Source: Anadara kagoshimensis (Eukaryota > Mollusca > Bivalvia > Arcoida > Arcidae). Taken from it: DNA of 64,000 nt. Made by a program: the position numbers and the translations under genes. Under the pieces are notes generated by a model. It had not been told where the DNA came from. It searched no databases and worked only from the letters and a program-made list of their open reading frames with translations. This document shows positions 1 to 64,000 of the stretch, in pieces; positions within the stretch are counted from its first letter, which is position 1; the number at the start of each line of letters is the position of its first letter. The DNA lies in the NCBI GenBank assembly GCA_021292105.1, contig CM037861.1:60557245-60621244 (forward strand), read 5' to 3'.

Positions 1-540
1 AAAGCACGATTCCGACAGCACGATGTCATTAAATATAAACTTCAAAATAAGAGATGTAAATAAAACCTTGTCATAATTTGATAGTTTTGTTTATCGTTAT
101 TTCAGATAAACTGTTTTATTGTTGAAGAACTTTATTGTAAACAGCTTGTTTACATCTTAACAATACCTATGAATTATTCAGTTCAAACAGTATTTATTTT
201 GTTAAAAGTACATGATAACAATATCACAAATATAAACAATAAAAAATTCCGGATCAAGAGTGATTTTTTTACTTTATTTGTAATTGTAGCCTTTATATGT
301 TTTATCTCATGATCGTTGTAAAACAAGACATACGATTACTTTAAGCCAGGATATGTTCCTGATCGATTAATTTTCGCATAAATTCGCGAAATAGAGGCGG
401 AGATTTTTTCCGAATATTCAAATTACTAGTATATTGATGCAATTCAATTTCATTTGCACTAATCATTGTCTGAAGACGCAAAATTAAACTGACGCGGCCA
501 TCTTAAATCTTAAACTTGCGAAAATCAAGTGACCACAAAA
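1..540. other. AT-rich stretch, nothing recognised
   Basis: No exon-like frame, tRNA, terminal inverted repeat or tandem repeat was recognised here. Short open frames are interrupted and show no family resemblance. Confidence 0.5.
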
Positions 541-545
541 TACGT

Positions 546-651
546 ACCATGTTCAAGTCACAATCAGAAGCAATATCAAAGTAAAAATTTTGAAAACTGA
601 CAAATCTACAAGCAAAGCGCGTAGACTTCCACAAGGGAAGCGAGACAAGGT
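546..651 (-). repeat. Penelope-like element 3' tail fragment
   Basis: Read on the minus strand, this matches the 3' tail that follows the reverse transcriptase at 34764: the CTTCCC..GGAAG block, the run before AGTTTTCAAAATTTTTACTTTG, and the distal end. It is diverged and 5'-truncated, with no coding part left. Confidence 0.6.
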
Positions 652-1044
652 ATTTGATTTCATCAAGACACCATAGACAGAACGAATTATTTTCCAAGGG
701 TAACAAAGACAGAAACTCTGTATATGTAATACTTGTTTATATTCGAGTTTAATATCCGCAGTTGATGGACATAATTGTTTATTAATGGTTTGCTGTCGAC
801 ATACGCCGACAATGAATTTCAAAAATATATTCCATCTTTCAACAACTACATGGTTTTGATGGTATCTTTTTCGAAAAAACAAGTGTGCCATACAGCTATT
901 TCAACATTCTCACTACAAATAACAACTCCATTGATACCTATAAACGTTTGAACCTCAGTCTTGGCTATTGAAATGCGTTTTAATCATATAACTGACAATT
1001 TATATGTTAGGGTCATAATACCAAGTAACATTTAATGCATCGTA

Positions 1045-1275
1045 TCATTATAATTTTGACGCCATAGTTCCATGTTCTTCCTTCCATTCTTAATTTCACA
1101 CGTGATTGGTGTAGCTTGCTAGACTGGATGTTCTTACTTTTCCGGAGTACCTTGTGAAAGTTCACAGGTTTAAATTAGTTTTCCAAGTTTTTAGTTTTCC
1201 AAGTTTCCAAAGTTTGTGCTTTGCTTTTGGGGGGTTGTGAACACAAATCAGTATGCTTGTGTTTGATTTTTGTTT
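1045..1275 (+). repeat. Penelope-like element 3' tail, 5'-truncated copy
   Basis: It begins near the point that corresponds to the reverse-transcriptase stop codon (GAC.CCATAGTTCCATG) and carries the whole non-coding tail: CACACGTGA, GTGTAGCTnGCTAGAC, TTCCGGAGnACC, AGTTCACAGG and the final TTTGCTTTTGG...TTTGTTT part. Same orientation as the reverse transcriptase at 33349. An extra TTTTCCAAGTTT duplication sits in the middle. Confidence 0.8.
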
Positions 1276-1350
1276 ACAAAAAAGAAAAAACGTAATTAAA
1301 CCACGCTGTTTTGTCGGGATTAAAATGTTTTACATGTTTCTAAATCATTG

Positions 1351-1352
<2 letters not shown>

Positions 1353-1396
<44 letters not shown>
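1353..1396 (+). repeat. (GT)n microsatellite
   Basis: About 22 uninterrupted GT dinucleotides. Confidence 0.97.
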
Positions 1397-1397
<1 letters not shown>

Positions 1398-1814
1398 CAA
1401 AGGATAGTAAAAATAGCTAGAATGGCATATTGCAACATTTGAAATCAGCGTTTGAAAAAGGGTGTGTTTTCACCAAAACATACCTTTCTCAACCCTATAT
1501 ATTTTATAAATTCTGTTTTGCAGCCAATGGGCTTCCTATAAACATGGGATATTTCAAACAGACAACAGAGCTAATTGAAAATGAAAATATATATCCTTTC
1601 AACATCCTTCAACTTTCATTAAACTTCCTAATATTATCAAAGTCATTCTCTGAAACATTATAACTTACAACCGATTTGTCATACTTAATGATAGTACAGG
1701 GTTGTTGAAAGTTTAACATTTAACTACCAAAATACTGTCGCATTGGACGTTCTTCTCGGCCCCTCGTTAGCTGTATCACGGTAGCTGCTATCTATCTCTC
1801 GGCAGGTTTTCGAT

Positions 1815-2053
1815 CACAGGTACCCGGGGAATGGATTTTAAGCATTTAATATATAAAAAATAGCGTATCACATATAAAAAGAGTACCCGAGGAATGGCTT
1901 TCAAGCATTTAATAAATAGCGTATCACATATATACATGTAAAAAGAGTACGCATTTAATAAATTACGTATCAAATATATAAAAAGAGTATTCTTTTTATA
2001 TATGTGATACGTTATTTATTAAATGCTTAAAATCCATTCCCCGGGTACCTGTG
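1815..2053. mobile_element. Palindromic foldback element with 9 bp target duplication
   Basis: The ends are inverted copies: CACAGGTACCCGGGGAATGG on the left and its complement on the right. The arms continue through TTTTAAGCATTTAAT and GTATCACATATAAAAAGAGTA. The arm is partly repeated in direct orientation inside (GAGTACCCGAGGAATGG near 1882). Flanking 9-mers GTTTTCGAT (1806-1814) and GTTTTTGAT (2054-2062) look like a target-site duplication with one later change. No coding capacity. Confidence 0.75.
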
Positions 2054-2077
2054 GTTTTTGATCACTATTTATTCATA

Positions 2078-3331
2078 CGAGGGGAGGTCAAAAAGTTCAT
2101 AGAATGGGGTATGTGTTGCCGCAACAAACCATACATATTATCATTTTTCAATATAGTCCCCATTTACCCCAATGCACTTAGCCCACTTTTCTTTCAGACT
2201 GTCTATACCTTTGAAATAGAAGTCTTCGGTTTGATCCTGAAACCATGCCTCTGTGGCAGCATTAAGTCCATCATCATCAGGGAATCTGATTCCCCGTAAA
2301 TGGGATTTCAAATTCCTAAATAGGAAATAATCACTGGGTGCCAAATCGGGACTGTGGGGTGGGTGATTAAGTTGTTCGAACTTGCATTCACGAATCGCTG
2401 CTTGTGCAATCCTTGACTTGTGCACAGGAACATTGTCGTGAAGAAGCAATACCCCTCGGCTCAACTTTCCCCTCCTTTTTAATTTAATAGCAGCTTTCAG
2501 CTGCTTCATTAGATCAGCAAAGTAAGCCCCAGTGATAGAGATTCCAGCAGGTTTATTAACAGAACACCCTTTAGAATCCCAAAACACAGTGGCCATGACT
2601 TTGCCAGCTGATGATTGGGTTTTGAATTTCTTTGGTGGGAGTGAGCCATGGGCTCTTTTTTGGTTTCTGGGTCCCAATGATGAATCCAAGTTTCATCACC
2701 AGTTACTAGACGTAAATGGAAGCTCTCCGGGTTATCATTATAAATGCCAAGAAGCTCCCGACTTGACTGGAGTCTTTGGAAGCGATCATGCACATTAAAG
2801 TTTCTAAGGACCCATCTTGCGGATACTTTTGACATCCCAAGATGCTCGTGGATAACCGTGTATACACTTTCATGTGAAATGTCACACTCCCTAGCTATGT
2901 CATCAATCCTAATTCGACGATCATTCATGATGAGTGTCTGCACAGACGTGACAATTTCTTCTGTGATGGCATCAGCTGGCCGACCTGACCGTGGGTCATC
3001 CTTCAGTGAGGTTCGCCCACGTTTATTTGCCACCGTGGAATAGGCAGGACTACTGTCACCGTACACCTCGGCCATTCGCCGGTGAATTTCTTTGGGAATT
3101 GATCCCTCTACTGTGAGGAACTTTATTACTGCCCTAAACTCAACATTTTGATTTTCCAACATTGCTTGATGGTCGCCAACTTTGAATGCTTTTGAGAATT
3201 ACACAAATATGTTGTGACAAATAAACTTGATATGTTTAAATGGCGGAATGTTGTGTTGTCTAAATAAGTAAAGAAAATGTGTGTTACGCTTGTCTGAATA
3301 CGCTGTTCTATGAACTTTCTGACTTCCCCTG
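2078..3331 (-). mobile_element. mariner transposon (about 1.25 kb), inactive
   Basis: The terminal inverted repeats are CGAGGGGAGGTCAAAAAGTT at the left and the complement of a near-identical end (AACTTTCTGACTTCCCCTG) at the right, each continuing into TTCATAGAA. Both ends abut a TA dinucleotide (2076-2077, 3332-3333), the classic mariner target. The length is normal for a full mariner. The single transposase frame is broken (see 2141-3162). It lies inside MITE copy A1. Confidence 0.93.
2141..3162 (-). pseudogene. mariner transposase, frameshifted
   Basis: DD34D transposase of the mariner family (IS630/Tc1/mariner superfamily), which would cut and paste the element by binding its terminal repeats. 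The N-terminal half lies in one frame from the ATG at 3160-3162 and includes the inter-helix motif RGRTSLKDDPRSGRP and the first catalytic Asp in VTGDETWIHHWDPETK. The C-terminal half lies in another frame and contains PPKKFKTQSSAGKVMATVFW, the second Asp in LLLHDNVPVHKS and the third in SPDLAPSDYF, spaced 34 residues apart. It ends near KCIGVNGDYIEK with a stop at 2141-2143. The frame change falls around 2630-2665, just after PETKK. The normally present KWAAEF-like residues before KRGRTS are also missing, a small in-frame loss near the second helix-turn-helix. Product inactive. Confidence 0.93.
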
Positions 3332-3550
3332 TACCTTGGTTACCTTTTGATTTTCCTTGTTAGCCCAGTGTTAATTTTTCGACAGGTCTGTACTGTAAGA
3401 TTACTAATATCACTTTAAACATATACATTAAAACTATTTAGACGGATGAAAAATTCAATAATTAACTCTAAGACCTGTGAAATATACACCAATAGCAGAG
3501 AATCTGCCTAACCTCAAAGTCATCCAACATGCGATTGCTATTCCGTGCAC

Positions 3551-3752
3551 GGAACAGGTCTGTCTTAAGTTTAACACCAAGCTAACGATTTAGTGCCGAA
3601 TGGGCATCTCATCTCGACTCCCATTAACTACATTTAGACAGCTTTTCGGTAGCTGCTGTGCATTTCTTTACAACTTTTCAGTCATTAGCTATCAATTACT
3701 CTCCCACTCGGCAGCTGAGTTTAGTGTTAAACTTTAGACGGGTCTGTAATAT
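3551..3752. mobile_element. MITE family A, copy A2
   Basis: Left end GGAACAGGTCTGTCTTAAGT with TTTAACACCAAGCTAACG; right end GTGTTAAACTTTAGACGGGT. Complete but diverged, only about 150 bp from copy A1. Confidence 0.8.
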
Positions 3753-3759
3753 AAGCATT

Positions 3760-6700
3760 TCTGTGTTTACGGTCCCAATCATTTATCGACATTAAAACGC
3801 ACAGACACGTGTAGACACGTGTAATCAGCTACTCAAGGTTAAGTACAAGCAGGGTAGACTGACATATGTGTATCAACATCATAGTTTATTTTCTGTTTTA
3901 TCGACAAAGCTGCTGATATTTTTTCAGATATCAGTTTTGTAATCATTAAATGTTATCAAACCCAACATAACATTACTAATCCATCATGATCAATCCATCT
4001 TATAATCTTAACTACCAAGATGAGAAAAACATAAAATACAACAACACAATGATACAACGGATAAATATCCGCATACCGCGTTAACACATATATATCCAAA
4101 CGTCCAGTGACTGGTGAGTGGTACTATTGTCTGCGGTGTACTGACTAGGTGAGCTAGCACCTTGAAGTCGCACTGAGTGCGCGCTGGTACAAGGTAGACC
4201 ATTCAACACACTCGCACTTCACATGCATATACGAACTTGTTCAGAGATTATTAAAGTAGTTCTCGTCGCGAATAGCTGAAAAATACCCATTGCGACGTTA
4301 ACATTCATCGACAACAACAACAACATCCAAATGTCCAGATATAAGCTCCACTCAATGCTTAGAAAGATACTTGCAATGAAAAATTGGGTCCGTTTCTGCA
4401 CCACGTGATGCCTCCTTAAGTTTATGTAGAACAATTATTTCTATTGGATATGGAATCATATTAGTTCACGTTTTCCCGTAAAACGAAGTTATTCCGAGAA
4501 TTCGCGACGTTAACGTTTCCAAAACGTCCGGCACAAACGTTAAAGAGTTTGGTACATTGTCAAGACCCACTGTAGGCAAGACAGAAACGCCTTGAAAATT
4601 TAGACCCTAGTAGCAAGTGCAATGTCCAGTCTGCTGGGGGTAAATCAAGTGTAAAATGAATATATAATAAGTGCAAGCACACTTGAGGATATTTAAAATA
4701 AAAAAAAAACAGAAATACTTTTATTTACTCGGCACTACAATAACAATAGAGAAAACCCTCAATCCTAAACGACGATGTGCCGATTGTAAGACGACAAAGT
4801 TTCTCATCGAACCCTCAGCTTGACAATAGCTCTGTAGCAGCTCCTAATGAAGTTCAACGCCAAATAAAGTCTAAAGACTGAAGCTCCAGACGAGAAATCA
4901 AATACAGTCGTTCAATTTTTAGAATAATGTTATTTTGTAATACCAAAAAGAGTTTTTGTATGGAGACTCAATCTTTTGACTTCATTAGGCGTCGAAACTG
5001 TCAACGCCTGATGAAATCCGAACTTCATTAGACGCTGCAACTTTGACGCCTGACAAAGTCAAGACTTAGGCGTAGGACTTCATCTACAGTTGTTACATAG
5101 CGGCAACACCCACTTTTAACGCTGGAAGAGACGGGAGGTGACAGTGCTGAATCTGTTTAGCTCAAAACTATGGAAATAAGTATAAGCCGCCCAAAGTCCT
5201 CAAACAAGCACTGTATCAAGGCTCATTTTATTCTGTTATAGACTATTGTTCCAAAAGCGTTTTTATATAATAAGTGAAATTATCACATAACATTTGTTAG
5301 CAGTTATTTTTGTTTTTATTAATGATAAACAATGTCAAATACATTACGCTTTTGGATTAAATTTAGCATTTTATTATTCATTTCATTTAAATTACATTTT
5401 TTTCTGAAAAAATAAAATGGAAATGTTTTTATTAGTGTATGTTAAAATGTATATTCATTTTAATTCTGAACAAAAAATGGAAATTTATGTCATTCATGAA
5501 TGGTTGGCATATAAAATTATTATAATGTTATGGTATAAAAATGATACATAAAGAAATTATTGTCATTGCAATTTAAATTAAACATCAAATAACTTGATTT
5601 AACTCTTAAAGTGCAGACTATGTCATAGAAACACATGTTCTGGAGTAACATGGGCAGTAAAACTGTCACGCCTACATCACGTAAAATATTGCTCCTGTAC
5701 CAGAATATGACAACTTCCTTTGTATATAGCGGAGTTCTTTGCGACACGATTACAAAATTAACACATGTAAATTAACGAACGAACATGAACTGACCAAATT
5801 CTTTATATTATAAACTAATCTGACGCACACAAACACAACAGTGCAAATTGCTAACAACTTACAGAGTCCTACGATACACAAAGAAGACCGGCTGGATGCA
5901 CATATCCAATAAAACTGAAGTTAGTGCGCTATTTGGTTTACGTTATTAAACTTTTTAAATAAATTTTTAACATTTCCAATCAAACCGGATGCTTTTTATC
6001 ATTAATTTTGATTCAGTTAATTTGGTTGTAATCGTGAAAAACATGGGTTCCTGAGTGCAAGCCAAATGTATATTTCAATTATTTTTAAAATAAACACAAT
6101 CTAAACTGTAATATGTATCCGCACTTATCCCATTTTACTTATTTACAAACTAAACACAATCCCCAACTGTAAAATATCTTTCAGAATGCTTAATAAAACA
6201 TATTTATCTTCATTACGGGAGAGCTGTTCATTTAATACAATGCACGTGCCTCTTATTTACTTTAGTTTATATAAACACTGACCACTTGCTGGTCAACTAA
6301 GTGTTAATAGCCAGCATTGGTCACTTCTAATTTGTCCGGAATCGTTATCTGCACATTCCTAGACAAAATAACATTTATATTCTTAGATAATGGTATCTCT
6401 TATCTGAAATGTACCAGAAAACATTTTCTCGAGAAAATCGAGAAAACAAAATTCTAAATGTGTGTGCTAAAAGCTAATAGATACAATCTTAAAGTGTTGT
6501 AAATTACTAACAGACAGTGATGATGACATCTTAACTCTCGAATATTTTATAAAAATAGAATAAATTGCTTACCTTAATCATAGCTTTACATATATTGCAT
6601 GGTTGTCTGGAATATTGACCTTATTGCCCATGCAATAACTCGGATATCGCCCGGCTTTACGACACGGTCGCTAATGTTTCTGTCATTCTGGTGGGCAGTA

Positions 6701-7540
6701 TCTTTCTGATCAGTTTGTTTGTAAACACAACAATCTTGTTTACTTGTCACAGACACAAACATACAACCAAAGTTCAATTAATCACATTTAAAGTTGTATC
6801 CATGACGTCATTAAGATATTCCTTTCATCATTTCAGAATTAGTGCTGATACATCAATCATCTTTTCTAAAGCTTCCAGGATAATTCCGATCTTAGAAAAC
6901 ACTAATACAAGTACTCCGGATCTCTGTAGACTTACAGTGTATCGGTAATTATTATCATCATACACCTATAGCTGAGAATTAACTCTCAACTTGGACGGCT
7001 AAATTCCGATCCAAGACCTACCTAACTAACAGATCCATTTCTAATTAAATTTTAAAAACAACACAAACTTCCAAGTTCAGTAATCGCTTGCTGTCATGTT
7101 AGGTGACTAATTTCATCACTTATTAATATTTCTTCGAGAAAACCCCTGACAAATAAGGAATTTTCACCTTTATAAAAGTTCAGGTGTACCTACATAGTTT
7201 TATACAATACTTTTCCCTTGAGGAGATACACGGACAGACAGACGTACCTCATTCAGTGTGATTTTTAATATTCTAGATTAACCACTGTTCTCTTTTTAAC
7301 AGTTTTTTTTATTAAAACATGCACGTTAAAGTTTAGATTTGATATTTCGACGTATATTTTTCACCTTATCTTTAAATATTTATTCAAAATTATCTTGCGT
7401 GTTTTAATCCATTGTATCAATAAATGTATGTATATATTTCTTATTAAAATTTAATACGGAAATTTATTTAAAAGTTTAAATCTGTAAACAAAAATATGAC
7501 AAAATGTCTGAACTTAAAATAACATGACCGCTTTCCCCCT
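3760..7540. other. Gene-free AT-rich stretch; short hairpin region near 5 kb
   Basis: No exon or known element was recognised. Two small items stand out. At 4436-4497 (minus) there is a roughly 60 bp segment that recurs at 15804-15872 (plus), centred on CGTTTTACGGGAAAACGT. Around 4981-5080 imperfect hairpins occur (TTCATTAGGCGT against ACGCCTGATGAA, followed by a second TTCATTAGACGC / GACGCCTGACAAAG pair). The short open frames here look random. Confidence 0.5.
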
Positions 7541-7547
7541 TAAGTCC

Positions 7548-7740
7548 CTGTTATTGGGTATGCGTCCACTTAGGATCACCTTGTCGGGGTTCGAATCCAA
7601 CTCGCATATTCTTGTGTGAGAAAGTTCGCTTGCCAAAGGTTGGGGGTTTTTCCCGGGCTGACTGCCTCGATATAAGTGAGTTTTGATTGGGCCTTAAAAC
7701 AGATTTAACCCACTCTACTCCACACTCCACCGCGTGGTTT
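7548..7740 (+). mobile_element. SINE family 2 (tRNA-derived), partial copy
   Basis: A B-box-like GGGGTTCGAATCCAAC is followed by GTGAGAAAGTTCGCTTGCC, then TTTTTCCCGGGCTGACTGCCTCGATATAAGTGA and a degraded tail (GATTGGGCCTTAAAACA..). The same order is seen at 17195, 46485 and elsewhere. RNA polymerase III promoter boxes imply origin from a tRNA. Confidence 0.7.
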
Positions 7741-7749
7741 ATATTCAAC

Positions 7750-8940
7750 AGGTGTTAAATACACTTGTTATTGGATTGAAGATGTGTAATGAAAAGAAAA
7801 AACATTATTTTACGATATTATGCTTGCTCTGGTAGTATTATTTTTTATGTACTGGTGAGAATATTTCTCAAACCATGTTTGTATGGAAATTATATAAGAC
7901 CCAATTTTCAATACATTAGCGAAAACTATATATAATATGACCTACAGTATATCGTCACTTATTCCAGGGACTCCAGTTTCCCGGTCAACGACATTCAAAC
8001 CAAACAATATTATTAACAACTCGGGTGATGTATTTGTAAAAAAAAATTAAACGACGATATGAAAAATATAAACAATACTATTATTCTAAATATATAACTC
8101 TGTATTTTTTTATTCAACTTATTTGAATTTTCGATTATGAATAAAATAGAATATAATATTTACAGTTGAATAATATGTACATACCCCAACCCTTCAATAG
8201 CCGAAGCAATAAAAAACGACACACAAAAAGGGACTATACGAGACAGTTTATATGATAGTAAACATACTATATGTATATCAAGGAAACTTATCATGATTAT
8301 AACATGTGCTCATCAGTTTCAGCAATAGTCTGTTAAAATCCATCGATTCTCCTCACTCAATGATATCTATTATCTGATATTGCCCGGGTTTTTCTTTTCC
8401 ATTGTCAGTTTTAATTTATACATGGTGAATTAAAATCATCAACAGTGACATTATTATTTCAGTTCCATGATACTGTTTGGATTACCACCAGGTGTCCAGT
8501 AACTTTTTTAATCTGGTAGGTGGCAATCCTGTGTTAATTAAGTCGATTCTAAAATACGTTAAACTGATGGAACGCAGCCGATGTGAGCAAAAATATTACT
8601 ATCTAGTTGTATTGGGGATGTTCATTTAGTCGGTCAGTTTGACAATTTTAAATCGACATAATTGTTTTTACTACGATGGCCTATAGCAGCCAAAAGAAAC
8701 TTTTTTTAATTCTGAAAATATGCTTAAAAATGTACCACTTAACCTCAAAATACGTCCTTGGTATATGGTTTAAAGGTACATGGGACAATTTGTGATATTT
8801 AAAACTTGTATAACAGTTGTATAGAACAAATTATATTTTTGGTGTATATGAAGGGAGAAAACTCAAATGTCAACTACACTGTTTAGTGATGACCAAAGTT
8901 CATGAGCTTAAAATTAAATTCCAGATGAGTTGATTTTAAT
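7750..8940. other. Gene-free AT-rich stretch
   Basis: Nothing recognisable on either strand beyond AT-rich sequence and random short open frames. Confidence 0.5.
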
Positions 8941-8944
8941 CTGC

Positions 8945-9320
8945 GGCTTAGGCGTTGGCCTTCAAGTCCAACACGTCTCACCGATGTTGGTTCGATCCCG
9001 GTCGAAAGGGGGTTTCCTTGTCATGAAAGGCTGTATTGGTTAGCTCGATACAAGCATCATTGACCGAGTACCCTGCTATGTTCACCTGCGACATTGCGGG
9101 GAAGTGTACTGCACTGGTACAAAGTAGAAAAACACTTGCAAAACTTCATACAAACTATGGACTTTTGCTAATATCAATCCTTAAGGTTAAAAGCTACGAA
9201 ATGGTGTCTACCTTCCAGCTCCGTATGTCGTCATAAAGGCCGCTGTCGGAAATTGGGACCGGGCTTAAAAAACTCAAACCGGAGAGGGAATGGCCTTGTA
9301 AAACGCACACAAACCACTGA
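8945..9320 (+). mobile_element. tRNA-derived SINE
   Basis: The tRNA-like head holds TTAGGCGTTGGCCTTCAAGT and a good B box, GGTTCGATCCCGGTC, near 8990. Downstream is a non-tRNA body (GTGTACTGCACTGGTACAAAGT..). There is no tRNA cloverleaf with proper stems, so it is not a functional tRNA. Body family uncertain. Confidence 0.6.
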
Positions 9321-9694
9321 AAAGATGCAAAATTTTACGTAATACATCATTAATGAATCAATGTAAATACTTTAGCCTCCGTAATCACACAGTCAGCGAA
9401 CTACAACTTACAACAAGATACTTCCAATTTGTGATAACAAACTTAAAAGTCTTGAAAATCAACCTAAATATTAAAAAGGAGGAAACACTGTTTTGATAAC
9501 ATCAAATTATCCTCTGATCACAGTAAGAGAGACCCTCTACTGTTAATGTAAACATAATTACAATGTATATATAACGATACCTACAGCGTGTTGTAGTGTA
9601 AATTCTAATGCCGTGTACTTATCTTATAAAAAGGACCAGGAAGGCATCCTATGAAGGAATAAAATATATGGCGCTCACACACTGCAAATAAAAA

Positions 9695-9895
9695 ACAAAC
9701 ATATCAATCCATGTCCTTTCACAGTCCAAAAGCAAAGTAAAACGTTGAAACTGTAAAAAGGATTAAACATATGGAATTCCACCAGGGAAGTGAGGCCGGG
9801 TGCTCCAGAAGGATAAGCGCCACCTGTTTAGCTATCTACACCCTATTTCGACCATTAAAGTTAAATTCCTCGTTCCAATGAAAGGAACTATTAAG
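9695..9895 (-). repeat. Penelope-like element 3' tail, 5'-truncated copy
   Basis: The minus strand carries the tail landmarks in order: the GTTCCTTTCATTGGAACGAGG region, TAGATAGCTAAACAGGTGGCGC, CTTCTGGAGCACCCGGCCTC, ACTTCCCTGGTGGAATTCC and the TTTGCTTTTGGACTGTG..ATGGATTGATATGTTTG end. Confidence 0.8.
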
Positions 9896-10155
9896 AAGCA
9901 AGGCAGAATTATTGCACCGGTGCAAACAGAACACACAACACAATACATGTAAAACATTGTCTCATCCTTAAGCTTCATGAATAAAATAAAACACAAAAGA
10001 ACATAAGACAAACAACAAAATGACATTGAGAATACTATTTATGGAACTTAAAATTTTGAATAGTCACCAATCACAATTTTAAAAGATATTAAGTGATGTT
10101 CTTCTTTATACTGTTCGGTTTTACACTTTAAGTACGCGTGTACTTGTCGTTTTAG

Positions 10156-10515
10156 TGTCTGTATACACGCGAGACTTTGACGCTGACAACAGAACTACAA
10201 AGGAAGATCCAAGTAATGGAAATGAGATGTTTCCAAGACGTAAGCCACAAAGAGCTACTGGCCATTGTAAAGAAAACAGCTGAAATGGCACGGCTTTGTC
10301 ATCAAAATTAGTGGACTGTGAAAGGGTTTGTGAAGGGGAAAAGGCGACAACGGAGACAGAAAAGAAGATTGACAGACACCATTGCGGAATTGACAATGAA
10401 AACTTTTCCCATAATTCCTTGCCCATGGCTGCCACAGGTGAAAACAGTTGGTGTGGTGTTCATTGATGCAGTGTCCCTACGACCTTAAAGGGTTATGGGA
10501 CCAGTAATTGAGTGA
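10156..10515 (+). pseudogene. LINE reverse transcriptase C-terminal remnant
   Basis: One reading frame, broken by an internal TAG near 10309 and a TAA near 10488, spells the C-terminal part of a non-LTR retrotransposon polymerase. CLYTRETLTLTTELQRKI matches the LYGxETWTLTxxLxxRI segment. MEMRCFQD is followed by LLAIVKKTAEMARLCHQN (family: LLxTVKRRKLxWFGHVxRHD) and by VKGFVKGKRRQRRQKR and LTDTIAEL (family: LQGxxEGxRRRGRQRKxWxDNIxEW). The upstream catalytic domain is gone, as expected for a 5'-truncated, old copy. Clade (RTE or CR1-like) not resolved. Confidence 0.65.
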
Positions 10516-10820
10516 ATGAATTGACTTAGGTAGATATTCAACTTAGTTAACTATTATACAAAATAAAAAAAACCAGTTCATACAATGTTATCTCTCAAAT
10601 TCAAGAGTTCGAATAAATACTTGGCATAACCACAAATCAGATTCAAGAGATGTTGTTCTGGAATTTTTAGATCGTTAACCAACATTTAACAGGTTAAACA
10701 TATCTACAAAACATTCATTCATGTTTGTAATGGCTAAATATTTAAGGATTTTATTATTATGTAATTGTATAATGCTGTTTGCCAAAACTATTTTATTACT
10801 TTACGCACTGTGTATAGTAT

Positions 10821-11272
10821 ATACCAGTCGAAAGTTTAACACTGGGCCACTAGAAGAAAAGAAGTTGAAGCTAGGTTGCCGAGTGACAAGATATGGATAG
10901 CTTATGGCCGAAATGTAGCAGTAAGGTATAGAACAGCTTGTAAAATGCTATTGAGATATTGCAGGCTGACCAATTAGACGGATTTATTCGTTTTTGATAA
11001 ATTTGTACCATCAAAACAGATTAACGGACGGATAAAATGAAATGGTCAAATTAAACTATTTTTCCAATTTTGGGGGTTTTTAAATTAAAAGCACTAGACG
11101 TTTGGACTTTTTGTATGGAAATTGTGCCAAAACCAAACACTTAACGATAAAAAGTACCTAAATGTCAATCTTGTGCACTAAAATGTACCGATCTGGACAA
11201 ATAAATAAATTTGATTGGTCAGCCTGCTAAATTGGTTAACTTTTGTTAAACTTTCGACAGGTCTGTACTGTA
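10821..11272. mobile_element. MITE family A, copy A3, interrupted
   Basis: Left end ACCAGTCGAAAGTTTAACAC, right end GTTAAACTTTCGACAGGTCT plus GTACTGTA. The middle is occupied by a separate inverted-repeat element at 10961-11227. Without it the copy is about 185 bp. Confidence 0.8.
10961..11227. mobile_element. Nested MITE with 14 bp perfect terminal inverted repeats
   Basis: The ends are GCAGGCTGACCAAT (10961-10974) and ATTGGTCAGCCTGC (11214-11227), exact complements. The 267 bp element carries no coding capacity; its interior is AT-rich. It interrupts MITE copy A3. No clear target duplication was identified. Confidence 0.75.
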
Positions 11273-11284
11273 TTTCTAAAACAC

Positions 11285-11870
11285 ATATAAACAAAGTATT
11301 CAAAATATGCCTTTAAAACATATGTATTACAGAATACACAAAGAAGCAAGGTATGTTAAATAGCAAAATCAAAAAAAAAAGAATTATCATTCTTATTGCA
11401 AATCCAAGAATAATTGCGTTTATAGAAAAATAAAAAAAATCATATAAAAGTTAATTTTAAGGCTAAATTAAAGAAGTACTAGTATATCATCTTATAGCAA
11501 AATTTAAAAAAAAAATCATATCATTTTTACTTAAAATGACATTAATTAATTGCTCTTTGATAATTAATCTATATGGTGCAATACACATCTCAGCACTTTA
11601 ACTAACTTCAAAGAAATTCTACAACATCAACTCTTAAAATATATAAATTTACAGTTTTATTTTGATAGACTACTTGTGAGAGATAAGGAAGAATACAATA
11701 CGAAACATTTCCGTTTTACAAGCTTGGGTTTCAGGTGTGAACGATTTCTGATTGAAAACTTCCGTTAGATAAGCCACGTTTAGTATATATCTATATAGTA
11801 TATATAGATGTTATTGTTGTTATCATTCCAAAAAAATATCGTAAGTCAACATCAAATCTTTTAATCTTGG
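11285..11870. other. AT-rich gene-free stretch
   Basis: Nothing recognised; poly-A and poly-T runs and random short frames only. Confidence 0.5.
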
Positions 11871-11879
11871 TATAATAGA

Positions 11880-12170
11880 AAACTGGACTGGGCTGTGGAC
11901 TTTGACTTTGAACTGGACTTTGGACTTGGATTCTGGACATGGAAGCTGAACATGTACACTGGACATGGACTCTGGACATGGACTCTGAATAGTACATTCT
12001 TTATACCATGGTAAGTTACCAATGATGATTGTAATTGATTTATATGTATATTCAGTTGTGATATGGAGGTATTCATTGTCCAACAAACAGTTATAAATGT
12101 TAAAGTATAGTGAGTTCAAGAACTGAGTCCAAGTCCAAAGCCCAGCCCAAGTCTAAAGTCCAGTCTAGGT
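11880..12170. repeat. GGACTT/TGGACA minisatellite with inverted second block
   Basis: 11880-11997 is a run of 6-13 bp units such as GGACTTTG, GGACTTGG and CTCTGGACATGGA. At 12125-12170 the complementary strand sequence appears (CCAAGTCCAAAGCCCAGCCC..). The two blocks could pair as a large hairpin with about 125 bp between them. Confidence 0.6.
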
Positions 12171-12251
12171 TTTCTTTTATGCCACTTAAACTTTGAGAAA
12201 AAACACAGAACATGATACCAAAGGTAACATAAGTTTAATCGCAATGGACGT

Positions 12252-12472
12252 ACAGTCAAACCCATCAAAAGTTTTACACTGAACAAACGAAAAGAAGTCG
12301 AAGCAGCTCGGCTGTCCAATAGCGAGGTTTTGATAACTAAGTGATTTAAAAGCTGCAGGGATAGGTAGATAACAGCTCTACCGAAATATAGGTAACGTGG
12401 CGTGGAGACGAGATGTCGATTGGGTACCAATTCGTTAGCTTAGTGTTAAACTGTCGACAGGCCTATACCGTA
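12252..12472. mobile_element. MITE family A, copy A4
   Basis: Left CCATCAAAAGTTTTACACTG, right TTCGTTAGCTTAGTGTTAAA then CTGTCGACAGGCCTATACCG. Nearly complete. Confidence 0.8.
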
Positions 12473-12479
12473 TAATTAG

Positions 12480-13118
12480 ATCTGCTCGGAGACATACAGG
12501 ACTTTTCCTTAGAACTACAGTAAAAGTGTTTTACACCAGTCAAGAGTATTTCACTTATATCGAAGCTGTTTGTAGAAAATCGCCTACATTCGGCACGGCA
12601 ACTAGATTGAATCTTATTGAGTCAGTGACTTCAATACAGTTTATAATCCTGTATTTCCCCATTTCATTTGTTACGGAATAAATGGCATTGCAGATAAATA
12701 AAACACACTTCGCAATAACCAAAGCAACCAACACAGTCACCCCAACAGTCGCACAGAATGTTAAAACAAGATTTCAACATATATATTTGCATACCAGATT
12801 GAATTTTGATCGCATTAAACCTGTAATCTATACGAAAAGCAACTTCTTTACCAGTCGTATTCCGTTTAATGTGTAGTAAATACATAGAAAATTCGTGTTA
12901 TTGCCAATGATTCTTTGTTTAACATTAATTGAAAATAAAATAACACCACTGTTTGAATATCAAATTGAACTAATCAAAGACCCTCACGCACAAGAAGTTC
13001 GTTGCATATTCAAAATTTTACATTAATTGGATTTTTTACACCGTACAACTAATGTGATGCATATAATCAAATATTTAATGTTATATGAAGCAATAATAAG
13101 AATTATATAATCAGACAC
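12480..13118. other. Gene-free stretch
   Basis: No exon or element recognised. Confidence 0.5.
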
Positions 13119-13119
13119 A

Positions 13120-13425
13120 AAGCATACCAGTCTATGTCCAAATCACAATCCCAAAAGCAATGTAAAGGCTTTTAAAAATTGACAAATTAAGTAAAATATG
13201 TGTACTTTCGTCAAAGAACGGAGACCGTGTATGCACTCTCTTTCTAGCTATTTATACCCACCACGTGCTTAATCAAAATTCAGAATCAAAGGGACATGGA
13301 CCGGAGATGTCAAACAATATCCAGGGTAACTGTTTAATTCAGAGACACCATACTTATCAACAATATTGTGATAACAGGCATTAAATGTTTCCAGGGCTTT
13401 GAGTATGTAGGTAAGTGGACCATTT
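13120..13425 (-). repeat. Penelope-like element 3' end with residual coding part
   Basis: The minus strand starts within the reverse-transcriptase C-terminus: a readable KALETFNACYHNIVDKYGVS corresponds to KALKKFYGRHHSIVDKFDIS of the intact copy at 33349. It runs on through the degraded tail (CACGTGGTGGGTATAAATAG.., TTTGCTTTTGGGATTGTGAT). This is direct evidence that tail and polymerase belong to the same element. Confidence 0.85.
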
Positions 13426-13599
13426 GTAAAGGCATAGCTGACGGTGATCAAGTTCGAAAGTCTTGATAAATCATTTGTTTTTGCAGTTTAAACTACTTTC
13501 TTCCATCAAAATTGGAATATACACAATCGATGGTGAGAAAATTGTGTGCAACTCGACGGAATCACAAAAATAAACTGAGGAAAGTATATAAGATATAGC

Positions 13600-14225
13600 C
13601 ATACAGATACAGTAGAGTTACTTTGCCATTGTCTACACACGCCTTCTAGGAAGTATAAAGCCTCAGATACTATAGAGTTACTTTGCCATAGTCTACACAC
13701 GTCTTCTAGGAAGTATAAAGCCACAGATACAGAAGAGTTACTTTGTCATAGTCTACACACGCCTTCAAGGAAGTATAAAGCCTCAGATACTATAGAGTTA
13801 CTTTGCCATAGTTAACACGCCTTCAAGGAAGTATAAAGCCTCAGATACAGAAGAGTTACTTTGTCATAGTCTACACACGCCTTCTAGGAAGTATAAAGCC
13901 TCAGATACAGAAGAGTTACTTTGCCATAGTCTACACACGCCTTCTAGGAAGTATAAAGCCTCAGATACAGTTGAGTTACTTTGCCATAGTTAACACGCCT
14001 TCTAGGAAGTATAAAGCCTCAGATACAGTAGAGTTACTTTGCCATAGTCTACACACGCCTTCTAGGAAGTATAAAGCCTCAGATACTATAGAGTTACTTT
14101 GCCATAGTTAACACGCCTTCTAGGAAGTATAAAGCCTCAGATACAGTAGAGTTACTTTGCCATAGTTAACACGCATTCTAGGAAGTATAAAGCCTCAGAT
14201 ACAGAAGAGTTACTTTACGATAGTC
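13600..14225. repeat. 60 bp minisatellite, about 11 units
   Basis: Units read CAGATACAGTAGAGTTACTTT then GCCATAGTCTACACACGCCT then TCTAGGAAGTATAAAGCCT. Most are exactly 60 bp; several are 58 bp, having TTAACACGCC instead of TCTACACACGCC. The GAGTTACTTT phrase occurs at about 13615, 13675, 13735, 13795, 13853, 13913, 13973, 14031, 14091, 14149 and 14207. The last unit is diverged. Confidence 0.97.
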
Positions 14226-14239
14226 TGGGTAAAGCTTCT

Positions 14240-16100
14240 AGGAAATATCAATAACTACTATATCTACTGGGATCTGGCGTAATCGTTTATTTATATTGAT
14301 AAACGTCTGGATTTATGGGTAATTAATTCAATTTCCCGCCAAATTGACACTTTTACTAATATAACTAGACAAATGGATGATCATTTACTGTGATACGGAC
14401 ACATAGCCATCAGTTTTCATGATACCAATCTTTGACCGCCGGGATTTCCTTGGAAGAAAGGCAATTATGATATATCGAGATTCCCGCTTAATTCTGGCAT
14501 TATTTCATGTTTGTAGAATGAATTAGATTTGTTTTTAAATATGGCTTTCAATTGCCATATTGGTCTACAGTTATGCAACATTTTTATATGAAGATTAACT
14601 CAGTGTAGGTTGTTTGGGAATTCGAATGACAATCTAGTACAATATGTAACACTTCTGTCTTGTAAAAGTGCATGTACATTAATAGCGCCATTTGACACAA
14701 ATTTATCATTGCAGTTGCGCCCATAGTCCAAATTCAGACATTTTAACATCATTGGACAAAATGTTTACCATTTATCTTTTTGATTATTGTTGAAAAGTGA
14801 TCTTTGGTCTTCATCAAGTACATGCTTTTTAGCTTCTTATTTCTAAATTCCCTTCTATCCCAACTTTATATTGCTGATGTTTAATGTTGTCTAAGGATTC
14901 ATCAAAGAGCAACTTAGTGTAGGCGTTAGATGTGCAAGGAAGTTTTATGGTATACCTTGTATTTGACGCTAGCACATAGCTGTCATTATGCCACATACAA
15001 GAATACCAATCCCAAGTCACATTATCCTGACACCGGGAGAACCAAATGGTACTCTGTTCTCTTATTACCTAACGCTATGCGAGGAAGCAATATGCGATAT
15101 CTCAAATTGTAAAATCGTATGTATTACTAGACCTTGGTTCTACGCACCACCACCCCACCCCCACCCCACCCCACCCTGCAACTCTCGAGAGAGGCGGGCG
15201 CTATAACACTGAACCACCACGACCTGTTGACTTTCAAAACAATGTTTTAAAAAGTTACTTACATGCACGGACCAAAGTATATTCCCGTCATCTTCATTCC
15301 ATGCAAAGATTCCCCATAACTTTGTGAAACTACACACGTGTAAACATGTAAAAAAATAAACTCGTTATATACTTTAAACTACAATTACTGATTGAAATGA
15401 AACATTTCGCCTTAGTTTTACCAGTATCTGTATGTTACGTAATGCGGAAATCGTCGTAATCGTTTTTATAAATCTTTATAAACACTATTAAATGTATAAC
15501 AATACTCCAGAAGTTTGTTTGAAGTCTGTGTATTGCGTATCTCTCTATAAAGTTCATAAAAATATGCGCACCATACTGGTTATTATTCATTCAAGAAAAA
15601 CCGTATTCCTTTGCCGGTATGTAAGTCCAGTTTAGATGACATCAACAGTGCCCGGTGAAGCAATTTTTTAACAGTATTTCTTGTCAAACTTGGCATTTCC
15701 TGTTAGAAAAATGGCACCACACAACAACACAAAATGTCCTTCGTGTTCAACTACCCTTAACGTTTGTTTTTGATGTTTTATAAAACATTTACGTGGGATA
15801 TTTCCGGAATAACATCGTTTTACGGGGAAAACGTCACTGTTGCCATTCGGAATCCAATGAAATACAAGTTTTAGGGGATATTGTATGGTACGTCGTTGGG
15901 TTAGATCACAGGGTTCAAACCCAGACCTCCTTCATAAGGAGCTAGAACTTTAACAACTAGGTTATAGTGGTGGTGCAATACTAAGGGAAGTGTGAATAAA
16001 CATACACGTTCTTTCCAAAGCTCTTACCCGGCATCATATTTATTTTACAACATGGTGTCATTTCTGCAAATTTGTAGATGAATAATAAAGGCTCCTATAG
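14240..16100. other. Gene-free stretch with a C-rich run and a dispersed fragment
   Basis: Contains a CCACCCC-rich run at about 15148-15178. It also holds a roughly 65 bp segment at 15804-15872 (CGGAATAACATCGTTTTACG..) repeated in inverse orientation at 4436-4497. No exons recognised. Confidence 0.5.
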
Positions 16101-16105
16101 GTAAA

Positions 16106-16366
16106 CTACAGACTTGTCAAAAGTTTAACACTAAGCTAACGAAAAGAAGTCTAAGTTCTGCCGCAAATAAGTCGATATATGGAAATGTAGTATCGAAAAC
16201 CTGTCAAAAAATAGAAAGAAGATACCGAAAAGCTGCAGAGAGAGTCGAATGAGCTGCTAATACACAGAGACAGTCGGATGAGCTGCTAATACACAGAGAC
16301 AGTCGGATGAGCGGTTGATACGGCACCATTTTATTAGCTCCTGTAAAAATCCGACAGGCCTGTAAT
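16106..16366. mobile_element. MITE family A, copy A5, with internal 29 bp triplication
   Basis: Left CAGACTTGTCAAAAGTTTAA then CACTAAGCTAACGAAAAGAA; right CCGACAGGCCTGTAAT. Inside, a 29 bp unit (GACAGTCGGATGAGCTGCTA..) is repeated about three times at 16232-16318, which accounts for the larger size. Confidence 0.8.
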
Positions 16367-16369
16367 GCA

Positions 16370-17050
16370 TATTAATGGTCTTGTGATGGTTATGGTCTGG
16401 AACTTCTATTTTGATCTCAAATGAAGCGAATACCGTCTTAAATACAAGTCTTGGACTTCAAAGATAATAATCGGGAAGTTATATTCCTAAAATCACATAT
16501 CGTAGTAATGTGTTTGCGTAGATATTGTATATTAAAAATTTTAGGAGTAATATGCTTCAGGAGACCCCCTGCAGACAATGAATTAGTTTCAAATAAAATT
16601 CGTAAAACACATTGTTTTAATTTATCTTCTAGAAAACATTTAATAAAGGAAAGCTTTGTAGCTGAACAAACGTGTATTTAGCAATAGCCAATAAAACAAG
16701 AGCACAACAACAAAAATAACAAGGTTAAAAAAAATAACAAAATAAATGACTGTATTGAGACCATCGATTATAAAAAAAGATTTTGGACTGGTAAGTATTG
16801 GGGTGTTCATTTTATCAGTATCACAAGACTCTAGCTTTTTTAGCAAACAAGGCGCATTAAAGATTGGTTGATAAGAATAGTGTAATTTGTTGACAAAAAG
16901 GTGACAAAAGACTAAAACCAAAGTATGTCTTTACATATTTTCAAGACAAAAAAGACACATACATTTCCTAACTATGGCATTGACCACATTGTCTAGAAAG
17001 ATGTTTTCTCCAAATAAATGATATTATCTAGCCGAGTTTGGTGTCCACTA
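16370..17050. other. Gene-free AT-rich stretch
   Basis: Nothing recognised. Confidence 0.5.
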
Positions 17051-17053
17051 ACT

Positions 17054-17178
17054 GGACCCAGTTGTTCGAAGCTTGATTATTTAAAACACCTATAAAACTA
17101 TTTGATACAATGCAAAAAAAAAGAACATTTTGACTAATCAACTGATTAAACTAATCAAGCTTCGAACAACTGGGCCCT
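17054..17178. mobile_element. Foldback MITE, about 125 bp
   Basis: Near-perfect inverted ends: CCCAGTTGTTCGAAGCTTGA on the left and TCAAGCTTCGAACAACTGGG on the right, extending to GGACCC / GGGCCC at the outside and ATTA / TAAT inside. Interior AT-rich, non-coding. Confidence 0.8.
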
Positions 17179-17194
17179 GAAGTTTTTATAACTC

Positions 17195-17405
17195 TTATGG
17201 ATTCCAGCGCCTCTCCTTACCAGAGTCCAAATCCCATTCGAGACAGATCAAGTGTCTGAACAATGTTTGCCGGATCGATTGTCAAAGGTCGGTCGGAGTT
17301 TTCCTAGGGTGCTCCGGTTTTCTCCACTACCCGTTTACTTACCGCCTCGATATAAGTGAAAAAATCTTGACTGGGACGTAAAACTCCATTACTCAACTTC
17401 ATTCT
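17195..17405 (+). mobile_element. SINE family 2, partial copy
   Basis: B-box-like GAGTCCAAATCCCATTC, then CGGAGTTTTCCTAGGGTGCT / CCGGTTTTCTCCACTACC, CCGCCTCGATATAAGTGA, and the tail TTGACTGGGACGTAAAACTC. The 5' tRNA-like head is weak. Confidence 0.7.
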
Positions 17406-17526
17406 TTGTAACTGAAACTTGTGCATCCTCAGTGATCATAGAATAATTGTGTAAACATGAAAGCATCTAATAAAACGGTTCAACGAATAAGTAACAAGTA
17501 AAAAAGAAACAGTGTTACATAATATG

Positions 17527-17731
17527 TACAGTACAGACCTATCCAAAGTTTAACACTGTAGGCGTCGGTGTTAGGCTGCCGAGTTGCCGATATTAGGATA
17601 GTCAGTGGCCGAAAGCTGTTGCTACATAGATACCAACTTCTAAGATATAGCCAATGATCAAACGAGATGGACTGCCGATTTCGCACTTATCTATAAACTT
17701 AGTGTTAAACTTTTGACAGGTGGTCACTGTA
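17527..17731. mobile_element. MITE family A, copy A6
   Basis: Left TACAGTACAGACCTATCCAA then AGTTTAACACT; right TTAGTGTTAAACTTTTGACA then GGTGGTCACTGTA. TA at both outer ends. Confidence 0.82.
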
Positions 17732-18081
17732 CACATGCAGCTTCGAAAAGTTCACAGTGTCAGTGTACAAAAACAAATAAAATTACATCACAAAAGAATA
17801 AACGGAATGATAAAGAATCCGATACAATATGTGTTAAATAAGATACGGGATTAAAAAGTATATTTTTACCGTAAACCTTCTGAAGTAGAACATAATTAAA
17901 CAATAAAGCGTGGCTAATATAGGATACACTTAATTAAAAACCAATAAAATACCTTAAACAAACACGCTATTCTGTAATTTATAACAGTTTTAAAATGATT
18001 TTTACGACTGTGTAATCAATAAATTATATACTATAAGCGGAAGATTGGCATTAACAAGTTTTCTTACTTTCTTTGTACATA

Positions 18082-18275
18082 CGGTATAGATCTGTCCAAA
18101 GTTTAACACTTAGCTAATGGATTAAAGCCGAATAGGCTGCTCATGTCAGTCCCTCGTTACCAGCTGGTATCTATCTCTCGCCAGATTTTCGGTCACTAAC
18201 TATCTATATCATGACCACTCTGCAGCCGATATGTTCGTTAGTCAATTGTTAAATTTTCGACAGGTCTGTACTGTA
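18082..18275. mobile_element. MITE family A, copy A7
   Basis: Left GGTATAGATCTGTCCAAAGT then TTAACACTTAGCTAATGG; right TTTCGACAGGTCTGTACTGT A. It abuts copy A8 directly. Confidence 0.82.
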
Positions 18276-18518
18276 CAGTAAAGAAGTGTTGAAAGTTTAA
18301 AAATAGGCTAACGAATTGGTGTCGAATCGACAACTCATTTCGATCCCCGTTAGCCGAATCTCTGAAAAAAGTTGTAGCTTTTCAATAGCTTTTATCTATA
18401 TCTCAATAGCCTTTCGATCACTAGCTGTCCCATTTCTCAGCCGCCCGACAGTCGAGCTTCCACTTGCTGTCGTTAGCTCATTGGCAGTGTTAAACTTTCG
18501 ACAGGCCTGTACCGTTAG
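18275..18518. mobile_element. MITE family A, copy A8, directly abutting A7
   Basis: Begins ACAGTAAAGAAGTGTTGAAA with GTTTAAAAATAGGCTAACG, ends GTGTTAAACTTTCGACAGGC CTGTACCGTTA. Two family members share a single TA at 18274-18275, so one probably inserted into the other's end. Confidence 0.78.
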
Positions 18519-18519
18519 T

Positions 18520-19386
18520 GTTGTATTGTAACACTTAACACACATCTATATTTACACTTTCTGGATGGTTTTTACAAGTAGTGCCACACGTACAAGTATT
18601 CAAGAAAGACTTGTGCATAATAGAATCGGACATTTTCAGAAGTGATTTCACTTAAAAACTTAAAAAGATGGCCAACTTTATTTTTAATTTAATAAATTTA
18701 ATGGATCATAATAATGTTTACAAGTGATGAGGTAACACCTACTAAGTTAAAAGCTATGTACCTATTCACCACTGATGAGAAAGACCATACGCTTACTGGC
18801 GTACATAGTACACACAAGTATGTAAATGAAGTAACCTTAATTGATTCTAAATAAAACTTGATGAAGGTTTCATCCGAAATATTTTTTTAATTATTCTTTG
18901 TTAATGAAGATAATGGCATTCTTCGTCTGGTCTGGGGGATATATTTGAAACTGGAATAATGTATACATCAATCATTTTTCTCTAAACTAAAAAATGACGA
19001 TGTAAAGTATCTAATGTAGGCGCAGAAATTTTTTCAAATGCTACTACTTATGTTTTTTCACTTTGTGTTCTTGGTTGTAGTGGCTATTTTACGGTGTTAT
19101 TTTCTCGGTTAAAGTAACTATTGTTTATATTGTTTCTTGTTGTTCCGTGTCCTCAGCTATATAGTTGCTATGGCGGGTATTGTTTCGTGTCATGTTCTCA
19201 AATAACACAATGAATACAATGATAAAATATCAGAGTAATCAAATTATATTTTACCCAAATTCATAGCGTGCCACAAGTTAATTTTGAAAAAGAAATAATT
19301 TAATTGACAAAAAAATATTATTAAAATATAGGTTTTGAACCCCTTCTGCAATATAAAATCCATCTGTTCAGTAAATGACATAAGTA
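18520..19386. other. Gene-free stretch
   Basis: AT-rich; no element or exon recognised. Confidence 0.5.
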
Positions 19387-19584
19387 TACAGAGACCAAAT
19401 ATGCAGTACGACTAAAGAACAGGAGCTGGCTGCCTAGTGACAGTAATATAATAAAAGATAGTGACCGACACGTTGTAGAAAGATAGCAGCTTTCGAAAAG
19501 CTGTCGAGTTATAGCTGACGAGAGTCCGGTATAAGTCGCTGATTCGACACGTATTTGTTATCTTAGACAGGTCTGTACTTTACA
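19387..19584. mobile_element. MITE family A, copy A9, degraded left end
   Basis: Interior phrases such as GACCGACACG and GATAGCAGCTTTCGAAAAGC are clear, and the right end TTAGACAGGTCTGTACTTTA is present. The left terminal repeat is decayed. Confidence 0.65.
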
Positions 19585-19589
19585 CCCTA

Positions 19590-20035
19590 GAATAAATTTA
19601 ATACAAACACAAAATGACATTCTGCTGACGTTCGCTGTTATACATTTTAAAATAGAAACAGTAACACCTGTTGAAATGTCAAGGGAAATCCTTAAATAAT
19701 TTTTTTTCGTGAAAATGTGAAAATATATAGACTAAATTTAAGTTCCTTGGAGAGCTTATGGAACTCACATCGGTATACTTATTTTGACAGCCTTTCATTT
19801 TTTGACATGCGGTGTCTTTTGTCTCTTTACAATATTTTAAGCTATAAGTTCAATATAATTATGTTTTTCAACAATCATATGAGGTTGTAGTTGCATTACA
19901 AACAGTTGTACTGAAAGAAAACATCTTTACGGACCATGCAGCAAAATTTAATTTCAATACATAAATTTAAATGCAATACGAAGAGAAAGATTAGTGAAAT
20001 GCCATGTGCGTCCCAGACTTATATAGTGTGTGCTT
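19590..20035. other. Gene-free AT-rich stretch
   Basis: Nothing recognised. Confidence 0.5.
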
Positions 20036-20039
20036 TTAC

Positions 20040-20285
20040 TTTTTCAAATTTACCATTGCAGTACCCTCTGAGCAATGATAAGAGAGGGTTCTTCAGTCTC
20101 ACGCCTACCGTGACACGTGGCGTTTTTAAGCCCCCCCCCCCCCCCCCCCGAAGGACTCGTGACTTTTATTTCTAAATACCGAGTGTTTTGGAACATAACA
20201 ACCATTATCTATTTTCAAGTCTAAGTCAGATCCAGTTTCCAATACACAAAGCGAGCACTTTACCAACTGGGTTACTTTTCTCACA
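20040..20285 (-). mobile_element. SINE family 1 (tRNA-derived), minus strand
   Basis: The minus strand has the tRNA-like head TAACCCAGTTGGTAAAGTGC (A-box region) as in the copy at 54363. Further on are GTGTCACGGTAGGCGTGAGA and CTCAGAGGGTACTGCAATGG, which resemble the core of the copy at 45585. A pure C run (20131-20149 on the plus strand) splits the body. Old copy. Confidence 0.55.
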
Positions 20286-20289
20286 GGAG

Positions 20290-21145
20290 AAAAAATCGGT
20301 GCTAATAGTCCTTAATTTATAAAATTTCAGTTCTATAGAGAGAGAGTGGGTGTTATTTATATTCATTCCAAAAAAAACAACCAAACTTTCTGGAGGCAAT
20401 GACCCCTATTTACCATAAACAGATTATTGTTAAATGTCAGATGATTATCCCCCTCGATTCTGTTTTAACAGTCCATTTAGAAAATTAAAAATCTTTATCT
20501 CAAGGTAATTACTGAAGATATATTTCAAAACAATATTGCTTTAATAGAATAACGAAACAAGCATCGCTCGCATTACTTATCTTTTGAGATATATGATTGC
20601 TCTATTCTTAGCGGCAAAATAAAAGATGTTGAACTTGCCTGGAAGTCTAAACATGTGAAAATGTTGATTACATTTTTTGTTTGAGTTTTTGATAAAATCT
20701 AATTATTTTATGCAACAATTCTAAATAGGACGTAAATATTCAAAACTGTTATTAAAATCTCCACCTAACTAACATTAATCTATTATTTGGACATCAACCC
20801 AAATATTTCCCAAAGCATTTTATCTTTGACGAGTCATTGCCAGAAATTTGATCTATACTATATCAGTGAGTTTCATTTTCCACTCAGACATTGCTTTCCG
20901 TTCGTATGTTGGTGTCCTTTTTTTAATTTTTCTTAATTGTGTCACAATGTTATTAGATCCTTAAAGCTCGTTTGTAATCTACATGTATATCAAATTCGTC
21001 GCAGTAAATCTGGAAAATAATCCGTATTGAATTAATCTCCGATGTTTGAGGCAAAAAGCATTGGGTACCAGTTTTATTTTTAGTAGTTTGTCATATGCAA
21101 AAAACTGAATTCACAAAATTTTGACATTTTTATATATCCCCATCC
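20290..21145. other. AT-rich gene-free stretch
   Basis: Nothing recognised. Confidence 0.5.
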
Positions 21146-21149
21146 TCTG

Positions 21150-24100
21150 GATTTTAAAGGTTATGTCGTGCAATAAAAATCAAATTCTGAGTCAAATTCT
21201 TTAAAATATTTTTATTTTAAAATATAAAAAAACGACGGGATTGGTTTGACAGACTTTAGTCTTATATATATTTAGAAAGGCTTAACGTTTAACGTATATA
21301 CAAGAAACTAAAAAAGGCTTTCGAATGCATTAAAATTTTAAAGTTTTTAAACTGAATTAAGACGGAGAAGTTGCAATTCGCTCAGTCATTAAATTCTCAT
21401 TTCACTTTTCTTTCTTTTGACAAAGCACTCTGTAATTTTTCTGACGGAAACAAAGTACAATAATATACATCATAAAACTTTTTAGTTTGATATACAAAGG
21501 CATCTTCTTCCATTTTCGTTTCAACTCAATGGACATTTTTTGTCCATTGGTATACTGATTGTTTGTTGGAAAATAATGTTCCCAAACACAACAAATATGT
21601 TGTCTTTCTAACATTTTGTTGATGGCATTTTGAGACATTTAGAAAATCTTAAGCTTCACATTTTTGTCATCTGGATTTTAATGTAACTAAAACGAATTAT
21701 CACTCAAATTCTTTAAAAAATCATTTTAAAATTTAAACAGGATATGATCGGTTGGCATGGCTTTATTTCACGATATATTCAGATGGGCTAAGAGTATAAC
21801 ATTAATGCAAAGAACTTAAAAAATAACTTTCAAATGCGTTTAACCTTCAAAACATTAGAAGGTTTGTAACATGAAATAAGATGGAGAAATGAATATACAT
21901 TTCAGTAATTAAATTCTCATTTTACTTTTCATTCTTTTGGCCAGACATTTTCTTAATTTCTGATGGATAGAGAGACCAATAATCTACAGAATAAAAATTC
22001 CTAGTTGGATATAAAAATTCTATTTACCTTTTTCCAATCTATTTCAATCAAATTGACCTTTTGTATCAATTGGTATACCGATTGTTTGCTGGAAAATTAT
22101 ATTACCAAACACAAAAAAATTGTTGATGATCAACAATTAAGAAAACATTTTTGTAAACATTTCCTCTGGATTTTAATAGTCGTGGAGTGCAAATAATCAA
22201 ATTATCACTAAAATTCTTCAAAAAGTTTTCAGTTTTAAATTAAAATTTAAAAAAATATGATCGGTTGGAATGACTTTATTTTAGAGAGGTTTTAACTATT
22301 ACATTACTGCAAAGAACTTAAAAACAACTATCAAATGCATTTAACCTTCAAAACATTAAAAGTTTTTTTACTTGAAATAAGATGGATAAATTGATACATA
22401 TATATTTCTGTCATTCAATTTTCTTTTTACTTTTCATTCTTTTGGCAAAACATTCTCTTAACATATTTACCTGACGGATAAAGTGTTCAATAATCTACAT
22501 AATAAAAAATCCTAATTGGATATACAACTTCACATTTTCCCAATTTCTTTCTACTCAATTTATACCGATTGTTGTTGGAAAATGTTATTACGGAACAAAA
22601 CAAATATGTTGTCTTCCAACATTTTGTCGATATTATCTTCAGAAATGGAGCAAAGTTTAAGCTTAACATTATATGTTTGTCTTCTTGATTTTTAATGGCC
22701 GTGTCCTGTAATAAAAATCAAATCATCACTCAAATTCTTCAAAATGTTTTCAGTTTAAAATTAAATCAAAAAAAGGTCGTATCGGTTTGACATTGTTATA
22801 TTCCACGGAATGTATAAAGAGGTTTTACGTAAAAAAGTATTGCAAGAAATTAAAAAAATAAATTCAAATGCATTTTAATTTCATAATATTAAAGGTTTTT
22901 AAACTGAATTAGGATAGAGAAATTGATATATATTTCAATTATTCAATACTCATTTTACTTTTCATTCTTTTTGTAACATTTTCTTTTATTTCCTAAAGGA
23001 TACAGAGTGCAATAATCTACAGAATAAAAATCCTGGTTGGATTTGCATTCATTTTTCTCTAATTACTTTCAACCGAATAGGCTTTTTGTGTGCATATTGG
23101 TATACCGATTTTAATTGAAAATTGTATAACCGAACACAACATATACAATTATCCTTCAAACATTTAAAGGTTTTTAATCTGATTTAACATGAAGAAATGG
23201 ATATATATTTCAGTAATTAAATTCTCATTTTACTTTTCATTCTTTTGGTAATACGTTCTCTTTATTCCTGACGGATAGAGAGACCAATAATCTACATAAT
23301 AAAAATTCCTACTTGCATATACAAATTCACCTTCTTCCAGTTACTTTAAACTTAAAAAGACCTTTTGCATAGTTTAGTATACCGATTGTTTGTTGGAAAA
23401 TTATATTATTGAATACAACAACGACACAAATATGTTCTACATCTAACATTTTATTGATAGTATCTTTAGAAATTTAGTAAACCTTTAAGCTAAATATTTT
23501 TGTATATGTCTTTATCTTCCGGATTTTTATGTTATAAAAACTAATTACCACTTAAGTTCTTCAAAAATTGTTTTTATTTTAAAACTTTCAAGAAAATTGG
23601 ATCGGTTTGGCATGACTTTCTGCAAGATATATTTAGAGAGGCTTAGGGCATAAATCTATTGCAAAACAAATTAAATAAAATAACTTTTGCATGTATTTCA
23701 AATTCGAAACTTAAAAAGGTTTTTAAGCTGAATGAAGATGGAAAAATCGATATATATTTAAGTCATTAAATTTTTTTTGATTTTTCATTCTTTTGGCAAG
23801 CCATTCTCTTTATTCCTGACAGATAGAGAGTCCAATAATCTACATAATAAAAATTCATCTTCTGAAACCTTTCATCTCAAATGGGCCATTTGTGTCCATT
23901 GGTATGGAAACACAAAAATATATTTTGTTGATGATATCTTCAGAAATTATGAAAATTTTAAGCTTAACATTTTTGTATATGTTTGTCCTCTGGACTTTTA
24001 ATAGTTGTGTGTCGTGCAAACATTAAATTATCACTCAAATTCTACAAAATGTTTTCAGTTTAAAATTAAATTTAAAAAAGGCAGGATAGGATCGGTTGGC

Positions 24101-24910
24101 ATGACATTATTTTACGGAATATTTAAAGAGGTTTTGCGTATAACATCAAGGCAAAGAATTTAAAAAATAACTGTCAAATGCGTTTAAGCTTCAAAACATT
24201 AGAAGGATTTTTACCTGAAATAAGATGGAGAAATGGATATACATTTCCGTCATTAAATTTATTTTACCTTTCAAATTTTTGGCCAGACATTCTCTTAATT
24301 CCTGACGGATAGAGTCAAATAATCTACATAATAAAAATTCATAGTTATATATAAAGATTCACCTTCTTCCAATTTAATTCAATGACATTTTACCTTTTAT
24401 GTCCATTGGTATACCGATTGCTTGTTGGAAAATTATATTACCGAACACAACAATGTAACAAATAACTTGTCTACCTAACATTATTTTATTGATGGTATCT
24501 TCTGCAATTTAGTAAACTTTAAGCTTTACGTTTTTGTATCTGTTTTGTGTTCAAATTCTTAAAAAAATTAATGTATTTTTTTTTTTAAAAGATAGGATCG
24601 GTTGGCATGCTTTATTTCACGATATATTTAGGGATGTTAATCGTATAGCAATGTTGTAAAGAAAAAAAATTAAATTCAAAAACATTTCCATTTCTAAACA
24701 TTAGAAGGTTTTTAACCAGAAATAAGATGGAGAAATTGATATACATTTCAGTCATTAAATTCTCATTTTGCTTTTCATTCTTTTGGCCAGACATTCCATT
24801 TATTCCTGACGGAAAGAGTCCAATACTCTACAAAATACAAATTCCTAGTTGGATATAAAAATACTTCTACTTCAAATTGCTTTCAATCCAAATGGACATT
24901 TTCGATATGC
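21150..24910. repeat. Diverged satellite array, about 510 bp unit, 7-8 units
   Basis: A unit contains, in order, GATGGAGAAATGGATATAYA-type sequence, TTTTACTTTTCATTCTTTTG, GCCAGACATTCTCTTTATTC, CTGACGGATAGAG, AATAATCTACATAATAAAAA, CCATTGGTATACCGATTGTT, TGTTGGAAAATTATATTACC, CCTCTGGATTTTAATGG and GATCGGTTGGCATGACTTTA. The GATGGAGAAA landmark recurs near 21361, 21880, 22380, 22913, 23192, 23737, 24223 and 24727. Spacing is 486-545 bp except one short interval of about 280 bp, a deleted unit. Units differ by many substitutions and small indels, so the array is old. No coding frame is conserved between units. Confidence 0.93.
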
Positions 24911-24911
24911 A

Positions 24912-25262
24912 GCATTAGTTACGAACTATTGAAGAAGACCATTGCAGAGGTTTCTTAATAGAGAATATTACACTCCTGTGTATAATAAAACCATCTTATG
25001 ACTCCTAGAAACTTATATTAGGACCTGATATAGATTTATAATGCAGATTTCTTATAAAGATCTCCTATAAAACAATTTTACAATAATAGACAATTGCTGT
25101 TGTAAATAGTGACTTGTATTGTAGTAATGTGGCTATTCACTTTACCTCCAGTATTGAACTACCATATCATTCTGTGACGATAAACTTTTCATTTGTTAAA
25201 ATTTATCATACTAGTTAACCTTAATTGCATCTCAAATTAAAACCTACCACAAATGTATCTTA
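24912..25262. other. Gene-free AT-rich stretch
   Basis: Nothing recognised. Confidence 0.5.
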
Positions 25263-25274
25263 TAATTACAAAAC

Positions 25275-25320
25275 AGCACTAGACGGCCGTTTCGGAATAC
25301 AATTCCTCATCATTAGTGCT
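25275..25320 (-). ncRNA. Type I hammerhead ribozyme motif, copy 1 (one core change)
   Basis: Minus strand, 5' to 3': stem I strand AGCACTA; core ATGATGA; stem II GGAAT-TGT-ATTCC; core GAA; a minimal stem III (A-U and C-G closing a GGCC loop); cleavage triplet GTC; stem I partner TAGTGCT. Stem I is seven perfect pairs and stem II five. The predicted cut is between plus-strand 25281 and 25282. The only departure from the CUGANGA core is A for the first C, which should abolish or weaken cleavage. Hammerheads with a very short stem III are known in Penelope-like elements and in small non-autonomous retrozymes of molluscs. Shared sequence with copy 2 extends to about 25375. Confidence 0.75.
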
Positions 25321-25379
25321 TGAACCAAAATTATGAAACCAAAATTGTTATCAAGATGTTGAAACAATACCCAAACGAC

Positions 25380-27535
25380 CAAAATATATTTTACCAAATT
25401 TAGCCACGGAAATACTTTGCATGAGGGAGTATTCTTTAGTTTTTGAGGTATACGCAGGGTATTTTTTTAAGAATGATCAATAGGCTATTTGTTGCTTAGT
25501 AAATTGAAGTAAATTAATTAAGAAGTGGTTTAGGGTTTGGGACGTTTTTTTCTGTTTATGTGACCTAAACTCTTGATAAAAGTAATCATAAGTATTTATC
25601 ACTGCGTAATAAGACAATATAAACGAACTTAGACCCCTTAATTAAGAAAATTAAACGCCAAAAATTTCCCAAAACCAATGTAAATTTCGAAGATGAATGT
25701 CGAAATTAAAACATCTGCACATAAAAAGATATGACATCTGAGAATTCACTCTATTACCTATGAGATTGGTAGGTGTTTAGATTGCCAGGACACATAGTTT
25801 CTCAGCGCTGGCCTGTGTATTATTGATTTAATTATAATTTGAGAGTGACACACCGCATCAAATGAGTCTGATTAGATACAGAGATGTCGTCTTTAATTAT
25901 TGTTGAAATATACTAATCAAAGAATTCCCTTATTGAAAAAATGATGAGAATAAGCACTATTTAAGAATGCGCAATGCAATATGAGTGTTATTTATTCTAA
26001 CATATATTTTGTTTCAGAAAGGTAAAAGAGGAGTTTGAAAAAATTGTAAATGTATTTAATTATTAGTGTATTTGGTATGCATGTACTTATGTGCTTGTTT
26101 AGACAGTATAAACATTATTTACTTCTGTATACAGTGATACCGTCCTAATAAAGATATTCAAAAACAAAATAAATAATCTAATAGGCAGGTGCCTTTATCT
26201 AAACATAAATATATCTTTAGCATCCAGCCCTTATTCAGTTATAAATAGATGTCCTTTTTACAAAGGCGCCTTTTATAGTCAGGTTTCACGGTGTATAATA
26301 CCAGATTTTGAATATAACTATGAAATTTTTGAAGAGCCAATGAAAAATTGCATTTAACCATTCAGAGTGTAATAGAGTGAAGTAATATCATTATGTGGCC
26401 AAATCATGAACCGTTCATTCATATCTTATTTTCCTCCAAAGTTCTCAGAGAAAACTACCTACCTTAGGCGAGCGAGGTGACAAACTTATGAACCGTGAAG
26501 GAGAATCGAATCTACCGGGTGAAAGACACTTTGTTTCGAAAGTCGTTGCCACTTAGGACGCCAACAATTTTAGAAAATGTGTTAAGTAATGATTTGAAAC
26601 CATAATTAATTTTTTGCAGATGCCTGACAACAATGTGTTGCAGACTTCTAGAAATAATGTACTTCAGATTTATTGCACCAATGTATTACGGGGACCAATG
26701 TGTTGCATTACAATTTCTCATTTCTCCTAACAACCATAAACGAAGTTGACCATTCGTATTAACTCTTTAATTGTTTAGTTTGTAACCAAAACTATCTTCT
26801 CGTAATGGTATATACTGGAACATTTGCAATTTGTGCCTGGTAGGTCTAAAACTTGTATAATCAAAGACGAACATACTATTCCATCACAAATAGTTAAACA
26901 TAAATGCAAATTTAACACTTTGGCTGGCTGAGCTGACAAATGCTTTCGATCTGTGACATTTCTGATTAAACCTTAACATTATTATAAAGCTTCACTTATA
27001 CAGAATCCATACAGCTATTGCATTTAGAAAATCCAGTTAGATTAATGCGCCATTTAATTGATTGAATTTATATCAATTAAATTGTGTATTTAAGGACTGC
27101 AATGTAGTTAAGTATAATTGAATGTGAAGTACATGTTTACATTGCACAAATACCCATTAATTATTATATTTTATATGCAAAATGGCACTTAGATAAAACT
27201 TACTTCAACATTGACGACGAAGAAGATTGTAACTAAATTGCCTATTAAACAAATTTTTCAACATGTTTCAGAAATGTTTTGAGAGAACCCCTGTACCTAC
27301 TGACTTCAGTGGGTTTATACAGAATCTCTGCAAATCTTTTTAAGTGGCCTTAATCCGCACAATTCCTCTGACACAAAATCCAGTAATTGCCTCTTGCACT
27401 TTCTAGCAGATATATTAAGCTATTTTGTTTTTAAATTCTTATTAAATAGAGTAAGGAACTGAAGTATTTGAAAGAATAGCACATGTTGAGAACGTTTCTT
27501 AGTTGCCTTTTTTTCTGAGGTCGGTGATACTCTTT
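25380..27535. other. Gene-free stretch
   Basis: AT-rich sequence without recognised exons, SINEs or inverted repeats. Confidence 0.5.
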
Positions 27536-27537
27536 AG

Positions 27538-27745
27538 TATAGTTCTGTCTACAGTCTAATACTAAACTAGCGAATTAGTGTCGGATCGATGGTTCATCTC
27601 GGTCCCTATTTTATTATATCTCAGGCATTTGGCAACTGATTTTCGAGTTTCTCTGTTATCACAGTGTTCACTTTCAAAAGGTATGTACCGTCCGGTTTCT
27701 CCCACCATCCCATCGCCTTGATATCAGTGAAATGCTTGAGGACAT
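27538..27745. repeat. MITE family A fragment (A10) followed by SINE family 2 debris
   Basis: 27538-27640 reads GTTCTGTCTACAGTCTAATA, ACTAAACTAGCGAATTAGTG and TTCATCTCGGTCCC, the left half of family A. 27685-27740 carries TCCGGTTTCTCCCACCATCC and GCCTTGATATCAGTGAAAT, the middle of SINE family 2. Confidence 0.6.
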
Positions 27746-28511
27746 TACTTCGCCTACAGCCAACAACTATTATATAATTTTCAATGTATGTAATTATCTT
27801 TACAACTTGCAACAAAAGTGGCTAGCATCAAAGTTTCATTTTGCTGTATATATTGTATTTTAAAATTTAATTTATAAACATACAGTAATAAATAGAAACT
27901 GAAGAATGTGTTAGCTCAAATTGCAATTGTAAAAAATAACCATGCTTCAGGTTCGATTGATTCTAAAGACCATTTCAAGTACATAGCTATTATGATTTAC
28001 ATAGTCCAATACTGTCATGTATTAAAAGTTTTTTTAATTACTGTTCTGTCAGTCTATTAAATACATACTTTCAAAATACTATTTGGAATACAAGAAATAA
28101 CTACTATTATTGCAAATATACCAATAACCTATTTTGAAATACGAAAATATGTGTAGGTCTATATAATCATTATCATTATAACTTTATAGCCTAAATGTTG
28201 AATCAGTTCGTATAATACTTTTTCTAGTTTTTGTTTGTTTTTTGTATTTAGCAAAAACCAATAATGTATTGTTAGTGACAGGTTTTTATTTTTTTCTAAG
28301 AACTGATGAGTGATATGATATCATAAATAGCGAGTGGAAAACGACAACTGGCAAAACAATGTTTAATGAGGTTTGAAATGACATCATTCTACGTAGTAGT
28401 CAGTCATGATCTTAACTCAAACATGAAGATTAAAGTTCTGACTGACGAGTATAAATCTGTGCTACATATCGCACATTTCATAGATTTCAGAATGTTGTAA
28501 TTGGAATAACT

Positions 28512-29168
28512 TACAGTACAGCCCTGTCGGAAGTTTAATACAAATACAGTCAAACCTGTCTTAAAGGTCCCTTCTATATAAGGACCACCTGCTTATGATA
28601 ATAATAATAATAATAACTTTATTTCTCAAACACAGTACAGGTTATGGCAAATGACAAATAGACATACAACAGTAACATACATACAAATAAAAGTCCTTAG
28701 AATTTATCCCATTTGTTCTTTATTCATATTACAGTCAAACCTATTTATAAAGGCCACCAAAGGGAACCAGTAAGAGTGGTCTTTATATACGGGTGGCCAT
28801 TATATACAGGTTCAAATAATGTGAATAAAGAACGATTGGAATAAAATTCTACTGGCTTTTATAATCAGGTAAACCTTACAAAGAGATGACCTTAAAGGCA
28901 GGTTGGACTGTATTTGAACCTGTATATAAAGGCCACCTGTCCATAAATGCCACTTTTACTGGTTTCCTTGTGTGGTCTTTATTGACAGGTTTGACTGCAG
29001 TATTAAATCGGCGGCTTATCTCGTTAGTTATATCTTGATACCTTATCGACAGCTGCTTTATATCCGTCAGCAGCTTTTCGATTACTAGCTTTCCAAACCT
29101 CAGCAACCAAACTTCGACTTCTTTATCGTTACCTAAATGTTAAACTTTCGACAGGTCTTTACTGTATA
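28512..29168. mobile_element. MITE family A, copy A11, split by a nested MITE-B cluster
   Basis: Left TACAGTACAGCCCTGTCGGA then AGTTTAATAC ends near 28545. The copy resumes near 29002 (GTATTAAATCGGCGGCTTAT) and runs to GTTAAACTTTCGACAGGTCT TTACTGTA. About 455 bp of family B sequence is inserted between. Confidence 0.8.
28546..29002. mobile_element. MITE family B cluster: one copy nested in another, plus (TAA)n
   Basis: Family B is TA-flanked with ends CAGTCAAACCTGTCT..AAAGG; its interior repeats the phrase TATAAAGGCCACC. Here an outer copy (28546-28590 and about 28911-29002) contains a (TAA)n run at 28597-28618, an unassigned segment and a second complete copy at about 28733-28911 in inverse orientation (ACAGTCAAACCTATTTATAA .. 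GGCAGGTTGGACTGTA). Confidence 0.75.
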
Positions 29169-29169
29169 A

Positions 29170-30360
29170 ATACATACAAGATATCAATCTCTGATAGTCA
29201 CGGTATAATTGTGTAATAAAGATAGTAACGCGTTTTTATACATGTCTGTGACGTTTACACATAATTCCCGTCAATGAAAGCGTTACATGCATTCCTTACA
29301 ATAACGTCTAACTAATTTGTAATTACGTAATTATTAATTACAAGTTATACATCAAGTAAATGTCATATTTCTCTTGTTAAATACTGCAAGCCTTCAGATA
29401 AAATAATTATAACTTCAGAAACAATTAGTTGCTGATGCATTGTAGTTTAGCGAGAAGAGGTTTTGTTTTCATTGCTATAACGCAGAATTTTTTCTAAAAA
29501 ATGTATGTGCTTTCAAAGACTGAACTGTGTTTTTTAAAAAACCGAATGTCGTATCTATATTTCTTTGCATAGATTTTATCAATTCATTCGTATTACCATT
29601 TAAATTATTAATATTGCATTAAATACACATTTTCTAAAGATAATCTCTATATGTGTAAATTGTCACACAATAAATTATTTTTTACTTAAAAAATCAAAAC
29701 TAAATTAAAGGATTTCAACATGTTTTTAAAGTTAAAAATCAATTCAATTCTGTGTAATTGATACTTTATCGAAACAGACTATGGTTTCAGGCAAGTCTTA
29801 AAACAAAAGTACATTGCTTTGAAAACAATTTAAGCATACTGTTACTGATTTATATTGTACCATTAAAATTGTGTTTTGGTTGGCTAACTGGAACTTGGGA
29901 CTGTTTTAAATTTAAACCCCACTCAAGATTGTTTCAATATATGGAAGAGGAAAGTTCCGGAATGGTGAAGGAAACCGGAACACCAAGGAAAACAATCGAC
30001 AAGGTAACTGACAAATATATATTCTCAGAGTGGAAGTTTAACCTAATTAGTGACAGTTACTGTAATCCATTAGTTAAATCTTTTAACCAGGTCAATCGAC
30101 CTCGGTTATAATTGTGTCTTTCTATAACTGCATGATATCGATACTCTCTGATTTAAGTATTAATGTTACACATGGCTTCTTATTACGAGCTTAATCACCT
30201 TAATTTGATGGCATTACTTTTCTGATAACTAAGTTATTGTATTAGGATGTTCTGTTATCATGAAACTTGGGTTACTAGTTAATTTCCTGGTTTTATAATA
30301 CAAATGTACAATTATGCACAATATTTCACGCAGGCTTTGGATATATACTGGTTTCACTTC
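29170..30360. other. Gene-free stretch with a SINE fragment
   Basis: At 29940-30015 the phrase CCGGAATGGTGAAGGAAACC GGAACACCAAGG is the complement of the SINE family 2 middle (GGTTTCCTCCACCA-type). It falls in a 117-codon open frame (29758-30111) that I do not consider a gene: no homology recognised, and the frame runs through SINE sequence. Confidence 0.5.
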
Positions 30361-30361
30361 T

Positions 30362-30695
30362 TGACTGATGGGGGCTTGGTGGTCCAGTGATCTAAGGCTA
30401 CGCTTAAGGACAAATCCCACCCAAGGCAGATCAAACTGCGACTTACTGTAGGAACCAATGTGACTGTGACAGTGAAATACTCTTTATTTATTTATTTATT
30501 AATTTATTTATTTATCAAATTTATTTGATTTTCTATGGATATAAAGAGTATTTCACTGTCACAGTGACAGTGTTTCCTACAGTAATTTGTCAATTTTCTT
30601 GCAATCGGTAGTTTATTTCCGGTCACCCCTGTTTCATCCACCATCTCTCAACTGACGCTTCATGAAAGAAATCTCGAATAGGTCGTAAAAGTCTT
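30362..30695 (+). mobile_element. SINE family 2, interrupted by a MITE
   Basis: The tRNA-like head GGCTTGGTGGTCCAGTGATC and CAAATCCCACCCAAGGCAGA lead to GCGACTTA. After the MITE (30444-30584) the SINE resumes with ATTTGTCAATTTTCTTGCAA, then GGTCACCCCTGTTTCATCCA and TCTCGAATAGGTCGTAAAAG. The order matches the uninterrupted copy at 46485. Confidence 0.72.
30444..30584. mobile_element. Palindromic MITE (141 bp) with about 43 bp terminal repeats
   Basis: Both arms read TACTGTAGGAAMCAMTGTSACTG then TGACAGTGAAATACTCTTTA toward the centre, with three mismatches. The centre is a (TTTA)n run. It sits at a TA inside a SINE. Confidence 0.85.
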
Positions 30696-30699
30696 TTGC

Positions 30700-32325
30700 T
30701 ATTGGCAGTTGACGCAATTTGATGTCACTTTTTGAAATCCACGTTAACATCTGTCAAGACACAACGAATTAAATACATCCATATTTTGCAAACATTACGT
30801 TTTGAAACCTGACTCTGGACCTGTTCATGCAAATGTAAATAATATTCATATTTCCTACACATGGGAATATTATTATTCACTCGAGGTATTTGTAAGCGCC
30901 ATGCATACATTTCTAGTCATGTTGTGTATTGCCTTGTTTTTAGTTTTCATTTTCAAAACCATAATATTCTATAATCAAACACATGGAAATGCACTATGTT
31001 GTGTTATATAAATAAACATGCCATTTTTATTCACCTCTGGATATATGGAGTGTCAGTAGTTTCCCAGGATCAGGAAATTAGGACGTTATTATTAGGCCTT
31101 GTAAAACAGTGGCAGGCAATTTAAGTATATAAGGAAATTATCACAAATCGCGACTACTTAAAAGCCAAACCGATTATAACAATCATAACCATAAAAACAT
31201 AAAAAGTTTATAGAAAGGCAGATGTAATGCAGACTCGTAATGGTCGGAAACAATCGTGTCTACGATTTAGACAATATGTAATCCATTATTCAATGAGTCA
31301 AATATTAATTAATAGTAGTGTGAATGGAAAGTTTGTGTTTTGTTTCATGTTCATTTATATACTGGTAACAACTGTTTATATGAAACACTGCAGCGTGAGA
31401 ACTTTGTTAATGTCCCCTATAGATAGATTTCTGAAAACTACAACGAGTGCATTACCTACCGTGTAAAAACAGTTAATATATCCTGTATCTGTATGATAGA
31501 ATTCTAGAAACATGCATGTTCGTCGATATTTAATTCACTTAAAATTATATAAAAAGAAAGAAGCAGAGCAATCATTTGATGCACAATGTTAAATAACCCT
31601 TAGGTACTATCACCAGTTTTTATGATGTCGTTTTGTCAATCACAGAATTTGATTATCCTTAACCCACTGATCAGCTTTACATGTAATGAACTGCCGCGCT
31701 AAGCATTTGATTCTATTTACAGAGATAAAAATGGTAGACTTAGCTAATGTAACCATGCGGTCACTGACCTGCAAAACAGAAGGTTTAATTTCAGTATAAA
31801 AAATGTTATCATGAACACACAAGTTCTATTCCTACAGCTAAAAAAGAAGCAGTGCTGTAACCTAACGATTGTGTCCTGTTTCGTATAAAACTTAATTTAA
31901 TAAAAATGGAATAAAATAATGATCATACCTTAAAATACTCAAGGAAAATACAAGTTCTTTTGAATTCAGTCCGAGTAATTCTGAAAGCACCAGGCCAAAA
32001 ACCGTGGATGATATTAAACCTATTGGTTGTAACTGTTTTTCTAAGATTTTCTGAAACAGTATATGGCATTATTTTAATACTAACTCTAACATTTGACTAC
32101 TTAGTTTCATGCCAGATAAACTAGACACAGTAAAACACAGCAGTGAGGAAAACCCCAATGAAGTTTATATATCTATTGTTTTTCTTATATTTATTTCTTA
32201 AATAAAAACGACTTATTTAGTCTAACAATTGACTACTGTTCTCAGTGTCCTGCCAGATGAAATAAACACCTGACTCAGTTCCATACAGATCTATTTTGTT
32301 AATCGGAGACCATTTACTTTTGCAT
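30700..32325. other. Gene-free stretch
   Basis: No exon, SINE or inverted repeat recognised. Confidence 0.5.
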
Positions 32326-32328
32326 CCT

Positions 32329-33332
32329 CGCAGTCTTCAATTGGAATTTTAAAACAATAATATAAGACCTAAAAATAAAAGTGTTTCCGATAACCTGAGG
32401 GATTGTAAAACTTTTAATTCCTGCCTTCATTTTTACAAAAGCATGGTTAAATTTGGCATCACAATGCACTATTACATAATCGCAGTCTTCAATTGGTATT
32501 CAATAAAACTAATATTAGACATAAAATAAGAGTGTTTCCGCTAACCAGAGGGATTGTAAATCCAGTCCTAATTTTTTATAAGATATTTTGACAAGCACTG
32601 TTAAATTTGGCAACAGGTAAATCGTACACCATGCACTGTTGCATCACCGCAGTCTTTATTTGGTATTTGATTAACTTAATATTAGACTTAAAAATAAGAG
32701 TGTTTCCGCTAACCTGTGGGATTGTAAATTTAAATTCCTGCCCTAAATTTTTATAAACATATTTTAACGAGCACTGAAAAAGTTGTCATCAGGTAAATCG
32801 TATACAATGCAATATTACATCATTGCAGTTTTCCATTGGTATGTAATAAAACTGATATTAGACCTAGTGTTTCCGTTAACCTGGGGGATTGTAAATCCTG
32901 TTCTAATTTTTTAGAAAATATTTTTACAAGCACTGTTAACTTTGGCATCAGGTAAATCGTACACAATATTGCAGTCTTCAATTGTAATTTAATAAAATTA
33001 ATATAAGAACTAAAAATAAGAGTGTTTCCGCTAAACTGGGGGATTATAAATTTTCTGTCCTAAATTTTTATAAAATATTTTGACAAGCATTGTTAAATTT
33101 GGCATCAGATAATTCGTATATAATGCAATACTGCATCATCGCAGTTTTCAATTAGTATTCAATAGAGCTAATATTAGACCTAAAAAAATGCGTGTTTCCG
33201 CTAACCTGGGAGGTTGTAAATTTCAAATTCCTCCCCTAATTGTTTACTAAGATATTTTGACAAGCACTGTTAAAGTTGGCATCAGATAATTCGTATATAA
33301 TGCACTATTGCAATACCACAGTCTTCAATTAC
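32329..33332. repeat. Tandem array, about 165 bp unit, about 6 units
   Basis: Each unit carries GCAGTCTTCAATTGGTATT, AATAAAACTAATATTAGACC, AGAGTGTTTCCGCTAACCTG, GGGATTGTAAAT, ATTTTGACAAGCACTGTTAA and GGCATCAGGTAAATCGTA. The GCAGTYTTC landmark is at about 32330, 32481, 32650, 32826, 32972, 33141 and 33321. A continuation of the last unit (ATTCAATAAAACTAATATTA) lies at 34965-34985, on the far side of the Penelope-like insertion. Confidence 0.92.
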
Positions 33333-34964
33333 CAAACTTAAAGGGTCTATGAGTACTAAACCGTCTTCAGTACTCAAGGATCCAGAAATCAAGGCAATTC
33401 TTACAGACATACACAACAAATATGTTGTTGTCCCAGCTGATAAGGCTTCCAACAACATAATTCTCGTTTGTAAGAGATTCTACCTTGAATGTCTTATTAA
33501 GGAGCTTGGTTTAGATAGTATATCAAATAACCCTGCATATTCTAGAACTAATTTTACCAAAGATGAAGTTCTTTCCAACCATAGGGGAGTTCTCGAGTCT
33601 TTCGGTATCAATCTTAAAGATCTTGATCTTCCTTACTTGTATTGGATTCCTAAACTCCATAAAAATCCATACAAGGAAAGATATATAGCAGGCTCATCTA
33701 AATGTACTACTAAATCATTATCGGTAACTCTAACACAAATTTTGACAATCGTCAAAGATGGTCTTCAGTCTTATTCAGAAAAAGTATATTCTACATCTGG
33801 AATCAACCAAATGTGGATTCTCAATAATTCTAAAGAATTACTTGAACATCTTGCTTCTAATACTTTATCTCATGTAAAAAGTATAAAAACATTTGATTTT
33901 TCTACACTATACACCACAATCCCTCATTCTAAATTGAAAGAACGTCTTAAAGAAATTATTCACTTGTCTTTCTTCTACAAAAACGGTAAGCCAAGATACA
34001 AATATCTGGTGCTGAACAGGGATTCTGGTTATTTTGTCAAGCATCATACGGATTCCAAACAAAAATATACTGAAGATACCATCAACAAAATGTTGGAGTT
34101 TTTGATAGATAACATATTTGTTGTGTTTGGTAATATAGTTTTTCAGCAAACAATCGGTATACCAATGGGTACAAACTGTGCACCATTGCTTGCTGATTTG
34201 TTTCTTTATTCTTACGAAGCAGAATTTATGCAGAACCTTGTTAAATCTGGAGAGAAAACTGTCGCCAAATCATTCAACTCAACATACAGATACATAGATG
34301 ACGTTCTGTCTCTTAACAATCCTAAATTTGGAGACTATGTAAATGTCATCTATCCTAGTGAGCTTGAAATAAAAGACACGACTGATTCCTCAAGTTCTGC
34401 TTCATATTTAGACTTATACCTGAATTATGACGCACAGGAAAGGCTACATTTGAAACTTTATGACAAACGTGATGACTTCAATTTTTCTATTGTCAACTTT
34501 CCTTTTTTATGCAGCAATATGCCTGCTTCTCCTGCTTATGGTGTATTTGTTTCCCAATTAATACGCTATGGTAGAGCTTGTTCCCACTACGGGGACTTTG
34601 TACAACGAAGTAGGCTGCTTGCAAATAAATTGTTGACTCAGGGATATTGCAAGCCTAGGCTTATCAAGGCCCTCAAAAAGTTTTATGGCCGTCATCACAG
34701 TATTGTTGATAAGTTTGATATCTCTGTGTCCAGGATTGCCTTGGATATATTTGACGTCTCATAGTTCCATGTTCCTTTCACACAATTTTGATTACACACG
34801 TGACGGGTGTAGCTAGCTAAACAGGAGGTGCTTACCCTTCCGGAGCACCCGGCCTCACTTCCCTAGTGGAAGTTCACGTGTCTAACCTAACTTGTCAGTT
34901 CCAAAGTTTTTACTTTGCTTCTGGATTGTGATTCGGAAATGGATAAGTATGTTTGTTTTTGATT
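33333..34964 (+). mobile_element. Penelope-like retroelement, 5'-truncated insertion in the 165 bp array
   Basis: The left junction cuts the array unit after CAGTCTTCAATT. The right junction resumes at ATTCAATAAAACTAATATTA, so the unit is interrupted at one point with loss of about 3 bp (GGT). The element holds the reverse-transcriptase frame (33349-34764) and a roughly 200 bp non-coding tail that recurs elsewhere in the window. The tail carries ACACGTGA and TTCACGTGT about 110 bases apart, able to pair. No GIY-YIG endonuclease, long repeat or ribozyme is present, consistent with 5' truncation or an endonuclease-lacking lineage. Confidence 0.8.
33349..34764 (+). CDS. Reverse transcriptase, Penelope-like element
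   Basis: A 471-residue uninterrupted frame. Would copy element RNA into DNA during retrotransposition. Visible motifs: VVVPADKASNNIILVCK (residues 26-42), the ADKxxxxV segment typical of Penelope-like polymerases; LYWIPKLHKNP (97-107), their PKxHK motif; motif A KTFDFSTLYTTIP (180-192, catalytic Asp183); motif B QTIGIPMGTNCAPLLADLF (267-285); motif C YRYIDDV (313-319, Asp317-Asp318); YLDL (353-356) and the thumb-side KLYDKRDDFNF (369-379). The frame is open without ATG for six codons upstream to the insertion border, so Met1 may be internal and the N-terminus lost. No endonuclease domain follows. All catalytic residues are intact, so this is a young or recently active copy. DIRS or retron-type origin is less likely because the PKLHK and TLYTTIP combination is Penelope-like. 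Confidence 0.88.
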   Translation: MSTKPSSVLKDPEIKAILTDIHNKYVVVPADKASNNIILVCKRFYLECLIKELGLDSISNNPAYSRTNFTKDEVLSNHRGVLESFGINLKDLDLPYLYWIPKLHKNPYKERYIAGSSKCTTKSLSVTLTQILTIVKDGLQSYSEKVYSTSGINQMWILNNSKELLEHLASNTLSHVKSIKTFDFSTLYTTIPHSKLKERLKEIIHLSFFYKNGKPRYKYLVLNRDSGYFVKHHTDSKQKYTEDTINKMLEFLIDNIFVVFGNIVFQQTIGIPMGTNCAPLLADLFLYSYEAEFMQNLVKSGEKTVAKSFNSTYRYIDDVLSLNNPKFGDYVNVIYPSELEIKDTTDSSSSASYLDLYLNYDAQERLHLKLYDKRDDFNFSIVNFPFLCSNMPASPAYGVFVSQLIRYGRACSHYGDFVQRSRLLANKLLTQGYCKPRLIKALKKFYGRHHSIVDKFDISVSRIALDIFDVS

Positions 34965-34989
34965 ATTCAATAAAACTAATATTAGTTTT

Positions 34990-35213
34990 ACACTTGTTCT
35001 AGTGGTATTGATTGTCCACTTAAAGTCCGGTTGGTTAGATAAGTTTTTGTTAGGTCAACATCAAGAAAGGCGGTGATTAATCTCTCTTATGTTCTATTTT
35101 TCCAGTGTGGAAATTATATTTTGGTCTTAAGATGAAATAATCAATACACTCATAGATATATATTTGTAATAATCTTTTCACACGTCTATTCTTGTCGCCA
35201 AGTATTACTCACA

Positions 35214-35264
<51 letters not shown>

Positions 35265-36736
35265 TATTTTCTCCTCAAAATCCTCTTAACTACTATCTCG
35301 AAATAATTTTGACATTTGGAGATAAGATTAAGTTCCATTGATTTATAAACTTCTTTGGATGATAAAGTCTGTCTTTTATATGTACATTATGTACAAGTGA
35401 AGCAATGTGTCAGTGGAAAACGGGGAAAAAGTTTCGGTAAATGAAGTTAAACCCAAGCATAGCACTCCATATACTGTTTATGACAATACTAAAGGCAGTA
35501 GAATAAGATATGCCAAAAACTTAGATTTTGATACCTCACCTCCTATTTCACACAACATACAACTAAACGCCAAGATTTAGAGAAATATAGTATGGTTATG
35601 CCAAACATATTATTGATGTCTGTAGTCTTTTTTCAGCAAACCCATTGCTAAAATTGCCAAATCAAATAATTCTATTCGATTGCACATCTCCTGGCTGATC
35701 ACCGAGACATTCCGTTATATAATTGGTCGGGTCGGGTTGTTATCTCATCAACCCCATTTTACGTCTACTAGATTGTTAAAATATTGCAGTGGGCTTATAC
35801 ATTTTGGTTCTTTGGTTTTTCAGTCGGAAACCAGATTATTTTTACTTACTAATTAAAATATTACAGGTGACATACACCTTTTTACCCCTGCATTTCCAGA
35901 AAGAGTGGGATTAAAATTTTCGTCCGTCCGTCTGTCAAGTCGGATTAATTCTCCAAAACCACGAAGCATTATTTTATAGAACTTGGCGAAAAACATCAAC
36001 ATTGATGTGGGATATGCATTTCAGTAAACCAAGTTGATTTGCTTATTTCCTGGGTATTATGGCCTTTTGAACATAATTGCAAATCAGAAAAAAATAACTA
36101 CTGGTGGGGGATCCTAATTTTGCTGAAATTACTTGTTAATATTATCATTTAATACATAAAAACGGATATAACAATTACAATTTAAAAATAAAATGGTATC
36201 CGACACAGGGAATATCTGTTTATTTTTTACATGACAAGCTTTTGTTATGGCTTACGGAGTCTCTAAAACATTTGTTTATCACTGTATGATTCATCATCAT
36301 GTTTGTAGAAAGTTTGTATTAGAAATTGAGCCAGATATATGTTGGCTTAGATAAACACTAAAAAGTTCATTTATCAATAAAATTTTAGCTATTTTAGATA
36401 AGAACCGAAAATAGAGACATTTTTAAGATTTTTACGTTTGTATCTATTGGATTTGACAGCTCAAATAAATTTTAATAATCCAATATAGTTGAACGTAATT
36501 TTAAAACAATATATGTAATTCAACTTTAAAAGCACTCGTAAATGCATATGGAGTAACCCTATGCAGTAAATCACATCTCTGCAAAGTTTGTAATACACTT
36601 ATTAGTTCTATTGTTTAACTTTTATGCCAGTTTAACTATTTTCTTCTCAAAATCCTCTTAAGAACTTAACTCAAAATAAGTTTGTGATTTCTAGATAAGA
36701 TTAGGTTTCATTGATTTCTAGTAAAATATATTTATA

Positions 36737-36772
<36 letters not shown>

Positions 36773-36860
36773 AAGTATAAACCAAAAAAGTAAAACACTG
36801 AGTCAGTGAAAAATATTTCGATCAATAAAATCAAATGAAATAAAAATTTAAAAACTCTAA
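34990..36860. other. Gene-free stretch with two microsatellites
   Basis: (GT)n at 35216-35263 and (TA)n at 36741-36769. The segment near 35870-36000 (TTTACCCCTGCATTTCCAGA .. CGTCCGTCCGTCTGTC) looks like an interspersed-repeat fragment, but its family was not identified. No exon recognised. Confidence 0.55.
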
Positions 36861-36869
36861 ATGCAAAGT

Positions 36870-37150
36870 AAAACACGGAAATTGGAAAATTATATTAAAA
36901 ACACGTGAACGTCCACCAGGGAAGCGAGACCGGTTGCTCCGGAAGGTCAAACACCTCCTCTTAAGCTAGCTACATCCTTCACGTGTGGAGGGTACATGCA
37001 ACGTCATTATATCCAAGATAATGTTAGATACAGATACATCATACTTATCAACAGTATCATAAAAAATATCCTAATGGCGGCCAACAACTTTTTGAGGGCC
37101 TAAATAGTCAACATTAGCCAACAGTTTATTTGTAAGCAGCTTGTTTCGTA
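36870..37150 (-). repeat. Penelope-like element 3' end, 5'-truncated
   Basis: The minus strand reads from the polymerase C-terminus (AAATAAACTGTTGGCTAATG.., GCCCTCAAAAAGTTGTTGGC, ACTGTTGATAAGTATGATGT) into the tail: CACACGTGAAGGATGTAGCT, GACCTTCCGGAGCAACCGGT, CCCTGGTGGACGTTCACGTG. Coding part broken. Confidence 0.85.
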
Positions 37151-37504
37151 ATTTGTAACAGAAACGTATTTGTAACGTAAAGCTAACGTAAGAATACAAT
37201 AGCAAGATCATAAAAACAATGAAATAAAAACAAGACAAGATAAATACTAGTATATATTTTGAACTCTCGACTTTATGCATTGAATATATCGACAAAATAT
37301 TGTGGTTTGGTTGAAATCATTAACAAGACAACTGGTCATTTTTCCATTTGCATATGTGTTATCTTGACACATGCATTAGAGCATGTTCTGCAACTAGAAA
37401 TCTGGTGGCATTAGAAAAGCTCACTTATCTGACATATAAAGGGTATCTTGACATTTTGCCTAGAATAATTTTTTGACTTTCATCGGTTAGATTACTTTTA
37501 TACT

Positions 37505-37615
37505 TGGTGGCGTAACTAGCTAGACAGGAGGTGATTACGTTTACCCATCTAGAGCACCCGGCCCCACTTCCCTGGTTTTTTACTTCGCATTTTTTATTTT
37601 ATTTATATGCTTGTC
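37505..37615 (+). repeat. Penelope-like element tail, internal deletion
   Basis: GTAACTAGCTAGACAGGAGG, AGAGCACCCGGCCCCACTTC and CCTGG jump directly to TTTTTTACTTCGC and the ATATGCTTGTCTTTGATTA end, so part of the tail is missing. Confidence 0.75.
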
Positions 37616-37966
37616 TTTGATTACAATGCATTAATCATTGTTAAAACTCAGACATAGTTAAAGATTACTGAGATTTCAAAAGAATGAAATACTGACAATA
37701 GTAAATTGCATTATGAATTTGTGAAACCGCGAGTGTTCGTGTCATACGTTCTTGTTCTGGTTTTGTCTATTGCAATATCACGTAAACATATCATAATTAG
37801 CAGCAGACATCAAAGCTAATGGTAATCAGTTATGTGATTTATGCATTTTTGTAAGGGTGATTCACAAGTTATTTCACGTCCCTCAATACCACATATATGG
37901 CTTAATTGGAAACTACATTTAATTGCAATTGCTTTAAATTACATATTATACCAGTTTTAATTTAAC

Positions 37967-38012
37967 AGCACTAGACGGTCGTTTCGGAATACAATTCCTC
38001 ATCAGTTTTGCT
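37967..38012 (-). ncRNA. Type I hammerhead ribozyme motif, copy 2 (intact core, weak stem I)
   Basis: Minus strand: stem I strand AGCAAAA; core CTGATGA (canonical); stem II GGAAT-TGT-ATTCC; GAA; minimal stem III with loop GACC; triplet GTC; stem I partner TAGTGCT. Only the outer three pairs of stem I remain. Same length (46 nt) and spacing as copy 1. Where copy 1 has the core mutation, copy 2 has the consensus, and where copy 2 has stem mismatches, copy 1 is paired. Similarity between the copies runs from about 37955 to about 38045. Confidence 0.75.
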
Positions 38013-38185
38013 TGAACCAAAATTATAAAACCAAAACTTTCCCCCAAGCTTTAAAATGATACATAACATGAATACATCAAATTAATTAAAAACACTTGTA
38101 CTATAAATTCAAGTTTCTACAGGTCTGAAAAAGAAATGCAACATGTTAAAGTCAGAAAATGAAATTACTTACCTACTGTCTGTGT

Positions 38186-38340
38186 AATTTTGAAATTGTT
38201 TCTTTTTCACAATTTAAAAGCTTTAGTACATTTTGAAACTGTACTGAGATCCTTTTTCAGCAATTCAAAAACTTCGATAATTTTGAAATGGCACCGAGTT
38301 CCGTTTTCAGCAATTCAAAATCTTCAGTTCATTAAAACTC
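38186..38340. repeat. About 61 bp tandem repeat, 2.5 units
   Basis: Phrases TTTTGAAAT, TTTTTCAGCAATTCAAAA and CTTCGATAATTTTGAAATGG recur with about 61 bp spacing. Confidence 0.65.
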
Positions 38341-38349
38341 TCCTCTCTT

Positions 38350-40045
38350 ATGCATTATTTCAGAAGTCAAAATTAATAACCCTAAGTCATACATGAGGTT
38401 ACAGTTTAGAGGCACACGATGTCGTGATTTCCTGTGGCTTTTGATTGGAGATGTGATTATTGATGAATCTATGGATGGTGTTACTAAAAACTGCGTTTTC
38501 TTGAACATAGAAGATGTGAACTGTGGGTTATTAATTGAAGTAATTATGAAGGCTTCGTCGACTTAGAAATTGATGGGTATCGGGTTTTGGTATTGGAGTT
38601 TCGGCATACACAGGAAATGAAAGAGGATAAATGGCGCAGTGACATCGATAACTATAATCGCTTTTCTCGGGTTTTCTAGCACTTAAAGTGGGTTATACAA
38701 ATTGACATGAAAGCAAAATATTTCTCTTTTTAGTAATATTTCTTGATGATTACTGATACTTGACCGGTTCTAGAGAAGATAAATCATACTGCTGTTAGAT
38801 TGATACTACTGGAAATGGCCATGTTTTATTTGTTGTGGGGCACTAAAACTGGGTTGTACATATTGACATCAATTAAAGATTTCGGCATCTATTCTCATTC
38901 TCAAATGGTCCTAGATATGATTTATCATTATGGGATAACGTTTGATTGAAATCATTGCAAGTCATATACTATCTTTGGCGGCCTCTGTAACTTATTGGAT
39001 TATTTTGAACGCTCATAAAGATATATAGAACTTGAGGCACAATAAACTCTGAAACAAGGCCAACTATTTATCATAGAATGTTCATTCAGCTATTAACATC
39101 CTCGACTTTAAACGGATTATAGTAGTAATTTGAAATCGTAGATTTCCTCTACTTTAAACGGAGTGTGGTTGCAATGGGAGTCGTAGACGCCCTCTACTTA
39201 GGACCGAGTATGGTAGTACGGGAAGTCGTAGAAATGTTCTTTGTATCCCTGCTTCTCGTTCAGGAATAATTGTTTGAATGTGGTTACGTTAAACATAATT
39301 AATTATTATCAACTATTCTACGACTGAACTCCAATAACCAATCCCGTCATTTTTATGCTTTTGGGGTCAAAATGCAAATTTAAGTTTATTAATGGGAGTA
39401 ATTTCGACAGTAATAAAAATCATCAGAATTGTTGTATAATAAAAAAAAATCTAGGAGAATAAATAAATTAATAACATAACATGCAATCCCCAAAGAAATA
39501 AATCCGATCTCCCTCTCAATTTGCTCTATGAGTATAATAATTTCTTTGAATGTACTGTCTATCGTATAACCGGTGGCTGCTTTAAGATTTGGGATCTTAT
39601 ATCAGCAGATGTTTGTTGCTAATGAACGCTATTCAAATTTTATTTAATATATATAGAAGCTTAATATTCCCATGATGGCTGCTTTGTGTTCCTATTTTGA
39701 GCATATCCCTATGGATATCCATGCAAATATTGTTACTAGTATTTATATGACTTTATTCTACTAAAGTTTATTGCTCATAATAATGGATACACTCTTGATA
39801 AATTATTAAGACCACTGTAGCAAAGCTTGATCTAAATATGAAAGAATTATTGTGCTTTTTTTCTTTTTCTACATTATATAGCTGTATTTGTATAAACAAA
39901 AGTTGTACAAGTTACATAGTTTTTATTGGAAATATATGCACATACGATGTTTGCAATGTATCAAAATAAACAATAACAACCACTCATAGCTTTTTTCTTT
40001 GATAAAGTGACACATTGCTTACATTTTAACGTGAAAATAACTAAC
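38350..40045. other. Gene-free stretch with a short minisatellite
   Basis: 39102-39235 holds about three roughly 50 bp units with CCTCTACTTTAAACGGAGTG and GGAGTCGTAGA. Otherwise no exon or element recognised. Confidence 0.55.
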
Positions 40046-40049
40046 TGCA

Positions 40050-40203
40050 TGCAAGTTAAAAACTAAGCTGAAATATTGGCGCCGAATCGCCAGCTTATCG
40101 CAAAAACTATCTATCTCTAGGTAGCATTCCGATTACTCGGCAGCCGATCTCTGTCTGCTTTTTGTTAGCTAAGTGTTAAACTTTTGACATGTCTACACTG
40201 TAT
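40050..40203. mobile_element. MITE family A, copy A12, left end decayed
   Basis: AACTAAGCTGAAATATTGGC GCCGAATCGCCAGC; right GTTAGCTAAGTGTTAAACTT TTGACATGTCTACACTGTA. Confidence 0.7.
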
Positions 40204-40739
40204 AAAGTGATACATACCTTAGGACTAATGGTAGATGGTTAATTCTTTATACCCAGGGTGTCAATAGGTCTTTTGAGTTTGGACCCGATCATCAACATGT
40301 CCTTTCCGTAGTATAGACCCGAGTAGATTCTGGATTGGCTTTAGTATATTTTGATATAGCAGACGACAGATATGACATCACACAATACTTAATTAAAAGT
40401 ACCCATAACTGGGGGCCGATCCGAAACTATATACTACTCAAGGTATATTCAACATAAACTGACCCCTTTCCACCATTTTGTTTTTTCGCGGAAACTAATG
40501 CGGTGCTTTAGGTGTTTTTTTTTTTTTAATTTATTTGCGATGTTGCTGGACATGCTATCAATTTAGCACTAGTATACCTCTTATACCACATGGGATGTGT
40601 TAGAAACCAAGATAAATAAAATTACAGTTCTAATGTGTGATTTAAGATAATGTTTTCATTTCCGTTACTATTCTAGTTTACATGTGCACTTTATTTCAAA
40701 AATAATTTTCTGTAGTGAAGGTGTAAATTCCATTATGTA

Positions 40740-40937
40740 ACAGAATAATGGTTTGACCGCGTAAAATACAAATTTCGTGGTCTAGGCATGGATACCTACT
40801 GACCAAAACCCTGCTGCGGAGATACTTATAGACAGCATCTGCCGAAAAGTTGGTGAGAGGGGCCGAGGTGAATTGCCGATTTGGCACCAATTCGCCAGCC
40901 GAATGTTAAACTTTCGACAGGTTTGTACTTTACGTAC
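40740..40937. mobile_element. MITE family A, copy A13, left end decayed
   Basis: Interior GACAGCATCTGCCGAAAAGT; right CACCAATTCGCCAGCCGAAT then GTTAAACTTTCGACAGGTTT GTACTTTA. Confidence 0.65.
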
Positions 40938-41166
40938 TTTATAAATTGGTATTTAGTGTTCTCTAAGTGTAAATCAAATTCTCAAACCTCTACATCATGA
41001 ATTATTTCGACATTTCATATTGAATTCCGGTATTTACAGAAACAATTCAATATATTTGTACTTTTAATTAAAACGTATTATATAGACAAGACTGTAACGT
41101 CGATAAGAGTTTCAACACGGAAAGTGTCGCAAGCAGTGTAAAACTACTGATGAGAAACCTGTATAG

Positions 41167-41358
41167 TACGATGGCCACGTAGTGACATGAAATATATTTG
41201 TTAAATATTAGGTGTGCATGTAGTACCTAATATGTGGTGACGTAGTCATTTTTTACGTGAATATATATATTCCTTTACGCGCGCACGTCATCGATTACAA
41301 TGAACGCACGTAATATTTAAAAAAAAACATATTTCATGTCACTTCTGTGCCACCGTAG
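41167..41358. mobile_element. MITE with about 44 bp terminal inverted repeats
   Basis: Left arm TACGATGGCCACGTAGTGAC ATGAAATATATTTG..AAATATTA; the right arm is its complement with a few mismatches, ending TGTGCCACCGTA. 192 bp, AT-rich centre with a TACGTG / CACGTCA region. Outer TA at both ends. Confidence 0.8.
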
Positions 41359-41372
41359 GAACCAGACATAAG

Positions 41373-41546
41373 GTACTGGCCTATGGAAAGTTTAACACTA
41401 AGCGTACGTAAGGACCTAATCGACAGCTCATACCTATCATGTTATCTACCTATCGGCGAAAACTTTTCGGCCACTAGGTCACTCGGCATCTGAGATTCGA
41501 CTCGCTATCTCGGGTTTAAATAAATTTTCAACAGATCTGTACTGTT
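41373..41546. mobile_element. MITE family A, copy A14
   Basis: Left TACTGGCCTATGGAAAGTTT AACACTAAGCGTACG; right TTTTCAACAGATCTGTACTG. Confidence 0.72.
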
Positions 41547-41582
41547 AAACGTATGGGCTTTAACCCTCAAAATCACTTGCAT

Positions 41583-41801
41583 GTACAGTACAGACCTGAC
41601 GAAAGATTAAAATTGAGCTAACAGAAAGAAGTCGAAGCTCGGCTGCCGCATGGCCGACATGTGGATAGCTAGAGACCGGAAAGCTGCCAAGACACAGAAA
41701 GCAGCTACCGAGTAACAACCATCGAAGGCACAAAATGAGCTGTCCATTCGCCACTAATTCGTTAGCATAGTGTTAAACTTTCTACAGGCCTGTACTGTAC
41801 T
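41583..41801. mobile_element. MITE family A, copy A15
   Basis: Left TACAGTACAGACCTGACGAA then AGATTAAAATTGAGCTAAC; right TTCGTTAGCATAGTGTTAAA CTTTCTACAGGCCTGTACTGTA. Lies about 37 bp from A14. Confidence 0.82.
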
Positions 41802-41804
41802 TTC

Positions 41805-43140
41805 AATTTTATGTTTTATTCTTGTAAAAATGCCAAAGAAATCTATAATATTTATTGACGTTTTTGAAAATGCCAACATATCACAGATTGTTTTATTTTT
41901 TTAAGAATTTGAAACTGTGTTACTATCCATGTAAAAGTGTTTCTATAACGACTAAATAATTTCACTTGGAATGTTTAACCTTTTAATTTTGCGACATTAT
42001 GCCGATTTTTAAAACTAAGCTTTAAATAATTGACAAAATGCAGACAAGAACGCCTCTATAGTTGTAAATTTAATCAGGAATTAATAAACTACCGTGTTTT
42101 GCTTAAAAGTTCTATTTCTGCTAACTAATTTAAACATGTCTATTGAACATGCTTACTGATTGCCTACAATGAACTCTATTTAGAAACTTGGTTCTTCAAA
42201 CCTTTTTAATCGTAACGTTCTCATCTTCGCAAATGTAGATATTGTTGTCTTTTCATATTTTTTTCTTGATCAACAAGGACTGTGTCATATTATATTTTTT
42301 TAATTTCTAAATATTAAAAAATTATAATATGGCAACTGTCATAAATAATACTTGTACAATGAAATGATTCGTTGATTACTACTGCATCGAGGACCAGCTG
42401 ATTAATTTTTCGAAATAATTTTGAGTTTTATATTCATTACCTAACCAATATTATGATCCGACATATTCGTAGTGTATATAAAATGATATAGTCAATTATT
42501 AAAGAGAAGGTTTGCAATAAGTAATGTTTATATTATTGAAAGCTGAAAATGCTTTTTACAGAAGGGCTACGTAACGGCTACTTTGTTCAAATGGCAACAA
42601 GCATAAATGGTCAATGAGCATATAACTCATATTGATGTAACATCATTTAATAATAATAATAATAATGATAATAATAATAATAATAATTCGGTCTACATTG
42701 CAATTGAAAAGGCATTTCGGCACAAGACGAGTAATAATTTTTAAAGCTTGAAAATCTGGATATCCGGACTAATTTGTCCAGAAATTGCAAAACTGACTAC
42801 TTTGATCTAATCCAAGCAAAGATATCATTCAGTTGCAACAGAACTTGTACAAAACACACAAGTCACGTGGACTGTTGTGTACATTAAAAGAAATTAATAA
42901 AAGTTTTATTGTATAATACCTAAACGATTGCTGATGATGCTAAGTAACACAATAATTATGCAACAAAGCAATCATTTTAACCAACGAAGATGGATTTATG
43001 ACAAATCAGCGGAGATTTGCCATCAATTTTATATCAATTTCCCTAACTCTATCAATTTTATATCAATTTCCCTAACTCTGTTGAATGGCATCAATGGGAG
43101 TTAATAACAGATAAAAACAAAATCAAATTGACCTTCACAG
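41805..43140. other. Gene-free stretch; trinucleotide run and a 29 bp duplication
   Basis: (AAT)n at about 42650-42688. An exact 29 bp direct duplication at about 43022-43079 (ATCAATTTTATATCAATTTC CCTAACTCT). No exon recognised. Confidence 0.55.
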
Positions 43141-43142
43141 AT

Positions 43143-43663
43143 ACAGTACAGACCTGTCAGAAGTTTAACACAGAGCTAACGAATTAGCGCCGATTAGACG
43201 GCCCATCTCGGTCCCTCGTTAGATTTATATGGACGGCTTTTCGACCGCTGATGTCAATCTCTTGACAGCTTTTCAAAAACTAGTTATCTATGTGTCGGTC
43301 ATCGAGTTTCGATTTATTTTAAAAGCTCCCAAAGCGTGTTAATACTGTCACGATAAGTATGATGTCACTGCATGCAAAATTACCCTGAATATATTTTAAG
43401 GTTCCCAATGTTATCAATTTTGATTATGAACGTGGAGAGTGTATCAAGCTAAACGGGGTGTGCTTACCCTTGCTGAGCACCTGGCCTCACTTCCATGATG
43501 GGAGTTCACGTGTATCATTTAATTTGCTTTGAGTCTATGGTTTGGACATGGGTTGGTATGTTTGTTTTTACTTTGCTTTGGGACTGTGGTTTTGACAGCG
43601 AGTGATACGTTTGTTTCTGGTTTCGTCAGCTCTTTGTTAAACTTTGGACAGGTCTGTACTCTA
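43143..43663. mobile_element. MITE family A, copy A16, interrupted by a Penelope tail
   Basis: Left TACAGTACAGACCTGTCAGA then AGTTTAACACAGAGCTAACG; right TCAGCTCTTTGTTAAACTTT GGACAGGTCTGTACT. The middle (about 43325-43618) is a Penelope-like 3' end. Confidence 0.82.
43325..43618 (+). repeat. Penelope-like element 3' end inside MITE A16
   Basis: Starts in the degraded polymerase C-terminus (ACTGTCACGATAAGTATGAT GTCACTGCATG) and continues through GTATCAAGCTAAACGGGGTG, TTGCTGAGCACCTGGCCTCA and GGGAGTTCACGTGTATC to a doubled distal part: the TTTGCTTTGGGACTGTGG..GGTATGTTTGTTTTTAC end appears twice. Confidence 0.85.
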
Positions 43664-43749
43664 GCATAATAACCGACGGGTTACATATGGTCAACATTAT
43701 CCTTATATAATTCTTATTTAGTTTGTCATATCTTCAATCAATCAAGAGT

Positions 43750-44370
43750 TAATATAATATAGATAGTGAGGTTAACGTAGCGATATAGCTCTCACATGTG
43801 AATCAAGGGAACTGGAAAATAGAATTAGTTGTGAATTAAAAAAGAGAGCAAATATTTTAAAAAAAAATAATTCAATGAAATGAAATAGATCTTGCATTTG
43901 TGAATTAAGAAAAATGCAAATTACAAGTAGTCGTAAATTAAAAAAAGAGAGTAAATATTGGAAAAATTAAATAGCTCTCACATTTAAGAATCAAGGAAAA
44001 TGAAAATCAGTCTTAGTTGTGGATAGTAATAATAATAATCATCATCATCATCATCATCATCACCATTAAAATAGCAATATACCCCTTTTAATTTCTGAAC
44101 CACCCTTAACTTAAGGTATCTTTAACCATCCTTAACTGAAGGAACTTTAACCATTTTTAACTTAAGATAACTTCAACTACCCTTAACTAAAGGTGACTTT
44201 AACCATCCTTAACTTAAGTAGCTTTTACCATCCTTAACAGAAGGTAACTTTACCAATCCGTATATAAAGATAAATCTAATCAACCCTAACTTAAGGTAAC
44301 TTTAACCATCCATAAGATTACTTTATCCACCACTATATTACCTTAAGGTGACTTCAACCATCTTTAATTA
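43750..44370. repeat. Two short tandem arrays flanking an (ATC)n run
   Basis: 43775-44025: three diverged units with ATAGCTCTCACATKTGAATC, AGTTGTGAATTAAAAAAGAG and GAGYAAATATT. 44036-44065: (ATC)n. 44090-44370: about nine roughly 32 bp units of the form CCTTAACTTAAGGTAACTTT AACCAT. Confidence 0.85.
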
Positions 44371-44781
44371 AGTATAGTCAAAATATGGAAAATGTAAACA
44401 AACTTTCTGTGACATGTACCAGTCTTTTCGTTAAACTTAACAGTCACCATAAAAAACCTTACTGAGGTACAGTCGGAATATTTACACTTTCTGATCTAAT
44501 ATACTTAAATTTCAGAAGAATTTCACAACCGTCAACTATTTATACATTTGGTTTCAGTTAACAACATGATTTCAATTAAATTTTACACCTATATTTCAGT
44601 CAAATTTATTTGTAATGGGTAAAAAAGTCAAGGGTATCCAGCGACATTTATACAAACGAGCTCTTGTCTGCACACAACCATGCAGTTAATAAGAAAACCA
44701 AGCACAACGTTCAATACTCTCTTAATCTTATATGAGTTGTTAATTTAAATGCGGTTTCACGTCTGTAGCAGCGTCAAGCCG

Positions 44782-44984
44782 TCAAAGTCCTGTCGAAAGT
44801 TTTACACAAATTTGTACCGAATCGGAAGCTCATCTCGGCTCTTATAAGCTATAACCTTTCGAAAGCTGCTTTCTATCTCCAATCCGATTTCGGTCACTTT
44901 GTACCATTATCTTGACCACTTAGCAGCCGAATTCGGCTCCATTTCGTTAGTGCAGTGTTAAACTTTCGACAGGTCTGTACTGTA
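44782..44984. mobile_element. MITE family A, copy A17 (rightmost copy)
   Basis: Left AAGTCCTGTCGAAAGTTTTA CAC; interior GCCGAATTCGGCTCC; right TTTCGTTAGTGCAGTGTTAA ACTTTCGACAGGTCTGTACTGTA. No further copies were seen between here and 64000. Confidence 0.82.
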
Positions 44985-44989
44985 CGGCT

Positions 44990-45580
44990 TTACAGTACAA
45001 GTTTTTAAGAGAAAACTGCAATACAACAGATAACACTGAAAACGCGACAAGATTCATAGAAAAAGGATTACCGGAAAAAATGTGTAAATTCTAAACCCGA
45101 TAATTTTCCTAGAAATCTGCAGCCACGTTTGAAAATAAATCGTTTCCAACGTAAATGTATCGGTCTAAAGTCAACATGGGGAATATCTCGTGTTCAAACG
45201 TGTATTTAAAATGATTTGATTCAACCATAACATGTATGTCTTATTGACATTAATTGCTATTTAAAACCAAGAAAAGTGCGATTTTACTGTAATTGAATAA
45301 ATATTTATCATTTCACATGTTTACTCTTGTCTAAAATAACCATCATTTTATCCTCAATCAATATTGAAGGTTTCCTAAAGTAGTGGGAGCAACAGAAATA
45401 ATTTCTTATACAGTGTAGGCCGAAAAAAAAAACCTGACGTACGGCAAGCCGATTCTTTTTAATTTTTTTATTTTGATATAATCATAAAATAATTTAAGGA
45501 ATGAAATTTAACAGTTTGGATTAGTGATCCTACATGCTTCCAGGAATAAATTATGCAAAAAATGGTCCAGGAATTCTAGA
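44990..45580. other. Gene-free AT-rich stretch
   Basis: Nothing recognised. Confidence 0.5.
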
Positions 45581-45584
45581 GACC

Positions 45585-45860
45585 GTAGCCTACTCAGATT
45601 GTAGTGCTAACTTCGTATGTCAGGAGGGCCGAGTTCAAACCCCAGTAGAACCTTATCTTTCTATTCGCTAATCTCTCGGCATTTAGAAATGAAAATATCA
45701 GGGTCCTTCGAACATGTCGAAAGAGAACTTAAAACTCGATACCCCGTGTCCAGCTTGTGTCACCTTACATTGTTCCGAGAGCACTGCAAAGGTCAAATTT
45801 TTGCCACTTCATATTCTTAACTGGGACGTTAAACCTCAATCAATCAATCAATCAATATCT
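45585..45860 (+). mobile_element. SINE family 1, nearly complete, with (AATC)n tail
   Basis: tRNA-like head with B box GAGTTCAAACCCC near 45632. Central part CTCTCGGCATTTAGAAATGA, GGTCCTTCGAACATGTCG, GAACTTAAAACTCGATACCC. The 3' part CCGAGAGCACTGCAAAGGTC and the tail CTTAACTGGGACGTTAAACC end in a (AATC)n run at about 45837-45857. Confidence 0.78.
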
Positions 45861-46207
45861 TCATCCTGATGCTAAATCACTTTTATTGGGGTTTTAATAT
45901 TATTTGTGTTTCAGTATTATTTAATGCTGTCTGATCCCTTAAATACTCTGTCATTGAACTCTTTGTTTTAGTAAGCTTTCTAGTTAGAAGTAATTATACG
46001 TTATATCTTGTTTGGTGGTTTCAATTTACAATGTGTTTTAATACCCCTCGTTAATTTTGCTACCTGACATGTATCCCCACAGCATTTTGAAGTCCCAAAG
46101 TCTATTCCTTTAGTTTTTTCTTAATAAATCTCTTTGATTTATCGCACAACCTCTTTATAATGCTAAAATCTAGAATCAAGGTTTTACTGAATATGATAAA
46201 AAAGAAT

Positions 46208-46389
46208 TACAGTCCAACCTGCTTTAAAGGCCACCTCTATACAAAGGGCACCTGCTTAAAGACCAGTAGAATTGTATCCTAATTGTTCTTTGTTTATATT
46301 ATTTGAATCTGTTTATAAAGACCACCTGTCCATAAAGACCACTTTTACTGGTTCCCTTGGGTGGCCTTGATAGACAGACTTGACTGTAT
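46208..46389. mobile_element. MITE family B, copy B2
   Basis: TACAGTCCAACCTGCTTTAA AGGCCACC on the left; GGCCTTGATAGACAGACTTG ACTGTA on the right; interior TATTTGAATCTGTTTATAAA. Confidence 0.85.
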
Positions 46390-46484
46390 ATTATTTTGAT
46401 AAATGTGGTCAGAGATAATTGGATGACTAGTAAACGCAGGTAAATGGTTAATTCTGTTTCATAATTGTTAGTTCTCCTTTTTTG

Positions 46485-46720
46485 GAGGGACCTGGTGGTC
46501 AAGTGGTCTAAAAGACCGGCTTTACAGATCACAGTACCTTACACCACTTGGGTTGGAATCCAACTGCGGATAGATCTTAGTGTGAATGAAATTGTCAGTT
46601 CGCTTGCCAATAGGTTGACACTCCGTTTTCGTCTACTGTCAAAGAAATGATTGCCTCCATATAAGTGAAAGAATCCTGAATAGGGCATAAAACATCATTA
46701 CTCCATTTTACTGCCTTCTT
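46485..46720 (+). mobile_element. SINE family 2, best-preserved copy
   Basis: tRNA-like head: A box in GACCTGGTGGTCAAGTGGTC, B box in GGGTTGGAATCCAAC. Body GTGAATGAAATTGTCAGTTC GCTTGCC; CCTCCATATAAGTGAAAGAA; tail GGGCATAAAACATCATTACT. Serves as the reference copy for the other family 2 fragments in the window. Confidence 0.75.
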
Positions 46721-47137
46721 TGAGATTCTTCGCAATTTGATAATTTCCACAATGTAGTTAGTGGCGGAAAGTTAATTATTCTAAAAATATGGCTGACTGC
46801 TTATAGAAGCTGGATATGAATTTTTCTCATTGTCATTAAATATTTTTGGTAGAATCTGATTTAACAAGAACCTGCATTTAAAGTTTCTGTTACTAATTGA
46901 AATATTTTGGCAGAAAAATTAGAGACATTTTTGAGGAATAAAAATGTGCAGGAAATCCTTTATTTTCATCTTCATGACTAATGACCTCATTGTTACCTTA
47001 CAAATTTTGAAGATATTTCCTATGTCGTTTACCCCCCAAAAGAACTATGATATAAATACATAAATCATACTAACATGACACAAGATGTAGACATAAAATT
47101 TATTCTAGTTAATTTATAACAACTGTCTTGTGTAAAA

Positions 47138-47319
47138 TACAGTCCAACCTGCCTTAAAGGCTACCTCTATATAAGATCCACATGCTTATAAAGGACAGTA
47201 GAATTGTATCCCAATTGTTCTTTATCAATTTATTTGAACCTGTATTTAAAGCAACTTGCCCATAAAGGCAACTTTTACTGGTTCCTTTGGGTGGCCTTTA
47301 TAGACAGATTTGACTGTAA
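47138..47319. mobile_element. MITE family B, copy B3
   Basis: TACAGTCCAACCTGCCTTAA AGGCTACC .. TTTATAGACAGATTTGACTG TA; very close in sequence to B2. Confidence 0.85.
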
Positions 47320-47455
47320 TTAAAACACATGTACTGTAATATCACATTCTGGAAGACAAAATTAATAGTAGATTCAAAACAATAACATCACACTGGTATA
47401 GTCAAACAACATTGACCTGTTGTCCGCTTGACCTTTTATTAGGAATACAGTCAAA

Positions 47456-47797
47456 CCTGTCTATAGTGGTCAGCTGCTGGATGAGGCCAAAGGAACCACT
47501 ATAGACAAGTGACCACTATGGACAGGTTTTTCATTGTTAGGTGTTATCTTCCAATGTATCAAGTACAAATACATGTATGTCATATGTACCCTGAAAGCTC
47601 TCATAAAATATTATGAATTTAATATTATAATAAAATCTTCATAGAATATTGTAAATAAAGAAATAATTTGATATATATACATTTGTATTTGTATATGAGC
47701 GAAATATGTAGAACAAGTGATTGGGTGCGGACAAAACTGACCACTATAGACAGGATGTTGTTAAGGACAGGTGTTGTTATAGACAAGATTGACTGTA
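47456..47797. mobile_element. MITE family B, diverged longer member B4
   Basis: TACAGTCAAACCTGTCTATA GTGGTCAGC .. ACTATAGACAGGATGTTGTT .. GACAAGATTGACTGTA. The interior phrase is GACCACTATAGACA rather than TATAAAGGCCACC, so it may be a related subfamily. Confidence 0.75.
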
Positions 47798-48049
47798 TTC
47801 ATGTAAGAGCATCCACTTAGATAGCATTCGGATTCACAGTTAATACATACACAATACAAGTGTTTACTCTTAAAATAATAAAAGTGTTATTCATTATGTA
47901 CTTATGTCCCCAATACATATATTTAGTCATATACACAATCCAGTAAGAGTTCCTTTTGTACCCCCCACCTATGTTAAATTTTTGAAAAATTGTTTTCACA
48001 GAAATGTTCAAAATTGCTTGATTCTGTCATTTTGACTCCTTCCCACAGT

Positions 48050-48165
48050 GTATGTCCAAATCACAATCCCAAAGCAAAGTAAAACCTTTGCAAATAGCAA
48101 ACTAGTTGAAACACAAGAGCTTCCCACAGGGAAGTGAGGCCAGGTGATTTGGAAGGGTAAATATT
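48050..48165 (-). repeat. Penelope-like tail fragment downstream of SPATA20
   Basis: Minus strand CTTCCAAATCACCTGGCCTC, ACTTCCCTGTGGGAAGC and TTTGCTTTGGGATTGTGATT TGGACATA. It lies within 180 bp of the SPATA20 stop codon, in the same orientation, so it may be part of the transcript's 3' untranslated region. Confidence 0.75.
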
Positions 48166-48230
48166 TTAACTAAAGGTCAAGTGGACAGTCAGTGTTGTTT
48201 GCCAATAAAACAAATATAAAAACATCACTA

Positions 48231-48482
48231 TCACTTTGACAGTAATTTATCTAACTCATCCACTGAATTCACAGGCAAAGAGCATGTATAGTTCTCACAA
48301 ACATAAGCTGTGGATTTTCCTTCTTTTTTAGTAAGTGTCTGTAGGAATTCTAGTTTGCTACACAAATAATTCTCAGTCTGTGGATGTATAACTATTAACA
48401 CTTTATTTGATAGAAAATGTGAATTAACACAGGTTACCATAGCAACCAAATCTGGATCTCCTTTGTCACCAACCAAAACAAT
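48231..48482 (-). CDS. SPATA20: SPATA20 terminal coding exon
   Basis: Encodes [20 protein letters not shown] through [30 protein letters not shown] and a TGA stop. Acceptor TTTCAG before ATT. The final TAYVCEN-C-P segment is typical of the family C-terminus. Confidence 0.96.
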   Translation of the reverse strand: MVLVGDKGDPDLVAMVTCVNSHFLSNKVLIVIHPQTENYLCSKLEFLQTLTKKEGKSTAYVCENYTCSLPVNSVDELDKLLSK

Positions 48483-50300
48483 CTGAAAGAGAAAACACAA
48501 TTTATTAATACATGTAATATATACCAGTAATGCAGGTAAAGTACATTTATAAATACAGGAAGTATATGTATATGTATAGATTTTAACCCTCTTGCTGCCA
48601 AGCGGACACACATGTTCTCTACTGACAGTCTGCCACAGGGACACATGCATCTCTTACTGGCTGCCTTTCAATGGAACTGAAAACTGTGACATGACTAAGA
48701 GATACTTATAATCTTTTTTGCAAAGTAAACAAAAATGCAATATGTTAACGAGTACTAATGTAATGATGGATGCATCATTACAAATAAGGCGCCCAAACGA
48801 ATAAAAATCAAACCCTGTATTCAAAACACATATTAGGACTTGTACTTTTATTGCTTTTTTCCATTTCCATGGCAACGGCTGAAAATTTTAAATAAGTTCT
48901 ACACACAATAGAAAAACTGTTGAGAAATTTTAAACTTGTAATATTCTTTTCAATTTAAGATTTAATTTTATATAGAGAAGTAGTACATGAATCCAATTAG
49001 TTGAAATTCAAACAATAGGCAAAGTTGATTGACATCACTTATACCCAATATCACAAACCATTGTTTTGATGAGCTAATGATGTGTTGATTTTAAATTAAT
49101 CCAAGCATTTACCAATATAATGTAATACTGATAACTAAATGCAGCTACTCTATAGAATTGAATAATAAATCATGCCCCAGGGATAACTGACCATTAGTGT
49201 TGCTTATAAAAAGATTTAGCTTGAGGGCTTTTAGACATGAATCAGTGATTACTTAAGTATTCTTGACAATGAAAATTTATGCTTATTGTTTTAATTCTTA
49301 AACAAAATGATAGCAACCAGCCCATGAAGAAAACTGTAGTTTGAGGGTGGGGATCTCAAAGTTAGTACCTAGACCTACCTGTCTCCACCCTCCTATTGGA
49401 ATGACCATATGGGTTTACTTTAGTATCAATCTATTCAACTTTTCATAAAGAATAAGAAAATATATATGTTAGGGGTGGGGATCTCAACTGATCAAAAGTT
49501 AGTACCCAGCCCCGCCTGTCCCTGCCCTCCTCTGGAAAACGCCATGGGCATTTCTTCAGTGTCACTCTATTCAACTTTTACAACAGAACCGGAAAATATA
49601 TAGTTTCAGGGTGGGATATCAACCATTTAAAAGTTAGAACCAAGCCCCGCCCGTCCCCACCCTCCATTAGGAATGACCCCATGGGATTTTCTTTAGCATC
49701 ACTCTATTCAACTTTTTATGTAGAACCAGAAAATATATAGTTTATGGGTGGGGATCTCAACCGTTTAAAAGTTAGCACACTGCCCCGCCCATCCCCACCC
49801 TCCCTGATACCGCAGGGAAAATCTACTGATGCAGACTTGTGCATCTTGAGATACTGATCATGAATATATATGGTTTTATAGTACAAAATAAAGTATAAAT
49901 GGCAAAATTGATCATTATTGTTTTTAAGACCCCGCCCTCCTGCCCCTCCCCTAATGACCCCATGGGCATTTTTTCTCGGCCTCTGGGGAAGGAGATGGGG
50001 ATCAACCTTCATGTGAAGTTTGGTTAAGATTGGACCAACGGTCTTCGAGAAATTGGTTGGACAAGTTCATGGCCGGAAGAAGAAGAAGAGGAATAATAAT
50101 AACGAGTATTAATGTAATGATGGATGCATCATTACAAATAAGGCGCCCAAACAAATAAAAGTCATACCCTGTATTCAGAACTCATATTATTAGAAATTAA
50201 CAGTTTTTTTTACTTCAAGGTTTAAATGCTATAAAGATTCAAGAGATGTAACCTTTTTGGTCATTTAGAATATATACTTGGAGCAAGCATGCCTATGTAT

Positions 50301-50338
<38 letters not shown>

Positions 50339-51496
50339 ATTGTATTCTAAAAAAATGTTGTCTTGGTGTCAAATGAAAGTAGAAGTAGTACATGAATCCA
50401 ATTGGTTGAAATTCAAACAATAGACAAAGTTGACTGACATCACCTATACCCAATATCACAACCTGTTGTTTTGATGAGCTAATGATGTGTTGATTTTAAA
50501 TTAATCCAAGCATTTACCCATGTATGTCATATTGATCACTAAATACAGCTACTCTATCGAATTGAATAATGAATCATGCCCCAGGGATAAATGACCATTA
50601 GTGTTGCTTATATTGAGAGCTTTTGGACATGGATCAGTGATTACTTAAGTATCCTTTACAATGAAAATTCAAGCTTATTGTTTTAATTCTTAAACAAAAT
50701 GATAGCAGCCATCCCATGAAGAAAACTATAGTTTGAGGGTGGGGATCTCAAAGTTAGTACCTAGACCTACCTGTCCCCACCCTCCTATTGAATGACCATA
50801 TGGGTTTACTTTAGTATCAATCTAATCAACTTTTCATAAAGAATAAGAAAATATATATGTTAGGGGTGGGGATCTCTACTGATCAAAAGTTAGTACCCAG
50901 CCCCGCCTGTCCCCACCCTCCTCTGGAATAACGTCAGTATTTCTGCAGTATCATTCTATTCAACTTTAAAAGCCGAACCGGAGAATATATAGTTTCAGGA
51001 TGGGGATATCAACCATTTAAAATTTAGTACCAAGCCCCGCCCATCACCACCCTCCATCAGGAATGACCCCATGGGACTTTCTTTAGTGTCACTCTATTCA
51101 ACTTTTTATGTAGAACCAGAAAATATATAGTTTATGGGTGGGGATCTCAACCGTTTAAAAGTTAGCACACTGCCCCGCCCATCCCCACCCTACCTGATAC
51201 CCCCGGGAAAATCTTGCCATACAGACTTGTACATCTCGAGACACTGATCATGAATATATATGGTTTTATAGTACAAAATATAGTATAAATAGCAAAATTG
51301 ATCATTATTGTTTTTAAGACCCCGCCCTCCTGCCCCTCCCCTAATGACCCCATGGGCATTTTACCTCGGCCTCCAGGGAAGAAGATGGAGATCAACCTTC
51401 CTGTGAAGTTTGGTCGAGATTGGACCAACGGTCTATGAGAAATTGGTTGGACAAGTTCATGGCCGGAAGAAGAAGAAGAAGAGGAAGAATAATAAA

Positions 51497-51528
<32 letters not shown>

Positions 51529-54500
51529 GAAACGGTGCAAAAACAATAAGTCGCCAAACTTTGTTTGGGCGCCTTAATAATAATAACGAGTACTAATGTA
51601 ATGATGGATGCATCATTACAAATAAGGCGCCCAAACGAATAAAAATCAAGAATTTTAAACTTGTAATATTGAGATTTAATTTTATATATAGAAGTAGTAC
51701 ATGAATCCAATTGGTTGAAATTCAAACAATAGGCAAAGTTGATTGACATCACCTATACCCAATATCACAACCTGTTGTTTTGATGAGCTAATGATGTGTT
51801 GATTTTAAATTAATCCAAGCATTTACCCATTTAATGTCATATTGACAACTAAATGCAGCTACTCTATCGAATTGAATGAATCATGCCCCAGGGATAACTG
51901 ACCATTAGTGTTGCTTATAAAACAGATTTAGCTTGAGAGCTTTTGGACATGGATCAGTGATTACTTAAGTATCCTAAACAATGAAAATTCATGCTTATTG
52001 TTTAAATTTTTAAACAAAATGATAGCAACCAGCCCATGAAGAAAACTATAGTTTGAGGGTGGGCATCTCAAAGTTAGTACCTAGACCTACCTGTCCCCAC
52101 CCTCCTATTGAATGACCATATGGGTTTACTTAAGTATCAATCTATTCAACTTTTCATAAAGAATAAGAAAATATATATTTAGGGGTGGGGATCTCAACTG
52201 ATCAAAAGTTAGTACCCAGTCCCGCCTGTCCCCACCCTCCTCTGGAATAACATCATTTGTATTTCTGCTGTATCATTCTATTCAACTTTAAAAACCGAAC
52301 CGGAAAATATATAGTTTCAGGATGGGGATATCAACCATTTAAAAGTTAGAACCAAGCCCCGCCCGTCCCCACCCTCCATCAGGAATGACCCCATGGGACT
52401 TTCTTTAGTATCACTCTATTCAACTTTTCATGTAGAACCAGAAAATATATAGTTTATAGGTGGGGATCTTAACCTTTTAAAAGTGAGCACACTGCCCCAC
52501 CCATCCCCACCCTCCCTGATACCCCGGGAAAATCTTGCGATACAGACTTGTACATCTCGAGACACTGATCATGAATATATATGGTTTTATAGTACAAAAT
52601 ATAGTATAAATAGCAAAATTGAGCATTATTGTTTTTAAGACCCCGCCCTCCTGCCCCTCCCCTAATGACCCATGGGCATTTTACTTCGGCCTCTGGGGAA
52701 GGAGTTGGGGATCAACCTTCATGTGAAGTTTGGTTAAGATTGGAGAAACGGTCTTTGAGAAATTGGTTGGACAAGTTCATGGCCGGAAGAAGAAGAAGAA
52801 GAGGAAGAATAATAATAATAATAATAAGAAACGGTGCAAAAACAATAAGTCGCCAAACTTTGTTTGGGCGCCTTAATAATAAGAAGAAACGGTGCAAAAA
52901 CAATAAGTCGCCAAACTTTGTTTGGGCGCCTTAATTACTGATATTAAAATCAACCATAAACTAATGATGTCATATGACTACAAAGGCATCTGATATCATC
53001 ATAACCTATTGTTGATGTCATATCATTTTGAAGGGTGAAATACACTTTGGCACTGTCAAGGTCATTTTGAAAAGAAATTTAGCAGCAAGAGGTTCAAATT
53101 TTGTTTCCGTGTAATAACTTTATATACAATCTTAAAAACTAAAACTCAACTCCAACTGACCACTATGAGTGATTTTATTTTTACCAACTAGTTTCATCTG
53201 GAAAAATCAGCTATCATCAGGGTGAAGAATGAAGAAATAATGAACGAGAACCAACACCCTTCTGTGTGTGTGTATGCTATGAACTGAGTTATCATCAATA
53301 TCTTCTGGAAGAATGGACAACAGGTGTATAAAACTTACAGGGGTTCAAAATTATGTTTTGTAATGGAAAGTCTAGCAACTTTTGTCTTTATTTTTGGCAA
53401 GTCCCAACTTAAGTTTTTTAAATCAAATGTCAACAATGAAAGGCCCATGTGCAATTATGTTATCATATAGAAAAAGTAGTATTATTCTGGTAAAAAACTG
53501 CAGGTCCTTGGCTTTGGAGTCGAAATATCAAGGGTCCCAGTATAAAATCAATAAATCCTGGACCTTGGACACATATAATTTAGGACCCCTGATTTACCTG
53601 TTTATTTGTACTATGCATCATTATTAAAGCTGTCATCATTTCAGGTAAAGCTACAGGTATCTTTGTAAGCCGTTCATAAAACACCTTCAGAATTTTTGTA
53701 CACATTTGATATAAGTCATTGCGCTGTAAAAAGTTGGCTAATCTTACAAGGTTATTGGCCGATACCGAGTTAGGACTTGGTTCTGCTCCATCTTGATCTG
53801 AAAAGAAAATAATTAATCAAAAACAAACATATCAATCCATATCAAAACCACAATCCCAAAGCAGAGTAAAATACTTTGAAGCTGGTTAAACACGTGAACT
53901 TCCACCAGGGAAGTGATGTCAGGTATTCCAGACAGGTAAGCACCTTCCAATGCTTCCATCTAGCTAGCTACATCTGTCATGTGTGTAATGAAAAATGGGA
54001 ATGAAAGGAACATGAAACTATGGAATGTTGAATGTATCCAGAGTAATTTTGGATACAGAAACACCATATATGATATTAATCAACAACATTGTGATGACAG
54101 CCATAAAAGTTTTTGAGGGCCTTGATAAACCTGATATATCCTTGCATCAACAATTGCTTGCAGGCAGCTTAAGAAATAATCAACATCTTCTAGTGGTAAA
54201 TCGTTGATTTCATATGAAAGAAAAGGCAGGTCATATTTGAATTATCCAAAATAAGTTTAATTTTTGGTAGGGAACTCATATTTACTCCACCATTCTGGAA
54301 CTGACTGCCATGATACAAGTGAAATTATTTTGACTGGAGTGGGGGCTCCTACTCTAAACAAGTTAACTACTACTGCGGTAACTCAGTTGGTAGAGTGCTT
54401 CCTCCGTATGTGAGAGGTCGTGGGTTCCAACCCCAACTGGGTCTGACCCAAGACTTAAAAGTGAGTAGTGATTGTTCTTTCGTCAAGCACTCAGCATTAC

Positions 54501-57500
54501 GAAATGAACATCACGGTTCTTTCGGATGGGAACTTAAAATAAACGAGTACTAATGTAATGATGGATGCATCATTACAAATAAGGCGCCCAAACGAATAAA
54601 AATCAAACCCTGTATTCAAAACACATATTTGAACTTGTAATTTTGTTGCTTTTTTCCATTTCCATGGCAACGGCTGAAAATTTTAAACCTTTAAATAAGT
54701 TCTACACACAGTAGAAAAACTGTTGAGAAATTTTAAACTTGTAATATTTTTTTCATTTTAAGATTTAATTTTATATAGAGAAGTAGTACATAAATCCAAT
54801 TGCTTGAAATTCAAACAATAGGCAAAGTTGATTGACATCACCTATACCCAATATCACAAACCATTGTTTTGATGAGCTAATGATGTGTTGATTTTAAATT
54901 AATCCAGGCATTTACCCATATAATGTCATACTGATAACTAAATGCAGCTACTCTATCGAATTGAATAATAAATCATGCCCCAGGGACAAATGACCATTAG
55001 TAATGCTTATAAAAAGATTTAGCTTAAAAACTTTTAGACATGGATCAGTGATTACTTAAGTATCCTTGACAATGAAAATTCATGCTTATTGTTTTAATTC
55101 TTAAACAAAATGATAGCAACCAGCCCATGAAGAAAACTGTAGTTTGAGGGTGGGGATCTCAAAGTTAGTACCTAGACCTACCTGTCTCCACCCTCCTATT
55201 GGAATGTCCATATGGGTTTACTTTAGTATCAATCTATTCAACTTTTCATAAAGAATAAGAAAATATATATGTTAAAGGTGGGGATCTCAACTGATCAAAA
55301 GTTAGTACCCAGCCCCGCCTGTCCATGCCCTCCTCTGGAAAACGCCATGGGCATTTCTTCAGTATCACTTTATTCAACTTTTAAAACAGAACCGAAAAAT
55401 ATATAGTTTCAGGGTGGGATATCAACCATTTAAAAGTTAGAACCAAGCCCCGCCGGTCCCCACCCTCCATCAGGAATGACCCCATGGGATTTTCTTTAGC
55501 ATCACTCTATTCAACTTTTTGTGTAGAACCAGAAAATATATAGTTTATGGGTGGGGATCTCGACCGTTTAAAAGTTAGCACACTGCCCCGCCCATCCCCA
55601 CCCCTCCCTGATACCGCAGGGAAAATCTACTGATATAGACTTGTGCATCTTGAGATACTGATCATGAATATATATGGTTTTATAGTACAAAATAAAGTAT
55701 AGATGGCAAAATTGATCATTATTGTTTTTAAGACCCTGCCCTCCTGCCCCTCCCCTAATGACCCCATGGGCATTTTACCTTGGCCTCCAGGGAAGGAGAT
55801 GGGGATCAACCTTCATGTGAAGTTTGGTTAAGATTGGACCAACGGTCTTCGAGAAATTGGTTGGACAAGTTCATGGCCGGAAGAAGAAGAAGAAGAGGAA
55901 GAATAATAACAATAATAACGAGTACTAATGTAATGATGGATGCATCATTACAAATAAGGCGCCCAAACGAATAAAAATCAAACCCTGTATTCAGAACACA
56001 TATTAGGACTTGTACTTTTGTTGCTTTTTTCCATTTCCATGGCAACGGCTGAAAATTTTAAACCTTTAAATAAGTTCTACATAAAATAGAAAAACTGTTA
56101 AGAAATATTAACTTGTAATATTCTTTTCATTTTAAGATTTAATTTATATATAGAGAAGTAGTACAAGATTGGTTGAAATTCAAACAATAGGCAAGTTAAT
56201 TGACATCACCTATACCCAATATCACAAACCATTGTTTTGATGAGCTAATGATGTGTTGACTTTAAATTAATCCAAGCATTTACCCATATAATGTCATATT
56301 GATAACTAAATGCAGCTACTCTATCGAATTAAATAATAAATCATGCCCCAGGGATAACTGACCATTTGTGTTGCTTATAAAAAGATTAAGCTTGAGAGCT
56401 TTTAGACATGGATCAGTGATTACTTAAGTATCCTTGACAATGAAAGTTCATGCTTATTGTTTTAATTCTTAAACAAAATGATAGCAACCAGCCCATGAAG
56501 AAAACTGTAGTTTGAGGGTGGGGATCTCAAAGTTAGTATCTAGACCTACCTGTCTCCACCCTCCTATTGAAATGCCCATATGGGTTTACTTTAGTATCAA
56601 TCTATTCAACTTTTCATAAAGAATAAGAAAATATATATGTTAGGGGTGGGGATCAACTAATCAAATGTTAGTACCCAGCCCCACCTGTTCCTGCCCTCTC
56701 TGGAAAACGCCATGGGCATTTCTTCAGTATCACTCTATTCAACTTTTAAAACAGAACCGGAAAATATATAGTTTCAGGGTGGGATATCAACCATTTAAAA
56801 GTTAGTACCAAGCCTCGCCTGTCCCCACCCTCCATCAAGAATGACCCCATAGGATTTTCTTTAGCATCACTCTATTCAACTTTTTATGTAGAACCAGAAA
56901 ATATATAGTTTATGGGTGGGGATCTCAACCGTTTAAAAGTTAGCACACTGCCCCGCCCATCGCCACCCCTCCCTGATACCGCAGGGAAAATATACTGATA
57001 CAGACTTGTGCATCTTGAGACACTGATCATGAATATATATGGTTTTATAGTACAAAATAAAGTATAAATGGCAAAATTGATCATTATTGTTTTTAAGACC
57101 CCGCCCTCCTGCCCCTCCCCTAATGACCCCATGGGCATATTACCTCGGCCTCTGGGGAAGAAGATGGGGATCAACCTTCATGTGAAGTTTGGTTAAGATT
57201 TGACCAACTGTTTTCGAGAAATTGGTTGGACAAGTTCATGGCCGGAAGAAGAAGAAGAAGAGGAAGAATAATAATAATAATAATAATAATAAGAAACGGT
57301 GCAAAAACAATAAGTCGCCAAACTTTGTTTGGGCGCCTTAATAAGGTCCCGTGTCTTGGTAGGCCTGCTGTATAATGCCATCAGTGCAATGCTCTTTTGC
57401 TATAGCTGGTGACATCTCGATATAGGTGAAATATTCTTGACTGGGACGTTAAAAATCATTACTGAACTCAACTCTTTAACTAGTTAACTCCTTACCTTCT

Positions 57501-60500
57501 TTCAGTCTGAGTATTACAGACGGATCCTCCTTATTGTTAAAATATCCTCCACACTCTGTATCCCAGAACAGAGTATTCTGTTGATCCTGAAGCTTCTCAG
57601 CCCACACTATATACTGGTCATCAAAAGTAGCTTCATACAGATCCAGCAAACCTCTTATCAGATAGGCATAATCATCAGCAAATCCCTCAATAGGAACCGA
57701 ACTACAAGTAAAAAATTTTCAGATTTTATACAGAGTCTGTGGCTACTTACAGGCATATAGCATACCCCAGTGCCACTCAAAATTATTGGACCCAGTAGTA
57801 CTTACATTACTCAGATAATGGACCAATTGAAGTGCAACTGATGTGTGCCGGCACCTAAAAATTCCCCCTGAATGTGTGCTAGTACAAAGCGAACATACAC
57901 ATAACACTTACTGCCAGACGTGATCACATCAGGGAAAACTTGTGTGATCTGGTTGACACTAGCACCACAATTCAAAGATTTAAGTGCATCTATACAAACC
58001 CAAGGCTCACTAAAGGTGTCCAATATAGTGAATGAATCAAACACTATTACAACTATCCTTCATATATACTAGCAGTGTTTTATCTAGAAGAAGTCCTTAC
58101 TCCATTGACCTTAAAAATTGATTTTGTTCTACAAAAATATTGTCTGTGTGTCAACCCTGGCCCATCTTTTAAGTCTTAATATTCATGTTTTTTTAATAAA
58201 TCCAGTTCTGCCTTTTTGTCTTTTATATTTTTTATCAACTTAATACTGATTTTTTTTACAAATGAAACACACTGAATTACATGTATGTTATAATTAATGT
58301 GAACCTAACTTTTGAAAACATTGCCCCTTTTTCAAGGCCTGGGTCATTTCTGGATTAAATACTGGTACAAGAATTTATCTTTATAAATTTTATCACATAC
58401 CTCTTCAGGTTTATAATGATAAATATTTGTTCATACATAAAACAAGTATAAAATTACCTACATCTGAGTGACAGATCTATCTGATCCTGTATAACAACTT
58501 CTGTATAGTATGTTTGTGTCAGGGTTGTACATGTTGGTTTTCAGGAATTCTGCTGCCTGTACTGCTGTTTTTATGATACCTTCATCACTTAAAGCCTGGC
58601 CTGCCTTAGCTAGTCCTGATATCATCAAACCTAAAATTGAATTTAACAGAAATTATAGCTAATGATTGGTTGTTGTAATAGTCTTTTCAAGTCAAGATTA
58701 TTTCTCATCTTTCTTATACAACATTTAGATACCCCCTTTCCACAGAAAAAGAATGCACCAATATAAATAGGCCCCAATAACTGGCCATTAACTGCCTTAA
58801 ATAGTACCAATGGCAACTGTTGGTTCCTAATAGTGACCTTTGGCAAATTTTGGTCAACATTGGTGACCTTTGGCATATGCTAATACATGTACCTTGCAAC
58901 ATCTACCAGAATGGCTAACAGTCTACAATTTGGGTAGTGTCAGTACATTAAGGGGAGACCTATTTATTGTCTGGATTTTCACAAAACCAAGACGGCAGAA
59001 TCATTAGTTGAAGTTGTGATTGGTGTTCTCCTGTAGTAACTATGATTCACTATAGGTTATTACATACCATTCCATGAAGTCAACATTTTGTCATCTAGAT
59101 GTGGTTTTGGTCTCGTCTGTCTGACATCATACAGCTTATTTTTACATTTATCCAGAATGTCTGTTACTTGTGATTCAGACAATTTAAAGTTTTGTGCTGT
59201 TTCTTCTACAGAACCTTGAACCATTAAAACATTCTGGTGTTTCAATTCATCATGGGGATCCTGAAAACAAAGTACAGATATTTAAAGTAGAGTGGAGTGA
59301 TGGTGTTTTTTAGTCTTCATCAAGATTCTTTCAGTTGTCAAGTTGGTAAGTTTTGAACTGGTAGAGGAAATTAAAGTACCAAATATCAAGCAAAATGATC
59401 AATCTCATTAGGATGGTAGAGAAAACTGGAGTACCAGAGAAAACCACTGACCTTTGTGTCAAGCAAACTGACAAAATTTCTCACTTTATGATCTACTTGA
59501 GTAGATTCTGAACATAAATGATAAAAGGCAATGTGCTCCATTAATGTTGCACTTTAGACCACATGGCCACCACGGCTCCAATATCTTTCAGTGTCTAAAC
59601 ACCAAAGATCAAGAGGATTACTTGTAATCTTTATGTCTCTTGCTGTGATGGTAATATAAAAGCTTGACATAAAAGTTGGAGACTCTTAACCCAATGCTGC
59701 AGTGCAAAAATATAACCTTTATTTCACTTCTGATCCAAAACCCTTATTTATTATCTTACTATAGGTTAGTGATTTTTCCCTGGGTACCACACTGCGGTTT
59801 CCTCAATCATCCCACGACTGACCTCCCCAAAACAAATGTTATAATCTTAATAAGGGCCTAAAACAACATTACTTTATTGAACTCCACTTACTAGTATCTG
59901 TCATAAGTATTTTCATTACAAAAGCAAAACCAATATACATGTATTGTCAAATGTTGTAGACTTTATATAGGCCTGGGATTTCCAAGTTACCTCAAACTAT
60001 ACAATGGGGCATAACTCCCAATATTCAGTGAATATTCTGATTTGGATAATTAATTACATGACATTGGGAATTATTCTATAGGTATCAACTGAAGCACACA
60101 CTGTAAGACAGGGTTTATAATTTAGAAGTCTGCAGGTCTGATGCAGGTACATTTTCAGTCAAACTGGTAACATTTTCCAACTTCTCTAATACCTTCTTAT
60201 ACAAAATGTTGAAATTTTGAGAACTCTGTGGGTTTGAATTTTTTAATTTCAGATACTGAAAGGGCAGTGTCTATGATTTCTAAATGCAGAATGCTTTGTG
60301 AAAGGACTTTCTTGAATATCATGAGCATAAAAGTGCCAACAATATAATTCATAGTACATGTATAACCAACCTGAAAAGGATCCACATTTCCTTCTTTCTT
60401 GACATAAAAATGATAACAAAAAACATCTGCCATTTTTAATTCTGGATTGTTTTCTACGCTCTCGGATAGTAACTTATTAATATCATCAAATGTCCAAACA

Positions 60501-63500
60501 CAAAATGCTCCTTCTTTCTTCTCAGTGGCCTCCTCTGTTGGATATGAATCTGCATCTTCAGCACTATAAAAAACTCCAGCCTGGAAAATAGCAAAAAATA
60601 CAAAATGTAGTTTATTTCCATTAGTTGTAATAAATTAATTAACACAGATTCTATTTTATCAATGTCAGAATCATTTGTTTATTTGTTTTATATTTACATA
60701 CTGGTATTTACACACAAAAAGGCTATATTTTTTGTGGTACATGTACAAATTTTTATAGAAGTAATTATCGAAAGCTTCCTTTCATTTTATTTACTCAATG
60801 TCAAAACTAGATTGAAAATGTTTGTATTTTTTATGAAACTTTCCAAATTGCACACAAAAAGACCAATAAAAGCATTCAGAGCTGGCAAAAATTCAATTAT
60901 TTGTAGCAAATTTTATAAAGATATGAAATATTCTTTTTCAATTGATGGTAGGTATTAATGCTAAAACATTCATTCCATTGTTTCTTAAACAATAAATTTT
61001 ATAGCATGTCCATCTGGTTTGGAGTGGTCAACATTCAGATATCACACAAAAAACTAATTATAAACTGGCACTTACTGGACTTCTTAAATCTCTGCATACA
61101 TACTTCACTATGTCCCTGATTACAACTTCAAACTCTCTGTTTTTGGTCAGCTGAAATTTAAATAATTAGTGGATAGTATTGACAATTGCAAAATGGACCT
61201 GAACATATTCAACTTGATATACATTTAATGAGCATGACTATTCACAAGACCCAACAAGAGGCCCAACAGGGTCTGTAATTCTCAACTGCATAAATGTGAA
61301 CTTGAAATATAAAAAAATGTTGATATTAAATATGATAGTTTTGGAGCCAAATTGACATTAAGTCTGGCAAAAATATAAACTTGAAATGTTGAATTGTCGG
61401 TATTATTTTGTCATGTATATGCATTAGGTTTTGTTTTAAAAATGGCTCTAGTGTTAACTGGACATTCCATCTGGTAAAGCATGCTATACACAGCTGACTA
61501 TAGTTACAATGCACAGCTAGTGTTACAAATCCTGCTCTATAGCAATAAGAACATTATTCAGTATAGCCAGGAATAACCATACCTGATAGGCCTCAGAGTA
61601 TGCCACAAGTAGTTGACCTTGATCATATAACATCTTCTCAAAGTGTGGAACATGCCACATTCTGTCTGTAGAATATCTATGGAAACCCTGTAATGTAAAA
61701 TAAGGTCAAAGGTTCAGGCATTACAATAACGGTTTTATAATGTACCTCGATAACTTGCAACCTCACATATTGCCACAATATTTTATAGTCCCAAGTCTAT
61801 TCCATTTTTCTGCCTCTTCACTTTTCATACAACTTTGAAATTTTTAAGTTGTCTAAACCCCAATTCTAATACTAGTTTGTCTGATTCCATAACATAAAAC
61901 TTTCATTTCATAACATTATGCAATATTTTTTCCATTCATGATAAGCTAAAGCTAAAAAGATTCAGACTGGCAATTATGTTTTATTTTCAGATAAAAAACG
62001 TGCACATAATATGAATTTTAATTTTAATTTTTTTCACTTGTCAGTTTAGATTGTTGAACTTGTGTGACTGCAAATGAAGTCCAATTGTGGAGAAGAGTTT
62101 TATATATGGGTACCAAATCTATGATTTCAGACAATGCTTACATACCATATTCTTTATGAACAAGTCTGTGGCAAAATTCTGTAAAAATCAAGTGCCACAA
62201 AAATAACTATATCTACAAAACTTTTAGTATTTAAGTGTTTAAACATGTATCTTACCTGTGCTACATGGTCATGTATCCCGCCTTTATCCATGAAGTGTAA
62301 TGTTGTAACACCCATATCTAGTGCTCTTTTACCTTCATCTGTGTTCAGATTGCTTGCAGCCATCCGAAAGAGGAAATTGAAATTTACTGAAATGAAAATA
62401 GATATGAATAGGTATGGTAAGATATCATCAAGCACCTCAAAATAACTTGTAACTTTTGATGTATTATTATGTTTTCATTCCTTGTCCCCAAAATCGCTAT
62501 TGGCTACCAATTTCTGAGAAATTCTTTAAAAAAGTAACCTATGTATTTTAGCAAATGTGTGAAAAATTCTTTAAAAAGACCATCTTTTCAAAACTTTTGG
62601 AAAAGTGTCTATTTATGATTTTAAATTTGTGGAAAACTACTAAACTAGTGACTTTTGATCTATATTCCTTTACAATGAATTATGAATTATGAAAAGTATA
62701 TTAAAATGTCATAAATATGACTTGTTTTCTATTTTCTATTTTGTTAAAAAAAATCTTGAACATAACAAGTTTTCGTAGCCAGAAATATTGTGGAACCTCT
62801 TGCTCCACGATGCATGTTTGCACTTTTTATTCAAAGAGCAAAATAGGCTGCTTTAATGATGTCACCAACATATTTTCAATAACAAATTTGTCTGCTCTTT
62901 GTTGCAAGACAAGATATAAATATCTAATATCTTGTTTAATAGCTTCTTCATAAACATCCACAAATAAATTATGATTACCTGGTTGTGGAAACTTTGGAGC
63001 TTTTCCAAATCCTCCAAGTTCTGTATCATAGGATTTTTCCAACATTTCAAAGCATTTTGTAATAGCTTGTTGTTCAGGTATTGTCTGCCCCTGAGCTTCT
63101 GAAACTGATGTTCCTTGCATCAGCGCATCAAGGATAGCTGTACCTTGTTTATCAATTACCTCTCTTTTTGCTTTCCACTGGAAATAACATAACAATCATC
63201 ATAATATTGTTGATAAGTATGTTGTCTCTGTATCCAAATTATCCTGATTAATTTGATGTCATAGTTCCAGGTTCTTTTTATTCTCAATTATGATTTTACA
63301 TGGGGGTGGAAGCTAGGCCAGGAAGCTAGCAAAACAAGAGGTACATACCTTTCTGGAGCACCTGTCTCATTTCCCTGGTTAAAGTTCACATGTTAAACTT
63401 TAATGTAATTTGTCAAGTTTTACAAATTTTCAGTTTTTTACTTTGCTTTTGGGACTGTGATTTAGACATGGACAGGTATGTTTGTTTAAGATATTAAATT

Positions 63501-64000
63501 ATAATGTGACAACAGTATAACTAGAGTCCAGTACCTGGACATAAATATATGGTTACATGATGACATCACTGTCTGGAAAAAAAACATGTCTATGCTTGAA
63601 TCAGTTGTCAAGGAAACATAAACACTATGAAATTTAATCCAGAAATCGAATTTGAATGGTATTTAAATATGTAGCATATAAAAATGATTTTTTATTTGTT
63701 GTTTTAATTTTTTTTATTTGTTGTTTTAATTTTGTTTTTAATGTCTCAGAATTAACTAGGGGCAAGATGGTGCTATTTTGGGTGTCTTGGGTTCACGAAA
63801 TAACTACATCGTATTTAAAATTTTAATCTAATGCTACATTATCATTTAATCTGTTAATAAAAATATTACAATATAAAAATACATGTAGTACCTGTGTTGC
63901 TATGTTAAGTAAAATACTTTTAAACCCCGGTCGACCATAGTATCTGTCATCAGGAGGGAAATAGGTCCCTCCAACTATCGGCTTTAAATCTGGTGTTAAC
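48231..64000 (-). CDS. SPATA20: SPATA20, 11 exons visible, 5' end outside the window
   Basis: Spermatogenesis-associated protein 20 orthologue (thioredoxin-like DUF255 / YyaL family): an N-terminal thioredoxin-like domain joined to a six-hairpin alpha-barrel related to glycan-processing enzymes. The biochemical activity is not settled; the mammalian protein is linked to sperm maturation. Coding exons in transcript order: 63892-64000 (partial), 62979-63177, 62256-62386, 61583-61687, 61076-61150, 60371-60580, 59068-59260, 58462-58630, 57496-57701, 53598-53797, 48231-48482. Every intron is GT-AG and every phase joins, giving 615 residues and a stop at 48231-48233. Family signatures: [87 protein letters not shown]. 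The CxxC part of the thioredoxin domain should lie upstream of 64000. Human SPATA20 is about 790 residues, so about a fifth is missing here. Confidence 0.96.
48747..50100. repeat. About 1.4 kb repeat unit U1 (in the last SPATA20 intron)
   Basis: Begins AACGAGTACTAATGTAATGA, a perfect 9 bp hairpin (GTAATGATG / CATCATTAC), then AAGGCGCCCAAACGAATAAA. The middle holds four diverged roughly 130 bp subrepeats (GGGTGGGGATCTCAA .. CCCCACCCTCC .. ATTCAACTTTT .. AAAATATATA) at about 49340, 49470, 49600 and 49740. It then reads GACCCCGCCCTCCTGCCCCT and ends in TTCATGGCCGGAAGAAGAAG and (AAT)n. It lacks the terminal GTTTGGGCGCC hairpin before U2 starts. Non-coding on both strands; short frames in it are G/C-skew artefacts. 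Confidence 0.9.
50101..51584. repeat. About 1.4 kb repeat unit U2
   Basis: Directly follows U1. Same order of segments, with a (CT)n expansion at 50303-50335 and a long (AAT)n near 51498-51527. It ends with AAACGGTGCAAAAACAATAA and the hairpin GTCGCCAAAC..GTTTGGGCGCC. Confidence 0.92.
50303..50335 (+). repeat. (CT)n microsatellite in U2
   Basis: Sixteen CT dinucleotides; absent from the other four units, so it arose after duplication. Confidence 0.95.
51585..52935. repeat. About 1.4 kb repeat unit U3
   Basis: Directly follows U2. Its 5' part is shortened (the TTTCCATGGCAACGGC segment is missing). The terminal hairpin segment AAACGGTGCAAAAACAATAA..GTTTGGGCGCC is present twice (about 52828-52872 and 52887-52931). 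Confidence 0.92.
53598..53797 (-). CDS. SPATA20: SPATA20 exon with [14 protein letters not shown] motif
   Basis: Encodes (D)[24 protein letters not shown] through [23 protein letters not shown]. Flanked by introns of about 3.7 kb (upstream) and 5.1 kb (downstream), both filled with the 1.4 kb repeat units. Confidence 0.95.
53818..54185 (-). repeat. Penelope-like 3' end in SPATA20 intron
   Basis: The minus strand starts in the polymerase C-terminus: TATCAAGGCCCTCAAAAACT TTTATGGCTGTCATCACAA matches the intact copy's codons for IKALKKFYGRHH. It then continues through the whole tail. Same orientation as the gene. Confidence 0.88.
54542..55916. repeat. About 1.4 kb repeat unit U4 (in SPATA20 intron)
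   Basis: Complete 5' hairpin, four 130 bp subrepeats and the GAAGAAGAAGAGGAAG end; no terminal GTTTGGGCGCC hairpin before U5. Closest in detail to U1 (both keep the TTTCCATGGCAACGGC segment). Confidence 0.92.
55917..57344. repeat. About 1.4 kb repeat unit U5
   Basis: Follows U4 directly; ends with (AAT)n, AAACGGTGCAAAAACAATAA and GTTTGGGCGCCTT, then returns to SINE sequence. Confidence 0.92.
57496..57701 (-). CDS. SPATA20: SPATA20 exon
   Basis: Encodes [40 protein letters not shown] and [27 protein letters not shown]. The last Asp codon (G|AT) is completed by the next exon. Confidence 0.95.
58462..58630 (-). CDS. SPATA20: SPATA20 exon
   Basis: Encodes (G)[18 protein letters not shown] and [18 protein letters not shown](I). 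The donor GTAGGT at 58461-58456 is chosen because using the GT four bases later would read through an in-frame TAG. The chosen site joins the next exon in phase. Confidence 0.9.
59068..59260 (-). CDS. SPATA20: SPATA20 exon with [16 protein letters not shown]
   Basis: Encodes [20 protein letters not shown] through [17 protein letters not shown]. 193 nt; the terminal Gly codon is split with the next exon. Confidence 0.96.
59290..59520 (-). mobile_element. SINE family 2 fragment, minus strand, in SPATA20 intron
   Basis: Minus strand: TTCTCTGGTACTCCAGTTTT CTCTACCAT and the tail AAGAATCTTGATGAAGAC.. AACACCATCACTCCACTC. The middle segment appears duplicated. Confidence 0.55.
59755..59890 (+). mobile_element. 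SINE family 2 3' fragment in SPATA20 intron
   Basis: CCTGGGTACCACACTGCGGT TTCCTCAATCATCCC followed by TAATAAGGGCCTAAAACAAC ATTAC; the 5' head is absent. Confidence 0.6.
60371..60580 (-). CDS. SPATA20: SPATA20 exon with FYSAEDADS motif
   Basis: Encodes [20 protein letters not shown] then [20 protein letters not shown] and ends [10 protein letters not shown]. 210 nt, phase 0. Confidence 0.96.
61076..61150 (-). CDS. SPATA20: SPATA20 exon (75 nt)
   Basis: Encodes [25 protein letters not shown], phase 0 at both ends; consensus GTAAGT donor. Confidence 0.93.
61583..61687 (-). CDS. SPATA20: SPATA20 exon with [12 protein letters not shown] signature
   Basis: Encodes [35 protein letters not shown], the most conserved segment of the family. 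105 nt, phase 0 at both ends. Confidence 0.97.
62256..62386 (-). CDS. SPATA20: SPATA20 exon
   Basis: Encodes (V)[20 protein letters not shown] and [23 protein letters not shown], matching the family's LxxMxxGGIxDHVxQ helix. 131 nt, GTAAGA donor. Confidence 0.95.
62979..63177 (-). CDS. SPATA20: SPATA20 exon, linker and start of barrel
   Basis: Encodes [20 protein letters not shown] through [20 protein letters not shown]. Acceptor TTCCAG before TGG, donor GTAATC after CCAG; 199 nt, ends one base into a Val codon. Confidence 0.95.
63200..63490 (+). repeat. Penelope-like 3' end in SPATA20 intron, antisense to the gene
   Basis: ATATTGTTGATAAGTATGTT GTCTCTGTATCC corresponds to the last polymerase codons (IVDKFDISVS). 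Next come GATGTCATAGTTCCAGGTTC, CAAAACAAGAGGTACATACC, TTTCTGGAGCACCTGTCTCA and the distal GGACAGGTATGTTTGTTTAA end. Confidence 0.85.
63892..64000 (-). CDS. SPATA20: SPATA20 exon (partial at window edge), end of thioredoxin-like domain
   Basis: Encodes [20 protein letters not shown] and [15 protein letters not shown], the C-terminal strand of the thioredoxin-like domain including the VGGTYFPP signature. Donor GT follows CAG at 63892 (minus). The exon continues past 64000. Confidence 0.95.

Follow-up and report, generated by a model that had tools for sequence, protein, structure and literature searches.

The window, the whole stretch of 64,000 nucleotides analysed here, contains a type I hammerhead ribozyme (HHR; copy 1, 25275..25320, minus strand) within the fragment of a repeat at 25264..25447, minus strand. 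Taken alone, this copy is an ordinary relic. The family to which it belongs forms tandem arrays, and its insertions have a fixed 3' end and scattered 5' ends. Copy 1 is likely a dead, 5'-truncated insertion of a non-autonomous retrozyme with a unit of ~339 nt and one type I HHR, which has been active in this genome through the life cycle described below.

In this life cycle, tandem copies would be transcribed, the hammerhead would cut the transcript into units, and the units would be closed into circles. The reverse transcriptase (RT) of another element, most likely a Penelope-like one, would then prime on nicked AT-rich DNA. Synthesis would begin at a constant point inside the unit, ~37 nt past the site of cleavage, and the enzyme would make a variable number of turns before stopping at random. 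The resulting insertions would be 0.6 to 13 tandem units long and would share their 3' phase but differ in their 5' phase.

The hammerhead motif in the window

On the minus strand, 25320-25275 reads AGCACTA-ATGATGA-GGAAT-TGT-ATTCC-GAA-AC-GGCC-GT-C-TAGTGCT. The open stem I has 7 bp, stem II has 5 bp with the loop TGT, stem III has two pairs with the loop GGCC, and the triplet is GTC. The cleavage point predicted from the motif is 25282/25281. All stems are intact, and the sole departure in the core is A at C3 (ATGATGA). The earlier note had described a 46-nt minus-strand type I HHR with all these parts and with a single core departure, A for C at the first core position. Both are confirmed by direct reading, and the motif also by a covariance model of phage HHRs. 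In the minimum-free-energy fold of the 46-mer, stems I and II are formed and the three-way HHR core is absent.

A 31-nt motif pattern with up to three mismatches matched the window twice, at copy 1 and at a second copy (copy 2), against 0.00 matches in 100 dinucleotide shuffles. Rfam, by which the earlier note proposed to check the motif, reported no hammerhead in the window. Nor did it report any in the controls, which were the array loci L130, L133, L138, and L140 and the phage HHR loci L011 and L007 (E up to 1) and a 241-nt stretch of L130 with an intact copy (E up to 10). Since Rfam also missed intact copies, its negative result for the window has no weight. The Rfam copy used, or its filters, may be blind to this HHR class.

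A covariance model was therefore built from 28 phage HHRs, the distinct ones among 57 candidates with good stems in 120 listed viral loci. A loose HHR pattern had matched at least 120 loci in viral contigs; more specific HHR patterns gave no match there, and prokaryote genome contigs gave none. The 28 phage HHRs were chosen by a pattern that fixes the core and none is from the genome under study, so the model is independent of the genome but not of the motif definition. Of the 28 matches that this model listed over the whole window, the best is copy 1 (30.4 bits, E 9.6e-9), followed by copy 2 (22.4 bits, E 1e-5). Both still match, copy 1 with its core change and copy 2 with its broken stem I. 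Intact array copies score 38.7-38.8 bits and carry in full the type I core CUGAUGA...GAAA...UH with three helices and an open stem I.

The third-best match in the window (41141-41169, plus strand, E 0.009; CTGATGAGAAAC) has a short stem I and no stem II, and is possibly a degenerate minimal motif or a chance match. In one viral contig (L076), two phage HHRs at 8503-8537 and 9049-9083 lie on one strand, 546 nt apart, and flank an apparent coding stretch. This pair may cut polycistronic phage RNA.

Retrozyme copy 1 was delimited by BLAST against the 339-nt unit and by eye. Positions 25447-25273 match unit phase 80-254 at 92% identity, so that the copy starts at phase 80 and spans ~0.5 unit. About 20 nt are deleted just 3' of the ribozyme, and the usual end GTAATT follows; the deletion and the part at 25272-25264 were read by eye. 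Of 111 family copies compared, only copy 1 itself has C3 changed to A, which suggests a lesion private to it. Being single, truncated, and internally deleted, and having a core change that none of the others shows, copy 1 probably carries a dead HHR, in line with the suggestion of the earlier note that it no longer self-cleaves. That copy 1 is instead a working ribozyme with a host function is extremely improbable: its stems are intact, but single changes at C3 and G8 abolished cleavage in a Penelope-like HHR (PMC11167929), and none of the other compared copies has the C3 change.

Copy 2 is another 5'-truncated retrozyme (37933..38062, minus strand; BLAST against the unit and against copy 1), and it stops at the usual end, unit phase 286. 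Positions 38036-37933 are 94% identical to unit phase 183-286, and copies 1 and 2 have 84 of 100 positions in common, up to 38062 (BLAST). Its HHR (37967..38012, minus strand), found by the pattern and by the covariance model, has the intact core CTGATGA and a broken 5' arm of stem I (AGCAAAA). As the lesions of the two copies differ, their common ancestor would have had an intact core and an intact stem I.

The window contains other repeats. A repeat of ~200 nt occurs eight times on one strand at 21335-24902, with 74-84% likeness to the copy at 24700-24902. Five blocks of ~137-138-bp tandem repeats with ~3 copies each and a similar unit lie at 49358-56943. At 2141-3198 on the minus strand, two overlapping frames match Transposase_1/DDE_3 and a helix-turn-helix model (the latter below cut-off), which suggests a mariner-type transposase gene that a frameshift has split. 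At 1881-2050 on the minus strand, Rfam reported MIR2593 (E 3.2e-5, 46 bits against a gathering score of 96.2); the match more probably reflects the inverted repeat of a small transposon than a microRNA.

A dispersed family of tandem arrays

The exact 26-nt intact core is present in 4587 copies genome-wide (1.115 Gb), 2326 on one strand and 2261 on the other, and the reversed-pattern control gave 0. A query of 301 nt around copy 1 gave at least 68 matches (the best 40 of 3986 candidates were scored), many of them in register at steps of ~339 nt. Of the first 20 loci fetched, 8 have HHRs at a spacing of 336-339 nt, within the 150-400 nt in which the earlier note suggested looking for tandem partners; other spacings were 340-344 nt or longer. 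The family thus consists of tandem arrays of a ~339-nt unit with one type I HHR per unit, and it is dispersed in many copies. The claim that copy 1 is a relic of a mobile ribozyme-bearing element is well supported by these thousands of intact-core copies and their tandem partners.

No RT was seen in the 339-nt unit, and no LTR, primer-binding site, polypurine tract, or protein was seen in it by eye. Stem III is present with two pairs. Judged by its sequence, the anatomy of the tandem arrays matches that of the metazoan non-LTR retrozymes. The family is a further member of an already known kind of element, and it has been active in this genome.

Base pairing was compared among 109 copies, two misplaced matches being excluded. 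In 61 changed pair cells, the pair was kept as a G-U type in 22 and broken in 39, and there were no double changes. Among 36 distinct copies, which were collected by likeness to the motif, there were likewise no double changes, and no measure of covariation exceeded shuffles. Because the copies were collected in this way, the pairing counts say little either way. The earlier note had named variation of paired positions without compensation as evidence against the motif. Such variation is nominally present, with 39 broken pairs against 0 double changes. The uncompensated changes are read here as the decay of dead copies in a young family.

In five of six older copies tested, identity is higher in the HHR (83-89%) than in phase 1-205 (64-76%), a comparison that may favour the HHR as four older copies were found by an HHR-containing query. 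The sixth, a side piece of L191, shows 72% for the HHR against 74% for phase 1-205. In L212, the tail is kept at 97% against 85% for the ribozyme. Unit phase 285-339 (L130:1576-1630) is GC-richer, is predicted to fold, and adjoins the insertion end point. It is found in recognisable form in older copies at 65-73% identity.

Insertion ends and the template

The ends were mapped on the natural 339-nt unit of L130, with an arbitrary phase 1; the ribozyme occupies phase 207-252 and the cut falls after 245. The first sample comprised 39 loci found with a query of phase 80-254, and the second comprised 26 loci found with a whole-unit query. Eight loci with shared flanks (L136, L139, L141, L150, L153, L166, L177, and L184) were dropped before the ends were counted. 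Pieces of the first sample with identity below 90% were also dropped: all of L155, whose pieces end at 282 and 274, one side piece of L138, and two pieces of L140. In the second sample, the pieces of L183, L185, and L197 were joined by hand, and the main array of L191 was used; the count excludes the side pieces of L191 and L197. Both window copies are outside these counts, which cover 56 independent insertions.

The 3' ends of 54 of the 56 insertions fall at unit phase 274-290, ~37 nt past the ribozyme cut, and none falls within 3 nt of the cut at phase 245. The two exceptions end at 264 (L191) and 257 (L197). The old L140 pieces, uncounted and 68-77% identical, end at phase 311-312, against the fixed end. 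The 5' starts are not distinguishable from uniform (R 0.103, p 0.55 for all 56; R 0.227, p 0.19 in the first sample; R 0.066, p 0.90 in the second), and one of the 56 lies within 3 nt of phase 246. The insertions are shorter than one unit in 16 of the 56 cases and reach 13.1 units. Exact counts over the whole genome show the same end point. At the cut, 3241 of 4275 copies (76%) continue 7 nt across it; beyond the end point, 821 of 4124 (20%) continue 7 nt. Exact counts also drop by ordinary mutation, and the 76% figure gauges that drop.

The fixed 3' end ~37 nt past the cut, combined with scattered 5' starts, is possibly new. It is not described in the Results and Discussion parts of PMC7229834. 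A literature search on retrozymes and target-primed reverse transcription, with supplements and most subscription papers outside its scope, found only other elements treated. This signature of a fixed 3' end and a random 5' end is the part of interest to specialists.

The ends suggest that reverse transcription has a single internal starting point and random stopping points. They agree with target-primed reverse transcription that begins at a constant position within a circular or an uncut concatemeric RNA. A linear self-cut monomer would end at 245, and reverse transcription to its 5' end would stop at 246; neither pattern is seen, indicating that the template spans the cut.

The same ends bear on the possibility that the family is ordinary satellite DNA, spread at the DNA level by unequal exchange and extrachromosomal circles with an incidental HHR. 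The tandem arrays with a uniform unit length would agree with this, and growth of arrays after insertion is conceivable. However, insertions with different flanks agree in their 3' phase and scatter in their 5' phase, which points to reverse transcription, as do the 16 of 56 copies shorter than one unit and the short target duplications, whereas DNA circles are expected to scatter both ends. It is very improbable that satellite spread explains the family.

The target-duplication signal itself is weak, with an excess at 4-5 nt only in the strict test. This test required an exact tail and used 36 of 51 insertions. Direct repeats of at least 4 nt flank 13 of them against 6.9 in shuffles (reached by 6 of 1000 shuffles), and those of at least 5 nt flank 7 against 2.2 (reached by 3 of 1000). 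Repeats of 6 nt or longer are not in excess in this set (1 against 0.7 expected). A looser test gave direct repeats of at least 6 nt in 9 of 51 insertions against 2.6, and no excess of inverted repeats at 6 nt or more. For two insertions the empty site is known, because the target is an older Penelope-like copy; read by eye, their duplications are TTCCA (L214) and TTTC (L215). In a third nested copy, L182, both joints have short microhomology, and no duplication is evident.

The template could be either kind of RNA that spans the cut. In 9 arrays of the first sample, 34 of the within-array variable sites were private or shared with at most one other locus, against 5 that recurred in two or more other loci. 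For the 26 arrays of the combined samples, 230 of 303 such sites were private, and in 73 the minor base recurred in two or more other loci. Twenty of the 26 arrays were closer within than between, and six were not. One circle per array was good in the first 9 arrays and weaker in the 26; the 73 common sites and the six arrays not closer within are not predicted by a single circle per array, which was not kept as a rule. Overall, the variation leans to one template per array.

It is rather unlikely, yet deserves serious weight, that the same retrozyme uses a long uncut concatemeric transcript, with reverse transcription running from the fixed internal site through several units and the ribozyme having another or later job. 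The same fixed 3' and scattered 5' ends are expected from such a transcript, and the 73 of 303 sites shared with other loci agree with it. The HHR of a Penelope-like element of a lizard cut only when protein was added, and its ribozyme mutants had no effect on insertion in vitro, both of which favour a concatemer; unprocessed RNA was suggested there as the main substrate (PMC11167929). In contrast, the mostly private variation in the first 9 arrays speaks for circles, and mussel retrozyme RNA is reportedly mostly circular according to the Results and Discussion parts of PMC7229834. A circular template stays the preferred reading for the family described here.

The Penelope-like element and related systems

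A candidate partner enzyme lies in the window. At 33328..34967 on the plus strand, a 5'-truncated Penelope-like element with a YIDD reverse transcriptase (RVT_1, E 1.4e-5, 25.3 bits, cut-off 29.6) stops at the common 3' end of its family. Genome-wide, a first look gave 70,864 candidates for this family, of which 88 were scored and were 94-100% identical in protein. The longest frame has a GIY-YIG domain (22.5 bits, cut-off 22.6) before the RT (23 bits, cut-off 29.6). From this pair of domains, we take the element to be Penelope-like; the endonuclease N-terminal to the RT presumably recalls the Naiad group. Eleven other copies end at position 3147-3154 of L199, and most copies are 5'-truncated (loci L198-L209). 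Tandem repeats at ~32470-33330 were considered as a pseudo-LTR and rejected: they form an older array into which the Penelope-like copy is inserted, since the unit sequence continues past the 3' end of that copy (by eye).

The earlier note had named both Penelope-like elements and retrozymes as possible carriers of the motif, and the retrozyme fits better. It is quite improbable that the HHR belongs to a Penelope-like pseudo-LTR and that copy 1 is a fragment of that element. Such an element is present in the window, and minimal HHRs are known in Penelope-like elements according to the relevant parts of PMC7761336. Against this, no HHR was found by the pattern or by the phage-HHR model in 12 Penelope-like loci, ~4.4 kb of each being covered, and none flanks or overlaps the RT reading frame there. 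The 339-nt units show no RT, and their two-pair stem III differs from the pseudo-LTR class of HHRs, which lacks helix III.

As the RT partner of the retrozyme, the abundant Penelope-like element is a candidate. The retrozyme tail and the tail of this element show no clear likeness by eye. Of the 65 retrozyme loci, 31 have pieces of this element within the sequence fetched, a frequency at which nearness alone means nothing. In L176 (G000:C13:18239900-18242200, at 954-1699), a retrozyme array directly adjoins the final 120 nt of the abundant Penelope-like element (99.2% identity). The Penelope-like piece ends at the common 3' end of its family, none is present in the 5' flank, and AATATAT occurs near both outer flanks. 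A genome pattern search for similar joins, over a 30-nt range of joint positions, found four places, and three were inspected: in L214 and L215 a retrozyme has inserted into an older Penelope-like copy, and L216 contains just a 20-nt tail piece. L176 was therefore dropped as direct evidence of a template jump by the partner enzyme, as similar joins proved to be nested insertions. The Penelope-like copy in L214 starts one base from the piece in L176 (3028 and 3029), so L176 may have arisen by insertion at the margin of a truncated, older copy. As a template-jump chimera, it is suggestive only.

As a tentative generalisation, which falls somewhat short of an even chance, animal retrozymes might be inserted by rolling-circle target-primed reverse transcription, with a Penelope-like enzyme starting at a fixed point just past the HHR on covalently closed RNA. 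If this is true, array length and 5' phase are a record of the turns made by the enzyme, and the common geometry of an HHR plus a tail is a recognition module that lets retrozymes borrow the Penelope-like machinery. With thousands of copies a few percent apart, the insertion ends can test the template and the RT start site of animal retrozymes. They offer a simple signature to seek in the retrozymes of mussel, coral, and axolotl.

The closest known system is the metazoan non-LTR retrozymes. In the Results and Discussion parts of PMC7229834, these are tandem repeats of 150-450 bp with type I HHRs and abundant circular RNA; mussel units are ~350-390 bp, with most conserved loop-contact nucleotides missing. 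As described there, they share with the present family the type I HHR with a short stem III, tandem repeats of 170-400 nt, thousands of copies, short target duplications in some copies, and the co-occurrence of Penelope-like elements. Their target-site duplications exceed 4 bp when present; the excess of flank repeats here is at 4-5 nt. The fixed 3' insertion end and scattered 5' starts set the present family apart from that description, and the kinship drawn here is one of anatomy.

Plant LTR retrozymes are likewise small and non-autonomous, with HHRs and circular RNA, the latter being predicted for the present family. They differ in having type III HHRs, LTRs, a primer-binding site, a polypurine tract, a dimeric arrangement, and 4-bp duplications, according to the relevant parts of PMC7229834 and PMC7761336.

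The Penelope-like element of the lizard offers a likeness in geometry. Its purified enzyme initiates reverse transcription internally, 111-118 nt into the ORF, and the HHR cut is 26 nt into the ORF, upstream of the RT start; its targets are AT-rich, with a preferred ATT motif (PMC11167929). The present retrozyme resembles it in the predicted fixed internal start past the HHR cut, the defined tail, and the AT-rich target. The start is ~85-92 nt past the cut in the lizard element, as computed from the figures of PMC11167929, and ~37 nt past it here. The lizard element encodes its own RT and endonuclease; the likeness described here is one of geometry.
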